A DNA stretch of 64,000 nt from Methanomassiliicoccaceae archaeon (lineage in GTDB: Archaea > Thermoplasmatota > Thermoplasmata > Methanomassiliicoccales > Methanomethylophilaceae), in contig JAEEOP010000027.1 of the NCBI GenBank assembly GCA_016284295.1, positions 1 to 64,000 of the forward strand, in the 5' to 3' direction. The notes below the pieces were generated by a model, which saw only the letters and a list, made by a program, of their open reading frames with translations, was not told where the DNA came from and searched no databases. This document shows positions 1 to 64,000 of this stretch, piece by piece. A program made the translations under genes and the position numbers. How positions within the stretch are numbered: the first letter of the stretch is position 1; each line of letters begins with the position of its first letter.

Positions 1-66
1 CACATAGACCTGTTCTTGAGGATACTGGAAGCTCTCGAGATCGACCCGGATCATCTGCTGGGATGA
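1..66 (+). CDS. C-terminal fragment of a probable XRE-type HTH regulator (truncated by window edge)
   Basis: Frame 1 reads ...HIDLFLRILEALEIDPDHLLG then TGA; this tail is typical of XRE/Cro repressor domains. Confidence 0.5.
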   Translation, partial: HIDLFLRILEALEIDPDHLLG

Positions 67-213
67 GGCAACGGTCCGATAATTGGCAGCGGACGCTATG
101 CAGAAATCGGAATAATTCAAGGAGATGTGCCGAATTCACGTAGAATGGTCCGGCCGGACCTTTTTCGTATCCGACCGGACTTGGGTTAGGAAGGATGCTT
201 CCGATCATCCTGC

Positions 214-255
214 CCGGCAACCCATACTGCAAGGATTCCTTGCAGGAGTTGCCGG
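214..255. terminator. Long intergenic stem-loop (3' side of the acyltransferase gene)
   Basis: Outer arms CCGGCAAC/GTTGCCGG (214-221/248-255); inner arms CTGCAAGGA/TCCTTGCAG (227-235/237-245). Confidence 0.45.
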
Positions 256-272
256 ATAGGAAGCGATCGACC

Positions 273-1451
273 TCACTCTTTCGATTCCTTCCTCTTCTGA
301 ATCAGTTTGGGGACGTACTCGGCCACAAGCACAATCACGATGACTGCTACCAACCAGTACACGACACTCTCTCCGATAGGGGTCACAGGGAACGTATAGG
401 TTGACATGAGCTCATGGAACGGAGCCATCATCAGCTTGATCACGAATATGTGCAGGCAGATGATTGCGATACTGTGCCTTCCCGCGGTGGCCAGTGCCTT
501 GTTGAGCAGCGGTATCCTCGCGAACAGTGAACCGAGGAACAGCAGGGCCATGTTGGTGAATACGGCCGCTATGAAGTACGAGTATGCCGACCAGCCGCCG
601 TAGTCTCCGAACACCATCGTATCGAAACCGGTACCGGTCGGAAGTACGAAGACCATGAGCGCGCCAAGAGCCAAGGACACTATGAAGAACGCCCAAAGCT
701 TAGGATTCTTGAGACTGCTGGTCTCCATCCATTCCACCAGACCTTTCTTTCCTATAGCCGCACCGAACAGCATGAATGCTGCAGCAAGCGGCGAGAGCTG
801 AGCGTAAAACGGCAGCCTCATGTTGACGAACTCGATCAAAAGTGCGGTACATGCGATGAGTACCACTATCGAGATGATGAGCTTCTTCGGATCATCCAGT
901 ACCTTGTCCGCCAGGAGATAGAAGAGCACGAATGCCACGAGCATCAGCTGCAGGAAGTAGTATCCGTTGTAGACGAAGCACATTCCCACGATTATGCTCG
1001 GATCGTAACCCGTATAGGGCTGGAATACGAGAACGCCTCCAAGGACCGCTTTGTAACTCGGATAGAGGTCTTCCCATGTCGGCCCCTGGCCCAGCAATGT
1101 CAGGTAAACATAAAGAATGGTCGGCAGAACGATCAGTCCGACGACGATCGGGATGATCAGCTGCTTTACACGCCTGATGATGTTCTCCTTGGCACTCCTT
1201 TTGGGTCTGAAGAAATACCCTGAGGATATGAAGAACATCATCATACCAAGGTAGAGCATCTGTATGTATATCGGTGAAGATATGCCCGGTCTGGCCTCGC
1301 CGGTATCGCTCGGAGTGATCGGATCGACTGGCGCATCCGTACCCGCGAGGAAGACCAGATGGACCATGACGATGCCTATCATCAGTATGCCTTTCAGGAC
1401 GTCCAATGTCATGATACGATTGGGCTTTCCTGTACTATCTTCAGTCTGCAT
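273..1451 (-). CDS. Acyltransferase 3 family membrane protein
   Basis: 392 aa, multiple TM segments, N-terminal LDVLKGILMIGIVMVHL typical of acyltransferase_3. Confidence 0.75.
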   Translation of the reverse strand: MQTEDSTGKPNRIMTLDVLKGILMIGIVMVHLVFLAGTDAPVDPITPSDTGEARPGISSPIYIQMLYLGMMMFFISSGYFFRPKRSAKENIIRRVKQLIIPIVVGLIVLPTILYVYLTLLGQGPTWEDLYPSYKAVLGGVLVFQPYTGYDPSIIVGMCFVYNGYYFLQLMLVAFVLFYLLADKVLDDPKKLIISIVVLIACTALLIEFVNMRLPFYAQLSPLAAAFMLFGAAIGKKGLVEWMETSSLKNPKLWAFFIVSLALGALMVFVLPTGTGFDTMVFGDYGGWSAYSYFIAAVFTNMALLFLGSLFARIPLLNKALATAGRHSIAIICLHIFVIKLMMAPFHELMSTYTFPVTPIGESVVYWLVAVIVIVLVAEYVPKLIQKRKESKE

Positions 1452-1665
1452 GGAAGTTTAATCGGTCTTGACTATTAAGTACTTTAAGAAACCGAACGAT
1501 TCAGATTCGCCTGCGATGAGATTGTACGGGTGAGACACCTCAACTTCAGCATACAACCGTCGTACAGACATCTGGCTATGGGGAACATGAGCTCTGGCAT
1601 CGTTGTTATGAACCGTTTTATATCACACAGACGATGCCTAAATGTTGCATCCGAAGGAGGATACT

Positions 1666-3297
1666 ATGAGATATGGAATCGCCTTAGATTTGGGAACCAG
1701 CGGATTCCGCTGCCAGGCAGTGGACCTGGATTCCAAGAAGACTATGGCCACGGCAGTCACCGAGCGCCACCCCATTCCGGGAATGAATGTCATCGATCAC
1801 GTCAACTATGCTATGGAGGTAGGGGAGGATCTGGCCAACAGCCTCATGATCTCCGCCATCAACAATCTGTTCAAGGAGTTCAACATCGACCTCTCCTGCG
1901 TGGAGACGATCGCCGTCTGCGGTAACCCGTTCCAGCTTTCTCTCTTCCAGAACATCGAGATCAGGGACCTCGCCTACGCAGGTAAGAACAAGATCGCCTC
2001 CCTGGGGATCGTGTCTCCCGACAGGAACGGAGCCGTCCTCGACGCATCCGCCATCGGACTCGTCGGCATGCCCAAAGCGAAGGTCATCATCCCGCCCGCG
2101 GTCACCCACGAGATCGGTGCCGATGCGATGGCAATGATGATGATGACTGACATCCTCGACGAGAAGGAGCCCTGTATCGTCGTCGACTACGGAACCAACG
2201 CCGAGATGGCCCTCGTTGTCAACGGGAACATCTACACCGGTTCCGCAGCGGCCGGACCCGCCCTCGAGGGTCAGCAGATCGAGAGGGGAATGCTCGCAGC
2301 CCCCGGCGCGCTCAGCGAGATCGAGATCACCGACAAGGGATGGAGATGCTACGTCCTCGACGACACCATCGCCACACAGATGGGAGACCTCATCGACCCC
2401 ATCACAGGAAAGGTCCTCGAGGAAGGTCCCATGCACGGCAAGGCGGTCGGAATCACCGGTACCGGTGTCATCGCAGCCCTCGCCAACGGTATGAAGACAG
2501 GCATCATACAGAACTCGAAGATCAAGACCGAGAGCGGATACCTCGTCCTCCAGGACGGCATCAGGATCAGCTCCAAGGATGTCGAGGAGGCTGGAAAGGC
2601 CATCGGTGCCCTCCGCTGCGGATTCCTCACGCTCATGGATGCCGCCGGCGTCTGGGTGGATGACATCCAGAAGGCATACATGTCCGGAGCATCCGGTCTG
2701 TATGTGGACCCCATCAAGGCAATGGAGGTCGGAATGGTCACTCCCGGAGCGAGGAGGATCGTCCAGTTCGGAAACACCTCCATCGGAATGGCGAGGAAGA
2801 TCATCTTCGGAGAGATCACCCTCGACGAGCTAAAGGTCTTCGCCAAGAAGCTCCTCGCCCAGCACGTCATGTTCGCCACATCCGACATCTTCCAGAAGAT
2901 CTACTCCATCGAGTACTCCTTCTGGTGCGGAGGAATGCCCTTCAGCGAGTACAACAACATGCTCGAGATGTACGACATCAAGAAGATCCCCGAACTCCCG
3001 GCACCCGAGACCATCGATCACAAGCGTCTCGCGATCAGGGACCTGCCCGACACCGAGGAGTGCAAGGTGCACATCATCCAGGCGGGTACCACGACCACCG
3101 GAGTCCTCGACGGATGCATCGGATGTCAGAAGTGCGTCAAGGAATGCCCTGAGAAGGCCCTGACGATCATCAAGAAGGATACCGGCAACATCGCCGAGAT
3201 CAAGACCGACAGATGCGGAGGAACCGCCTGCAGGAGATGCGAATCGGTCTGTCCCAAGCAGTGCCTCCACACCCTCGAGCTCAGGCCCCTCGCCTGA
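1666..3297 (+). CDS. ramA: Methylamine methyltransferase corrinoid protein reductive activase (RamA-like)
   Basis: N-terminal MRYGIALDLGTSGFR ASKHA-type domain and two C-terminal 4Fe-4S motifs (CIGCQKCVKECP, CGGTACRRCESVCP); SD 'ggagg' just upstream of the ATG at 1666. Confidence 0.85.
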   Translation: MRYGIALDLGTSGFRCQAVDLDSKKTMATAVTERHPIPGMNVIDHVNYAMEVGEDLANSLMISAINNLFKEFNIDLSCVETIAVCGNPFQLSLFQNIEIRDLAYAGKNKIASLGIVSPDRNGAVLDASAIGLVGMPKAKVIIPPAVTHEIGADAMAMMMMTDILDEKEPCIVVDYGTNAEMALVVNGNIYTGSAAAGPALEGQQIERGMLAAPGALSEIEITDKGWRCYVLDDTIATQMGDLIDPITGKVLEEGPMHGKAVGITGTGVIAALANGMKTGIIQNSKIKTESGYLVLQDGIRISSKDVEEAGKAIGALRCGFLTLMDAAGVWVDDIQKAYMSGASGLYVDPIKAMEVGMVTPGARRIVQFGNTSIGMARKIIFGEITLDELKVFAKKLLAQHVMFATSDIFQKIYSIEYSFWCGGMPFSEYNNMLEMYDIKKIPELPAPETIDHKRLAIRDLPDTEECKVHIIQAGTTTTGVLDGCIGCQKCVKECPEKALTIIKKDTGNIAEIKTDRCGGTACRRCESVCPKQCLHTLELRPLA

Positions 3298-3307
3298 ACA
3301 TAAAACC

Positions 3308-3323
3308 GCCCCCGAAAGGGGGC
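3308..3323 (+). terminator. Hairpin terminator after ramA
   Basis: GCCCCC-GAAA-GGGGGC followed by a T-rich stretch. Confidence 0.5.
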
Positions 3324-3343
3324 ATTTATTGTTTGTAGAATTA

Positions 3344-4093
3344 TCAATCGTCGTTGTCGTGGAAGTCGCGCCTCTCCATGCCGAGACGCTCCATGATGGC
3401 GTAGAGCATGTCCTTCACCTCATAGACATCGCTCCTGACCATGGCAATCTGCGTCTTCACGGCCTGGATCTGCTGCTCGTTCTCAAGGATCTTGTCCTGG
3501 AACTCCTTGCTGACTCCGGATGCCGACGGGGATCTGAGCCCTTCGGATTTCAGGGCCTTGATCTTGTTGATCGTGTTGTCGCGCTTGAAGCGGAGCTTGT
3601 TAGACTCCTCCTCCAGGCGCTTCTTCTCGCCGACATCGTCGTTGATGTCCGCCTCCATGATCTTCTGATCCATGATCGTCAGCTTCTCGGTGATGCTCTT
3701 CACCTCGGCGTTGAGCTCATCGATATCGTCGGATTCGGGGACCTCGTAGCCCTCGTACGCCTTGGCCGCGATGGCGTTCCTGGCGTTGGTCTCCTCTATG
3801 AGTGTCTTCCTATAATCCCTTCCGACAGGTTCGAACGATGCCCCTATCGCATACACGCTCGCGTTGAGGTTCCTGCTGGCAAGCGGGAGCTCAAGACCTG
3901 CTTCGATGTAGGAATACTCGATCTCCTTCTTGCGGGCCTGGTACTGGGCTATGAGGCGGTCTATCTCCGCCATGCATGCCTTGTCCTCCTCTGTGGGCTC
4001 TCCCTTCTCGACGATCTTGGCCTTCTAGGATGCCAGATGGTCGGACTGCTTTCCAAGGAAACGGATCTCCCTCTCGTATTTGGTTGCGGTCAT
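3344..4093 (-). CDS. Coiled-coil protein with an in-frame TAG codon (4025-4027); candidate Pyl/amber readthrough gene
   Basis: The supplied ORF 3344..3973 continues upstream in the same frame as MTATKYEREIRFLGKQSDHLAS-[TAG]-KAKIVEKGEPTEEDKACMAEIDRLIAQYQ...; GGAGAGGA lies just upstream of the ATG at 4093. Confidence 0.6.
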
Positions 4094-4202
4094 CTTCCTC
4101 TCCTGCTCTCCGAATAGGGGTGCGCCTATATATAGAAGTCCATTTTGACCAGTATTAGCCAGATGCCCCAGGAATCAAATAGGACGGCTTGCATGGACGG
4201 GC

Positions 4203-4541
4203 ATGGAAGAGCTATGCAACAGGAACCCTGCTGACGACAGGGATCTGCACCACAAGATCGAGACTTTCCTCAGGGACAGGAGCCGCGATGCCGTGCTCGG
4301 CATGAGGAGGATGGGGCGCAGCAACCTCGTTCAGGAGACCGCGGAGATATGCGGGATGCTGGATCTTTCCTATTCTATCTATCCCGATACATCGGGAAAG
4401 GATGTCATAATCTTCGACGAATGGTACGATATGGAGGATGTGATAAAGGACATCCTGTGCAAAAGGTTGGGCGTGGACATAATCTACGGTCAGGACCTGT
4501 GCCATCAAGTGCCAGCAATCGCCAGAATGAAGAAGAATTAA
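4203..4541 (+). CDS. Hypothetical protein, 112 aa
   Basis: ORF between convergent/divergent neighbours; plausible codon usage. Confidence 0.55.
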   Translation: MEELCNRNPADDRDLHHKIETFLRDRSRDAVLGMRRMGRSNLVQETAEICGMLDLSYSIYPDTSGKDVIIFDEWYDMEDVIKDILCKRLGVDIIYGQDLCHQVPAIARMKKN

Positions 4542-4574
4542 AGGGTTTAGAGACGATTGGTCTCGTCTGCAGGA

Positions 4575-4736
4575 TCACTCGATGGCGCCTGCAGGACACT
4601 CATCGATGCATGCACCGCAGTCGACGCACTTTCCGGCGTCGATGACGGCGATGTCTCCGATGGTGATAGCGTCAGAGGGGCACGCGTCTGCGCATGCTCC
4701 GCATCCAACACAGTCTGCCTCTTTAACTGTCGGCAT
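4575..4736 (-). CDS. 2[4Fe-4S] ferredoxin, 53 aa (below the ORF-track cutoff)
   Basis: Minus-strand translation MPTVKEADCVGCGACADACPSDAITIGDIAVIDAGKCVDCGACIDECPAGAIE*; two CxxCxxCxxxCP motifs. Confidence 0.92.
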   Translation of the reverse strand: MPTVKEADCVGCGACADACPSDAITIGDIAVIDAGKCVDCGACIDECPAGAIE

Positions 4737-4932
4737 TTTAGTAACCTCGAGCCGACCATTGTGTGTGAGTATTTAGCCCAATCGCTTGCTGGCTAATCTA
4801 ACAATTTTTAGTCTTGGCAAAGAATCAGGCCTTTGACGGTCATGGACCGATGGACTATCGGAATGGCATGGCTGACGCCATCCATGACGAATGATTCCCT
4901 CCTTTCAGAGGCACCGAGCGGAATTCCCGGAT

Positions 4933-5409
4933 TCAGAACTTCATCTGCGACAGCATCTTCGGGTTCATGAAGACGCCGTTCCTGTAGGCCCCGACCTTGG
5001 TGTCGATGACCTGCTCCTCGCCGCGTGCAACATCGACGAACAGCTCCTCCGCGGAGAGTGAACCGACGGACTGGACCTCCTTGACCTGGACCTCCACCTT
5101 GGGGCGTGTCCTGTAGAGTCCGACCATGACGTTGGGCTGTGCCCTCGTCGTCACCGCGTTACCGTCGTTGAACAGTGCGCTCTCAGGAACCTTGGAGAAA
5201 TAGACCTCGACACCATCATCGATGCTATACTTCTCGAATCCGTCGCTTCCCAGCTCCTTCCTTCCCCTTGAATACGTACACGAATCGGTCGACACGACGT
5301 TCGGGGAGGATCCCGCCGAAGACGCAGAAGGCTGGCCTGTCTGAGGTGCCTTCATACGCTTGAACAAATCTTGACAGCTTCCGCTACTATCCTGAGTGCT
5401 ATCACCCAT
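4933..5409 (-). CDS. Hypothetical protein, 158 aa
   Basis: Single ORF with a low-complexity N-terminus and an ordered C-terminal half. Confidence 0.55.
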   Translation of the reverse strand: MGDSTQDSSGSCQDLFKRMKAPQTGQPSASSAGSSPNVVSTDSCTYSRGRKELGSDGFEKYSIDDGVEVYFSKVPESALFNDGNAVTTRAQPNVMVGLYRTRPKVEVQVKEVQSVGSLSAEELFVDVARGEEQVIDTKVGAYRNGVFMNPKMLSQMKF

Positions 5410-5552
5410 GCTATCCCATCCAGGGGTTTTAACGCATTCCTGTAATATAAAGGTAGAACCTAAACACTGGCTGCTGGCGCGTCATATCAGCCTGTTCATC
5501 CTAGAGCCTGGAACAACTAATTTATCTTCCCATTGAATGCGAGGGGACGTTA

Positions 5553-5845
5553 GGAGATGGAGGGTGGCCGACGGTAGTCCGCAAGGACGGCTGAGGAAGT
5601 TCCCTCCTCCAAGGGCAAGATGGACAGGCGTAAGCCTGTACGGCGAGAGCCGTGGCAAGGGCCCAGAAACGACACAGACTCGGTCAAAGGATGATCCGTC
5701 AGACGGTGACGTTCCCGAGGATTTGGTGAAACGGCGACTCCCCATCGGAGCAAGTTCATACAACGGGAAAGACCTGCCCGGGACCCGTGGGTAGAACGCG
5801 AAGTTGAATGCCACCTGAAACAGAAGGGGGGCTACTACCATCACC
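5553..5845 (+). ncRNA. rnpB: RNase P RNA
   Basis: Conserved-region-like strings 'ggctgaggaagttccctcc', 'acggcgagagccgtggcaagggcccagaaacgac', 'ggtgaaacggcgac', 'gggtagaacgcgaag', 'acagaaggggggctact'; P1-like closure ggagatgg (5553-5560)/ccatcacc (5838-5845), one mismatch. Confidence 0.85.
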
Positions 5846-5868
5846 TGACACCTTCAGAGGTCATCAAC

Positions 5869-7092
5869 ATGATGCTTAATCGCTGTCCGAAATGTTCGAA
5901 GAGCACAGGAATAAGGACCATCCCCACCAAGGAGACCTTGGACAGGGTGCTGCCGCTCCTTGAGAAGGCAGGCATGGGAAAGCCGGAGAACATTACCAGC
6001 ACGGACAACGTCGGCATCCCCGTTTTCTCGGTCGACAGGCAGCACACCGCGCTGGGCAAACCCAAATATTACAACGGAAAAGGCCCCACGGTGGAGCAGG
6101 CCGAGGCCTCCGCCGTCATGGAAGCCATCGAAAGATACAGCGCAGAACAGCGTGAATCTGATGAGGTCGTGTACGGCACATACGCCCAGGCGAAGGAGGT
6201 CATGCTGACCTGCAATCCGGTCGACCTGATCCTTCCGTTGCGCGTCCTCGACCATTACAACAAGAACTCCGAGATCGCATGGGTCGAGGCGTTCGAGATG
6301 TTCAGGGGAGAGCCCATCTGGGTGCCCGCATGCGCGGTGTTCTACCCTTATGTCCCTGACGATGACCTGCAGCTCTTCAGCTGGCATACCAACGGCATAG
6401 CCGCAGGGAACACTATGGAGGAGGCCATCCTCCACGCCCTCTTCGAGGACATCGAGAGGGACGCCTGGTCCATCTGCGAGTACAGGGACTACACCAATGC
6501 GGACGTCCTGATCAGGGATAAGGATTCGGTACCTGCGCAGCTTATCAAGAAGTTCAACGAACAGGGCATCGAGATCCATCTCAAGGACCTTACTACAGAT
6601 ATCGGCGTGACTACCATCGGGGCTGCGGCGGACGACACCCGCACCAAGGATCCCGAGCTCCTGACCATCGGTGTCGGAACGCATCTGGACCCGCAAATCG
6701 CCGCAATCAGGGCAATCACCGAGGTTGCCCAGAGCAGAACCACCCACAAGCACGGGATGAAGATCAACGCCCAGCTGCAGAAGGTCACGCAGGAGATGGG
6801 CTATGAGAAGATCAAGAAGGTGAACCACATGTGGTTCGGCGAGAACCAGAAGAAGATCTATCTGGAGGATATGCCGGACAGGTCCACCGATTATGTGCTG
6901 GACGACATCGAGGTCGTCCTGGGAGACCTCATGAACGCAGGATTCGACCAGGTCATCTGCGCAGACCTCACTCGCCCGGAGCTCGGCGTACCCGCAGTTA
7001 GGATGATCGTGCCCGGTCTCGAGGTCTGCACCATGGATCCAGAACGCGAGGGCGGAAGGCTCCGCGGCATGTGGCCCCCGCAGAGGATGTGA
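5869..7092 (+). CDS. ycaO: YcaO-type methanogenesis marker protein 1 (McrA glycine thioamidation family)
   Basis: CPKCSKSTGIRTIPTKETLDRVLPLLEKAGM..., QAEASAVMEAIERYSAEQ typical of methanogen YcaO. Confidence 0.8.
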   Translation: MMLNRCPKCSKSTGIRTIPTKETLDRVLPLLEKAGMGKPENITSTDNVGIPVFSVDRQHTALGKPKYYNGKGPTVEQAEASAVMEAIERYSAEQRESDEVVYGTYAQAKEVMLTCNPVDLILPLRVLDHYNKNSEIAWVEAFEMFRGEPIWVPACAVFYPYVPDDDLQLFSWHTNGIAAGNTMEEAILHALFEDIERDAWSICEYRDYTNADVLIRDKDSVPAQLIKKFNEQGIEIHLKDLTTDIGVTTIGAAADDTRTKDPELLTIGVGTHLDPQIAAIRAITEVAQSRTTHKHGMKINAQLQKVTQEMGYEKIKKVNHMWFGENQKKIYLEDMPDRSTDYVLDDIEVVLGDLMNAGFDQVICADLTRPELGVPAVRMIVPGLEVCTMDPEREGGRLRGMWPPQRM

Positions 7093-7093
7093 G

Positions 7094-7765
7094 ATGTTCA
7101 AGGGGATCAGGGCCGTAGGCTTCGACCTTGACGGGACGTATCTAAACACCCATGTCGACTACGGAAGGATCGACAGGGCGGACAGGGATGCGTGCATCAG
7201 GCACGGAATACCGTTCGACGAAATCGAATTCAAGACCGTGAAGAGGCTCAGAGCGCCCATAAGGGAATGGCTGGAGTCCCACGGAAGGGGCGGGGAGTTC
7301 TCTGCGGTCAGCAAGGAGATCGACGATGAGCTCACGGCCACAGAACTTCTGTACCTCGATGAGGCCAAGCCCTTCCCCGGAAGCCTGGAATCCGTGCACG
7401 AGCTGAGATCCAAAGGCTACAAGGTAGGGCTCCTCACCCGCGGAAGCCATGAGTACGGTGTGAAGGCCCTGACGAAGATGGGCGTTCTGGACTACTTCGA
7501 TGCCATCGTTGGAAGGGACTACAGGGACTACGATGATGCCAAACCCTCGCCGAAGGCGATGCTCTACTTCGCTGATGAATTGGGCGTCAGGCCCGAGGAG
7601 ATACTATACCTCGGCGACAACCGCACGGACTTCTATTCCGCCAGGGATGCCGGTGCGAGATTCATCGGAGTACTGTCGGGATCCATGTCCAGAGAGGATT
7701 GGCTGAAGGAAGACCCTGAAATGGTCGTCACCGATTATGCAGGCGACGTCATGAAGTTCCTCTGA
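7094..7765 (+). CDS. HAD-superfamily hydrolase
   Basis: GFDLDGTYLNT, LLTRGS, YLGDNRTD motifs. Confidence 0.85.
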   Translation: MFKGIRAVGFDLDGTYLNTHVDYGRIDRADRDACIRHGIPFDEIEFKTVKRLRAPIREWLESHGRGGEFSAVSKEIDDELTATELLYLDEAKPFPGSLESVHELRSKGYKVGLLTRGSHEYGVKALTKMGVLDYFDAIVGRDYRDYDDAKPSPKAMLYFADELGVRPEEILYLGDNRTDFYSARDAGARFIGVLSGSMSREDWLKEDPEMVVTDYAGDVMKFL

Positions 7766-7840
7766 TGCGGAACAATCTCTGAATGGACGGTCCGACTTCA
7801 GGACCGCCATTCGTCACAAGTATAGAATCTGTAAGGATGC

Positions 7841-7859
7841 CGCCCCGGCAAGGGGCGGA
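7841..7859. terminator. Hairpin between convergent genes
   Basis: CCGCCCC-GGCAA-GGGGCGG. Confidence 0.45.
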
Positions 7860-7880
7860 AATGGTTTGGAAGTGACTTGA

Positions 7881-10607
7881 TTACTGGGTACCGTCACCGA
7901 GCTTGTGGTGCCTGTCCAGGACCTTCAGGTGCTCGAGGTCGTTGTATCTGAACCTCTTCCTGTTGTCCTCGAAGGTGGTGTCCTTGGGGAACATCTTCTT
8001 GACGGTCTGGAGGATGATGCTTCCCATTCCCATGATGGGCTTTCCGAGGTTGATTCCGAACCTGGTCATACCGCATACGACGTGTCCAGGGTTGACGACA
8101 TCGTGGTGATCGAGGACGGTCTTGAGCTCCCTCATCTTCTTGACGGTAGGCACGTTGTGGATCACATCGAGCTGCCATGCGAAGAACACTCCGAGACCGG
8201 TAGACCTTCCTCCGAACTCCGCTGCCCTGTCTCCCATGTAGAAGTTGAATCCGAACGGGAGCATTCCGGTGAGGAGCTCGTCGTCCTTGAAGTAGTAGGG
8301 CATGAACAGGGTGGTGGACCTGTCGACCATGACTCCGATGATTCCTCCGGCCTCCATCTTCATCTCGTCGAATCCCTCGTAGCAGATGTCGACGTACTCT
8401 CCCCAGTTGTGGGTGGGGACGATGACCTCTGCGGGGATCTCTCCGACTCCGACCTTCCTGGCGCGGAACTCGTAGCACCTCTCCTCCCACTCGTGCTCTG
8501 CGACCTCGGTCGCGATCTTCCTTCCGCCCTGCTTCTCTGCGGCGGCGTCGGCGAACTGCTCGCCGAGGTCGTTGTGGGCGGCATCTCCCTGAAATGTCAC
8601 GAGGAACACGTTGGTGACATCGGGTGCGTGGATTCCGGCCTTGCGCTGGTTCTCGAAGTGCTTGAAATCGGACCATGCGATGTGCAGGGGGATGACGGAG
8701 GGGTTCTGGACGATCTCCTGGAGCTGGGGGTCGGCCATGCTGAGGCCGTCGTACTCGTATCCGGTGCACCTGATCTCTCCAATGGGGTAGATCCTGAACG
8801 TAACGGTTCCGAGGACTCCGAGGGTTCCCTCCGCTCCTGCGAAGAACTGGTTGAGGTTGTAGCTCATTCCGTAGGATCCCATGTTGTCGAATCCGGTGGT
8901 GACGATGGATCCGTCGTCCACGACGACGCAGGAGTTCAGGACGTTGTCCTTGGCGGATCCGTACTTGTAGGAACCGATTCCCATACCGTTGGTGGAGATC
9001 CATGCTCCGATGGTTCCCGCGGGGAAACTGGAGGGGTAGGATCCGATGATGTAACCCTTCTTCATGCATGCCTCGAGGAGTCTCTTCCATGTGCATCCTG
9101 CCTGGACCTTGACGTACCTCTCCTCGGTGTTGATCTCGAGGACCTTGTTCATCTTGGAGGTCATGTCGAGGACGATTCCGCCGAATGTGGGCATGCATCC
9201 TCCGAGACCCCATGTCGCGTTACCCCTGGGGGTAACCGGGATTCCGTTCTTGTACGCAATCTTCATGACGGCTGCGATCTGCTTGATGTTCTCGGGCCTG
9301 ACGATGACGTCGGGGATGCAGTTGAATGCGAGTCCGGCCTCCTTGGGAAGGGGTGCGAGGTCATGGCAGTAGATGATCCTGTCCATTCCGTTGGTGTTGA
9401 CGTTCTTTGCTCCGACGGCCTCCTTGAGAGCCTCGAGGATCTCGGGGGTGACCTTGCGGTCGAACTTGGGGTCCTTGGGCTTGTAGCCGAGGTATCCCTC
9501 CGTAACCTTCTTCACGAAGTTGTTGGTGGCCTCTGTGCGGTACTTGCTGCTGCACTTGCATGCGTACCTTCCGCCAAGGGCCTCTGCCTTCTCGACGAGT
9601 GCGTCGATGTCGGCTCCCTCTCCGTGCCTAATCTTGACTGCGACCGTGGTGCAGTCGGGGACGTTTCCGGCGACCTTGTAACCTGCGGTCCTCGCCTCGT
9701 CGAGGAATGCTGCCAGGTTCTTGACGGGGATGTAGAATGTGCGTGCTGTGGGGCACATGCAAGCGGCTCCCTCGATGCCGGTCCAGAGGTCATCGTCGAT
9801 CTTGTTAGCTCCCTCGAAGAACGCATCGGTGGCGCTGACGTCGAGGTCGACGAATGCCTCGTCCCCCTGGTATGCGAGGACGGCCTTGTTCTCGTTGAAC
9901 GAGATGTGGAGGGGCTTGACGGAGGGCTCCTGGGCGATGGTCTCCAACGCCTTCTGGAGGTCTGCGAAAGCTCCGAACTCGTAAGCGACGGCCTTGGTGA
10001 CACCTGCGGGGACCATCTTGATCGTAACTGCTGTGATGATTCCGATCCTTCCGGAGGATGCGAGGTAGGTCTGGGTCAGGTTGTAACCGGACATGTAGTA
10101 TCCGATGATGTCGTAACCTGTCTCGATCGCTCCTCCGCTGCAGTCGACGGCGAAGACGTTGTAGACGTTGTCCTTGACGGTTCCGTACTTGTAGGATCCG
10201 ACGCAGGGGGACTCGGTGTAGACCCAATCCTCGACGGTCATGTCGGCTCCGGCGGGGCGGGCTCCGATGGTGAAGCCCTTCTCCTCGACTGCCTTCAGCA
10301 GGTCGCTGAACTTGCATCCGACCTGGACCTTGACGGTCATGTTGACGGTGTCGATGAACTCGATGGCCTTCATGTTCTTGAAGTCGAAGACGACCTCTCC
10401 TGCATCGTGGTGCCTGGCTGCCTTCGTGGTGACTGCTCCCTTGGCGTCCATGACGGCCTTGACTGTTGCGATGACATCCGCCTGGTTGGCGGGTGCGACG
10501 ACTGTGCACTCCCCGTCCTTGCAGATCTTGCCCTCGCCGATCACTGTTGCGATGCGGTCGAGGACCTCCTCGGAGACGGGTGCTCCATTGTATTCAAGCG
10601 ACTTCAT
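7881..10607 (-). CDS. Double-length GlcD-like FAD-linked oxidoreductase (two tandem FAD-binding_4-type halves)
   Basis: Both halves contain parallel blocks (KVQVGCKFSDLLKAVEEKGFTIG / KVQAGCTWKRLLEACMKKGYIIG; GSYKYGTVKDNV / GSYKYGSAKDNV; PSVKPLHISF / PSVIPLHIAW). Start at 10607 chosen from the GGAGGT spacing; the ORF is open to 10655. Confidence 0.75.
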   Translation of the reverse strand: MKSLEYNGAPVSEEVLDRIATVIGEGKICKDGECTVVAPANQADVIATVKAVMDAKGAVTTKAARHHDAGEVVFDFKNMKAIEFIDTVNMTVKVQVGCKFSDLLKAVEEKGFTIGARPAGADMTVEDWVYTESPCVGSYKYGTVKDNVYNVFAVDCSGGAIETGYDIIGYYMSGYNLTQTYLASSGRIGIITAVTIKMVPAGVTKAVAYEFGAFADLQKALETIAQEPSVKPLHISFNENKAVLAYQGDEAFVDLDVSATDAFFEGANKIDDDLWTGIEGAACMCPTARTFYIPVKNLAAFLDEARTAGYKVAGNVPDCTTVAVKIRHGEGADIDALVEKAEALGGRYACKCSSKYRTEATNNFVKKVTEGYLGYKPKDPKFDRKVTPEILEALKEAVGAKNVNTNGMDRIIYCHDLAPLPKEAGLAFNCIPDVIVRPENIKQIAAVMKIAYKNGIPVTPRGNATWGLGGCMPTFGGIVLDMTSKMNKVLEINTEERYVKVQAGCTWKRLLEACMKKGYIIGSYPSSFPAGTIGAWISTNGMGIGSYKYGSAKDNVLNSCVVVDDGSIVTTGFDNMGSYGMSYNLNQFFAGAEGTLGVLGTVTFRIYPIGEIRCTGYEYDGLSMADPQLQEIVQNPSVIPLHIAWSDFKHFENQRKAGIHAPDVTNVFLVTFQGDAAHNDLGEQFADAAAEKQGGRKIATEVAEHEWEERCYEFRARKVGVGEIPAEVIVPTHNWGEYVDICYEGFDEMKMEAGGIIGVMVDRSTTLFMPYYFKDDELLTGMLPFGFNFYMGDRAAEFGGRSTGLGVFFAWQLDVIHNVPTVKKMRELKTVLDHHDVVNPGHVVCGMTRFGINLGKPIMGMGSIILQTVKKMFPKDTTFEDNRKRFRYNDLEHLKVLDRHHKLGDGTQ

Positions 10608-10703
10608 TTTCTTCATACCTCCACATAGTGTGGACTGAATGGATGTTTGAGTCATGTTCTATAATATAAAGGGAATCTATCCAGAATGAGAAAGGAATGA
10701 GAT

Positions 10704-11120
10704 TCAATGAGATTGATGGAAAGGCCTGAGGCCGGCGGTATCGACAAGACGTTCGAGGGATTGCCCTTCGGCCTTGAAGAGATGTGTCCTGCATCTGCAG
10801 TCGGAGCATCCGAAACCGTCGTGGACCGGTGTCATGCCGCATTCCATGCATAGCTGTGCCAGACTGCATTCCGGAATGAAATCCGGATAGGACTCGAGGG
10901 CGGAAACGGAATCGGCGGCCATTGTCAGATTGTCTATGTGCCATCTGACCTTCTTGTCCTTCGACAAATGCCTTCCGAGCCTCTGGTCGAGGCCGCCCAT
11001 GGCACTGCCCGCATAGACGTATGTGCCCTTCGAAAAAGATAAGGTCCCCAGGGCACCGACGCGGATCTCTGCATCGGCCCCTAGGTCGATCCTGAGCACG
11101 TATGTGCCCTTGCGGATCAT
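10704..11120 (-). CDS. DUF123 / GIY-YIG-like protein
   Basis: GTYVLRIDLGADAEIRVGALGTLSFSKGTYVYAGSAMGGLDQRLGRHLSKDKKVRWHIDNL is DUF123-like. Confidence 0.8.
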   Translation of the reverse strand: MIRKGTYVLRIDLGADAEIRVGALGTLSFSKGTYVYAGSAMGGLDQRLGRHLSKDKKVRWHIDNLTMAADSVSALESYPDFIPECSLAQLCMECGMTPVHDGFGCSDCRCRTHLFKAEGQSLERLVDTAGLRPFHQSH

Positions 11121-12055
11121 TGTTTATGGGAATCCTCGTACTCGACCTGCGAACGGGTCTTGATACGGATGATGACGCTGCTCTCGTCGATCCTGGAGGG
11201 CTGTATGTACGCTACCTCTCCGAGCTTCCTGCCGTAGACCATCACGTTCTCCAGATAATCGTGATGCTCCGCGTAGGGGATCTTTATCCTCAGTCCGTCC
11301 AGATGGAGGACCATCGGCGCGGGCCTGAGGCACATGTCGATCGGCTCGTACTCCTGGAGGATCTGCTTGACCTCGGCGGGGTGAACGAAGAGGGGGTCCT
11401 CCTCGATGGAGAGCTTCCTGTCCTTGAGGACGGCCTCCACCGTGTCGGAGATCTCGTCGAGCTTGGCCCTGTCCTCGGCATCCTTCATCCTGGCGGCCTT
11501 CCTGCCTACCCCGGTGACGATCGCATCATAGGTGTCCTCCTTGCCCTCGGGCATCGGTCCGGAGACCAGCACCACGGGGACGTGGAGGTCCCTGATCAGC
11601 TCGGTCTTCTTCTCAACACAGGTCTTGAAGTTGCCCAGACAGAACACGCATGCATCGTACTCGTCGATGATGCCCTTCTCCACAGCGGAGATCTGCGAGG
11701 TGTTCTTCCCTCTGCCCCTTGCCAGGCCCATGACGACTGTGACCGCTCCGGCCCTTCTCAGGATCTCGGCTATGTCGCAGATCGGGTGGGGCATGTGGTG
11801 CCTTCCGAGCGTGGGTCCGACGACCGCGATCTCGGTACCGGCCAGGGGGACCTCCTTGACGTCCCCTCCGATGTCCCTGCAGAGCCTGCTAATCTCCTCC
11901 TTGTCCTCTCCGGGCACGGACATGATCACCGTGAGCATCTGAGAGCTCCTATTCTTCTGGAGAACCACCCCTCCAACGTCCTCGATGAGCTCGAAGAGCT
12001 CGTCGGAACGGTAGATCCCTCCGTCGTACATCATGACCTCAAACATCTGCGACAC
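11117..12055 (-). CDS. Methanogenesis marker protein 7
   Basis: 312 aa (MFEVMMYDGGIYRSDELFELIEDVGG...); family from sequence impression plus cluster context. Confidence 0.7.
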   Translation of the reverse strand: MSQMFEVMMYDGGIYRSDELFELIEDVGGVVLQKNRSSQMLTVIMSVPGEDKEEISRLCRDIGGDVKEVPLAGTEIAVVGPTLGRHHMPHPICDIAEILRRAGAVTVVMGLARGRGKNTSQISAVEKGIIDEYDACVFCLGNFKTCVEKKTELIRDLHVPVVLVSGPMPEGKEDTYDAIVTGVGRKAARMKDAEDRAKLDEISDTVEAVLKDRKLSIEEDPLFVHPAEVKQILQEYEPIDMCLRPAPMVLHLDGLRIKIPYAEHHDYLENVMVYGRKLGEVAYIQPSRIDESSVIIRIKTRSQVEYEDSHKQ

Positions 12056-12605
12056 CTCCCATGGACTTGTGGACCGCCATGCCTTCCTCCATCATGGCGG
12101 GCTCCATCAGCTCCTCCGTGGCGACCACGGTGATGACACCGCCGTCGATCAAGGTGCGGCGATTCTTGATGCCCTCGGGCATGGACCTCCAGATGGCACC
12201 CATGATCTCCCTCAGGTCCTGCTCGCCCGATGATATGACCATCTGCTGCAGCTCGGACATCTTGGCGTTGGCCACCTCGATGTCGAAACGTGTCTGCTGT
12301 ATGACCCTGTTCCTGCCGTAGGCGGTCCACAGCGCCTTGAGGATGTCGGGAGCGTAGCGCTCCTGGGTGATCGTGATGTATGTCGTCGATCCCTCCTCCC
12401 TGACGTTGGCCACGTCGACCACGGTCTTGTTGCCGGGGTCGGCCTTCAGCACTATCGAGAAGACGAAGAGCGGGACCGAGGGCTTCAGGACCAGCTTGGC
12501 CCTGTCGATAAGGACGGCCTTGTTCAGATCGCTCATCGTGTCCTCGAAGAGCTTCTTGTATGCAGGCTCCCCGAACTTGTCCTCTCCTATTATCTCTACA
12601 TCCAT
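12039..12605 (-). CDS. Methanogenesis marker protein 17
   Basis: MDVEIIGEDKFGEPAYKKLFEDTMSDL...; position in the marker cluster. Confidence 0.75.
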   Translation of the reverse strand: MDVEIIGEDKFGEPAYKKLFEDTMSDLNKAVLIDRAKLVLKPSVPLFVFSIVLKADPGNKTVVDVANVREEGSTTYITITQERYAPDILKALWTAYGRNRVIQQTRFDIEVANAKMSELQQMVISSGEQDLREIMGAIWRSMPEGIKNRRTLIDGGVITVVATEELMEPAMMEEGMAVHKSMGGVADV

Positions 12606-12614
12606 GGAGACCCC

Positions 12615-13841
12615 TCACAGGAATCCTGAGCTCAGCAGGGCGCCGCCGACCGCTCCGATGTACTGGGAGTCCGGCGGCACTATGGGCTGCTCACCCAGGA
12701 CCTCTCCGATCTGAGTGACCAGTCCGGAGATCAGAGACGTTCCCCCGACCTGGATGATCGGGTGCCTGACATCGATCTCCTGGAGCTGCTGCTCGTAGAC
12801 CTGCTCGGCGACGGAGTGGCATGCGGCGCATGCAACGTCCTCGAACCTCTTTCCCTCTCCGAGCGTCGTGACCAGGTCCTGGATTCCGAAGACGGAACAG
12901 TAGGAGTTCATCTTGGCGTTCCTCCAGTCTCCCTGGTCCGCCAGCCTTCCCAGCTCTGTGATGTCGATCTTGAGCCTGTTGGATGTCATCTGAAGGAACC
13001 TTCCGGACGCTCCGGCGCAGATTCCTCCCATGGTGAAGTTGTCGGGGATACCGTCCCTGACGGTGATGGCCTTGTTGTCCATTCCTCCGATGTCGATGAT
13101 GGTGGCCTCTCCCTTCTGCTTGTTGGCGAGCCATACGGCTCCCTTGGAGTTGACGGTCAGCTCCTCCTGGACCAGCTTGGCCTTGAAGTGCTCGCCTAGT
13201 GTGAAACGTCCGTATCCGGTAGTACCGATGGCCTCGATCTGGTCGAAGGATACACCGGCCTGCTCCAAGGCGTTGTTGAGCACCTGGGTGGCCGATTCCA
13301 CGACGACCGCTCCCGAGGGCGTCCAGTCCTTTCCGATGATCTTGTTGTTCTCCATGACGACGGCCTTGGTGGTGGACGAACCGGAGTCCAGCCCGACCGT
13401 CAGACCGGTCTGCCTCTCCCTTGCGAGGAGCTCCTTCCTGGTGACGATGGTCACCAACGCTTCCATCCTGGTCAGGAGCTGGGATGCCTTGAGCCTCTCC
13501 GTGAACGAGTATGTGACCACAGGGAGGTTCGTGTGCTCCTGGATGTACCTCCTGAGCTCGTTCCTTACCAGCGCGGCCTCGGCGCACCTGAAGCATGTGG
13601 TGATGAACACCGCATCCGCCTCGTACCTTCCGGAGGCGAGCTCCGCGGCCCTTGCGATCATGAGCTTCAGCTGGGGGGACCTGGGCTTGAATCCGAAGTC
13701 CTCGACTGCCTTGTCTATGTCCGCCGCAGACACATCGGGGTACACGATGGATGCCCCGACGGACCTGGCGGCCTTCTCTATCTCGTACTGGACGCTGCTG
13801 TACTCTGTACCGCATGACAACTGCGCGATCTTGATGGTCAT
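12615..13841 (-). CDS. Methanogenesis marker protein 15 (BadF/BadG/HgdC-type ATPase)
   Basis: [15 protein letters not shown]..., [40 protein letters not shown]. Confidence 0.82.
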
Positions 13842-14272
13842 TTCAATCCCTCCATCCATTCCTTGGCCTGTGCTACGAAGTTGACCGCATCCTCGTCGGT
13901 CTCGGGGTACCTCACCGTCAGGGTGGGGATTCCGCGCCTGTGCACCAGGTACTTGATCATGAGGTTGGAACGCTCGCATCCGACGCATCCGAAGCTGTAG
14001 GGGCAGTCCTCCATGATTATGGCCGCATCGGCCTCCTCGATGAGGGGTCCCCAGAGGGCCATCCTTCCCCTGATTCCGGAAGGGACCTCAATCCCTGCGT
14101 ACTTCAGTCCTTTCACAACATCGTCGAGCGTAACGTTCATCGGCGGCATGTCAACCTCCAGATTGTCAACTCTCTCCTGTATGGCCGCCATCGTGCTGAG
14201 CGGCTCGTGCCCGAACCTCTCGACCAGGTCGAAGAGGACCAGGCTGTTCGGGGGGTCTATGAAGATCTTCAT
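13838..14272 (-). CDS. Methanogenesis marker protein 5
   Basis: [26 protein letters not shown]...[14 protein letters not shown]; start set at the internal ATG overlapping the upstream stop. Confidence 0.75.
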
Positions 14273-14691
14273 CACTGCACCTCGCATATCTTCTTGAAAG
14301 CTTTTACATCAAGACGTTTCCTGTCCTCCTTGGGACTGTAACTTGCACCTTTCTCCACCTGATCCAGGCCGTACTGTATCTTGGCGAGCAGTGCCCACTC
14401 CTCCTCGAGCTGGGCGAATCCAGGCCTCGTGCCGTGCTGTGCGCGGCATCTGCGCGGGTCGCTGCACCTGTACGCCCTGATCTTGGAGAACACCTCGTTG
14501 GGGTAGGTCTCCCTGACCTTGGCCAGGATCTCCCTGACCTTCACCCTGGGCGCCTCCACCAGGCATCCGTAGCATGTCTCCTTGACGAGAACCTCATCGC
14601 CGAAGGAATGCACCATGCGGACGAGCTGGTCCGGTGTGAGCATGGACCTCGGCGAGATCATGAACAATCTGGTTTCCCTCTCTTCACTCAT
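14272..14691 (-). CDS. Methanogenesis marker protein 6
   Basis: [30 protein letters not shown]...CYGCLVEAP; cluster context. Confidence 0.75.
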   Translation of the reverse strand: MSEERETRLFMISPRSMLTPDQLVRMVHSFGDEVLVKETCYGCLVEAPRVKVREILAKVRETYPNEVFSKIRAYRCSDPRRCRAQHGTRPGFAQLEEEWALLAKIQYGLDQVEKGASYSPKEDRKRLDVKAFKKICEVQ

Positions 14692-16205
14692 AGATCCACC
14701 TCTCTGATGTATACGATATCGTCGTCGTTCAGACCGTCCATCAGCCTGTCCAGGTCGTCATCGAACTTACCGATGAGGTTCGTACCGTAGGGCTCCTCTC
14801 CGGTGGGTCCGTGCTCCTTGCTGTCCTGGAGCCTTATACCGATGAGACCGTGGTACGGCCTGGCCTGGTTGGTGATTCCGATATCTCCGCGTTTGACCTT
14901 CTTGAACGGGTCCTGGGGGACGATGTCCTTGCCCCTCATCTCGTCACCGTAGAACGTGACCATGGGCAGACCCTCGAAGGTGAACTGGACCGTCATCGAC
15001 CCTATGGGCTTGTGGCTGAGGCCGGTGACCTTCCTGAAGTAATGTACGCTCCTCGGATCCTTGTCCGTGAGCTTGATCTTGAACACGCGATCCTTCTTGA
15101 CACCGAACGTCTCCACCTTGCCTTCCGCCAATGCGGTGACGGTCTGCTCCGGGGTCTGCTCGACGATGATAGCATCGTCCGACGTGTCGCCGGTCCTGAC
15201 GGCCTCGACGCCTGCGGCCTTGAGGAACTCCTCCCCGGCCTTCTGCGTCATGCCCACCGCCAACGTGCGGGGAGGCTGCGTCTGGATTGTGAATATGTCG
15301 TCCTTGGACGCGTACTCGACGATGGCCAGACCGTTGACGACCTGGCCTGCGATGTTGTGCGAGACGGACTGCTGCCTGCGGTCCTTGAGGATGTACAGCC
15401 TTCCCTGGCCGACCCCCTCGCACCTCACGGCGACGCATCCCCTGTCCCTGACGCCGTTGTCCTCCTTGGGTATCTCGACGTCCAGGTCCTCCGAGCATGC
15501 GACGAAGCTTCCGGTCACATCTGTGGCCCTCATGTATCCGTTGTTGGAGAGGACCATGATATGCTCCGCAGATGCGGGAGATTTGTTGTCCAATGCGATG
15601 GTGACCGCGGTCTCCACCTTGTACCCCTCCTCCATCTTCATGGAGAGGTCCTTGGTGACGATCACGTTCTCCGTGCTGATCTCCGACATCATCGGGCGGA
15701 CGGAGAGGATCTCGTCCCCTTCCTTGAACAGGTCTATGAGATGCCTTCCGACGGTGATTCTTCCGATGACCGCCTTCCCGGCCCCGTAGGACCCCTTATG
15801 GCTGTCCTTGGCGACCATCATGTAGGTGGTCCTGTTGTCGAACCCTCCGAGGGAAAGGAACACATCGTATGTCCTGTAGCCGTACTCGCCCCTGTCCGTG
15901 GCGAGCTCCGTGGGGAACGATCCGAATGCGATGATGTTGTGCGTCACCCACCTGGATGTCACACCGATCATGTGCTCGGCGCAGAGCGCCTTCCACATCC
16001 TCGCCTCGGGCGTGTCGTTGAGATGCATGACGAGGGTTCCGCGGGACGTCTCGATCTCGAAGTCGCTGGTCTCCTGGACCAGCTTCTCCTCCGAGAGGTG
16101 GACGGCGATCAGCGTGTCCTTGTAATACGTCTCACCGGCGATGGCCGTCTTGAGGGTCGCTCCCTTCTTCAGGCTCTTCTCCTTGCCGTTGACTATAACC
16201 TTCAT
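14688..16205 (-). CDS. Methanogenesis marker protein 3
   Basis: 505 aa, [22 protein letters not shown]...; cluster context. Confidence 0.78.
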
Positions 16206-16828
16206 CGGTGCTCACGCTCCGGAAGCATTGACTGGACCTTCGACACGATCTCGTCGAGCTTGTCCTGGGAGCATGTGACTCCCCTGACGACCCCGTTGAC
16301 GATCTCTACGATGGTACCTTTGGTGTCTATCTTGTCCTCTGGAGGCATGACCGCCTTGGTCTTCACACCGACGGCGGCGAAGTCCTCATAATCCACTGGA
16401 CACTGCGCCACGATGATGGCTGGGATGTTCACGTTCCTCAGGATCAGCCTCGCTTTGTAGATGATGTGCATGCGGACGTTGCCCAGGTGGATCAACGCCA
16501 CCTTGAACTGCTGGATCCTCTCCACCTCTATCGGATCGAGTCCGAAGTAGCTACCGGTGGTCATATCCGGCGCATCCGCCGGGACTCCCGATCCCGCGTT
16601 CACGACCATGACGCTGGTGTCGATACCTTCCTCACGCAGCGCATACGTGATCTCGCAGACCGGTTTCGTGATGTGCCTCCTGCTGGGGCCCATCGCGATG
16701 GCTATGACGTCCCTGCCGGACTCGGACAGCGTGGCCCTTGCGGCCAGGCCTCCTCCGGCACCGAGACCCATGGATTCCCTGCACTCCACGAAGCTGAGGT
16801 GTCTCCCCATCTTCTGCTTCATGTTCAT
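16202..16828 (-). CDS. mcrC: Methyl-coenzyme M reductase I operon protein C-like (McrC)
   Basis: [52 protein letters not shown] is McrC-like; overlaps the atwA stop. Confidence 0.8.
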
Positions 16829-18432
16829 TCACCTTCTGGTACAGGCTCCTTGTCGAATGATTCCAGGATCTCCTTCGGATCGCCGATTGCCATGATCTTT
16901 CCGCCCTTCATGAACGCGGCGCGGTCGCAGCAGTTCAGGACGAAGTCCATGTCGTGGCTGACGACGACGAAGGTCTCGCCGAGGGTGTCCCTCGCCCTGA
17001 TGACGGACTTGGCGATGATCGTCTTGGTGATCGGATCCATGGTTCCCGTGGGTTCGTCCAGGATGATGATGCGAGGCTCCTTGATGAGGACCTGTGCGAA
17101 CGCGATCCTCTGGCATTCTCCCACAGACAGGGAATCGGGGTACGAGTACAGGATCTTCTCGACGTCGTTCTTGGGGAATCCGACGCTGATCAGCACCTGG
17201 ATGGCCTTGACCTTTGCGAGCTCCGCGGGCATCTTCATTCCGATGCATGTGCTCAGGTTCTGCAGCACAGTGTCGAACGGATAGAGGGTGTACTCCTGGT
17301 GGAGGAATCCGATGTATGGGGTGGCCCTTCCCTTTCCGGCGTATCCCTCCTCGGACATGTTGACCCAATCGTCACCGATCCTGATCTTGACCTCCCCTCC
17401 GGTAGCGGGGGACATTCCCGCGATCATACGGGACGTGGTGGTCTTACCGGCACCGGAGTAACCTACGAGCGCGAAGATCTCCTTCTCCTTGATGTCGAAT
17501 GTGACTCCGTCAACGGCCTTGACCACTCCTCTGACGACGGAGAAGTAGTGCTTCTTCGCATCGTTGCAGACGATGAGCGGGTCACCGACCTTTCCGTGGG
17601 AGGACTTCTCGAAGTGATAGTCCTTCATGAACGCCTGGGAGATCTCCTTGGGGTCGCCGTGCATGACGACGTTACCCGCATCCAGGAGCATGGCCTGGTC
17701 CGCCATCCTGTCGATGGCCTCGGGCCAGTGGGATGCGAACACCATGGCGATGCCGTTCTGCTTGACGTAGTCGATCAATCCCCTGTGCACGGTCTCCGCC
17801 GTGGTGGGGTCCAATGTTCCTGTGGGCTCATCGGCAAGGAACAGCAGGGGCCTCTTGGCCAGCTGCCTCGCCATGACGACACGCTGCTTCTCTCCTCCGG
17901 ACAGGTCCCTAGCGATGTGCGTGGTCCTGTGCGTCATGTCGACGAGCTTCAGCATCTCGATCGCGCGCTGGATACGGTCGTCCCCCTTTACATCCTCGGG
18001 GATGGCCTCCATGACGTTCTCGATGACGGTCATGTCTCCGAAGAGGGCGAATGTCCTCTGGAGCATAATGGATATGCGACCCTTTATGTTTTGCCTGAGA
18101 GGGTCGTCATGCTTAAGGGACCAGAAATCCACGGCCTGCGTGTTGGTCTCCCCGCCGCACAGTGTACAGGGCTTGCCCTTGTAGGGAAGGTCGAGGTTGC
18201 CACATTTCTTACACTGGTTAAGGTTGTAGATTACACGTCCGGAATCGGGCTTGTAATCATCGTTACCCCTCAGAATGTGGATGAGGACGCTCTTTCCAGC
18301 AGCACTCTTTCCGATTAATCCTAAGATGTCACCAGTAGTCAACTTGGCACTAACGTTGTTGAGCGAGACGCGTCCTTCGAAGGACTTGCTCACATTCTCA
18401 ATTACCAAAAGTTCTACCGACTCTTGAGCCAT
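16825..18432 (-). CDS. atwA: Methyl-CoM reductase activation component A2 (dual ABC ATPase, AtwA)
   Basis: Two Walker A ([24 protein letters not shown]) and signature motifs, plus inserted zinc-binding [21 protein letters not shown]; start [20 protein letters not shown]. Confidence 0.88.
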
Positions 18433-18540
18433 GTTCCCCTCTACACCCTCGCCCCTTAAAAGACTATGCGCGCGACTGTGTATGTCTGGACTAGCGTAAT
18501 TATAGTTGAAAACTAAACTATTGCAAACATTATATAAATT

Positions 18541-18557
18541 GGATGCACAATGCATCC
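18541..18557. promoter_or_regulatory. Palindromic candidate operator at the start of the DUF4443/DUF2111-like gene
   Basis: GGATGCA-CAA-TGCATCC, next to 'attatataaatt' (TATA-like) in the atwA/regulator divergent interval. Confidence 0.4.
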
Positions 18558-19526
18558 ATCATGATGTCCAACAGCAGGATGGGGGGTCCGATCCCCAAAT
18601 TCAATGATTACCACCTATGGAAGACCATCTACTACCTCGACGATGAGGAGACCATCGGAAGGAAGAGGCTGTCATCCCTGCTGGACATCGGAGAGGGCAG
18701 CACCAGGACCATCATATCCCTGCTACAGAACCAGGGCATCATCAGCATCAACAAGAGCGGGATCATCCTGACCAGCGCCGGAATGGACCTGAAGAAGAAG
18801 ACCCGCATGGACCTGGCACCCATATCCGTGCCGGAGCTCACGATCGGCGAGAAGAACTTCGCCGTACGCATACCCAGAGTCGCCCACATGGTCTCCTACG
18901 GATGCGAGGAGAGGGATGCCGCGATCGAGGCAGGGGCCACAGGCGCCACCACCTTGGTGTACGTCGGAGGGAAGCTCATGTTCCCCGGCTCCGAATACCA
19001 TGTTGAGCCCTCGATCGAGAACGAGATCAAATCGGTCTTCAATCTGAAGAACGAGGATGTCATAGTCATCGGGACCGGCAAGACGGAGAGATCGGCCGAG
19101 ATCGGAGCGGTCGTAGCCGGCATCCACATCATGGGAGGACTCAAGCTCTCCCGCGGAATCAAGGACATCATATCCACGAGGAGCGACAATTCAGAGCTCC
19201 TCTCGCTGGCATTCGCCATCCACGACCTCGTGGGAGGTCTCCCGGTCTGCGCCAAGAACAGGGACAACCTGGGCGTCAGGATCGAGAACGGAGCCGTCAT
19301 CGACAACGCCTACACCGGAGAGGTCCTCGAGGAGGTCATCCGCTGCGGTACGACCATCAGGAGGATCGCCACTTCGGGCCCGTACAAGGGGATCAGGGTC
19401 ATAGTCACCCCGATAGAACTTGACAACCGCACCATCGCCGTGATAGGGGTGGTGGATATTCGTTCCATGGCTGGTGTCGATAACCTTATTAGGCTTCATG
19501 AAAATGATGATGTGCCAGACAACTGA
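18543..19526 (+). CDS. Winged-helix regulator, DUF4443 + DUF2111-like
   Basis: IGRKRLSSLLDIGEGSTRTIISLLQ HTH; C-terminal DUF2111-like region; actual start may be downstream (MMSNSR at 18561). Confidence 0.7.
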   Translation: MHNASIMMSNSRMGGPIPKFNDYHLWKTIYYLDDEETIGRKRLSSLLDIGEGSTRTIISLLQNQGIISINKSGIILTSAGMDLKKKTRMDLAPISVPELTIGEKNFAVRIPRVAHMVSYGCEERDAAIEAGATGATTLVYVGGKLMFPGSEYHVEPSIENEIKSVFNLKNEDVIVIGTGKTERSAEIGAVVAGIHIMGGLKLSRGIKDIISTRSDNSELLSLAFAIHDLVGGLPVCAKNRDNLGVRIENGAVIDNAYTGEVLEEVIRCGTTIRRIATSGPYKGIRVIVTPIELDNRTIAVIGVVDIRSMAGVDNLIRLHENDDVPDN

Positions 19527-19531
19527 GAGAG

Positions 19532-20098
19532 ATGAGACTAATGGCTAAGGATTTGGACGCAGGCCTCGACAAACCGCTGGAGATAGTACGCGGATTGAGA
19601 GGAGTCAAGTACGCATTCTACCTCGACAGGGAGATCCTCGAGAAGCTGAGAGAGGAGGAGTCCACTGTCAGATCCATGGGCAGCATCCCTGTGGACAACC
19701 AGGGTTTCCTTCAGGCGCTCGAGAGGGATGCCGTCATATGCATAGTGAAGGATCCGAGGTTCAGGCCCCCGCCAGAACCCACGGTCATACTCGAAGGTGC
19801 GAACGGCAACCTTCTCGGAGAGGAGGTCTTCCCGTTCACCATGCACAAGTACGAGGGCCGTAAGGACGTTGTGTGGATGGGCGACGGATTCGTATGCTTC
19901 CTCGGAGTGGAGGCAGGAGGATCCGAGCAGTTCGTCATGCCCCCTGTATCTTTCCCCGAGCTCAACGAGAGCAACGGATGCAAGGACGTCATATCATGCA
20001 GCCCCGCACCCACCAGCGACCGCATGATGAGGCTCTACTACGGACTGGAGGACGACTCCAGATACGCTTCCGTCCTCGTTGCTTTCAACAGGATGTAA
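19532..20098 (+). CDS. Hypothetical methanogen protein, 188 aa
   Basis: Directly downstream of and probably co-transcribed with the preceding regulator. Confidence 0.6.
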   Translation: MRLMAKDLDAGLDKPLEIVRGLRGVKYAFYLDREILEKLREEESTVRSMGSIPVDNQGFLQALERDAVICIVKDPRFRPPPEPTVILEGANGNLLGEEVFPFTMHKYEGRKDVVWMGDGFVCFLGVEAGGSEQFVMPPVSFPELNESNGCKDVISCSPAPTSDRMMRLYYGLEDDSRYASVLVAFNRM

Positions 20099-20258
20099 AC
20101 ACATTCACCGGCCCGCAGACGACGTTCTGCGCGGCCATTCTGTTCTTCATAATTCCCATCGGCACTATACGCAATAATGCATACATGCCGTCTTCATCAT
20201 CTTTGAAAATCACAAAAATAAGAGGGTAAAGGGTTTGGGGAAAAGGTTTAGGGATGGA

Positions 20259-20597
20259 TCATCCACCTCCGGAGGGCATGAACTCCGATATATCGACCTC
20301 TTGGGTCTCCCTTTTGATGTCCTCTATCGATTTCATTCCTCTCTCGAAGGATGAACGCTCCTTGAATGAGACCTCAATGTACTCCGACGGATCGGCAGGT
20401 ACAAGGTTCACCGAATCATAGTAGAGGTCGGTGTAATCCAGTCTGACCCAGGTCACGCCATCCTTCTCTTTGATGTCTGTGATCTTACCGACCGTTGAGG
20501 TCGGCATGTACTTCACGAGGTCCCCGTTCTGCAACTGATCATCCCTTGATGACTGCGGATCTCTCTCCGGCAGGCTGGAACTCCCTGAGAGCTCCAC
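20259..20597 (-). CDS. DUF2098-like small protein downstream of mcrA
   Basis: [46 protein letters not shown]; real start probably an internal TTG/GTG near 20540. Confidence 0.6.
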
Positions 20598-22206
20598 GGC
20601 CGATCTCCTTGGTCACGTTGGCGAAGTCGAAGACCAGTGCGGGGTCTGCGAATGCGACACGGACGAGGGGGTTGGCAGTCCAGGCATCTCCGCGGGCAAC
20701 GTGTGCTGCCTTGGGGATACCGGTGTATCCGGAAAGGTGTCCGACGTTCATTGCGTAGTTGGGGTAGTTAGGTCCACGGACCTCCATCGGCAGACCCTCA
20801 TCGGACCTGTATGCGAAGGAGTTGGCGGAACCGCACTGGTCCTGCAGGTCGTATCCGTAGAATCCGAGCCTTCCGGTCCTCTCCTTGTGCTGGAGCATGG
20901 ACAGGTACCAGCAGTTCAGTCCGCAGTCAGCTACTCCAGTTGCCATAGCTCCGGCGATACCGGTGGATGCTGCGGCGACTGTTGCCCTCTGGGATCCACC
21001 GAAGTGGGCCTCCATGATGGCGGGGTACCTCTCGTACATCTCGAGTGCGTAGGAGTTGATCTCGTCTCCGAGTTTCATGAGCTTGTCCATGTCCTTGGGG
21101 TCGAGCTTGCAGAATCCTCCGTACTTGCTCTTGATGTGGTCGATGGCGTAGTAGACGTAGTCCTCGAGGATGTTGTCGGTGTATGCAGCGGTTGCATACT
21201 GTGTGAATCCGACTCCTCCGGACATGTATCCACCAAGGTAGACCTGGTCGAAGACGGCTGCTCCGAGGGCGACTGCCTCGAGTGCTGCGCGTCCAGGGTC
21301 ATCGGGGTGGACACGGTCGGACTGTGCCATGTCTGCCATGAATCCGAAGGGGATTCCTCCGGGCTCGTTGGGTCCCCTTGCACGCCTTGCAGGCATCATG
21401 GTACCCATGTTGATCGAAAGGTGCTTCGCGGAGTATGCGAAGTCGGCGATGGCTGCCTCTCCTGCTGCGAGCTTGTAGGAGGAGATGAAAGCCATGGAGA
21501 TCTGCATTGCGGCGTGCCTGGAGGTTGTTGCTCCATCCATGATCCTTCCGACGATTGTGGGGACACGGACTGCCTGCATGAGAGTCTTTCCGATTGCCTT
21601 CTTGAGTTGCTCGGCCTGGTCCTTGGGGAAGAGCTTGTTGATGTCGATGACGAACCTGGGGTCGATCTCATCGATGAGCTCGTCGTCTCCAGAGTAGACC
21701 TTGACGTAGGAGTCGTATGCGAGAGCGGGGTTGATCTCAGCCATGTGCTCCTGAACGACGGCTCCTCCAGGCATTGTGTGGTTGACGGTCTCGATGTAAG
21801 CGGTGATGGTCTCAGGTGTTACCTCCTTTCCGAGCCTTCTCTCGATTGTCTGGTGGGGGGAGTCGAGTCCGACGAGGACGGTCCTCCTGATGTCATCCCA
21901 TGCCTGCTGGATGGCTGTGTTGTTGACACAGTGCAGGTCATCTGCCTCAGCGTAGATGTCCGTGTGGGACAGCTGGTAGGGCATCCAGGACCTCTGTCCG
22001 AGAGGAACTCCGATGTCCTCGTTGAGCATGGGGATTCCACGCTTCTTTGCGATCGCTTCTGCTGTCTTCTGGAACTCGACTTTGGACTTGGACTGTTTCC
22101 ATCCACCAAAGCAGTAGTATTTGGTGGAGCTGTCAGTGGGTTCCTCTTTGAACTTCTTCTTACATGCATCCATGAATAACTTCTGTTTTGTTGCCATGTA
22201 AATCAC
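20539..22206 (-). CDS. mcrA: Methyl-coenzyme M reductase subunit alpha
   Basis: [44 protein letters not shown] diagnostic of McrA. Confidence 0.98.
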
Positions 22207-22976
22207 TCCTTAAATGCCCAAGGCTGGTAACCGCCGAGTGTCCTCAGCTTGTGGATCCTGAGTCCGTACATTGTTACTTCCTTGTCCTCTCTCATGTCAA
22301 CGCCGTCTGCTCTGAAGATGGTTGTCCTCTTCTTCAGGTCAGCCTGTGATGCGGGCTTACCAACGGAGATCTTCCTGTCGAGGGGGATTGCGACCTGGTC
22401 CTTGACGTAGACGACTTCCTTCTTCTTGGCGTCCCACTGGTACCTCTGCCATCCGTCGAACATCAGTCCGTTCTCGTCGAGACGGCATGCGTGTCCGTGG
22501 ACGGTTGCTCCCCTGATTCCTGTGAGGGCGGGGTCAAAGGTCTCGTTGTCGATCATTTCTTTCGCCATGATCTCGAGGTTCCTCTCACGGACCTCGATGA
22601 TCTGCCTTCCGGACAGTGTTCCGGTGTCGACTCCCCTGTACCTGGAGAGATACATCCATGCCCTCTGGTAGGGGGAGATGGGTGCGAAGTAGACGGAATC
22701 TGTGAACTGGATGTACCTTACACGGTCTCCGTGCTTTGCTCCCTCGATGGGGACGACGAGCTTCCTGATGGGGCACTCGGGCTCCTTGCCCTCCTCGATT
22801 GGGGGGTGGATGGACTTGTAATCCTCTCCGGGGTTCCTGTGTCCCATGATCCTGACGACATCGTCCATAGGAACGTCACGGAGCTTCTTCAACTTGACCT
22901 TGGGATCCATGTATCTGCGCCTGTTCTTTGCAGGGATTGAATCTCCAGGATAGAACTGTCTCTTGTATGCCATTTT
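22203..22976 (-). CDS. mcrG: Methyl-coenzyme M reductase subunit gamma
   Basis: [24 protein letters not shown]...; between mcrD and mcrA. Confidence 0.96.
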
Positions 22977-23403
22977 ATTCACTCCTATAATCATGAAGTG
23001 TGGGCTTGTATTTCGAATATCTACCCACGTTGAGAACGTAGCCGAACTCTATGCATGAATCGCATGCAGCCTTGATCTCTTCCAGCTTGTCGTCGAGTTC
23101 AGCCTCGTCGGCGACCTCGAGCTCGATGTAGAAAGCTCCCACAAGGTAGCGGAGCTCCATCTCACGTCCGTTGACGTTGATGACCTTGCGTTCCGTATGG
23201 TTGTTCGGAAGTCCTTTCGCCGGACCACTGTTGATGGTCTTCGGGATGCTCTCACCAGTCATGTTGATCTGCCTGACGCCCTCGATGACATCGAGCTTGT
23301 TCAGGACCGCCTCAGTCGTCTCTGCGCTGAGGAGACGGTTGGTGATGATCTGCACTTCCGGAAGCGGAACGCCTGCGTAGTCTGCTGGGGGGTTAGATAC
23401 CAT
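22975..23403 (-). CDS. mcrD: Methyl-coenzyme M reductase operon protein D
   Basis: PEVQIITNRLLSAETTEAVLNKLDVIEGVRQINMTGESIP; operon position. Confidence 0.92.
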   Translation of the reverse strand: MVSNPPADYAGVPLPEVQIITNRLLSAETTEAVLNKLDVIEGVRQINMTGESIPKTINSGPAKGLPNNHTERKVINVNGREMELRYLVGAFYIELEVADEAELDDKLEEIKAACDSCIEFGYVLNVGRYSKYKPTLHDYRSE

Positions 23404-23412
23404 ACAAGGTCC

Positions 23413-24735
<1,323 letters not shown>

Positions 24736-24927
24736 TTCATACCTCCTTGTTCAATAATTTTTTTCTGCGAAATCTTGCAATTTCGCATACCCCTTGCAAT
24801 TTTCTGAATATTCTCTTTGGATTTAAAGGAACAGTATTTACTGGCTATAACAGCCGTTAACATGACTAATGTTTTTAGTCGAAAATGCACAGGAAAACAC
24901 CGATCTGAATAATCGTTTCAGGGTGTT

Positions 24928-24942
24928 ATATTTATAAATTTG
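24928..24942 (-). promoter_or_regulatory. Candidate mcr operon TATA box
   Basis: Minus strand reads 'aaatttataaatataacacc'; implies a leader of roughly 170 nt to the mcrB ATG. Confidence 0.35.
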
Positions 24943-25029
24943 GTAGGTTGGATGAATAATCTAACATTTCGAACGAGAGTTTATAAACCGTTTTTGAGGG
25001 GATGGATTACCCATCCCACTCAAGTATGA

Positions 25030-25740
25030 TCAGTCCCTTTTCGCCTTCGTCATCACTCCAGATTCGTACTTCTTGAGATGCTCGACGTAACCCGGGATCA
25101 GGCCGTACGGGATACCGCAGGCGATCTCATCGGGCTTCATGTCCGTCTTCTTCCTGCATCCGAAGCATCCGAGGGACACATTAGGCTCCCCGGTGCAGAT
25201 CGGCATCGAGGTCACGTCCTCACAGGCACACTGGAAAGGCGATGTGCTGAACTGCGCACGGCCTCCCTTCTCAGCGGTCATGAGGGGGACGATCCAATAG
25301 ACCCTCTCGGGGATGTCGTCTATCGCCACGATGTCCGGAACGAAATCCGCCTTGGACAGGGGACATACCGCAGTGCCTTTGGCCTTGAACGGGACGATCT
25401 TGCGGTCGGCGATCATCTTGGACGCCGCCTGGGCGGAATCGTGCATCCCCAGACCGGCATGGAACTCTCCCGATGCGATCTTCTCCGATGTCTCGATGAG
25501 ACCGAGGGCCGACGCGCCGACCATGCAGTTGTGGCATTCCAGAGGCATCTTAAGGCAGGCTCCGTCCTTCGCCTTGAAGACCGACTGACAGTGACTCATC
25601 TGCGCCTCGGGGGCCTCGAGCCCCTGGGGGAACTCCTCGTCCTCCCTGACCAGACGGATAGCGACAGGTTCGTATCTCAGCTTCAGGACACTCTTCAGAA
25701 CATCCGCGTACTCCGCATTCCTGGCTAGAACTTCTGACAT
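25030..25740 (-). CDS. DUF169-family protein
   Basis: KLRYEPVAIRLVREDEEFP, CQSVFKAKDG, GCFGCRKKTDMKPDEIACGIP. Confidence 0.75.
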   Translation of the reverse strand: MSEVLARNAEYADVLKSVLKLRYEPVAIRLVREDEEFPQGLEAPEAQMSHCQSVFKAKDGACLKMPLECHNCMVGASALGLIETSEKIASGEFHAGLGMHDSAQAASKMIADRKIVPFKAKGTAVCPLSKADFVPDIVAIDDIPERVYWIVPLMTAEKGGRAQFSTSPFQCACEDVTSMPICTGEPNVSLGCFGCRKKTDMKPDEIACGIPYGLIPGYVEHLKKYESGVMTKAKRD

Positions 25741-25781
25741 GGACCGTGAATGGCCATATAGATATTAAAATTGGAAGTTGG

Positions 25782-25797
25782 CCCCCCTTTCGGGGGG
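25782..25797. terminator. Hairpin between mtbA-like and DUF169 genes
   Basis: CCCCCC-TTTC-GGGGGG. Confidence 0.5.
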
Positions 25798-25810
25798 AAT
25801 GAGTTTGAAA

Positions 25811-26854
25811 TCAGTTGCCGAGAGACTTGATAGCCTGCACCATTGCGGTGTAGTTCTCGTCGGGTGTTGCAGGTGCGATACCGCATCCGGAGGAGATGAT
25901 GTTGAATCCGGCCTTTGCAGAGCGGATTGCTGCCTCCTTGACCTGCTCGGGTGTTCCCTGGAACAGAGGCATGACCGATCCGACGTTTCCGACCATACAG
26001 GTCTTTCCGCCGACTTTTCCGCATGCGACTTCAGGTGCGACCTTCTCCTCGATCGAGATTCCGGTGACTCCGGTCTTGACCATCATCTCAAGGATGGGCT
26101 CGGTGTTACCGCAGATGTGGAGGATCGAGTACTTGTCTTTTCCGGGCTTGAGTGCAGGTCCGACGTGCTGTCCGACGTACTGGTCGAACATGTCAGGTGC
26201 GAGCATGTCGGTGGATCCGGTAGGCTCGGAACACTGGACACAGTCCGCTCCGGCTGCCCACAGGGCCTCGGTGTATGTCCTGACGTAGGGGGTCATGACC
26301 TTGAGCCACTTGTCGACCTCGTCGGGGCACATGAGGATACCGAAGATGATGTTCTCGGTGTTGCACATGTTTCCGGTAAGTGTGATGACTCCGGTGTTTC
26401 CTGCGACGACAGCGTAGTTCTCGCCGTGGGACTTCTTCAGCTTCTCGACGGCCTCGATAACGACTGCAGGCCTGCCGGTCTTGACCATTTCCTCGGGGGA
26501 CATGAGCTTTGCAGCGGGGTCATCGAACTCGCCGCTCATTGCATCGAAGTGGAGAGGGTGCTCCTTGATCATGGGTGCAGCGTCCTTCTTGTCGACTGCG
26601 ACCTTTGCTCCAAGAGTCTCTGTCTCGGCTGTGAGACAGAATGCTGCCCTGACACACTCGGCACCGTTGTGGTCCGCCTGTGCGGCTGCGAGCTTTGCCA
26701 TGAGGTCGGGGTTCTTGTGAGCCTCGGGCCATGCTGCTCCGACTGCGTCCATCTGTGCTATTGTTGCTGACTGTGTGAAAACCGCGACAGGGGGCCTGTC
26801 CAGGGATTCCTGTTTCAGTGCAGCAAGTACTCTCTCTCTAGGTGTCATTGCCAT
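25811..26854 (-). CDS. mtbA: Methylcobamide:CoM methyltransferase MtbA/MtaA family
   Basis: MTPRERVLAALKQESLDRPPVAVFTQSATIAQMDAVGAAWPEAHKNP; LHICGNTEPILEMM; CGIAPATPDENYTAM (uroporphyrinogen decarboxylase fold). Substrate assignment uncertain. Confidence 0.85.
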   Translation of the reverse strand: MAMTPRERVLAALKQESLDRPPVAVFTQSATIAQMDAVGAAWPEAHKNPDLMAKLAAAQADHNGAECVRAAFCLTAETETLGAKVAVDKKDAAPMIKEHPLHFDAMSGEFDDPAAKLMSPEEMVKTGRPAVVIEAVEKLKKSHGENYAVVAGNTGVITLTGNMCNTENIIFGILMCPDEVDKWLKVMTPYVRTYTEALWAAGADCVQCSEPTGSTDMLAPDMFDQYVGQHVGPALKPGKDKYSILHICGNTEPILEMMVKTGVTGISIEEKVAPEVACGKVGGKTCMVGNVGSVMPLFQGTPEQVKEAAIRSAKAGFNIISSGCGIAPATPDENYTAMVQAIKSLGN

Positions 26855-26988
26855 AATGAATACTCCTGTATTTCGCATACCCTTTATCATATTTAACAAA
26901 AACCGAATTTTCTGACCGTATCCAAAGTCAGTTAAGACCGTACCTTAAATTAGTATGGCTTCAACTAGTTGTACGTATAATCCAACTC

Positions 26989-27753
26989 TCATAACGAGAT
27001 GTCCGAGACGTCCGATAACGTGCCTAGATCCATGAGCCCCATGTCGGTAACCCCGTACAGGCGGGCGTTCCTGAAGTCGGAATCCCTGAGCGCGGGGGCC
27101 ATCACGCAGTCCTTGTCGAGGACCAGGTCGTTCCCCGATGCGAACGGGCTGAACGGCGGTATCACTATGACCCCGTCCTTCTCGGCATGGACGAAACACT
27201 GGAGCTTCAGCCCTCCGCCTACGGTGCCAGGGATCCTCACGGAAGGGTGCTCGTGGCCGATGATAACCGGTCTGACGCCGGAATCGGCATGACCGTGCTC
27301 CAGGCGGTACCCCATGACGTCCAGATAGTCAACCACCAGGAACCCCATGTCAGCCACTATGTTCTGGAGGTAGTTGTCGTGGTTGCCTTTAACGGCCACC
27401 ACCTGGCATTCCTCTGCGAGAAGGCTGAAGATCCTGCGGACCTCGTTCTTCTCCTCGTACCCGGCGCGCTTGAAGTCATGCTTGATGTCCCCGAGGAGGA
27501 CCACCCTCTTCGGCTCGTATTTGGAAAGGATATCGTTGAGGGACTCCCTGATGGAATCGGTGTTGATGCGCGGGAGATACAGTCCCTCCTGTTCGAGCGC
27601 CCTCTCATATCCGAGATGGAGATCCCCCACGACGACGGTGGGCCCGTCATCGAGGATAAGGCACCTATCATTGGTGATCCTCACACCCGGCAGTATCTCC
27701 TTCTCCCTCATGGCATCCGCTAAAAGGGTGTAGCTATAAAACAGTTCAATCAT
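26989..27753 (-). CDS. Metallophosphoesterase (archaeal YprB/Mre11-like fold)
   Basis: VVGDLHLGYE, LLGDIKHDF, VKGNHDNY, GHEHPSV motifs. Confidence 0.82.
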   Translation of the reverse strand: MIELFYSYTLLADAMREKEILPGVRITNDRCLILDDGPTVVVGDLHLGYERALEQEGLYLPRINTDSIRESLNDILSKYEPKRVVLLGDIKHDFKRAGYEEKNEVRRIFSLLAEECQVVAVKGNHDNYLQNIVADMGFLVVDYLDVMGYRLEHGHADSGVRPVIIGHEHPSVRIPGTVGGGLKLQCFVHAEKDGVIVIPPFSPFASGNDLVLDKDCVMAPALRDSDFRNARLYGVTDMGLMDLGTLSDVSDISL

Positions 27754-27765
27754 TACCCCGGACAG

Positions 27766-28527
27766 ATGATAGAACACACTTTCGTGATGCTGCCTTCCGT
27801 CGGTGCCAAGAAAGAGAAGGACATCTGGAGATCGGGCATCCTCTCATGGGACGATTTCCTGTCGGCGGACAGCATCGGGTGTGTCAGGCCCGCGATGAAG
27901 GAGAAGTACGATCCTCTGATAATGCAGGCCGACGAGCTCCTGAAGGACGGCGATGCCTTCTCACTGGGGGACATCGTGCCGAAATCCGATCACTGGAGGA
28001 TGTACGACCATTTCAAGGACGATGCGGCCTACCTGGACATAGAAACCGACGGCCTCAGCAGGGATTCCCTGGTGACGGTGGTCACCGTCCACCGCAAGGA
28101 CCGCACCTACACGCTGACCGAGGGCATAGATCTTGATTCGGAATCGCTCTCTAAGGCCCTCGAGGGTTCCAAGATGCTCGTCACGTTCAACGGCAGCTGC
28201 TTCGACATCCCCGTCCTGAGGAACAGCTTCCCTGCCGTCGATTTCGACATCCCGCAGTTCGACCTGCGCTTCGCATCGAGGAAGGTCGGGTTCAAGGGAG
28301 GGCTGAAACCTCTGGAGATAGAGCTCGGCATCACCAGGGACGACGACATCGAGGGCGTGGACGGCGCCATGGCGGTGCATCTGTGGCATCAGTGGGAGCG
28401 CCACGGCGACGAGGATGCGCTCCGTATCCTCACGGAATACAACAGGGCGGATACCATCAACCTCGAGTACATAGCCGGCGTGATCTACGGCAAACTGGTG
28501 AAGGAGCATGCAGGATTCGAATGGTGA
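27766..28527 (+). CDS. RNase H-like 3'-5' exonuclease (YprB-like)
   Basis: AYLDIETDGL, VTFNGSCFDIPVL, YNRADTINLEYI exonuclease motifs. Confidence 0.8.
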   Translation: MIEHTFVMLPSVGAKKEKDIWRSGILSWDDFLSADSIGCVRPAMKEKYDPLIMQADELLKDGDAFSLGDIVPKSDHWRMYDHFKDDAAYLDIETDGLSRDSLVTVVTVHRKDRTYTLTEGIDLDSESLSKALEGSKMLVTFNGSCFDIPVLRNSFPAVDFDIPQFDLRFASRKVGFKGGLKPLEIELGITRDDDIEGVDGAMAVHLWHQWERHGDEDALRILTEYNRADTINLEYIAGVIYGKLVKEHAGFEW

Positions 28528-29917
28528 CCTCGCCCGTCTCGGGAGGGACCTCGGACGCGCCTCCTCCGACCTCAAGAGAGCTAAGAGCGCTCTGATCGTA
28601 TCCCGTTCCGATGCCGACGGCATATCCGCGGGATCCATAGCGGACATCACGCTGGAGCGCATGGGGATCCCCCGGCGTACGGTTTTCATAAATACTGTCG
28701 ACGACGACCTGATAAGGATGATAAACACCGCCGAGGAGGATTTCGTATGGCTGTGCGACCTCGGCAGCGCCAACCTGTCGGAGTTCACCAGGCAGAACCT
28801 GATAATAACAGACCATCACACCCCCGACCCCAACTGGAGAAGGAAGCAGACGGTCCTGGACAGCTTCGCATCCATAGACCATCTGAACCCGTATGCGTAC
28901 GGATTCGACGGTTCCTCCGATGTCAGCGGTGCAGGGATGACCTACCTCCTGTCCAGGAAGGTCGATGAGGGGAACAGGGACCTCGCCCACCTGGCGGTGG
29001 TCGGCGCCGTGGGGGACGGTCAGGACTCACGCGAATCCAGGCTGGTAGGCCTGAACAAGACGATAATGTCCGATGCGGTCCAGAACGGGGATCTGATAGT
29101 GGAGCAGGACCTCCGCCTCTTCGGCAGGGAGACCCGCCCCATCGTACAGTTCTTCCAGTACTGCAACGACCCGCCGCTGCAGGGCCTCACCGACGACCCC
29201 TCCGGATGCATGGAGATGCTGGAGTTCCTGAACATACCGCTGAACTCCGATGGCAGGATGAGGTGCTGGAACGACCTGGACCGGGACGAGAAGGAACGCA
29301 TAATCGACAACATCCTGTCCCCGCTGGAGATGTCCGATCAGAACAGGATATACGGGGAGGCGTACACCCTGCCCGGATACCCGAAAGGGACAGGGCTGAG
29401 GGATGCGAGGGAGTTCTCCAACATCCTGAACTCCTGCGGAAGGTACGATGATGCGGACACCGGGATGAGGATCTGCAAAGGCGACCCCGATGCCCTGAGG
29501 GATGCGGAGACGCATAGGGCGGAGCACAGGCGCAACATATCGTCCGCGGTGTCGTACATCAAGGGCAACCACCTCATCAGGGAGCGCAGGTTCATTCAGT
29601 TCTTCGACGGTGAGGACAACGTGAAGGATTCCGTTCTGGATGCGGTCACGGGAATGATTCTCAACTCGCCCGAATGCAGGCGCAACCTCCCTCTCTTCGG
29701 CATGGCCGATTCGGGAGATGTTACGAAGATATCCGCCAAGGCCAACAGGGACCTTGCGGGCAAGGGCCTCGACCTGTCGATCCTGAGGCAGGCGGCCATG
29801 TCGGTGGGCGGCTCCGGGATCGGTCAGACCGTCTCGGGCTCGGCAACGATTCCAAAAGAAAGGAAGGAGACCTTCCTCGACACCGTCGAGGAACTGATCT
29901 CCTCCCAGATAAGCTGA
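28508..29917 (+). CDS. RecJ-like DHH-family ssDNA exonuclease
   Basis: LIVSRSDADGISAGSIAD, LIITDHHTPD, VGAVGDGQD. Confidence 0.85.
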   Translation: MQDSNGDLARLGRDLGRASSDLKRAKSALIVSRSDADGISAGSIADITLERMGIPRRTVFINTVDDDLIRMINTAEEDFVWLCDLGSANLSEFTRQNLIITDHHTPDPNWRRKQTVLDSFASIDHLNPYAYGFDGSSDVSGAGMTYLLSRKVDEGNRDLAHLAVVGAVGDGQDSRESRLVGLNKTIMSDAVQNGDLIVEQDLRLFGRETRPIVQFFQYCNDPPLQGLTDDPSGCMEMLEFLNIPLNSDGRMRCWNDLDRDEKERIIDNILSPLEMSDQNRIYGEAYTLPGYPKGTGLRDAREFSNILNSCGRYDDADTGMRICKGDPDALRDAETHRAEHRRNISSAVSYIKGNHLIRERRFIQFFDGEDNVKDSVLDAVTGMILNSPECRRNLPLFGMADSGDVTKISAKANRDLAGKGLDLSILRQAAMSVGGSGIGQTVSGSATIPKERKETFLDTVEELISSQIS

Positions 29918-29919
29918 TT

Positions 29920-30840
29920 TCAATCCTTCATCAGGGTGTACAGGACCGCCTTCTGGGCGTGGAGCCTGTTCTCCGCCTGGTCGAACACGACGCTGTGCGG
30001 ACCCTCCATGACCTCGTTGGTGATCTCCTGTCCGCGGTGTGCGGGGAGGCAGTGCATCACGATGCAGGTGGGCTTGGCGATGGACACCAGGTCGTCGTTG
30101 ATCTGATAGGGCTTGAAGATCTTGATGGCCTCCTCCTCGGAGGTCTTGTCGCCCATGGAGATCCATGTGTCCGTGTAGAGGACGTCCGCATCCACACAGG
30201 CCTTCTCGGGCTCATGGGATGCGATGATCTTGGATCCATTGGCCTCCGCGATCTTGGACGCGTTCCACATGATCTCTGCGTTGGGCATCCTGATCGCGGG
30301 GCAGCAGGCGACCATGTCTATCCCCATGATCGCACATGCGTACAGCAGGGAGTTGCACACGTTGTTACCGTCCCCGAGGTACACGAGCTTCTTGCCCCTG
30401 AACCCTCCGAGCTTTTCCTTGATGGTGACCATGTCGGCCAGTGCCTGGCAGGGGTGCTCGAGGTTGTCGAGACCGCTGATGACCGGGACGGATGCCCAGT
30501 CCCCGAGCTTGTCCATCATCTTGTAGTCGAATGCGCGGTACATGATGCCGTGCACGAAGCGGCTCATCACACGGGCGGTGTCCTCCATCGTCTCGCTGTG
30601 GACACCGATCTGCATCTTGGACTCGTCGAGATACACCGCGTGTCCTCCGAGCTCGGTGATCGCCACATCGAAGGAGATCCTCGTCCTTGTGCTGGGCTTC
30701 TCGAAAATCATACCGAGGGATTTTCCCTTGAGCGGATCGCCGTGGTGACCGCGCTCCGCTTTGAGTTTGATAGCGAGGTCGACGAGATCAGGCCATTCGT
30801 CCTTCATGTCGACCACAGAGATCAGGTTCTTCTTTGCCAT
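29920..30840 (-). CDS. argF: Ornithine carbamoyltransferase
   Basis: FEKPSTRTRISF, DNLEHPCQALADM, MHCLPAHRGQEITNEVMEGPHSVVFDQAENRLHAQKAVLYTLM. Confidence 0.97.
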   Translation of the reverse strand: MAKKNLISVVDMKDEWPDLVDLAIKLKAERGHHGDPLKGKSLGMIFEKPSTRTRISFDVAITELGGHAVYLDESKMQIGVHSETMEDTARVMSRFVHGIMYRAFDYKMMDKLGDWASVPVISGLDNLEHPCQALADMVTIKEKLGGFRGKKLVYLGDGNNVCNSLLYACAIMGIDMVACCPAIRMPNAEIMWNASKIAEANGSKIIASHEPEKACVDADVLYTDTWISMGDKTSEEEAIKIFKPYQINDDLVSIAKPTCIVMHCLPAHRGQEITNEVMEGPHSVVFDQAENRLHAQKAVLYTLMKD

Positions 30841-30999
30841 AGGAACGGCATCGCAAAACCATTTTTAATAGTGACGAGAGGTCGGAAGGCCTTCCCGAAG
30901 AACAATTCGCCCGGCAGAGAGTTAGATATCATGAATTAATTGTACGCCCCTATTATATAGTGAATCATTATCGCCTCGCTATCAGAAGGGTTTAACTCT

Positions 31000-32604
31000 A
31001 TGGCAATCGAACAAATCACCTACAAGAACATCGATCCCAGGGTCCGTAAGATGATCATGCTCGGACTGATCCTGGCGATGCTTACGGCCTGTTTCGACGG
31101 TACCATCGTGGGTACCTGCGGACCGACCATCGTCGGTGACCTCCACGGATCCTCGCTGTATTCGTGGATGATCACGATCTATCTGCTCTGCGAGACCGTG
31201 ATGATCCCCATCGCAGGAAAGCTCTCCGACCTGTACGGAAGGAAGCCCCTCTTCCTCGTAGGTCTCGCTACATTCACCGCAGGATCCGTCCTCGCGGGAT
31301 TCTCCACCAACATGGAGATGTTCATCGTCTGCCGCGGTCTCCAGGGACTGGGCGGAGGTATCCTGATCCCCGTCGCGACGGCCGCCGTCGCCGACCTGTA
31401 CGCACCTCACGAGAGGGGAAGGATGCAGGGTATCCTCGGAGCCATCTTCGGTATCGGAAGCGGTATCGGCCCCCTCATCGGAGGATACATCACCGAGAAC
31501 ATCTCATGGCACTGGTGCTTCTACATCAACCTGCCTTTGGCGATCGCCGCGTTCCTCCTCACCCTGAAGAAGTTCCCGACGCCCGAGCAGCACGAGAAGC
31601 CCACCATCGACTACATCGGTATCGCACTGCTCTCCGCGTTCCTCATCGACATCCTCCTGCTCTTCCAGTGGGGAGGCAACGACTTCGAATGGGTCAGCGC
31701 GGAGTCCCTCGGAATGACCGCCCTGGCGCTCGTCCTGCTCGCAGTGTTCGTGCTCGTCGAGAAGCGTGCGAAGGAGCCTATCCTCTCGCCTCACCTCATC
31801 CACAACAGGACAGTCGTCCTCGCTGCCGTGTTCATGTTCATCTTCGGTATCGGAATGATGGGAGCGATGACCTACTCGTCAATGTTCGCCGTCACCATCC
31901 TGATGGACGGAAACACCCTGACCGCAGCGGAGTATTCGCTGGCCATGGTCGCGGGTATGATGATCACGGCGACCGCCAGCGGACACTTCCTCAACAGGAC
32001 CGGTTACAGGCCTTGGCTCATCGCCGGACCCATCATCACCGCCGCATCCATGTACATGATGTCCAAGCTGACCGTGGACTCCACGCTGACCTACTATGCG
32101 CTCTGTCTCTTCCTGCTCGGATTCGGACTGGGATGCATGATGGCCGTCGTGATGACCGGTGTGCAGAACAGCTCGACGGTGCGTGAGATGGGAATGACCA
32201 CATCCGCCGTCAACCTGATCCGTTCCGTCGGTGCGACCATCGGTACCGCCATCTTCGCGGTGCTGATCGGAAGCAAGATCACCGACGAACTGCACAACAA
32301 CGTTTCCCAGATCGTCTTCGACAACGTCAGCCACAGCGCCGGTGTCCTCGACGACCTAGCCGAAGCGTTCCAGAACATCGCCGCAGGCATCGCAGGACCC
32401 ATAGACTTCGCGATCGCGGCGGATGCCCAGAACATCCTCCTGTCCTTCGCCAACAGCGTGGACTTCTCGTTCCTGTGCGGAATGTTCATCATCCTGCTGC
32501 AGATCGTGATCGGAATCTTCTTCACGGTGAAGCCCCCGGAGGGAGACAACGAGATCTACTCGAGCTCCACCGAGGCCCCTGCCGAGGAGAAGACCGAGGA
32601 ATGA
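31000..32604 (+). CDS. MFS drug efflux transporter (DHA2 type, 14 TM)
   Basis: GKLSDLYGRKPLFL, LGAIFGIGSGIGPLIGGYI. Confidence 0.9.
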   Translation: MAIEQITYKNIDPRVRKMIMLGLILAMLTACFDGTIVGTCGPTIVGDLHGSSLYSWMITIYLLCETVMIPIAGKLSDLYGRKPLFLVGLATFTAGSVLAGFSTNMEMFIVCRGLQGLGGGILIPVATAAVADLYAPHERGRMQGILGAIFGIGSGIGPLIGGYITENISWHWCFYINLPLAIAAFLLTLKKFPTPEQHEKPTIDYIGIALLSAFLIDILLLFQWGGNDFEWVSAESLGMTALALVLLAVFVLVEKRAKEPILSPHLIHNRTVVLAAVFMFIFGIGMMGAMTYSSMFAVTILMDGNTLTAAEYSLAMVAGMMITATASGHFLNRTGYRPWLIAGPIITAASMYMMSKLTVDSTLTYYALCLFLLGFGLGCMMAVVMTGVQNSSTVREMGMTTSAVNLIRSVGATIGTAIFAVLIGSKITDELHNNVSQIVFDNVSHSAGVLDDLAEAFQNIAAGIAGPIDFAIAADAQNILLSFANSVDFSFLCGMFIILLQIVIGIFFTVKPPEGDNEIYSSSTEAPAEEKTEE

Positions 32605-32610
32605 ACGGCC

Positions 32611-32628
32611 TGAGGGGGACATCCCCCT
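32611..32628 (+). terminator. Hairpin after the MFS gene
   Basis: GAGGGGG-AC(AT)-CCCCCTC-like inverted repeat just after the stop. Confidence 0.45.
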
Positions 32629-32718
32629 CGCCGAAACCATTTTGAAAGGGCGGTTCGGACCTCTGTTGACGGACCGCGGGACCTGGGAACGACTTGAGTA
32701 TACGGGGAGAGAGGGATC

Positions 32719-33741
32719 ATGAATTCAACCACGACGAAGGCTGTGATCCTACTGGCCATCGGGTGCAGTTTCTTCGGCTTTTTGGGGATCTTCACCCGTC
32801 ATTTCAACGCTCTCGGATTCGACCCCATTATGATATCGTTGCTGCGCACGGCCGTCATGACCGCCGTGATCCTGCCCTTTCTCCTGATATTCAATAAGGG
32901 TGCCCTCAGGATAGGTCTGAAGGGCATGCTGCTCATCCTGATGTTCAGCGTGTTCAAGCTGATCTCGGACATACTGTTCTTCTTCGCATTGGGGAACACC
33001 CCTCTGTCCCTGGCGACGATGCTACAGATGACCTCCCCGTACTATGTGCTGATCCTGTCGTTCTTCCTGTTCAAGGAGGCGATCACACCGCGGAAGATCG
33101 CCGCCATGATCATCGCTTTCATCGGATGCACCCTGCTGACCGGCGGAGTCTTCTCGGACGGCAGCGCGACTGCAGAAGGCATCATCATGGCCCTGATCTC
33201 GGGTCTGACCCTTGGCATCTACATGCTGGGCGGGACGGTCAGCTACAGCAAGGGCTACGACCCGGCCGCGTATCTGCTCTACAGCGCCCTGTTCGGGACC
33301 CTGATGGTCCTGCCGTTCATCGACTACGGTCTGATCGCAGATACAGTCACCGACCTGGGCGAGTGGCCTTACATCCTGGGCCTCGGAATAGTCGCGTCGT
33401 TCATCCCCTTATATCTCGAAGCCTGGGCCGTCAAGTACCTGCTCCCGACGACCATCTCGGTCGTGGCGCTGATGGAGATCGTCTCCGCGACAGTGATCGG
33501 GGCGCTGGTCTTCGGTGAGATCCTGTCCGTACAGAATGCGCTGGGGATCGGGCTGGTGCTGTCGTCGATACTCTTCATCAATGCCGGAATATTCCATGGC
33601 TTCAGGAAATACGCCGAGAAGCATCCCGAGGCGCTGAGCGTCCTGGACTACATGTACAACATACCGGACATCCTCAAGAAGAAGCCGCACCACCGATCGT
33701 CGAATGCCCGATACCGGTCGGAGTCAACATCCGTTATATAA
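32719..33741 (+). CDS. EamA/DMT-family permease
   Basis: Ten predicted TM segments, EamA repeats. Confidence 0.85.
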   Translation: MNSTTTKAVILLAIGCSFFGFLGIFTRHFNALGFDPIMISLLRTAVMTAVILPFLLIFNKGALRIGLKGMLLILMFSVFKLISDILFFFALGNTPLSLATMLQMTSPYYVLILSFFLFKEAITPRKIAAMIIAFIGCTLLTGGVFSDGSATAEGIIMALISGLTLGIYMLGGTVSYSKGYDPAAYLLYSALFGTLMVLPFIDYGLIADTVTDLGEWPYILGLGIVASFIPLYLEAWAVKYLLPTTISVVALMEIVSATVIGALVFGEILSVQNALGIGLVLSSILFINAGIFHGFRKYAEKHPEALSVLDYMYNIPDILKKKPHHRSSNARYRSESTSVI

Positions 33742-33762
33742 GAAGCATGCAGATTCGACTGC

Positions 33763-34179
33763 ATGGCTATCAACGTCGTGGGAAGATGGAAAATAAAGGA
33801 GGTCCTGTTCATGGATCCGGACCTCAACCAGACCTGGAGGTCCGTCGAGGACCTACTGGCCGACGAGAGCGTCGATGACAAGGACCTGTACATGAGCAAG
33901 GTCATGTTCACGGAAGGAGGCGAGATCCTGATGATGCTGGAGAAGCCGGACGACATGTCTCAAGAGGAGGTCGACGAGCTGATAGCATCCGGCGAGATGG
34001 AAGCCTACGAGGACTACATCGTGTACGAGAGATTCCCCTGGAAGGTCGAGGACGATAAGATCATGTTCGATTCCGGGACCAAGGGAGAGATCCTCGGCAT
34101 GGAGGTCTCGCCTTGGGTCGAGATCAAAGGCACTGATGATGAAGTATTCTTCATGACCTACAAGCTCGTAAGGGACTGA
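33763..34179 (+). CDS. Hypothetical protein, 138 aa
   Basis: ORF with acidic composition and conserved-looking lipocalin-like repeats. Confidence 0.6.
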   Translation: MAINVVGRWKIKEVLFMDPDLNQTWRSVEDLLADESVDDKDLYMSKVMFTEGGEILMMLEKPDDMSQEEVDELIASGEMEAYEDYIVYERFPWKVEDDKIMFDSGTKGEILGMEVSPWVEIKGTDDEVFFMTYKLVRD

Positions 34180-34353
34180 AACCAACTGTTCCTTCATCGA
34201 ATCAGGCACATGCGGCGTCTCCGAGGAGACTGAGCGTCCCCCAAGGAGCCCGCCGTACTGCGCCACTATACTGAAATGCCGTGTCGGATGGCGCCGCGGG
34301 CCTGAGAACGATATCTTTATGTAAGGGAATCTAATAGCTGGCCTTACAACATG

Positions 34354-34427
34354 GCCGGGATAGGGTAGCTTGGTTATCCTAGGGGACTGTGGATCCCTTG
34401 ACTCGGGTTCAAATCTCGGTCCCGGCC
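34354..34427 (+). tRNA. tRNA-His (anticodon GTG)
   Basis: GCCGGGA/TCCCGGC acceptor; anticodon arm GGGGA-CTGTGGA-TCCCT, GTG at 34389-34391; encoded G-1 at 34353 opposite discriminator C34427; no intron. Confidence 0.95.
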
Positions 34428-34445
34428 CCTATTGTGTTCTGATTT

Positions 34446-35909
34446 GTGCGTGATATCATGTCCTGGGAAGGTAAGCTCAACAAGATCGATGACAACAGAT
34501 GGGAGATCCCAATGGATGAGTCCACAGGGATGAAAACCAACGCCATCATCTACGCCAGCGAGGACATGCTCTCGCAGATACGCTCCGACAACGCCCCTCT
34601 GCAGGCCGCCAACGTCGCATGCCTGCCCGGGATCGTCGGGAGCTCCATGGCCATGCCGGACATCCACTGGGGATACGGATTCCCCATAGGAGGGGTCGCG
34701 GCCGTGGAGGAGAACTCCGGTTCCATCTCGCCCGGAGGCATCGGCTTCGACATCAACTGCGGAGTCCGCCTGATCAAGACTGACCTCACCCTCGAGGACC
34801 TGGGCGACAAGAAGAACGCGCTGATAGACGAACTTTACAACAACGTCCCTTCCGGACTCGGATCCAAGGGCCTCACCCATGTCGGATACAAGGAGCTGGA
34901 CGAGATCCTCGCCGTCGGGTCCGAATGGGCTGTGGAGAACGGCTACGGATGGGAGAAGGACCTTGAGGTGACCGAGGAGTCCGGCCACATGCAGGACGCG
35001 GACATCACCACGGTCAGCGACAAGGCCAGAAAGAGAGGGCTCCCCCAGCTGGGATCCCTCGGATCGGGGAACCACTTCCTCGAGGTCGACCTTGTGGAGA
35101 ACATATTCGATGAATCCACAGCCAAGGTGTACGGCCTGAAGCAGGGCACACTCGCCATCACCGTCCACTGCGGTTCCAGGGGCTGCGGCCACCAGATCGC
35201 CACGGATTACCTGCAGGAGATGGAGCGCTACGTGAAGAAGAACTCGGTGAACCTTCCAGACAGGCAGCTGGCCTGCGCGCCCCTCGACTCCAAGCTGGGA
35301 GACGATTACTACAAGGCCATGTGCTGCGGCGCCAACTACGCCTGGGCCAACAGGCAGATGATCACCCACTGGACCAGGGAATCCTTCGAGAAGATCCTGG
35401 GCCAGTCCGCAGAGGACATGGGCATGGATGTCGTCTACGATGTGGCGCACAACATCGCCAAGAAGGAGAGGCACGACATCGACAGGCACCATGAGGACGT
35501 CCTGGTCCACAGGAAGGGTGCGACCCGCGCATTCGCTCCCGGACGCTCCGAGATCACTCTGAGGTACAGGGATGTCGGGCAGCCGGTCATCATCCCCGGC
35601 AACATGAAGGTCGGCACGTACGTCCTCGCTGGTAGGAGGGGCTCCATGGAGCAGACATTCGGATCCACCTGCCACGGTGCAGGAAGGCAGATGTCCAGGT
35701 CGGCGGCGATAAAGAAGATGACCATGGACGGCGTCATGAAGGAGATGGAGTCCAACGACATCTACCTCAGGAACGCATCCACCGAGGGTGTGCTCGAAGA
35801 GGCTCCCGGTGCTTACAAGGATGTGGACCAGGTCATCGAGGTCGTCTGCAACGCAGGGCTCACCGCGAAGGTCGCCAAGCTCACGCCGATAGGCGTCATA
35901 AAAGGATGA
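34446..35909 (+). CDS. rtcB: RNA-splicing ligase RtcB
   Basis: GGVAAV, FDINCGVRL, GSLGSGNHFLEV, HCGSRGCGHQ; the tail lacks an apparent intein. Confidence 0.96.
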   Translation: MRDIMSWEGKLNKIDDNRWEIPMDESTGMKTNAIIYASEDMLSQIRSDNAPLQAANVACLPGIVGSSMAMPDIHWGYGFPIGGVAAVEENSGSISPGGIGFDINCGVRLIKTDLTLEDLGDKKNALIDELYNNVPSGLGSKGLTHVGYKELDEILAVGSEWAVENGYGWEKDLEVTEESGHMQDADITTVSDKARKRGLPQLGSLGSGNHFLEVDLVENIFDESTAKVYGLKQGTLAITVHCGSRGCGHQIATDYLQEMERYVKKNSVNLPDRQLACAPLDSKLGDDYYKAMCCGANYAWANRQMITHWTRESFEKILGQSAEDMGMDVVYDVAHNIAKKERHDIDRHHEDVLVHRKGATRAFAPGRSEITLRYRDVGQPVIIPGNMKVGTYVLAGRRGSMEQTFGSTCHGAGRQMSRSAAIKKMTMDGVMKEMESNDIYLRNASTEGVLEEAPGAYKDVDQVIEVVCNAGLTAKVAKLTPIGVIKG

Positions 35910-37214
35910 TCAGAGCCCCAGGACCTTCCTGGCGGCCTTCTCCACCTGGTCCCTGAACGGGGCCGGAGCGGATACGAGTATCGCCCAGGAGTAAGGGTTC
36001 CTGGACTGCAGCGCCCTTGCTATGGGCGAGAAGCGTGTGAGGGACCTTATCTTCCCCTCGTCGTCCATTATGGAAACGTCCGTCTTCCCGATGTTCATCG
36101 TGGAGAGCAGGTTCGACCTGGACGTGGTCTCCACCCCAATGTGGAACGCATCCACGCCCGACTGATCCGATATCTCCTGCTCCAGGCGGGCTGATCCCTC
36201 CTCGGATGCGAACTCGATCAGCCTGGATGCCACATCTTCTGTCATGTCCGCGCTGTAGACCGCGAACGCCTTCTTGTTGATGTCACGGTTCATGATCCTG
36301 CGGATGCAGTTGGATGCCTTCCCTCCGGATGAGATCACACTCTGCAGAAGGTCCGAATCCGTCCAGAGATACAGCTGCGAGAGGTCCGCATCGGAATCCT
36401 CAACGGCCTTCACCAGCATCTTCTGGGCTATCCTGGTGGTCTCGTGGAAGTACACCGAAGTGTACATAAGCGAGCGGGAGACCATCAGCCCTTCGGCGGC
36501 CGTGGTGCCTCCACGTTTGATGACAATGCGGTCGTTGTGGACCTTCATCGTGTTGATCAGCCTGTCGCAGTCGATGGTTCCGTGTGAGATCCCGGTGTAG
36601 TGGGCGTCCCTCATGAGATAGTCCATCTGGTCCGCATCGACCGGGCCATGGATGATCTGATGCGCATAGTCCTTGGACGGGAAGTAATCATTTTTGCCCA
36701 TGAAGGAATCGAGGTTGTCCGAAGCGGAGTCCGGATAGGCGATGAGGTTGCAGACCTCCTCCGGATCTATCCCCTCCCTGGAGACGATCTCTCCTATCGG
36801 CGGGAGGCCGTCGAAGAGGTCGTCGTCGATGGCCTTATGGTTAGGCACCTTCCCGGTTATCAGCGAGCGGGCCAGGTCCATGTGGTCCAGCCCCGTCGCC
36901 CTCTCCATGACCGATTCCAGGGAATGCGAGAACGGAGGATGGCAGACGTCGTGCAGGAGTCCGGCCATCCTGACGGTGTCGGAATCCTCCCTGTCCAATC
37001 CGATGGCTGATGCCATGCGGCCTGAGAGATGATAGGTTCCGAGGCAGTGCTCGAAACGCGTGTGATTGGCGCCGGGGAAGACCAGGTTGCCGAGGCCCAG
37101 CTGCCTGATGGACCTGAGCCTCTGCATCTCCGGGCGGTCCATGACATCCAGATAGATGCCGTCCACGATTATGTTCCCGTGGACCGGGTCCTGGATGGCC
37201 TTGGCGCGCTCCAT
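35910..37214 (-). CDS. HD-domain phosphohydrolase
   Basis: RFEHCLGTYHLS, LLHDVCHPPFSHSLE, DQMDYLMRD. Confidence 0.9.
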   Translation of the reverse strand: MERAKAIQDPVHGNIIVDGIYLDVMDRPEMQRLRSIRQLGLGNLVFPGANHTRFEHCLGTYHLSGRMASAIGLDREDSDTVRMAGLLHDVCHPPFSHSLESVMERATGLDHMDLARSLITGKVPNHKAIDDDLFDGLPPIGEIVSREGIDPEEVCNLIAYPDSASDNLDSFMGKNDYFPSKDYAHQIIHGPVDADQMDYLMRDAHYTGISHGTIDCDRLINTMKVHNDRIVIKRGGTTAAEGLMVSRSLMYTSVYFHETTRIAQKMLVKAVEDSDADLSQLYLWTDSDLLQSVISSGGKASNCIRRIMNRDINKKAFAVYSADMTEDVASRLIEFASEEGSARLEQEISDQSGVDAFHIGVETTSRSNLLSTMNIGKTDVSIMDDEGKIRSLTRFSPIARALQSRNPYSWAILVSAPAPFRDQVEKAARKVLGL

Positions 37215-37215
37215 C

Positions 37216-37707
37216 TCATTCCCCGGACTTCCAGAGTTTGTCGCCGACGAAGTGGATGGTCTTGATCGCCTTCCCTCCGGCCTTGCTCTTCAGATCCGTT
37301 CCGGAGCGGAGGGCCTTGCCGATGGCCAGAGGCACACCGTTCTTCACGTCCTTGATCCAGACCAGGTCCCCTTCCTGCACCGAGTCGTCGGCGTCGAGGA
37401 TGCCGGGCCCCATTACGTCGGCACCGTTGGTGACGAAGGGCACCGCGCCCATGTCGACCGTGACCGACCTCGCCTCGGGCCTGTACTTCAGGAGCCCCCT
37501 GATCGTGAGGAAGGGCTTCTCCTCGTAGACGATCCCAAGGATATCCTGACCGACGAAGATGACATTGAAATCCGAGCTCTCGGCCATGTCCACGGCATCG
37601 CGCTCGTCGAAGACCGGGACCCCGAAGATCTCCTGGAGGTTCTTGGAAAGGGCCTTGATCTCCTTCTCTCTCATCCGCTTCCTCTTGCGAATCATGATAT
37701 CCGTCAT
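37216..37707 (-). CDS. PUA-domain RNA-binding protein
   Basis: C-terminal PUA signature VTVDMGAVPFVTNGADVMGPGILDADDSVQEGDLVWIKD. Confidence 0.85.
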   Translation of the reverse strand: MTDIMIRKRKRMREKEIKALSKNLQEIFGVPVFDERDAVDMAESSDFNVIFVGQDILGIVYEEKPFLTIRGLLKYRPEARSVTVDMGAVPFVTNGADVMGPGILDADDSVQEGDLVWIKDVKNGVPLAIGKALRSGTDLKSKAGGKAIKTIHFVGDKLWKSGE

Positions 37708-37880
37708 GATTCATCGTTATGAGGGGGATGCGTATAACACTTTGCGGTGATTTGTCTGACTGGACATAAGCGCGTCGGACGGGTGCCGGTGCGTTGAACG
37801 TGCCTGCACCTACGGTACATTCGATGTCTTGGGGCTTCATCACCCGTAAGATGGTCAGGACGCGATAGACCCTTCAGCGG

Positions 37881-38039
37881 TCAGTCCTCGTTTACCCTCC
37901 CCTTGACGATGATGTGCACTTCAAGGTCATCACCCTTGTGGGCATCGATGAGTGCGACCTCGTTCTTGGTGATCGGGATGCAGAAGCTGTTGCCGAGCGA
38001 TGCTATGGTCGAGTTGATGATTATCTCGTCTCTTCTCAT
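37881..38039 (-). CDS. AbrB/SpoVT-like small DNA-binding protein, 52 aa (below the ORF-track cutoff)
   Basis: Minus strand MRRDEIIINSTIASLGNSFCIPITKNEVALIDAHKGDDLEVHIIVKGRVNED*. Confidence 0.7.
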   Translation of the reverse strand: MRRDEIIINSTIASLGNSFCIPITKNEVALIDAHKGDDLEVHIIVKGRVNED

Positions 38040-38181
38040 GTCAGGTATAACTGAATTCTAATATTTAAAAAGTATAACCATGTACTAACATATGTTGTGT
38101 ATATATAAGTTTTAACCAGAATTTCGAGATTTCTTGTTGTAACATTGTAGTTAGTCATCATATATGTGAAAACTGTGGGCC

Positions 38182-38404
38182 GGACCGTCAGGAAGAAGCC
38201 AACCATGGTGGCTTCGGTCCTGTGGTCGACGACTTTCTGTCACCTCATTGGAGGGCATGAAAATGTCTAAAAAAGATGAGGGTCAGGACGAACGTTACCA
38301 CAACAAGATCCTGACCCTTGAGGCCCTTCGGTTGGTGTTAGAAGTAATCAGATTACTCTGGTTATTCTAACGCCAACCCCAAACCCTTTACTCCGACGGG
38401 AGTA
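38182..38404 (+). ncRNA. Candidate structured RNA: four consecutive stem-loops overlapping a 35-aa ORF
   Basis: GGACC..GAAGCCA/TGGCTTC..GGTCC (38182-38220); GGGTCAGGA/TCCTGACCC (38280-38317); GGTTGGTGTTAGAA/TTCTAACGCCAACC (38330-38378); TACTCC/GGAGTA (38389-38404); TATA-like 'gtatatataag' about 80 nt upstream. Confidence 0.45.
38263..38370 (+). CDS. Small ORF, 35 aa, amphipathic/hydrophobic C-terminal helix
   Basis: MSKKDEGQDERYHNKILTLEALRLVLEVIRLLWLF*; GGAGG at 38250-38254, about 8 nt before the ATG. Confidence 0.5.
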   Translation: MSKKDEGQDERYHNKILTLEALRLVLEVIRLLWLF

Positions 38405-38773
38405 GAGGGGGTCTCGAGGTATTTCTCCTCAGTCCATCACATGACCATTAGAGGATATAAAACTAGTATGTAGTCTGTTAATGACTGCCGCGTCAGAAGT
38501 GCTTGCAGAAGAAGAATCAAGGATGGAATGCACGGATCATGGCCCTCCGCCAATGAGAACACCGGACCTGCCGGGACCGTAATGCCAAGGAGTGATATGA
38601 GCCTAGCAAGGGGCACGGCCGTCCGACAGGTCGGCGATGGAAGATGGAGGGCGAGGTTTATTATGCGGAGGTCGCAGGACACGGTTCCGCTGGGTTTATA
38701 ATTCGCTCCGACCATCGATAACATCGGCGGAGGGATGTGGCTCCTTAGCGACTAAACTTCGTCAATACTCTGG

Positions 38774-39007
38774 TCAATCCCATTCAATTCCCAGGATTTC
38801 TATTATTTCATCGGATGAAGCCCTTCTGATAGTATTGTCTTTGACCAGAAGAAAAGGAGGCCATCCCAGTTCAATTCCTTCTTCAGATGGTATTGGCGAC
38901 CATACATCATAATCTTTGAACTTACTGTGGAACCTGACATCGTTGAAATCTGACGGATAGTTCTTCCTCATATACTCAAGCACATCATCCTTTTCCACCG
39001 GAACCAC
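38774..39007 (-). CDS. Hypothetical protein, 77 aa; possible immunity-type partner
   Basis: MVPVEKDDVLEYMRKNYPSDFNDVRFHSKFKDYDVWSPIPSEEGIELGWPPFLLVKDNTIRRASSDEIIEILGIEWD*; overlaps the end of the toxin-like remnant. Confidence 0.5.
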   Translation of the reverse strand: MVPVEKDDVLEYMRKNYPSDFNDVRFHSKFKDYDVWSPIPSEEGIELGWPPFLLVKDNTIRRASSDEIIEILGIEWD

Positions 39008-39370
39008 CAGCCTTCTTCAGCACTACATTCATCACCTTCGTGTTCGGACAGAGGTTGTCGATCCTGAGTATTCTCGGGGAGTTCTTAGCGCTGTAGTTTA
39101 TATGGTCAAGGATCTTTTTGATTTTGTCCTGCTTCTAGTGCTCTTTCCCGTTTGTGGATCTGTCAAGCATACTCCGTTTTTCCCACTTTCCAGGATAATG
39201 ACATGGTTGGCGTCTTCAACTTTCACCTTCAAGACCTAGTGTATAGCAGATCCTAGAAGGAACGTTTTCATCGGTCCTTGTGCTGAACGCATCTGCTTCT
39301 ATCACCTTAAACGTCTCGTGTTGGAGTACTTGTCGGCCTTCTTGTCTATCTTTATCCGAACTCCTGAAGT
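38999..39370 (-). pseudogene. Frameshifted remnant resembling a papain-fold (Tox-PL-like) toxin C-terminus
   Basis: Frames joined: RIKIDKKADKYSNT/ETFKVIEADAFSTRTDENVPSRICYTLGLE/KVKVEDANHVIILESGKNGVCLTDPQTGKST/KQDKIKKILDHINYSAKNSPRILRIDNLCPNTKVMNVVLKKAGGSGGKG*. Confidence 0.5.
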
Positions 39371-39614
39371 AGTTCATACAATCGCCTAGTCACCCCCCCT
39401 ATAGGGGCCCAAATAACACACAAACTGATGAGGAAGTAACCTTTGATTCTCAAGATGATCTGTACATCGTTCTGACGACTTGGGATCTGCCCCAAAACCT
39501 CTATTCAAAAGCATCCAGGATTGTAAGTCATCATCCTCTCCGACATCTAAATTGTCCGTGAATATGAACTTGATACCGAAATGCAACGACACGGACACTG
39601 TTTCATCCGGTCCG

Positions 39615-40958
39615 TCAGTCCTTCGGCCTGTCATGAACCCTGTGCCATTCCAGTATCCATTCGTACCTCGAGCGCATAGCGGCCTCCTGCCCCTGGTCAG
39701 TAGGATGATAGTATCTCTTACCGACCAATGAATCAGGCATGCACTGCATATCTGTGATCTTGTCCGGGGCGTTGTGAGGATATTGGTAATCGGCACCGTA
39801 ACCGAGGTCCTCCTGCAGCCTCGTGTACGCCGCCCTCACGGCCAGGGGGATCGGATCGGTGTCATGGACAGCGGCATCCCTCCTCGCCTCCTCGTAAGCT
39901 AGGAACACCGAGTTGGACTTCGGCGCAAGGCACAGATACGCCGTGGCCTCAGCAAGATGGACCTCGCATTCCGGCATGCCGATCAGACGCACCGCATGGA
40001 AGCAGTTGATCGCGACATTGAGCGCGTTGGTGTCGGCAAGGCCGATGTCCTCCGCGGCCGCATGCGTTATCCTGCGGGCTATCCAGACCGGATCCTCCCC
40101 GGCATCCAGCATCCTCGCAAGCCAGAACAGCGCTGCATCTACGTCCGAGTTCCTGATGCTCTCATGGAAAGCGGAAATGACCTGGTTGTGCTCCTCCCCG
40201 CCTTTGTCGTACATCATCGACTTCCTGGAGATGCAGTCCTTGATCCCTTCCATCGTGACTGTTATGGTCCCGTCGGAAATCTCTCCGTTCATCAGGATCG
40301 TCTCCAGCGTGTTCAGTGCCGTGCGCCCGTCGCCCTTGGAGAAGTCGGCTATCATTGAAACCATCCCCTCCGGCATCTCCACCCTGTAATCTCCGTAACC
40401 CGCGGGATCGGTTATGGCGCGCTGCAGGAGAGATTCCAGATCCTCCTGCTCCAGCGGACGCAGGACGAACACCCTGCACCTGGACAGCAGTGCGGGGTTC
40501 ACCTCGAACGACGGGTTCTCGGTCGTTGCCCCTATGAGGATGACGCTGCCCTTCTCGACGAACGGAAGGAACACGTCTTGCTGCGCCTTGTTGAAGCGGT
40601 GTATCTCGTCGAGGAACAGTATGGTCTTCTTGCCGTTCCTCCTGGCGGACTCCGCCCTCTCCATGACCTCCCGGACCTCCTTGATGCCCGATGTCATGGC
40701 CGACAGCTTGACGAACCTCGAGTCCGTCCTCTCGGCTATGATCCCTGCGAGGGTGGTCTTCCCGACACCGGGAGGCCCCCACAGTATCATGGAAGGGACG
40801 TTGTCCGATTCTATCAGGTTCCTGAGGAGCTTCCCCTGGGCGAGGAGATGCCTCTGGCCGACGTATTCGTCGAGGTCCTTGGGCCTCATGCGTGACGCCA
40901 ACGGCTCGAAGGCATCGGTCTCCTCGGGTTCGGGTGCGAACAAAGTGGACTGCTTCAT
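39615..40958 (-). CDS. rarA: RarA/MgsA-family AAA+ ATPase
   Basis: MILWGPPGVGKTTLA, TILFLDEIHRFNKAQQD, MgsA C-terminal AEATAYLCLAPKSNS. Confidence 0.93.
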   Translation of the reverse strand: MKQSTLFAPEPEETDAFEPLASRMRPKDLDEYVGQRHLLAQGKLLRNLIESDNVPSMILWGPPGVGKTTLAGIIAERTDSRFVKLSAMTSGIKEVREVMERAESARRNGKKTILFLDEIHRFNKAQQDVFLPFVEKGSVILIGATTENPSFEVNPALLSRCRVFVLRPLEQEDLESLLQRAITDPAGYGDYRVEMPEGMVSMIADFSKGDGRTALNTLETILMNGEISDGTITVTMEGIKDCISRKSMMYDKGGEEHNQVISAFHESIRNSDVDAALFWLARMLDAGEDPVWIARRITHAAAEDIGLADTNALNVAINCFHAVRLIGMPECEVHLAEATAYLCLAPKSNSVFLAYEEARRDAAVHDTDPIPLAVRAAYTRLQEDLGYGADYQYPHNAPDKITDMQCMPDSLVGKRYYHPTDQGQEAAMRSRYEWILEWHRVHDRPKD

Positions 40959-41161
40959 CTGATCTTCTCTTGGGAGATATGCGTTCACACTCTTTTTGAC
41001 TGCGGTCCCGACCGATGTCCTTCACGGAACCCCGGGATCAACGCATTAAGGAAAATCTGATGGCGGAAAGCTAGGATAGGATGGATGGAAAACGTTCCGC
41101 CATCGGAAGGACTGTGCTTTGGGGATGCACTTTTCCTCCTCTGATATCACCATCCCTGCCG

Positions 41162-41257
41162 GCGTATATAAGGCTAAGAGGGGGGTGGCCGAAAGTGGAC
41201 CGAAAAAGGGGCGGACCCCGATGCGGAGCATCGGGTAAGAGGGGAAGTATCCCCTGT
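41162..41257 (+). ncRNA. Candidate small RNA between rarA and ileS
   Basis: TATA-like 'gcgtatataagg' then stem-loops CCCGATGC-GGA-GCATCGGG (41217-41235) and AGGGG-AAGTAT-CCCCT (41240-41255 approx.). Confidence 0.3.
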
Positions 41258-41268
41258 TGTTCCCGGGA

Positions 41269-44217
41269 TCACTCCAGAGGAGTGACACCGATCGTGATCA
41301 TCTTTCCTGTGACGTCCCACTCCTTGACCTCGGTTCCCTTCGGCTCGGAGGTGAACTTCAGTTCCTTGGCCCTGACCTCGGTGGAGATGTGCTCCTTCCA
41401 GGTCTCGAAGAGACCAACGAGGCGGTCCTCGGCGGAGACCTCGATGTCGACGTACTGCTCGACCTTGAGCTTCATGTCCTTGCGCATCTGCTGGATACGC
41501 CTGATGAGCTCCCTGGCGTAGCCCTCGGCCTCGATCTCGGGTGTCACGTTGAAGTCGATGAAGATCGTTCCCTCGTCGAACTCAACAGGCTCGATGTCGC
41601 TCTCCACGGAAGGGATCTCGTCCTTTCCGAGGTACTGGACCCTCTTGATGTTGCCCTGGTCGGCGAGGACGTCGTCGAACATCTTCACGGCCTTGTTGAC
41701 ATCAGCATCGTTACCGCGGACGAAGACCTGGAGCAGGGGCCATCTGAGCTTTGATCCCATCTTGGCCCTTTCGGCGGCTATGATGTCCACGATGTTCCTG
41801 ACAAGGGACATGCTGTGCTCGATGCCGTCGTCGATGAGGGAATCGTCGCATACAGGCCAGTCCTCCATATGGACGGTCAGCTTCTTGCCTCCCATGTGCT
41901 GGTAGACCTCCTCCGCGATGTGGGGGGCGATCGGCGCAAGCACCAGGGCGGTCTTCATGATCGCGTAGTAGAGGGTGAAGTACGTGGCGTTCTTGTCCGC
42001 CTCAGCATCCTCGCCCTCGGACCATGACCTGTCCCTGACCAGACAGACGTACCATCTGGACAGGTCCTCGAGGATGTAGTTCTCCAGCTCGCGTGCCACG
42101 AGGTGCAGCTCCCTGGTCTCAAGATACTTGGTGACGGTCCTGACCATCTTCTCGGTCCTGGAGATCATCCAGCGGTCCTCGTCTCTGAGGTACTTGGAGA
42201 TGCTGTCGATTGTGAAGTTGTCAGGATCGTACTTGTCCAGGATCATGTAGGTGGATGCGAAGTTCACGACGTTCCAATAGGTATTGAGGACCTTCCTAGC
42301 GTTCCTGGGCCCATCCTTCTGGAAGGCTGTGTCCTCCCAGGGGGCGTTGCTCTTGATCATGTAGTACCTGAGCGAATCGGCCCCGACCTGGTCGATGATC
42401 TCCAGCGGCTCGATAACGTTGCCCAGAGACTTGGACATCTTCTGTCCCTTGGGGTCCAGCACCCATCCGTGCATCATGACCTCGTCGTAGGGCGCACGGT
42501 CGAACGAGATGACCCCGGCCCCCAGCTGGGAGTAGAACCATCCCCTTGTCTGGTCGTGGGCCTCGACGATGAAGTCGCCGGGCCACCACTCCTCGAACTC
42601 CTCCTTGTGGTGGGGGTATCCGAGGGATGCCCATGCCGCTACTCCGGAGTCGAACCAAACGTCGAGGACGTCGGGGACCCTGTGCATGGTCTTGCCGCAC
42701 TTGGGGCACTTGAACGTGACGCCGTCGATCCAGGGCCTGTGTGTGTCCATGCCGTCGGTGTATCCCTCGCCCTCCTTGAGCTCCTCGTACTGTCCGACGA
42801 CCTTCTTCTCCCCGCACTCGCACTCCCAGACGGGCATGGGGATCCCCCAGTACCTCTGACGGGAGATGCACCATTCCCTGGCGCCCTCCACCCAGTTCTT
42901 CTCCCTGGTGCTTCCGGCCCAATCGGGGACCCATTTGGCGCGGTCGATCTCGGCCAGCATCTCGTCCTTGACCTTGGGGACGTCGACGAACCACTGGCGT
43001 GTGTTCCTGTAGATGATAGGGGACTTGCATCTCCAGCAGTGCCCGTACCTGTGCTTGATCTTGCTGGAGTTGAACAGCCTTCCGTTCTCGTCCAGGTACT
43101 TGATGACGTCGTCGTGGACGGTCTTGACCTTCTTGCCCACCATCAGGGGGAACTCGTCAGTGTACCTTCCGTTCTCGGCGACGGGGCAGAAGGGCGCGAT
43201 GCCGTACCTCTTACCGGTGTCGTAATCGTCAGGACCGTGTCCGGGAGCGGTGTGCACCAGACCGGTGTTGTCCTGCTCGACGTAGGTGGCAGTGACGACC
43301 TTGTAGTTCCAATCGGACTTGGGGACGTCCAGCTCGAACACGGGCTGATACTCGATGCCTTCGAGCTGCTGGCCCTTCATCCTCTCGATGACCTCGAACT
43401 TCTCGTAGCCTCCCTTCTGCATGACATAGTCCGCCTGAGATTCGAGGATGATGACCTCCTCCGAGCCCTTGGGGCCAGACAGCCTCACCCTCGCGTAATC
43501 GAAGTCTGGATGGACGGCCACGGCCATGTTGGCCGCCAGTGTCCAGGGAGTGGTTGTCCAGATCAGCAGGGATGCGGTGTCGCCCTTGATGGGGAACCTG
43601 ACCATGATCGAAGGGTCGGTCTCGTCCCAGTACTCGATCTCCGCCTCTGCGAGGGCAGTCTCACACCTGGGGCACCAGGTGACGACCCTGCTGGAGTCCC
43701 TGAGGAGCCCTTTCTCGTATGCCTTCTGGAGGGTCCACCATGCGGACTCGATGTAGTCCAGCTTGATTGTCTGATAGGGGTTGTCCCAATCCATCCAGAC
43801 CCCCAGCTGCTTGAACTGCTCAGTCATGTCGGCGCGGAGGCCCTGTGCGAACTCTTTGCATGTATTCACGAAATTGTCGATCCCGAGCTCCTCGATGTCC
43901 TTCTTGGAGTGGACGCCTATCTGCTTCTCGACCTTTACCTCGATGGGTAGACCGTGCATGTCGAAACCAGGCTGATCGCGGATGTTGTATCCGTTCATGC
44001 TCCAGTACCTGATCAGGATGTCCTTGACGGTCTTGTTCATGGCGGTACCGAGGTGGATGGAGCCGGTGGTGTACGGCGGTCCGTCGACGAAGTAGAATTT
44101 CTTGCCGCCCTTCCTGGCTTCCCTGGTCTTCTCGTATGCGTACTCGGACCTCCAGTACTCCTGGATGTCCTTCTCGATGCCCTTGGCATCATAATTGGCG
44201 CGGATCGGCGTTATCAT
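41269..44217 (-). CDS. ileS: Isoleucyl-tRNA synthetase
   Basis: DGPPYTTGSIHLGTAMNKTVKD (HIGH region), KMSKSLGN. Confidence 0.98.
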   Translation of the reverse strand: MITPIRANYDAKGIEKDIQEYWRSEYAYEKTREARKGGKKFYFVDGPPYTTGSIHLGTAMNKTVKDILIRYWSMNGYNIRDQPGFDMHGLPIEVKVEKQIGVHSKKDIEELGIDNFVNTCKEFAQGLRADMTEQFKQLGVWMDWDNPYQTIKLDYIESAWWTLQKAYEKGLLRDSSRVVTWCPRCETALAEAEIEYWDETDPSIMVRFPIKGDTASLLIWTTTPWTLAANMAVAVHPDFDYARVRLSGPKGSEEVIILESQADYVMQKGGYEKFEVIERMKGQQLEGIEYQPVFELDVPKSDWNYKVVTATYVEQDNTGLVHTAPGHGPDDYDTGKRYGIAPFCPVAENGRYTDEFPLMVGKKVKTVHDDVIKYLDENGRLFNSSKIKHRYGHCWRCKSPIIYRNTRQWFVDVPKVKDEMLAEIDRAKWVPDWAGSTREKNWVEGAREWCISRQRYWGIPMPVWECECGEKKVVGQYEELKEGEGYTDGMDTHRPWIDGVTFKCPKCGKTMHRVPDVLDVWFDSGVAAWASLGYPHHKEEFEEWWPGDFIVEAHDQTRGWFYSQLGAGVISFDRAPYDEVMMHGWVLDPKGQKMSKSLGNVIEPLEIIDQVGADSLRYYMIKSNAPWEDTAFQKDGPRNARKVLNTYWNVVNFASTYMILDKYDPDNFTIDSISKYLRDEDRWMISRTEKMVRTVTKYLETRELHLVARELENYILEDLSRWYVCLVRDRSWSEGEDAEADKNATYFTLYYAIMKTALVLAPIAPHIAEEVYQHMGGKKLTVHMEDWPVCDDSLIDDGIEHSMSLVRNIVDIIAAERAKMGSKLRWPLLQVFVRGNDADVNKAVKMFDDVLADQGNIKRVQYLGKDEIPSVESDIEPVEFDEGTIFIDFNVTPEIEAEGYARELIRRIQQMRKDMKLKVEQYVDIEVSAEDRLVGLFETWKEHISTEVRAKELKFTSEPKGTEVKEWDVTGKMITIGVTPLE

Positions 44218-44334
44218 TGCTAGTCCTCATATCCGGGTCTATCTTGCCCGTAATATCCACGCGTATGCGGGTCCTATTAATATAGGTAGGGGAGGGTTGG
44301 CATCGTCCGATGGCCGATCGACAATGATTGGCGG

Positions 44335-45039
44335 TCATCTCTCCAGGATGTACCTGATGGCCTCGTTGGCGAGGGTCATGCCGAAGATCGCAGGTACGGT
44401 CGGCAGGGAGCCGAGGACGCTTTTGCCATTGTCGTCCCTCTCCTGAGGCTTCACCAGGGGAGACTCCACAGAGTATACCGCAGTTATCATCGATGTGTCG
44501 CATCCCCTCAGGGACTTCCTCAGCGATGCCGCCAGCGGACAAGTGCTGGTCTTCATCAGCGGCGCTATCCTCACGGCTTGCGTGTCCATGTGGAGGGCGG
44601 CACCCATGGAGGAGAACGTCCTTATTCCGTGCTCGGAGACGTACCTCAATAGTGCGGCCTTGTTGCGGAGGGTGTCAATGGCATCGACGACCAGATCGTA
44701 ATCCCCTGATAGGATCTCAGGGACGGTCTCCTCTGTGACAAGGGTATCCATGCCCTTGATGTCTATCTCCGGATTTATGGACCTGGCCCTCTCGCAGGCG
44801 ACCTCCACCTTGGGCCTCCCCAGGGTATCGGTCGTGGCCAGTATCTGGCGGTTGAGGTTGCTCTCCGAGAAAACGTCGTGGTCCACGACCCTGATCTTCC
44901 CCACGCCGGCGCGAACCAGCCCTTCCAATGCGTAGCCTCCAACGGCGCCGGAACCGACCTGTATGACCTTCGCTCCGCGGAGCCTCTCAAGCCCTTCCTC
45001 TCCGACGAGCAGGGAGGTCCTCTCCTCCATGCCCCTCAT
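44335..45039 (-). CDS. ThiF/MoeB family E1-like protein (TcdA-like)
   Basis: MEERTSLLVGEEGLERLRGAKVIQVGSGAVGGYALEGLVRAGVGKIRVVDHD...; the upstream portion of the supplied 416-aa ORF overlaps tatD. Confidence 0.85.
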   Translation of the reverse strand: MRGMEERTSLLVGEEGLERLRGAKVIQVGSGAVGGYALEGLVRAGVGKIRVVDHDVFSESNLNRQILATTDTLGRPKVEVACERARSINPEIDIKGMDTLVTEETVPEILSGDYDLVVDAIDTLRNKAALLRYVSEHGIRTFSSMGAALHMDTQAVRIAPLMKTSTCPLAASLRKSLRGCDTSMITAVYSVESPLVKPQERDDNGKSVLGSLPTVPAIFGMTLANEAIRYILER

Positions 45040-45728
45040 GGGAACAGCCTCCTGAGGTTCTCCTCCGCTTTGGTTAGGAGGTCGTCGGCGCTCCTGCCGA
45101 TGACCGTTCCGAGCCTTTCTGCGAAATCCCTCATGCCTGTGAAATCCTTCCCGATGTTCGGAGAATCCGTCTCCAGCAGGAGCAGGTCCTCCGGGATCGC
45201 ATCCAGCAGCCTCTTCACCCTGATGTCCGACCTTGACAGGATCCTGGGCGATATCGAGAAATAGCAACCGATCTCGGAATACGGCTTGATATAGCTGTCG
45301 GACCCGTATGAATGGAGTATGACGCCTCCGAGCCTGCGGCCCTTCAGCGCATCCAGCACCATCTTCTCGCATCCGACGTCGTGGATGGATACGACCCTGC
45401 CGTAATGCTCCGCGATGTCGAGCTGCTGTATCATCACCATGGTCTGGCCGAGGATCTTGCCCCTTTTGGAATCCAGTCCGATCTCCCCGACGTGGGCCCC
45501 GGGATCGCTCCCCAGGAGGTCGAAGAGCTTCTTCCTGTTCTCGAACGTCCAGTCCTCCGCGTACCACGGGTGGACCCCGTAGCACTTGATGACACGGGGG
45601 TCGTCGATAGCAGCCTGTTCATCCCACTCATCGGCCTTCGCGACGCATGAGACCATGCGGGACAGCTGAGGGAAATCCGAATATCCCTCCGGGACCTGCT
45701 CCGCAAGGTGCATGTGGGAATCTATCAT
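45036..45728 (-). CDS. TatD-family hydrolase
   Basis: MIDSHMHLAE, HDVGCEK, LLETDSPN. Confidence 0.88.
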   Translation of the reverse strand: MIDSHMHLAEQVPEGYSDFPQLSRMVSCVAKADEWDEQAAIDDPRVIKCYGVHPWYAEDWTFENRKKLFDLLGSDPGAHVGEIGLDSKRGKILGQTMVMIQQLDIAEHYGRVVSIHDVGCEKMVLDALKGRRLGGVILHSYGSDSYIKPYSEIGCYFSISPRILSRSDIRVKRLLDAIPEDLLLLETDSPNIGKDFTGMRDFAERLGTVIGRSADDLLTKAEENLRRLFP

Positions 45729-45732
45729 GATA

Positions 45733-46761
45733 TCAGAACCATGCGTCCAGGGACCTCTGCTTCCTTCTGTTGGACTCGGCCTTCCTGGCCGCCTCGATCT
45801 TGTTCAGGACCGTGCCGACCCTGTCCTCCGAGAAGCCGTACTCGGTCATCAGGGACAGTACACCGTCCCTGTCCATCTCGCCGGCCTTGACGGCGTAGTC
45901 GTCCGACCTGGGGCCGTTGAGGAATATCTCCCTTACATCTTCGTATCCGGGGATGTCGATGTCAGTCTCCTCCATGACCTTCTCCAGCGTGCCGTGCTTC
46001 TGGATGAGCTTGAGACCCTTCTTGGGTCCGATGCCGTTGATGCCGGTGTTGAAATCCGTGCCGATCATCATGCAGACGTCCACCAGCTGCTCCCTTGTTA
46101 TGCCCAGGGAATCCAACATCTCCTTGGAATCTATGATCTCTGTCTTCACATCTCTGTAGAGCTGCTTTCCGGGCACCTTCCTCCTGCCAGAGATCGTCAG
46201 GTTCCTGACCAGCAGAGGGGCTCCGAAAAGAATCGAATCGAAATCCTGGGATGCGGCCGCATAGACATCACCCTTGCCGCACATGTACGCGGCCTGGGCC
46301 TCTCCGTCGCTGGGCGCCTGGACCACAGGTATGCCCATCAGCCTCAGGAGCTGCTTGGAGGTGTCTAGGATCTCCGGGGTCATCCTAGCGGTCTGCTGGG
46401 CCTTGGAGAACGCCTTCTTCAGGTCGCCTTCGGCAAGGGCCTGCTCGTACTCCTGCTTGGCCTTCTCCCTCCTGGCGATCCTCTCCTCGATGGTGCCTGC
46501 CTTGAGCTCGTTGGGCTTACCGTCGAAAACGAATGAGGGTTCGATCCCCGCCTCGATGAGGTTCGCCGTACGATACAACAGTCCGGACAGGTGGGATGTC
46601 ACCCTTCCTTCCTCGTCCATGAGGGGCTTCCCGTCGGGCTGCCTGATGATCGATAGGAACTGGAAGATCGTGTTGTACGCGTCGATGGCGATGGTCCTCC
46701 CCCTGAGATCCTCCAGCTCGATCTCCCTTGCAGTCACGATCGGCGATAGGTTTACTCCCAT
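45733..46761 (-). CDS. fen: Flap endonuclease 1
   Basis: GRTIAIDAYNTIFQFLS, FVFDGKP, APSDGEAQAAYMC, GTDFNTGINGIGPKKGLKLI; C-terminal PIP-like QRSLDAWF. Confidence 0.97.
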   Translation of the reverse strand: MGVNLSPIVTAREIELEDLRGRTIAIDAYNTIFQFLSIIRQPDGKPLMDEEGRVTSHLSGLLYRTANLIEAGIEPSFVFDGKPNELKAGTIEERIARREKAKQEYEQALAEGDLKKAFSKAQQTARMTPEILDTSKQLLRLMGIPVVQAPSDGEAQAAYMCGKGDVYAAASQDFDSILFGAPLLVRNLTISGRRKVPGKQLYRDVKTEIIDSKEMLDSLGITREQLVDVCMMIGTDFNTGINGIGPKKGLKLIQKHGTLEKVMEETDIDIPGYEDVREIFLNGPRSDDYAVKAGEMDRDGVLSLMTEYGFSEDRVGTVLNKIEAARKAESNRRKQRSLDAWF

Positions 46762-46770
46762 GATCGCACC

Positions 46771-47418
46771 TCAGAGACCGTGCCATTCCTCGATGGCTGC
46801 GGACATGTCGTCCATCTTGAACAGATACGATCCGGCCACGAGCACATCCACGCCGGCATCGACGCAGACCTTCGAGGTATCCTTGTTGATCCCTCCGTCC
46901 ACGGACACCAGCAGCTCCTTCCCGTTCTTCTTCGCCCATTCCTTGGTCCATGAGATCTTGGGGACGCAGTCGGCTATGAACGACTGCCCTCCGAATCCGG
47001 GATGCACCGTCATCACCAGAACGAGGTCCACCTCGGGGAGGTACTCCTCCATGGCGCTGACGTCCGTCTCCGGGTTGATCGATAATCCTGCTTTCAAGCC
47101 CTTGGCCTTGATCTTGGCGATGGCCCCGTGTATGTCCCCCTCGGCCTCGCAGTGAACTGTTATCATGTCGCATCCCGCGTCCGCGAACGCATCGATGTAG
47201 CGGATGGGGTCCTGAATCATCAGGTGCGCGTCGAAGGTGATATCGGAATGCTTCCTGATGGCCTTGATGACCGGAGGTCCGAAGGTTATGTTCGGTACGA
47301 AGTCGCCGTCCATCACATCGAGATGGGCCCAGTCCGCTCCTGCTCTTTCGACGCGGACGAGCTCCTCTCCGAGCTTCGAGAAATCCGCCGATAGCATCGA
47401 GGGGGATACGATAGTCAT
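46771..47418 (-). CDS. rpe: Ribulose-phosphate 3-epimerase family
   Basis: SPSMLSADFSKLGEEL, HLDVMDGDFVPNITFGPPVI, MTVHPGFGGQSF. Confidence 0.93.
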   Translation of the reverse strand: MTIVSPSMLSADFSKLGEELVRVERAGADWAHLDVMDGDFVPNITFGPPVIKAIRKHSDITFDAHLMIQDPIRYIDAFADAGCDMITVHCEAEGDIHGAIAKIKAKGLKAGLSINPETDVSAMEEYLPEVDLVLVMTVHPGFGGQSFIADCVPKISWTKEWAKKNGKELLVSVDGGINKDTSKVCVDAGVDVLVAGSYLFKMDDMSAAIEEWHGL

Positions 47419-47508
47419 GCTATCCGCATGGGATGGTCCATATAAGGAAAATGGGTCTCGTGAGGGTCTAACCTCCTTAGGGCACATTGATTTTATTACC
47501 ATGTTGAT

Positions 47509-48408
47509 ATGGACGGTTCCGTGTGGACCGGCATCGAGCTCCTATTCGTCCTACAGGACATCCGCCACCAGTTCCCGATACTGGAGGACATATTCCTGGC
47601 ATTCTCGGGGAGATTCTTCTTCCAGATACTGCCGGTCATCGTTATGGCCTGGTTCCTCTGGTACGTCGACAAGAGGAAGGGGGAGATCATAGGCATAGGA
47701 TTCACTGCGGCCACCACCGTGTCCACGGTAGTGAAAGCGCTGTTCTTCCAGCCGAGGCCATGGGTGCTGGATCCGGGGATCGAGAGGGTCGACGGGGCGC
47801 ATGCGTCCGGACCATCCTTCCCAAGCTCCCACACGATCATGGCCGCGTCGTCGCTCATACCGGCCGCGTTCATGAGCAGATATAGAATTGCAGCGATCGT
47901 GCTGTTCGCCTTGGCGGTGATCGTGATCGCGGGAAGGCTCTTCCTCTGCGTGCATACGCCCCTGGACATCATCGCGGGCCTGGTCGTCGCCGGGGTATCG
48001 GTCTATGCGGCGAAGGTCGCCGTGGACTACGGTTCCAGAGGAGTGCGCGAGTTCTACATCTCCTGGACGGTCCATCTTCTGATCATGTCTATACTGGTGG
48101 CTGCATCGCTCATAGCCAGCTGGCAGAACGCGGTCATCATCCTGGAGTACTGCGTGATGTACTATGGCATGATGATCGGGATACTGCTGGACCACAGGTA
48201 CATCAATTATGACATGCGCATGAGGGATTCCAAGTACGGATTGCTGATCTTCGTGGGAGGCATCCTGATGGCAGGGATCCTGTTCATGGTGCCGTATCTC
48301 CTATCCTCGTCCATAGGTTCCCTAGTGGGCGGATTCCTTGTCGCACTGTGGATATCATGCCTGTTCCCGGCCCTGATGATGAGGTATCTGGGAACGGAGA
48401 GTCAGTGA
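47509..48408 (+). CDS. PAP2-superfamily membrane phosphatase
   Basis: KALFFQPRPW, SGPSFPSSHTIMA, GRLFLCVHTPLDIIAG motifs. Confidence 0.9.
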   Translation: MDGSVWTGIELLFVLQDIRHQFPILEDIFLAFSGRFFFQILPVIVMAWFLWYVDKRKGEIIGIGFTAATTVSTVVKALFFQPRPWVLDPGIERVDGAHASGPSFPSSHTIMAASSLIPAAFMSRYRIAAIVLFALAVIVIAGRLFLCVHTPLDIIAGLVVAGVSVYAAKVAVDYGSRGVREFYISWTVHLLIMSILVAASLIASWQNAVIILEYCVMYYGMMIGILLDHRYINYDMRMRDSKYGLLIFVGGILMAGILFMVPYLLSSSIGSLVGGFLVALWISCLFPALMMRYLGTESQ

Positions 48409-48466
48409 CGGATTTCCCGACCTAACCGACGTTGGTTATTTAGCCGAGTCCGTCGATTAACTATGC

Positions 48467-48682
48467 ATGTCATTGGCTAAGCATAACACCGCAGCGGCGA
48501 AGTGCGACGTTGCGGGATGTGACAACGATGCAGAGAGGTCGTTCAACATCAAACAGGTGGAGAAGACCGATCTCAGTCTGAAGAGCGGCGACCTCCGTAA
48601 CGTCCACCTCTGCAAAGAGCACTACAAGGAGTTCAAGAAGCAGACGAAGACCGACAGGGAACTCGACGCGATCTACGACTGA
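48467..48682 (+). CDS. Small Cys/His-rich protein, 71 aa
   Basis: CDVAGCDNDAERSF...VHLCKEHYKEF. Confidence 0.65.
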   Translation: MSLAKHNTAAAKCDVAGCDNDAERSFNIKQVEKTDLSLKSGDLRNVHLCKEHYKEFKKQTKTDRELDAIYD

Positions 48683-48696
48683 GCCCTGCAGATATC

Positions 48697-49614
48697 ATGT
48701 TGGAGCTGCTCTTTCTGGGGACCGGGGCCAGCGTCCCTTCCAGGGACAGGGCCACGTCCTGCATAGCCGTGAGGGGCGGCTCCGACATCATCCTCATGGA
48801 CTGCGGCGAGGGATCCCAGAGACAGATCATGATCTCGCCGTTCTCGTTCATGAAGATCAGGGCGATCCTTATAACCCATCTTCACGGCGACCACGTATTC
48901 GGGCTTCCGGGACTTCTCCAGACGATGAGCCTGTCCGGACGTACGGAAGGGCTCACGGTGTACGGTCCGGAAGGGATCCGGAAATGCATCGATGCGTTCA
49001 TGAGCGTTACCGAAGGGACCACTGTCTATCCGCTGGACATCGTCGAGGTGGAGGGAGGAGAGTCCTTCCAGGTGAAGGATATGACCGTCTCGGTCTACAG
49101 GACGGAACATAACATACCGTCCGTCGGATACATGATCCGGGAGAGGGAGCGCCCCGGGAAACTGGACCGCGAGAAGGCGCTGTCCCTGGGCATTAAGGAC
49201 GGACCGGACATGTCACGCCTGAAGAACGGGGTGACCGTCGGAGATGTTACGCCCGACATGGTCGTCGGCCCGCCCGTGAAAGGTATGTCTGTTTCGTACA
49301 CCGGGGACACCAGGCCTTGCGATTCTGTTGTGAAAGGGTCGAAGGGTGCCACTGTGATCATCCATGAGAGCACCTACATGTCTGGACAGGCCCAGCTGTC
49401 CAAGGAGTTCTTCCATTCCACGGCGGCGGAGGCCGCCCAGGACGCGTTGTCCGCAGGCGCATCGCACCTGATCCTCACACACATCAGCAACCGTTACGAC
49501 GACCATCAGGAGGTCGTTGACGAGGCCCGCACCATATTCGAGAACACCTGTGCGGCCTCGGACATGGACCTCTACGAGGTCAGACCTGACGGCCTCTTTC
49601 TGAAAAGCAGATGA
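48697..49614 (+). CDS. rnz: Ribonuclease Z
   Basis: FLGTGASVPSRDRATSC, THLHGDHVFGLPGLL, SYTGDTRPCDSVV. Confidence 0.95.
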   Translation: MLELLFLGTGASVPSRDRATSCIAVRGGSDIILMDCGEGSQRQIMISPFSFMKIRAILITHLHGDHVFGLPGLLQTMSLSGRTEGLTVYGPEGIRKCIDAFMSVTEGTTVYPLDIVEVEGGESFQVKDMTVSVYRTEHNIPSVGYMIRERERPGKLDREKALSLGIKDGPDMSRLKNGVTVGDVTPDMVVGPPVKGMSVSYTGDTRPCDSVVKGSKGATVIIHESTYMSGQAQLSKEFFHSTAAEAAQDALSAGASHLILTHISNRYDDHQEVVDEARTIFENTCAASDMDLYEVRPDGLFLKSR

Positions 49615-49619
49615 ACCGC

Positions 49620-50183
49620 TCACAGCAGCTTGAGGATATCCGCCTTGGTCAGCACGCCGACGATTACCCCCTTGGAAGATACCAGGACGGCGTTGCTGTT
49701 GCTCATTATCCCCGCGACCGACGTTATCGGAGTGTTGTCCGGGACTACGGGGAACGACTCGCCCATGACCATGGATATGGTCATTCCGTACACATCGTCG
49801 ATGGACTTCTCGCTGCTTATCAGGTCGAATATGTCCCTTTCGGATATGCTGCCGACGGGCATGTTCCCTTTGAACACGGGGAACTGCGAGTAGCCGGTCT
49901 CGCCCATCATGTCCGCCGCGTACTTGATGGTCTGATCGCTCTGCAGCGAGACCACCTCCTTGGAACAGACGTCGATGGCGGTCTTCCCCTTGCCTATGGC
50001 TTTGGTCATACCCTCCAGCGCCTCGAAGAGGGCCACCACCGTCTCATAGCTCGCCGATACCTTGCCGCGCTCGATCTTCGCTATGGTGCCCTGGCTGACG
50101 CCCGACCTTGCGGCCAGCTCGGACTGAGTGACTCCCATCTCCACTCTAATCCTACGTATGTCGGTCACCGGGGGGAAATTCAT
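49620..50183 (-). CDS. XRE HTH + CBS-pair transcriptional regulator
   Basis: GVTQSELAARSGVSQGTIAKIERGKVSASYETV HTH followed by two CBS motifs. Confidence 0.88.
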   Translation of the reverse strand: MNFPPVTDIRRIRVEMGVTQSELAARSGVSQGTIAKIERGKVSASYETVVALFEALEGMTKAIGKGKTAIDVCSKEVVSLQSDQTIKYAADMMGETGYSQFPVFKGNMPVGSISERDIFDLISSEKSIDDVYGMTISMVMGESFPVVPDNTPITSVAGIMSNSNAVLVSSKGVIVGVLTKADILKLL

Positions 50184-50198
50184 ACGGCTCCGATAATG

Positions 50199-50216
50199 AT
50201 ATTCCTATAAGAATAT
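50199..50216. promoter_or_regulatory. Palindromic candidate operator between HTH-CBS regulator and metK
   Basis: ATATTC-CTATAA-GAATAT; TATA-like 'catatataaaca' at about 50229 for metK. Confidence 0.45.
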
Positions 50217-50260
50217 TATTCTAGATAACATATATAAACAAGGAATTATTGCGATATTAC

Positions 50261-51490
50261 ATGCCTAAGAAGTCCAAGAACATCTACGTAGAGGGACTCA
50301 ACGAGATCCCCACACCCATGAAGAAAGTCGAGATCGTCGAGAGGAAGGGAATCGGACACCCTGACTCCGTCGCGGACGCACTCGGTGAGGAAGTCTCCAA
50401 GGCCCTCTGTAAGATGTACATCAAAGAGGTCGGACACGTGCTGCACCACAACACTGACGAGACTCAGCTGGCAGCAGGAACCGCCAAGCCCGCATTCGGC
50501 GGCGGACACATCATCGACCCCGTCTACATGCTCCTTGTGGGACGCGCCACCACATACATCGACGGAAAGGACGCCAGGGACCTCCCCTGCAAGCCTGTCG
50601 CCCTCGCCGCCGCACGCAAGTACCTCAAGAAGACATTCCCCAACCTCGATGTCGACTCCGAGGTCATCCTCGATGCGAAGATCGGAATGGGATCCGACGA
50701 CCTGACCGGAGTCTACAAGACATCCGGAGTCCTGGCCAACGACACCTCCTTCGGAGTCGGATACGCACCCTACTCCGTCACGGACAGGCTCACACTCGAG
50801 ACCGAGCAGTACATCAACGGGGCCATGAAGAAGAAGCTCCCCGAGACCGGACAGGACGTCAAGGTCATGTGCTCCAGGATCGACAACACCGTCACCATGA
50901 CCATCGCATGCGCAATGGTCGACAAGTACCTCCCCGACGCGAACAGCTACCAGTCCGCCATCGAGCAGATGTACGACCTCGTCACCGACAACGCCATGAA
51001 GATCATCGGCGACGACGACGTCAAGTTCAAGCTCGACATCAACACCGGTGACAACTACAAGAAGGGCATCTACTACCTGACCTGTACCGGACTCTCCCAG
51101 GAGATGGGAGACGATGGATCCGTCGGAAGGGGTAACAGGTGCAACGGACTCATCACCCCCTACAGGCCCATGTCCATGGAGGCGACCTCCGGTAAGAACC
51201 CCATCACCCACATCGGAAAGATCTACAACGTCATGTCCAAGCTGATCGCTGAGGACGTCGCAAAGAAGGTCACCGACGAGGCGGAGATCAGGGTCAGGAT
51301 CCTCTCGCAGATCGGAAAGCCTGTCTCCCAGCCCCTGAACTGCTCCGTGCAGATCGTGCTCCCCGAGCCCGACAAGAACCCCAACCTCAAGAAGTGGTCC
51401 ACGGAGGCGGAGTCCATCGCATACGAGTGGCTCGACAACGTCGACAAGGTCTCCAACCTCATCATCAACGGAAAGGTCAGGACTTTCTGA
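50261..51490 (+). CDS. metK: Archaeal-type S-adenosylmethionine synthetase
   Basis: ERKGIGHPDSVADALGEEVSKAL, HHNTDETQLAAGTAKPAFGGGHIIDP. Confidence 0.97.
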   Translation: MPKKSKNIYVEGLNEIPTPMKKVEIVERKGIGHPDSVADALGEEVSKALCKMYIKEVGHVLHHNTDETQLAAGTAKPAFGGGHIIDPVYMLLVGRATTYIDGKDARDLPCKPVALAAARKYLKKTFPNLDVDSEVILDAKIGMGSDDLTGVYKTSGVLANDTSFGVGYAPYSVTDRLTLETEQYINGAMKKKLPETGQDVKVMCSRIDNTVTMTIACAMVDKYLPDANSYQSAIEQMYDLVTDNAMKIIGDDDVKFKLDINTGDNYKKGIYYLTCTGLSQEMGDDGSVGRGNRCNGLITPYRPMSMEATSGKNPITHIGKIYNVMSKLIAEDVAKKVTDEAEIRVRILSQIGKPVSQPLNCSVQIVLPEPDKNPNLKKWSTEAESIAYEWLDNVDKVSNLIINGKVRTF

Positions 51491-51520
51491 GCAGATACAT
51501 CCAACCTATTTATTGAAACA

Positions 51521-51540
51521 GGGCCAATGGCCCTTTTTTC
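51521..51540 (+). terminator. Terminator hairpin after metK
   Basis: GGGCCAATGGCCC + TTTTTT. Confidence 0.6.
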
Positions 51541-51588
51541 CCATTTTATTTATATATCCACAGACCCATCCAACTAACTGGTGGTAGT

Positions 51589-52173
51589 TTGAAGATTATC
51601 GATGCTCCTCAATTTGGTCCTATGTTCAGATTCAACGATGCCAACGTCTATTGGACCATGCACCTGCTCTCCAACGGAAAGCGTATCGGACGCAAGAGAC
51701 TCGCCGACGAGGTGGGGATCGGAGAGGGGAGCATGCGCAGGATACTGGACACCCTCCAGGAGTGGGAGTACATATCCATCAAGCAGACGGGCATCATGAT
51801 CACCAAGAACGGCCAGACATTCCTGGAGCAGATCCCCATCCAACCCGTGGACATCTACCTCGAAGGCTCCGTCATCGGAACCGAGCAACAGGGCGTGATA
51901 GTCAAGGGAGTCGCCAACAAGGTGAACAACGGTATGGAGCAGAGGGACGCCGGGATAAAGGTCGGAGCCGAAGGATGCACCACCATTGTGTTCAGGGACG
52001 GCAACCTCTGCATCCCTCCGGGATGGAACCTGGATGTGGAAAGGCCGGAGATCGCCAAGAAGATCCGCGACGAATACGGCATGAAGCCGGAGGATGCGCT
52101 GATCATCGGCGGTGGCACCACCAAGCAGTCCGCCATCATCGCCGCAGTTTCCGCTGCCCTTGAACTGTTCTGA
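51589..52173 (+). CDS. DUF4443-like winged-helix regulator
   Basis: Paralog of 18543..19526: RIGRKRLADEVGIGEGSMRRILDTLQEWEYISIKQTGIMITKNG. Confidence 0.75.
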   Translation: MKIIDAPQFGPMFRFNDANVYWTMHLLSNGKRIGRKRLADEVGIGEGSMRRILDTLQEWEYISIKQTGIMITKNGQTFLEQIPIQPVDIYLEGSVIGTEQQGVIVKGVANKVNNGMEQRDAGIKVGAEGCTTIVFRDGNLCIPPGWNLDVERPEIAKKIRDEYGMKPEDALIIGGGTTKQSAIIAAVSAALELF

Positions 52174-53237
52174 TGAAGCATCTTTTCAGCTACTCGGTCT
52201 ATCAGGATCTGAATGACATAGGCAAGGACCTCCAGGCGACGTTCTCCAGGATAGGGTGCAACGGTCTGGAGACCCTCACCTCACATGAGGCGATGGATCC
52301 CGTATACCACAGGTACACGGTATCCGTCCACCTCCCTTTCGCCACGGACTGGCTCGCTGCCTGGGAGGGCAGGGCGTACGAGATGTCCGAATACTATTCC
52401 AAATACTACATGTACGGCAGAGACAGGGACGAGGTCATAGCCACCATCAGGAACATGATCGAGATGGCCGCGCCCGCACATCCGGAGCACGGGGTGATCC
52501 ATGCCAGCAACGTGGACCTCACCGAGCTGAGGAAGAGGAGATACTCGCTGGATTCCAACAGGGTCCTGCGCACGTTCTGCGAAATGATGAATGCATCCGT
52601 AGCGGACTTCCCTGGCGGGGAGCCGCCGTTCAAGCTGGCATTCGAGAACCTCTGGTGGCCGGGACTAAGGCTGCAAAGCGATTCTGACTACAGGCTCCTG
52701 GAGAAGCATCTGGAGTTCGAGAACTGGGGCATATGCTTGGACACGGGGCATCTGATGAACACCCTGCCCGTGTACACAGAGCAAGACGGCATCGAAACCC
52801 TCCTTAAGATATTCGACGGCTATAGCCAGGACCTCATAGACGCCATAGGCGGAGTGCACTTCCACTACAGCGCCTCGGGACGCTACAGGGAGACGTTCGA
52901 GGAGGTCGTGCACACCGACGGACCGATAAACGAGTACATCGCCGGATCGTATCACCACATAAGCACGCTGGATCAGCATCTCCCGTTCAGCGACCCGCGC
53001 TGCAAGGAGCTGATCGACATCCTCCGGCCGGACCTGGTGATACACGAACTGCCCGGCCATGGCCACGATCCCCTTCTGGACTACGTCCAGCAGAGAAGCC
53101 TGCTGGACCGAGCCAGATACCGTCCGCTCAATCGAACCGATTCTAAACAACCCAGCATCCTCCCAATAAAGGTTTTATATATCATGCTTAATCGGGAATC
53201 CAGAGGAATTTCGAATGGCACGTTTCAAAGAGGCTGA
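52173..53237 (+). CDS. Xylose isomerase-like TIM barrel protein
   Basis: Start overlaps the previous stop; [32 protein letters not shown]. Confidence 0.65.
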
Positions 53238-53364
53238 GCACAGGCTCCTTGACAAGACTGTATGCATGAACTGCTACGCCACCAACCCTGTTAAGGCGTC
53301 CAAGTGCAGGAAGTGCGGATACAGCAACCTCAGGCCCAAAGCCAAAGAGAGCAGGAAACAGTGA
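53215..53364 (+). CDS. rpl40e: 50S ribosomal protein L40e
   Basis: [53 protein letters not shown]-like 'ggttttatatatc' lies inside the upstream ORF. Below the ORF-track cutoff. Confidence 0.95.
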
Positions 53365-53503
53365 ATACTGTTCCATATTGATTTTTACGGCCTTATGGCC
53401 GGATCTTATCTCCATCAGCGAGAGCTATAGAGGAATCCGTCCGGCCAGGCCATCGTGAACGTCAAATACCTTTTACCGCGTACGTGGGACGGAGTTACGG
53501 ACG

Positions 53504-54466
53504 ATGAAAGTAGCTATCGTGGACGACAATATCGCCATCCAAGAGATCCTGAAGGACATCCTCATGGACAACGGCCACATCGTCAACATATCCGGTACGA
53601 TCGAGGAGGCCGTTCAGAACATCCCGCAGTTCAGGCCGGACGTCATCCTTCTGGACTCGGTCGTCAACGAGGAGGACGGTCTGCAGGTCCTGACCCGCAT
53701 CCACGAGGATGATCCCACAGTATGCCTCGACACCGTTCTGGTCAAAGGTCTCAACGAGGAGGCCCCTAAGGACAATATCCACATTCTCACGGTCGTCAAC
53801 AAGCCGTTCAAGACCGCCGACATCCCCAACGCATTGGGGATAGTTAGCGCCAGGAAGGAGAGCCTCAAGGCAGATGCGGAGAGGAAGACTTCACGCAACA
53901 CCGGATTCCTCGCCAAACTCAAGAGGAGCACCAAGGTCGAGAAGGAGCCTGAACCGCAGCACCTCACCGTGGACGACACGAGCATCGTGGCGCAGTACAT
54001 CGCATCCGATGCCCCGCTATACGGCAGATCGTACGTCTTCTTCGAGGACGAGCCGAACAAGATTTACGAGTTCGCCCGCATCTTCAATCCCGACGACTAC
54101 TCCATACTGATCATATCATCATACAACCCCAAGGTGGTGAAGCAGAGGTTCGGCAGCGACCTGGTGGACGTCACCACCCTGTCCTCCACAGGCAGGTCCA
54201 GATCCATGGACATCAACGCCCTGGGGACGCTCACGGTGTTCATTAACGACTACATCAGCGAGAACGACAAGCCCATCGTGCTGATCGATGACTGCAATGA
54301 TATAGTCGATAGCAATGACCTCAACCAGGCACTGGTCTTCCTCCACCAGCTGGTCGACAGGAAACCAGGGGAGAAACTGGTCACATTCGCGGTGTCGATA
54401 TCCAAGGACGGTAAGAACACCAAGGACATCAATATCCTGCTCGGGGATTTTTCCGAGTACAACTGA
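53504..54466 (+). CDS. Response-regulator receiver-like domain fused to DUF835
   Basis: MKVAIVDDNIAIQEILKDILMDNGHIV...DVILLDSVVNEEDGLQVL; C-terminal DUF835-like region. Confidence 0.8.
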   Translation: MKVAIVDDNIAIQEILKDILMDNGHIVNISGTIEEAVQNIPQFRPDVILLDSVVNEEDGLQVLTRIHEDDPTVCLDTVLVKGLNEEAPKDNIHILTVVNKPFKTADIPNALGIVSARKESLKADAERKTSRNTGFLAKLKRSTKVEKEPEPQHLTVDDTSIVAQYIASDAPLYGRSYVFFEDEPNKIYEFARIFNPDDYSILIISSYNPKVVKQRFGSDLVDVTTLSSTGRSRSMDINALGTLTVFINDYISENDKPIVLIDDCNDIVDSNDLNQALVFLHQLVDRKPGEKLVTFAVSISKDGKNTKDINILLGDFSEYN

Positions 54467-54476
54467 AGGAGATAAA

Positions 54477-55742
54477 ATGCAGATCGAGAAGGTTTGGGCA
54501 AGGGAGGTCCTGGATTCCAGAGGCAACCCCACCGTAGAGGCAGAGATCACCGTCGGCGGACACAGGATTACCGCCATCGCGCCGTCCGGCGCATCCACGG
54601 GTTCATGGGAGGCCCACGAGCTCCGCGACGGAGGCGACAGATACGGCGGGAAGGGCGTACTGAAGGCCGTCGAGAACGTCCGCGGCCCCATCGCCAAGAG
54701 GATCACGGGCATGGATCCCACCGACCAGGCCGGCATCGACAGGGCCATGATCGAGCTGGACGGGACGGAGAACAAGACCTCTCTCGGAGGCAATGCCACC
54801 GTGGCCGTGTCCCTTGCAGTCGCCAGGGCCGGGGCCATGTGCAACAACGTCCCCGTCTACCAGCACATCGGCGGAGACCACGTCACCCTGCCCGTTCCCA
54901 TGCTGAACATCATCAACGGCGGAAAGCACGCCGGAGGCAACCTGAAGATCCAGGAATGCATGATCATCCCGGCTGGCGCGAAGACCTTCTCCGACTGCCT
55001 CAGGATGTCCACAGAGGTCTACATGCACCTCAAATCCATCCTCAAGTCCAAGTACGGCGTAGGGGCCATCAACATCGGCGACGAGGGAGGATTCGCTCCC
55101 CCGCTCGACACCGTTGATGAGGCGCTCTCCACTATAGTCGCAGCCATCTCCGATGCGGGATATGCGCCCGGCAAGGACGTGTTCCTCGCCATCGACGCCG
55201 CATCCTCGGAGTTCTTCTCCAACGGAGTATACGAGGTCGACGGCATGAAGCTCAGCGCAGGCGAGCTCGCGGACCACTACGTCCAGCTCACCAAGGACCA
55301 CCCCCTCATCAGCATCGAGGACCCCTTCTTCGAGGACGACTTCGAGACCACCGCCGAGCTCACCAAGAAGATCGGCAGCCATGTGCAGATCGTCGGGGAC
55401 GACCTGTTCGTCACCAACTCCAAGCGTCTCGCTAGGGGGATCGACGCGGGTGCCGCAAACGCCCTCCTGCTCAAGGTCAACCAGATCGGTACAGTCACTG
55501 AATCCGGCGAGGCCGCACAGATGAGCTTCGACCACGGATACAACGTCGTGGTCTCCCACAGGTCCGGAGAGTCCGAGGACACCACGATCGCGGACCTCTC
55601 CGTCGGATGGGGATCCGGCGAGATCAAGACCGGTGCGCCTGCCAGGGGAGAGAGGACTGCCAAGTACAACCGCCTCCTCAGAATCGAGGAGGAGCTGGGA
55701 TCCAAGGCCGTGTTCCCCGGCATCAAGAAATTCCACATCTGA
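54477..55742 (+). CDS. eno: Enolase
   Basis: AREVLDSRGNPTVEAEI, GDDLFVTNSKRLARGI, VVSHRSGESEDTTIADL. Confidence 0.98.
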   Translation: MQIEKVWAREVLDSRGNPTVEAEITVGGHRITAIAPSGASTGSWEAHELRDGGDRYGGKGVLKAVENVRGPIAKRITGMDPTDQAGIDRAMIELDGTENKTSLGGNATVAVSLAVARAGAMCNNVPVYQHIGGDHVTLPVPMLNIINGGKHAGGNLKIQECMIIPAGAKTFSDCLRMSTEVYMHLKSILKSKYGVGAINIGDEGGFAPPLDTVDEALSTIVAAISDAGYAPGKDVFLAIDAASSEFFSNGVYEVDGMKLSAGELADHYVQLTKDHPLISIEDPFFEDDFETTAELTKKIGSHVQIVGDDLFVTNSKRLARGIDAGAANALLLKVNQIGTVTESGEAAQMSFDHGYNVVVSHRSGESEDTTIADLSVGWGSGEIKTGAPARGERTAKYNRLLRIEEELGSKAVFPGIKKFHI

Positions 55743-55745
55743 GGC

Positions 55746-57191
55746 ATGATGATGGAATACGACAGGAACATCCCCCTGCTGTGCGATTACTACGAGTACA
55801 CGATGGCCAACGGCTACGTGGAGAACGGTCTGCAGGACCGCATGGTGTACTTCGACATCTACTTCAGGAACGTGCCCGACCGCGGGGGATTCGTCATATT
55901 CGCAGGATTGGAGCAGCTGGTGGACTACATCACCAACCTCCGCTTCAGCGACAGCGACATAGAGTTCCTTCGTTCCAAGAACACATTCAGCGAGGGGTTC
56001 CTCGAGTATCTGAGGGACTTCCGTTTCACCGGGGATGTCTGGGCGATTCCAGAAGGCACCCCTGCATTCCCCGGAGAACCCCTCGTCACGATCAGGGCGC
56101 CCATAGCGCAGGCGCAGATCCTGGAGACCTTCGCTCTCCTGACTGTGAACCACCAGACGCTCATCGCAACCAAGGCCAACCGTATCGTGCGGGCCGCCCG
56201 CGGAAGGACCGTTCTGGAGTTCGGCTCCAGGAGAGCCCAGGGAACGGATGCAGCCATATTGGGTGCGAGAGCAGCGTACATCGCCGGATGCGGCGGTACC
56301 GCATGCACGGTCAGCGACAAGTGGTACGGCGTACCCGCTAGCGGCACCATGGCCCACTCGTGGGTGATGATGTTCGATTCGGAGCTCGAGGCCTTCAAAG
56401 CGTTCTGCGGGCTCTACCCGGACAATGCTACGCTCCTTGTGGATACATATGATACCCTCAACAGCGGCATCCCCAACGCCATCCGCGCATTCAAGGAGGT
56501 CCTGGTCCCTAAAGGGATTAACAAGTTCGCCATCCGCCTGGATTCAGGCGACTTCGCCTTCCTGACCAAGCAGGCCAGGAAAATGCTCGATGAAGCAGGA
56601 CTCACGGATTGCAAGATCGTCGTCTCCAACGCGTTGGACGAGCTGCTCATCAAGGATCTTCTCGACCAAGGCGCGATCATCGATGCTTTCGGCGTGGGGG
56701 ACAATCTCATCACATCCCACAGCGACCCCGTGCTCAACGGAGTGTTCAAGCTGGTGGCGATGGAGGTGGACGGCAAGATCGTCCCAAAGATCAAGATCTC
56801 CGAGAACGTCGAAAAGATCACCACTCCGCACTTCAAGAAGATCTACAGAGTCTACGACAGCTCCGGAATGGCCATAGCGGACCAGATATGCCTGCACGAC
56901 GAAACGATAGACACATCGGCCCCTCTCGAACTGTTCGATCCCAAGGCCACATGGAAGAGGAAGACCCTTACGGAATACTCCGTCAAGGAGCTCATGGTCA
57001 AGGTCATCGAGAACGGAGAATTGGTGTACGACCTTCCTTCGCTCGAGGACATCAGGGAGCACTGCAGGGAGGAGCTCGATACCCTGTGGGAAGAGGTGAA
57101 GCGTTTCGCCAATCCCCACCAGTACTATGTCGATCTATCGCAGCAGCTGTGGGATTGCAAGGCGAAGATGATTCACAATCCTAGACCTTGA
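55746..57191 (+). CDS. pncB: Nicotinate phosphoribosyltransferase family
   Basis: LLCDYYEYTMANGYVENG, EFGSRRAQGTDAAILGARAAYIAG, FAIRLDSGDFAFL. Confidence 0.9.
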   Translation: MMMEYDRNIPLLCDYYEYTMANGYVENGLQDRMVYFDIYFRNVPDRGGFVIFAGLEQLVDYITNLRFSDSDIEFLRSKNTFSEGFLEYLRDFRFTGDVWAIPEGTPAFPGEPLVTIRAPIAQAQILETFALLTVNHQTLIATKANRIVRAARGRTVLEFGSRRAQGTDAAILGARAAYIAGCGGTACTVSDKWYGVPASGTMAHSWVMMFDSELEAFKAFCGLYPDNATLLVDTYDTLNSGIPNAIRAFKEVLVPKGINKFAIRLDSGDFAFLTKQARKMLDEAGLTDCKIVVSNALDELLIKDLLDQGAIIDAFGVGDNLITSHSDPVLNGVFKLVAMEVDGKIVPKIKISENVEKITTPHFKKIYRVYDSSGMAIADQICLHDETIDTSAPLELFDPKATWKRKTLTEYSVKELMVKVIENGELVYDLPSLEDIREHCREELDTLWEEVKRFANPHQYYVDLSQQLWDCKAKMIHNPRP

Positions 57192-57380
57192 CGGGATTCG
57201 TGGCGACACTTAGAAAATCGTACTAACACAATGGTTTTATACACTGTTCATTGTTAATTTTTCTAAATTTTATGTATATAAACCTACCTGTTATGAATGA
57301 ATGAAAATCGACCGGAAAAATAGACCGGAAAAAGTCACTCTAAGATTGTTAGCCTAAGGGTTTATATCAGGAATTTACTT

Positions 57381-57450
57381 AGTCCCCCTTGCGAGGATTT
57401 GCGTATCGGTCGGCATCGTTTGACCATGAATCTTCGCAGGTCGGGGGACT
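57381..57450 (+). promoter_or_regulatory. 5' leader hairpin candidate riboregulator
   Basis: AGTCCCCC (57381-57388)/GGGGGACT (57443-57450) plus TGCGAGGATT (57390-57399)/AATCTTCGCA (57429-57438); TATA-like 'gtttatatc' about 25 nt upstream. Confidence 0.5.
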
Positions 57451-57456
57451 GCAATA

Positions 57457-57723
57457 GTGATTGAAAAAGAACCGTCATATAGCGGTAGCTATGTGACACA
57501 CACAGCATCCAGCAGATGTCTGGACATGTTCACGGAGGAAAACGGGATGAACGTGTACTGCACCTGCGGACGTATCGTCAATTTGGACAGATACGAGATG
57601 CAGCTCAAGATCTCTCTTGGGAAAGAACTTCAATGCACCGTCTGCAGGAACAAGAGGATCTCCCAGGAGATCGACTTTATGAACGATCTTTATAACGGCC
57701 TCATCGATGAGGAATCGTACTGA
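57457..57723 (+). CDS. Small zinc-ribbon-like protein, 88 aa (GTG start)
   Basis: YCTCGRIVNLDRYEMQLKISLGKELQCTVCRNKRI: CxC...CxxC knuckles. Confidence 0.65.
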   Translation: MIEKEPSYSGSYVTHTASSRCLDMFTEENGMNVYCTCGRIVNLDRYEMQLKISLGKELQCTVCRNKRISQEIDFMNDLYNGLIDEESY

Positions 57724-57840
57724 TTTTAAGAAAGTTAGATAGTAACACATTCTTAATTATTAGTGTTACTTTATAAACGCGGGATGAATCGTATTTATTT
57801 GGGTCGGAACCATTAAAAATGGGAACCGCCCCGACCGGAA

Positions 57841-60138
57841 TCATTCGGTCGGAGCTGCCTTTTTCTTGGCGGCTGTCTTCGGAGCGTGGGATGCCTTCTT
57901 CTTTCCGGGACAGTCCGGGTTGATGCACTCCTCCAACGTTCCGAGGTTCACCATCGGTGCACCGCACATCGCACAGGCCTTCCCTGCGGGCGTTATAAGA
58001 CCCCTAGGCCTGAGAGGATAGGTCTGGGTGCAGTTGGGCCATGAGGAGCATCCTGCGAACCTCCTGCCGGCCTTGGAATACATGATCCTGATGTGCCCGT
58101 TCTTGCATGTGGGGCAGAGGCCGAGATCGGTCTTGGATACATTGCTGGTGCACTTGGGATCGATGCACTGTATGGAGGGCGGGTTGCCCTTCCTGATGAT
58201 CTTGAGCTGAGGGAGACCGCACACCTCGCATTTGGTGTCGGTCGTCTGTATTAGGGCCCCTCTGGGCAGCGGATAGGCACGCTTGCAGTCCGGGTATCCG
58301 TCGCATCCGATGAAGTTGCCGTTCTTGGACCTCTTGACCGACATGTTGTTGCCGCATGACGGGCAGATACCTATATGCTGCTGAGAGTGCAGCGCATCCT
58401 TGATCTCCTTGCCTATGGCCTCCGATGCCTCGGTGATCTTCACCGCGACGTCGTGGAGCATGTCCTGAGATTCCTTCACGACGGAATCCAGCGTGCGCTC
58501 GCCCTCGGATATGCTGAGCATGTCCGACTCCAGCTTAGCTGTCATGTTGGGCTCCGTGATGCCTCCCCCGTGCTTCTCCAGGGACCTCGTGAGAGCGATA
58601 CCGCTGGGCGTAGGGATCATGTAGTTGCCCTGGACGTAGTTCCTGGAGAACAGCTTGCCTATGATGTCGTGCCTCGTACTCTTGGTACCGAGCTGCAGAC
58701 GGTCCATCTCCTGGATCAGGGATCCCTGGTTGTACCTGTAGGGCGGCTTGGTCTCCGATTCCACCAAGCTCAGCGACCTGATGTCGACCTCCTCCCCCAC
58801 TTTGAGGAGAGGGAGCTTGTTGTCGTTGCTGGGGAGGTACTTCTTGTAGTACTTCTTCCAGCCCGGCTCCTTGAGCACGTAGCCGTCGGAGAGGAACTTC
58901 TCTCCCGACACCTCGATGACGCATTTGGTGACCTCGGCCTTGGCGTTGGTCGCGACGGTGGCGAGGAACCTCCTGACGATGAGCTCGTACAGCTTCCACT
59001 TGTCGCCCTTCATCTTGTCGGATGTGGCGCCTGCTGTGGGGTATATGGGAGGATGGTCCGTTGTGCTCCTCTTTCCCTTGGAAGGATAGATCTTCTCCTG
59101 GGCGAGGACCTCGGAAGCCTCGTTCTTGAAATCTGAATCCTTGAGCTTCTCAAGAACCGACCTGAGGTTTAGGCTCTTGGGATACTCGGTGTTCTCCGTA
59201 CGGGGATACGATATGTATCCCCCGGTGTAGAGATCCTCGGCAAGCTTCATGGCCGTTGTCGGAGGTATGCCTATCTTGTTGGCCTCGACCTGCATCATCG
59301 TCGTGTCGAAAGGTGCGGGCCTGTACTCCTCCTTGATCTCCGAATCATAGCTGACGACCGTTCCCGAGGTCTGCCCGCTGATGGTCTGGAGGATGGCCTC
59401 CGCCTCCTCCTTCTTCCAGAACGGGTTGTTCTCGTGGTCGCCCTTGAATGCCAATATGCCGAACTTCCCCACGATGTTCCAATAAGGGACAGGGACGAAG
59501 TTCTCGATCTCCTCATGCCTGTCCACGAGGAGCTTCAGCGTAGGGCTCTGGACCCTTCCGACGGACATGAAGTTGTTGCCTACCTGTCCGGATGAGAGCG
59601 ATATCAATCTGGTGAGGACGGCCCCCCATGACAGATCGACGATCTGCCTGGCCTCTGCGGCATCGGCGAGCCTCTCGTCGGGTTCGGTGAGGTTCCTGAA
59701 CGCGTTCTCGACCTCCCCTTTGGTCAGGGCGCTGAACTTGGCCCTCTTGACCTTGCTCATGTCCACATCGATGGACTTCACGGTCTCCATACCGATGAGC
59801 TCTCCTTCCCTGTCGTAGTCGGTCGCGATTATGATCTCGTCGGATTCCGCCGCGATGCTCTTGATGGAGTTCAGGATGGACTTGACGCGGACCGTCTTGA
59901 CCTGAGGCGCATAGACGAGGTCCTCAGGCGCGATGGCGCTCCAATCGTTGTACTCCTTGGGATAATCGAGCTCGATGATGTGTCCCCTGAGGCTGACAAC
60001 ACTGTAATCGTCCCCGCCCGAACTGAAGGAGATGACGGTCACACCGCCCGTGGTGGTTGACTGCGATTTCCCGTCCGATAGAATGGTGGAGATCCTTCTG
60101 GCCGCGTTTGCCTTCTCAGTGATTATCAGTTTCCTCAT
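57841..60138 (-). CDS. topA: DNA topoisomerase I (type IA)
   Basis: MRKLIITEKANAARRIS, IIIATDYDREGELIGMET, YISYPRTENTEY, C-terminal zinc fingers; start at 60138. Confidence 0.97.
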   Translation of the reverse strand: MRKLIITEKANAARRISTILSDGKSQSTTTGGVTVISFSSGGDDYSVVSLRGHIIELDYPKEYNDWSAIAPEDLVYAPQVKTVRVKSILNSIKSIAAESDEIIIATDYDREGELIGMETVKSIDVDMSKVKRAKFSALTKGEVENAFRNLTEPDERLADAAEARQIVDLSWGAVLTRLISLSSGQVGNNFMSVGRVQSPTLKLLVDRHEEIENFVPVPYWNIVGKFGILAFKGDHENNPFWKKEEAEAILQTISGQTSGTVVSYDSEIKEEYRPAPFDTTMMQVEANKIGIPPTTAMKLAEDLYTGGYISYPRTENTEYPKSLNLRSVLEKLKDSDFKNEASEVLAQEKIYPSKGKRSTTDHPPIYPTAGATSDKMKGDKWKLYELIVRRFLATVATNAKAEVTKCVIEVSGEKFLSDGYVLKEPGWKKYYKKYLPSNDNKLPLLKVGEEVDIRSLSLVESETKPPYRYNQGSLIQEMDRLQLGTKSTRHDIIGKLFSRNYVQGNYMIPTPSGIALTRSLEKHGGGITEPNMTAKLESDMLSISEGERTLDSVVKESQDMLHDVAVKITEASEAIGKEIKDALHSQQHIGICPSCGNNMSVKRSKNGNFIGCDGYPDCKRAYPLPRGALIQTTDTKCEVCGLPQLKIIRKGNPPSIQCIDPKCTSNVSKTDLGLCPTCKNGHIRIMYSKAGRRFAGCSSWPNCTQTYPLRPRGLITPAGKACAMCGAPMVNLGTLEECINPDCPGKKKASHAPKTAAKKKAAPTE

Positions 60139-60233
60139 TGCCTGACAGAAACTGGCCCGAGGATATTTATGATTTATTGCAACCCGCAACTGCGGTCCCG
60201 CGCTGGACCTTGGCGGGGCTAGAAAGCGTAGGA

Positions 60234-60674
60234 TCAGTGCCTGTGGCCTATGTGATGGAGGTTCCCCGAAGAGGGCGCGACCATCGTCAGACGTCCTCTG
60301 AGGACCCCTTTGATGCTCGTTATCTCCGATGCGAAGGACTTGAGCTTTGCCAGAGTCTCCTCGCAGATCAGGATCTCCATGCACTTGGAATCATCCAGAT
60401 GCACATGGACCGACGTCTTCACGAGACCGTGATGGTGGTGCTGCATGTCGGTGATCTTGTCCCCGACGGATGTGGCCGTGTGGTCGTAGACAAGGACGAT
60501 GGTACCGACCATCCACTCGTCGTCGTTCTTCCACTCGTTCTCTGCGAGGGAATCGCGTACGAGATCGCGTAGCGCCTCCGAACGGCTGCCGTAACCCTTC
60601 TTGGCGATATCCACGTCGAAGGCTTCCAGAAGTTCCGGTTCCAAAGAAACACCGATACGTGTGACGCCTGTCAT
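60234..60674 (-). CDS. nikR: NikR-like nickel-responsive ribbon-helix-helix regulator
   Basis: RIGVSLEPELLEAFDVDIAKKGYGSRSEALRDLVRDSL; metal-site VHVHLDDSKCMEIL; QHHHHG. Confidence 0.92.
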   Translation of the reverse strand: MTGVTRIGVSLEPELLEAFDVDIAKKGYGSRSEALRDLVRDSLAENEWKNDDEWMVGTIVLVYDHTATSVGDKITDMQHHHHGLVKTSVHVHLDDSKCMEILICEETLAKLKSFASEITSIKGVLRGRLTMVAPSSGNLHHIGHRH

Positions 60675-60705
60675 GCTGTTCGGATTAACATTATAGAATA
60701 AATAA

Positions 60706-60744
60706 GTGTTACCAAGATACATCTTTGGGACCTTATAGTAACAC
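60706..60744. promoter_or_regulatory. Candidate NikR operator (autoregulatory)
   Basis: Inverted repeat GTGTTAC (60706-60712)/GTAACAC (60738-60744) directly upstream of nikR. Confidence 0.5.
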
Positions 60745-60794
60745 AAATATGGAATAAGTGATACCTAAGAATCCCGCCTGCCGGAATGAGGGTA

Positions 60795-60812
60795 AGGTGC
60801 CCGAAGGCACCT
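60795..60812. terminator. Hairpin near the 3' end of the beta-propeller gene
   Basis: AGGTGCC-CGAA-GGCACCT followed by GTTTTTT. Confidence 0.4.
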
Positions 60813-60821
60813 GTTTTTTCA

Positions 60822-62192
60822 TCAATCCCTTATCACAATGGCGGCGACCAGCAGGAGCACACCTATTATCACGGCGCAGACCAGGACCATGCTGATGTCC
60901 ATGTCCCCGGACATCGGAGCTGTGAGGCAGTACAAAGTCCCGTCGTCCTTTGCGAACAGGATCTCGCCGTTGGGCCCGATCTTGACCGGATTGGTCATAT
61001 CGGTCACAGGTGTGCCTACGGGGAGGTCGAACGTCCTGATCTCCTTGGTCGACTTGTTGTACTCGAAGCAGATCAGACCGTCCACAGGGAGCAGCGGCAG
61101 CGGCATCCCTCCCGGTGAAACGTATCCGCGCACGAACCCGTCGTCACCGGCCGCGATGGCGATATTGCTGTACGTCTTCCCAAGACGCTCGTCCACAGGC
61201 GTGGTGGCGATTATCTCGTTGGTCCTCAGGTCGAAGACCTTGAAGCTTAGCCCGGTATGCGCGAATGCCAGGCCGTCGGTCATCACGAAGCATGAGCCGT
61301 AGGTGTCGTTGTAGCCGTTGGAGATGTACGTGGCCGTGCCGGTCCTGTACATCCCGTCCTTGCCCACATCGATCTTGAAGATCGTGTCATAATCGCCGAG
61401 CCTGGGTTTGCTGGCCAGCGTGTCCCAGTGTGTCGAGACAGCGACGGTGTCCCCCTCGCAGAAGATGAATCCGCTGTTCCAATACGTCCTGTTGATGCCG
61501 GTCATCTCGATCATGTCGGTCTGTTCCCCGGTGCCCTTGTCCAAGCAGTAGAGGATGCGTTTGTTGGCATCAGATTCGCCTATGCCGGGGTAGAACAGAT
61601 ATCCGTCGTTGATTGCCAGGGATACCGGCAAGGTGAAGCTGTCGATGTAGAAGTTCAGCTTCGACGTCCACTTCGCTGCAGTGCCGTCCACGGCGTAGCA
61701 GACGCAGGTCTTGTCCTTCTTGACGATATACCAGAATCCGTCGTCGAAGTATCCCTGCACGCTCTTGTCCGGGATGGAATGATGGAAGTTGAGGTCCAGG
61801 TCGTACACGTTGCCGGACACGGTATCGAGGACATAGCCTCCTCCCACGGTCGGGTAGTTGGTACCTTTGGCCCCGGTCTGGACGGTCTTGACAGTGACAC
61901 CGTCCCTCAGGCCTATCTTCGACAGGTTCCCGGCCAGATCCGCCACGTAGGCGAAATCGCCTGCGATGGCATAGCCGGATACCGCATTCTTGGACCAAGC
62001 CACGCTGGCCCCCTCATCGGTGATGCCGTTGGCATCCACGAGGGAATCCATCAGCGCCCCGCTGTTGTAGTAGATATCTGAATCGGAATCGGCAGATGCC
62101 TCCTCCGCCGACATCGCGGCGAACGCCAGGACGGATGCCAACAGGATGCCCAGAACCAATGAGAATCTGAATTCGGTGCTGTTGATTGACAT
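60822..62192 (-). CDS. Exported, membrane-anchored PQQ/beta-propeller-like protein
   Basis: N-terminal signal FSLVLGILLASVLAFAAMSAEEASA, repeated beta-propeller blades, C-terminal TM ISMVLVCAVIIGVLLLVAAIVIRD. Confidence 0.7.
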   Translation of the reverse strand: MSINSTEFRFSLVLGILLASVLAFAAMSAEEASADSDSDIYYNSGALMDSLVDANGITDEGASVAWSKNAVSGYAIAGDFAYVADLAGNLSKIGLRDGVTVKTVQTGAKGTNYPTVGGGYVLDTVSGNVYDLDLNFHHSIPDKSVQGYFDDGFWYIVKKDKTCVCYAVDGTAAKWTSKLNFYIDSFTLPVSLAINDGYLFYPGIGESDANKRILYCLDKGTGEQTDMIEMTGINRTYWNSGFIFCEGDTVAVSTHWDTLASKPRLGDYDTIFKIDVGKDGMYRTGTATYISNGYNDTYGSCFVMTDGLAFAHTGLSFKVFDLRTNEIIATTPVDERLGKTYSNIAIAAGDDGFVRGYVSPGGMPLPLLPVDGLICFEYNKSTKEIRTFDLPVGTPVTDMTNPVKIGPNGEILFAKDDGTLYCLTAPMSGDMDISMVLVCAVIIGVLLLVAAIVIRD

Positions 62193-62312
62193 TGGATGAT
62201 AAATCCGATACAGATTATTTAACAATCCATGTCGGGAAGAGACGAATGTATCCGACTGACGGCCAACAGTTCAGACCATCACTTTATTAGCCACATAGAC
62301 GATTCCTCACCC

Positions 62313-63107
62313 ATGTCAGTCGAATCTGATAATCTCGAGAACGCCTTGGTCTCCGCAATCAAGAGCCAAGTCGAAGACCAGGATATAGCCGTAGCCTTCT
62401 CCGGAGGGCTCGATTCCGGTCTCGTCGCCGGAATAGCGAAGGAGTACGCAAGATCTGTGACCCTGTACACATCCGGTAAGGACAAATCCTACGATGTCGT
62501 GATGGCTCAGGAGATGTCCGAAAATCTCGGATTGCCATGGCTGCACATCCCTATCACCGAGGAGAACATCGAGGCGAGGCTCAGGGAGATGATCTCCATC
62601 ACCGGGACCTCCAGTCCGCTCACGCTCTCGTTCGAGCTCCCTCTGTTCTTCGTATGCAGGACTGTCCGCGAGAAGTATGTGCTCAGCGGACAGGGATCCG
62701 ACGAGCTGTTCGCAGGATACTCCAAATACATCGGGCTCTCGAACGAGGAGCTCGACAGGATGAGGAAGGCCGACCTCGGGAAGCTCATCTCCTCGACCAT
62801 CCCCCACGAGACGAAGGTCGCGGACCACTTCAACAGGAAGGTCCTGTACCCCTACCTGGACCCGCTCGTCACCATGCAGGTCAACGCAATGGACCTGAAG
62901 GAGCTCATGCCGGTCGACCAGGACCACAGGAAGATGCTGCTCAGGCAGGTCGCAAGGAACCTCGGATTCCCGTTCATCGCGGAAAAGAAGAAGAAGGCCG
63001 CCCAGTACGGATCCGGAACCATGGACCTCGTCCGCAAGGTCGCATCCGACAAGGGAATGACCTACGCCGAACTGGTGGACCAGATTTACAAGGACATCTT
63101 CGAGTGA
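62313..63107 (+). CDS. Asparagine synthetase C-domain-like ATP-pyrophosphatase (no glutaminase domain)
   Basis: DIAVAFSGGLDSGLVAGIAK PP-loop, VLSGQGSDELFAGYSKY; no N-terminal Ntn domain upstream. Confidence 0.85.
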   Translation: MSVESDNLENALVSAIKSQVEDQDIAVAFSGGLDSGLVAGIAKEYARSVTLYTSGKDKSYDVVMAQEMSENLGLPWLHIPITEENIEARLREMISITGTSSPLTLSFELPLFFVCRTVREKYVLSGQGSDELFAGYSKYIGLSNEELDRMRKADLGKLISSTIPHETKVADHFNRKVLYPYLDPLVTMQVNAMDLKELMPVDQDHRKMLLRQVARNLGFPFIAEKKKKAAQYGSGTMDLVRKVASDKGMTYAELVDQIYKDIFE

Positions 63108-63880
63108 GCGATGTACTCCATGTACATCCTCGCAGGATCGAGGTCCGTGAGCGAGTAGAGCATCCTGGTCCCGACCACATCCTCTATCTCGTTCAGATAA
63201 ACATTCCCGTCCCCGAACACGAAATCGATGCCGATGAAATCCGGCATGAGTTCGGGGACTATCCTTCTCACTATATTGATGACTTCTGATGGAGGCTCCA
63301 CCAGCTCCGCCCTGCCGCCGAGCTTGAAATTCGCACGGAAATCCGTCTCCGATGAGCGCAATACGGAAGCTATGATCCTCCCGCCCAGGACATACACCCT
63401 GAGGTCCTTCCCGGGATCGGACACCATCTCCTGGACGATCGGCTTCCTGCCAGACAGCTTATCGCATAACCGACGGGCCTCATCCTCGGAATCCGCCTTG
63501 AACACCTCCGTCCCCCCGTGCCCTACGCACGATTTGACCACCCATGGAGGCCCTCTCGGAAGAGGATTCCCCGGTATGGAGAACGGCAGGAACGGTATGC
63601 CGAGGCTTCTGGCCAGACCGTACGTCATGGCCTTGTCGTTGCAGATCCTGCAGACGGACGATCCGTTGAACACTGTGCTGCCGTTGTCCTCCAACGAGGA
63701 CAGGAGATCGGGATCCCTGGCCCTAGAGACGACTATGTCCGGAGCATCGTACGGATCAGCCGCATCCACTGTGACGATCGAACAATCCATTCCGAACTCC
63801 ACGCCGCAGCTCCTGAGCCTGTCGGCGAAGAAGCAGTTGGCCTCAAGATCGCCCCTCTCATACAGGATCCAGCAGTCCAT
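63086..63880 (-). CDS. RimK-like ATP-grasp ligase
   Basis: GLARSLGIPFLPFSIPGNPLPRGPPWVVKSCVGHGGTEVF; IGIDFVFGDGNVYLNEIEDVVGTRMLY. Confidence 0.82.
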   Translation of the reverse strand: MDCWILYERGDLEANCFFADRLRSCGVEFGMDCSIVTVDAADPYDAPDIVVSRARDPDLLSSLEDNGSTVFNGSSVCRICNDKAMTYGLARSLGIPFLPFSIPGNPLPRGPPWVVKSCVGHGGTEVFKADSEDEARRLCDKLSGRKPIVQEMVSDPGKDLRVYVLGGRIIASVLRSSETDFRANFKLGGRAELVEPPSEVINIVRRIVPELMPDFIGIDFVFGDGNVYLNEIEDVVGTRMLYSLTDLDPARMYMEYIAHSKMSL

Positions 63881-63884
63881 GATA

Positions 63885-64000
63885 TCAGCGGACCCTTCCG
63901 ATTATATGTTCGAGGATGTCGTCGCTGACGTCCTTCCCCGTAGCGTTCCTGAGGTTCTTGATGTGCGCATTGGAATTCACCTCGCATACCACAGGGCCAT
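63885..64000 (-). CDS. C-terminus of a second ATP-grasp ligase (truncated by window edge)
   Basis: GPVVCEVNSNAHIKNLRNATGKDVSDDILEHIIGRVR*: xCEVNSNxHxKNL is the ATP-grasp metal-binding end. Confidence 0.7.
   Translation of the reverse strand, partial: GPVVCEVNSNAHIKNLRNATGKDVSDDILEHIIGRVR

Follow-up and report, generated by a model that had tools for sequence, protein, structure and literature searches.

The 64,000-nt stretch of archaeal (gut methanogen) DNA analysed here (the window; contig C28 of a 1.86-Mb Methanomethylophilaceae genome, G000) contains a minus-strand gene for a coiled-coil protein whose frame, opened from an ATG at 4093, is interrupted only once, by a TAG at 4027–4025. We consider it likely, taking all parts together, that this TAG is decoded as pyrrolysine (Pyl) by the genome's own pylT/PylS system, that the product would be a 249-residue, mostly helical coiled-coil protein begun at ATG 4093 and belonging to a small Methanomethylophilaceae family housed in methylamine loci, and that Pyl, at a helix position and in the context Pyl-[Lys/Arg], has been retained by purifying selection. 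This reading draws on a complete pyl cassette, the rarity of TAG stops, conserved flanks and a conserved codon position, together with the retention of TAG relative to simulation, a TAG in a paralogue, the constant Lys/Arg neighbour and the loci in which the genes lie. The features concerned are as follows.

3344..4093, minus strand: full CDS of the coiled-coil protein, 249 codons, predicted Pyl (TAG) at codon 23, stop TGA at 3346–3344
4025..4027, minus strand: in-frame TAG, predicted pyrrolysine, codon 23
4028..4093, minus strand: codons 1–22, conserved N-terminal segment (KYERE[IL]RF), missed by the conventional ORF call
4096..4103, minus strand: Shine–Dalgarno-like GGAGAGGA, ending 2 nt upstream of ATG 4093
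4126..4138, minus strand: archaeal TATA-type promoter element CTTCTATATATAG, ~42 nt upstream of ATG 4093
1666..3297, plus strand: ramA, methylamine methyltransferase corrinoid protein reductive activase (TIGR04270, 680 bits), convergent neighbour
4203..4541, plus strand: 112-aa divergent neighbour without a Pfam match (family 17), which stays beside the gene in several relatives

The conventional ORF in the supplied list covers 3344–3973 and opens at MAEIDRL, which corresponds to codon 41 (209 residues). The first-pass annotation had proposed that the frame stays open upstream of this point, through a single TAG, to an ATG with a Shine–Dalgarno sequence, and both the sequence and its translation agree. 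The codon-usage score per codon is positive on either side of the TAG (+0.28 before, +0.41 after). The gene has matches in a further 25 genomes of the genus; the 24 homologues inspected comprise 13 orthologues (11 with TAG and 2 with GAG at codon 23) and a sense-codon branch. Alternative start codons aside, all 24 share the N-terminus M-x-x-[ST]-K-[YF]-[ED]-R-E-[IL]-R-F, whether or not they carry the TAG, and codon 23 is alignable from the start without gaps. The segment is thus kept in 13/13 orthologues, which do not start at MAEIDRL, as well as in the sense-codon homologues, where the frame runs straight through the TAG position; in the homologue alignment, homologous coding sequence continues without a break on either side of the TAG. 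Among the TAG orthologues, pN/pS is 0.33 at codons 2–22 vs 0.53 downstream, with synonymous sites near saturation (pS 0.6–0.7). As judged from these sequence comparisons, the segment before the TAG is part of the protein, and purifying selection is stronger upstream than downstream of the TAG.

A promoter-like CTTCTATATATA is present in 7/8 closer orthologues, 41–43 nt upstream of the start ATG (measured to the CTATATA core), so that the transcription start would fall just upstream of ATG 4093, and GAGG or GGGAAGG motifs in the orthologues resemble the Shine–Dalgarno sequence of the window gene. These data bear on the alternative that the TAG is a real stop, closing a 22-codon leader ahead of an independent 209-residue gene that begins at MAEIDRL (3973). 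The conventional ORF does open there, but the ATG at codon 41 is private to the window genome among the orthologues, and two TAG orthologues lack any ATG, GTG or TTG across codons 24–70. Moreover, the sense-codon homologues read through, the supposed leader evolves under purifying selection in that frame, and a conserved promoter stands just before ATG 4093, making a genuine stop highly improbable. MAEIDRL as an internal start was likewise rejected as very unlikely, since its ATG is not conserved, whereas the N-terminal segment and the promoter point to ATG 4093.

A complete pylT-pylS-pylB-pylC-pylD cassette, whose presence the first-pass annotation had suggested confirming, was found in the same genome, on another contig than the window (locus L039), including the tRNA gene.

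2996..3066 of L039: pylT (tRNA-Pyl, CUA)

The PylS C-terminal domain, PylB, PylC and PylD of this locus all exceed curated cut-offs. The cassette stands behind an mtmB-like gene with its own TAG at codon 202, named by its position and by similarity to the mtmB-type genes of relatives, with no NCBIfam match. As a stop, TAG ends none of the 54 window genes, and accounts for 2.0% and 2.6% of stops in two relatives. For some archaea, a 2025 Science paper by Kivenson and co-workers reportedly claims that every TAG encodes Pyl, a claim on which the present reading does not draw. Low TAG use here is in line with that of 'Ca. M. alvus', where 1.6% of stops are TAG (PMC4153887). The TAG at 4027–4025 is almost certainly a sense codon, and the presence of a complete pyl cassette in the same genome makes it very probable that it is read as Pyl. 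The pyrrolysine/amber readthrough candidate originally proposed is therefore supported by the cassette, the conserved N-terminus and the recurrence of the TAG, with Pyl insertion itself a prediction.

Codon 23 is TAG in 11/13 orthologues and GAG in 2/13. The TAG orthologues are 39–100% identical to the window protein (two of the eleven being near-identical), and the same TAG recurs in 10 further genomes from independent assemblies, so that chance and an assembly error are both excluded. On a maximum-likelihood tree built without the codon-23 column there are two losses of TAG, both by change to GAG in a lineage whose sister keeps TAG. The column therefore requires two changes, whereas most flanking codons of the helix require three to eight; on the scale of the whole protein its conservation is about the median, with 48% of columns needing no more changes. 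Neutral simulation from a TAG root, under a simple HKY-type model run at the rate averaged across all codon positions, never left TAG in 10 or more of the 12 tips (0/4000 runs), whereas 1.8% of runs did so at half that rate; the simulated rate gives fewer changes than are seen at the nine available fourfold sites, and is hence conservative, yet approximate. The independent origin of GAG (Glu) in two orthologues implies that, in those genomes at least, another residue can stand in for Pyl. One of them, G012, retains a TAG-bearing short paralogue; the other is G011. Besides its GAG, the G011 orthologue (L007, G011:C72:2054–2800) is cut short by a premature TAA at codon 224, 26 codons ahead of the normal end; it may be decaying, or the TAA may be a sequencing error.

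As a genome control, 800 kb of the relative G030, a portion outside which its coiled-coil gene falls, was compared with the whole genome of the relative G007, with TAG read through and a coding-frame filter applied. Five TAG–TAG positions passed the filter, four of them in methylamine methyltransferase-type genes, as recognised from the sequence around the TAG; the only shared TAG of another type lies in a shortened paralogue of the coiled-coil gene. A further 20 TAGs lie opposite a sense codon, some of which are paralogue or end effects, and by our reading roughly a dozen appear to be sound lineage-specific TAGs. The window itself holds a 61-codon minus-strand frame (38985–39170) with a TAG at codon 12 (MLDRSTNGKEH-TAG-KQDKIKK...); as no relatives were found among the 30 other genomes searched, it is probably lineage-specific or a spurious ORF.

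The lineage-specific TAGs of the two relatives indicate that TAG codons do arise by drift, and the coiled-coil gene might be another such case, its TAG decoded as Pyl but the residue without a role, a CAG, GAG or AAG having drifted at a tolerant, exposed helix position of a genome in which TAG is decoded efficiently. The sense branch has CAG, GAG, AAG, GAA, TAC, GCC or GGA at codon 23, mostly the first three, each of which is one step from TAG, and there have been two independent returns to GAG. Precedents have also been proposed: a 2009 PNAS paper, listed as ref. 79 of PMC4153887, is by its title said to describe Pyl in tRNA-His guanylyltransferase and to propose that its appearance was neutral. 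That enzyme resembles the present protein in having Pyl outside the methyltransferases, but its Pyl was interpreted as neutral, whereas the pattern in the coiled-coil family speaks for constraint. For M. alvus, too, TAG has been proposed to be a stable mutation (PMC4153887). Against drift in the present gene, TAG has been retained across near-saturated synonymous divergence and in two paralogous families, with Lys or Arg next in all TAG copies, while other TAGs turn over. We consider neutrality unlikely and lean towards selection on the Pyl residue itself.

The second of these families is represented in the same genome by a short paralogue.

17576..17974 of contig C9, G000 (locus L184, 7570–7989), minus strand: short TAG paralogue

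The short paralogue (139–143 residues), present in G000, G007, G012, G018, G022 and G030, is homologous to the coiled-coil protein (profile E 2.7e-7, probability 93%). Each of its six copies has exactly one TAG, at codon 21–23 where the start was determined, and in an alignment with TAG masked as X, the 15 TAGs of distinct long and short sequences share one column. The following residue is Lys or Arg in every TAG copy, and Leu or Ile in the sense branch. Despite the TAG at codon 21–23, the N-termini of the short paralogues are dissimilar. A small gene with weak YcxB-like similarity overlaps or abuts the short paralogue's end (L154 10856–11335, L057 8508–9035 and L184 7073–7573).

The early TAG in both families, in spite of these unlike N-termini, together with the proximity of pyl and methylamine genes, would suit an expression gate, in which the full-length protein is made only when charged tRNA-Pyl is plentiful and a ~22-residue peptide otherwise, the codon rather than the residue being kept. 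However, homology accounts for the early position, and in the long gene the 22 residues ahead of the TAG are conserved and form part of a helix that is predicted for the sense homologues as well. A conserved RNA structure or readthrough element around the TAG received no support (1 compensatory pair of 16), and these genomes hardly ever end a gene with TAG. Gating thus seems improbable, and Pyl as a retained residue remains our preferred interpretation.

The first-pass annotation had expected a product unlike the methylamine methyltransferases. Consistent with this, the coiled-coil protein falls into none of the Pfam or NCBIfam families and shows no resemblance to methyltransferases, and a sequence search of solved structures (PDB) gave weak generic coiled-coil matches at most. 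An AlphaFold model (pLDDT 75, pTM 0.33), in which the helices are fairly confident and the overall arrangement is unreliable, has helices at residues 5–29, 35–65, 92–111, 124–150, 154–186 and 196–237, and places Pyl23 in the first helix of a predicted hairpin. MtmB, MtbB and MttB have a barrel fold and carry Pyl at their active sites. The present gene resembles theirs in its in-frame TAG (here presumed to be read as Pyl), its loci and the cross-species constancy of the TAG position, and differs in encoding a helical coiled-coil protein without methyltransferase similarity.

In-frame TAGs in genes other than methyltransferases are already known in this archaeal order: 'Ca. M. alvus' has 16 putative non-methyltransferase Pyl proteins (Table 7, PMC4153887), half of which have TAG-less homologues in two other species (PMC4153887), and ISO4-H5 has 46 genes with an in-frame amber codon (PMC5011839). 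The coiled-coil gene is like these candidates in carrying its TAG outside the methylamine methyltransferases; unlike those of M. alvus, it keeps the TAG in 11/13 orthologues and in a paralogue. Table 7 of PMC4153887 has no coiled-coil entry of about 249 aa, and its 148-aa hypothetical protein AGI85290.1 is near the short paralogue in size, the one property compared. What is new, as far as the literature examined goes, is a non-methyltransferase family whose TAG is conserved across species and through duplication. Pyl outside the methyltransferases has hitherto been read as tolerated drift, and this family offers a specific case in which the 22nd amino acid may have acquired a second use that is under selection. 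Conventional ORF calls shorten proteins of this kind.

The gene had been described as lying just downstream of ramA. It does lie beyond the ramA 3′ end; however, it is on the opposite strand and convergent, so the two do not form an operon. In G030, G007, G003 and G012, too, the long gene adjoins ramA, beyond which comes an mtmB-type gene; in three of these genomes (G030, G007 and G012) the pyl genes follow within about 12 kb. In a more distant subclade (G001, G025, G026 and G029), the long gene directly precedes genes for a ChlI-type AAA+ protein and an AAA-VWA protein, with SMR-like transporters and ramA nearby and, in G001 and G029, trimethylamine and dimethylamine methyltransferase genes (mttB/mtbB) also near. 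That place is taken in the closer subclade by the short TAG paralogue, which stands divergent from the AAA+/VWA pair and in several genomes lies within the trimethylamine locus. The VWA subfamily (at least 66% identity) occurs in 11 genomes and is adjoined by a TAG coiled-coil gene in 11/11; it is absent from three genomes with the long gene (G003, G024 and G011). This constant neighbourhood applies to the short copies and the subclade-2 long copies, whereas the window's own long copy sits by ramA instead. The sense homologues are located elsewhere, beside a trypsin-like gene and Sel1-repeat genes, and the presence of both kinds in G022 makes it probable that the sense and TAG branches are paralogues, not a single gene that has moved.

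MoxR/ChlI AAA+ proteins paired with VWA proteins form maturation systems, e.g. CbbQ-CbbO and NorQ-NorD. A ChlI-type AAA+ gene and an AAA-VWA gene likewise adjoin a TAG coiled-coil gene in 11 genomes, and we know of no such system with a Pyl coiled-coil partner. Judging by gene neighbourhood alone, the coiled-coil protein may be linked to this pair, and we would guess, from the same neighbourhoods, that it is an accessory or adaptor protein in methylamine methyltransferase/corrinoid activation. Such a structural or adaptor component of the methylamine system might act with RamA and/or the ChlI-like AAA+/VWA pair in the maturation or reactivation of methyltransferase–corrinoid proteins, and the YcxB-like small gene, kept in several genomes, is a possible third partner. 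More speculatively, and rather doubtfully, the electrophilic pyrroline ring on such an adaptor could bind ammonia, methylamine or a partner, serving as a methylamine-responsive switch or as a docking point for RamA or the AAA+/VWA pair; such a role would, to our knowledge, be the first Pyl function under selection outside the methyltransferases.

Two other genes of the window may be mentioned. A YcaO-related McrA-glycine thioamidation gene (5869–7092) is a neighbour of the coiled-coil gene, and a minus-strand gene at 7881–10616 encodes a 911-aa protein with two GlcD-like FAD-linked oxidase stretches, apparently an internal duplication.
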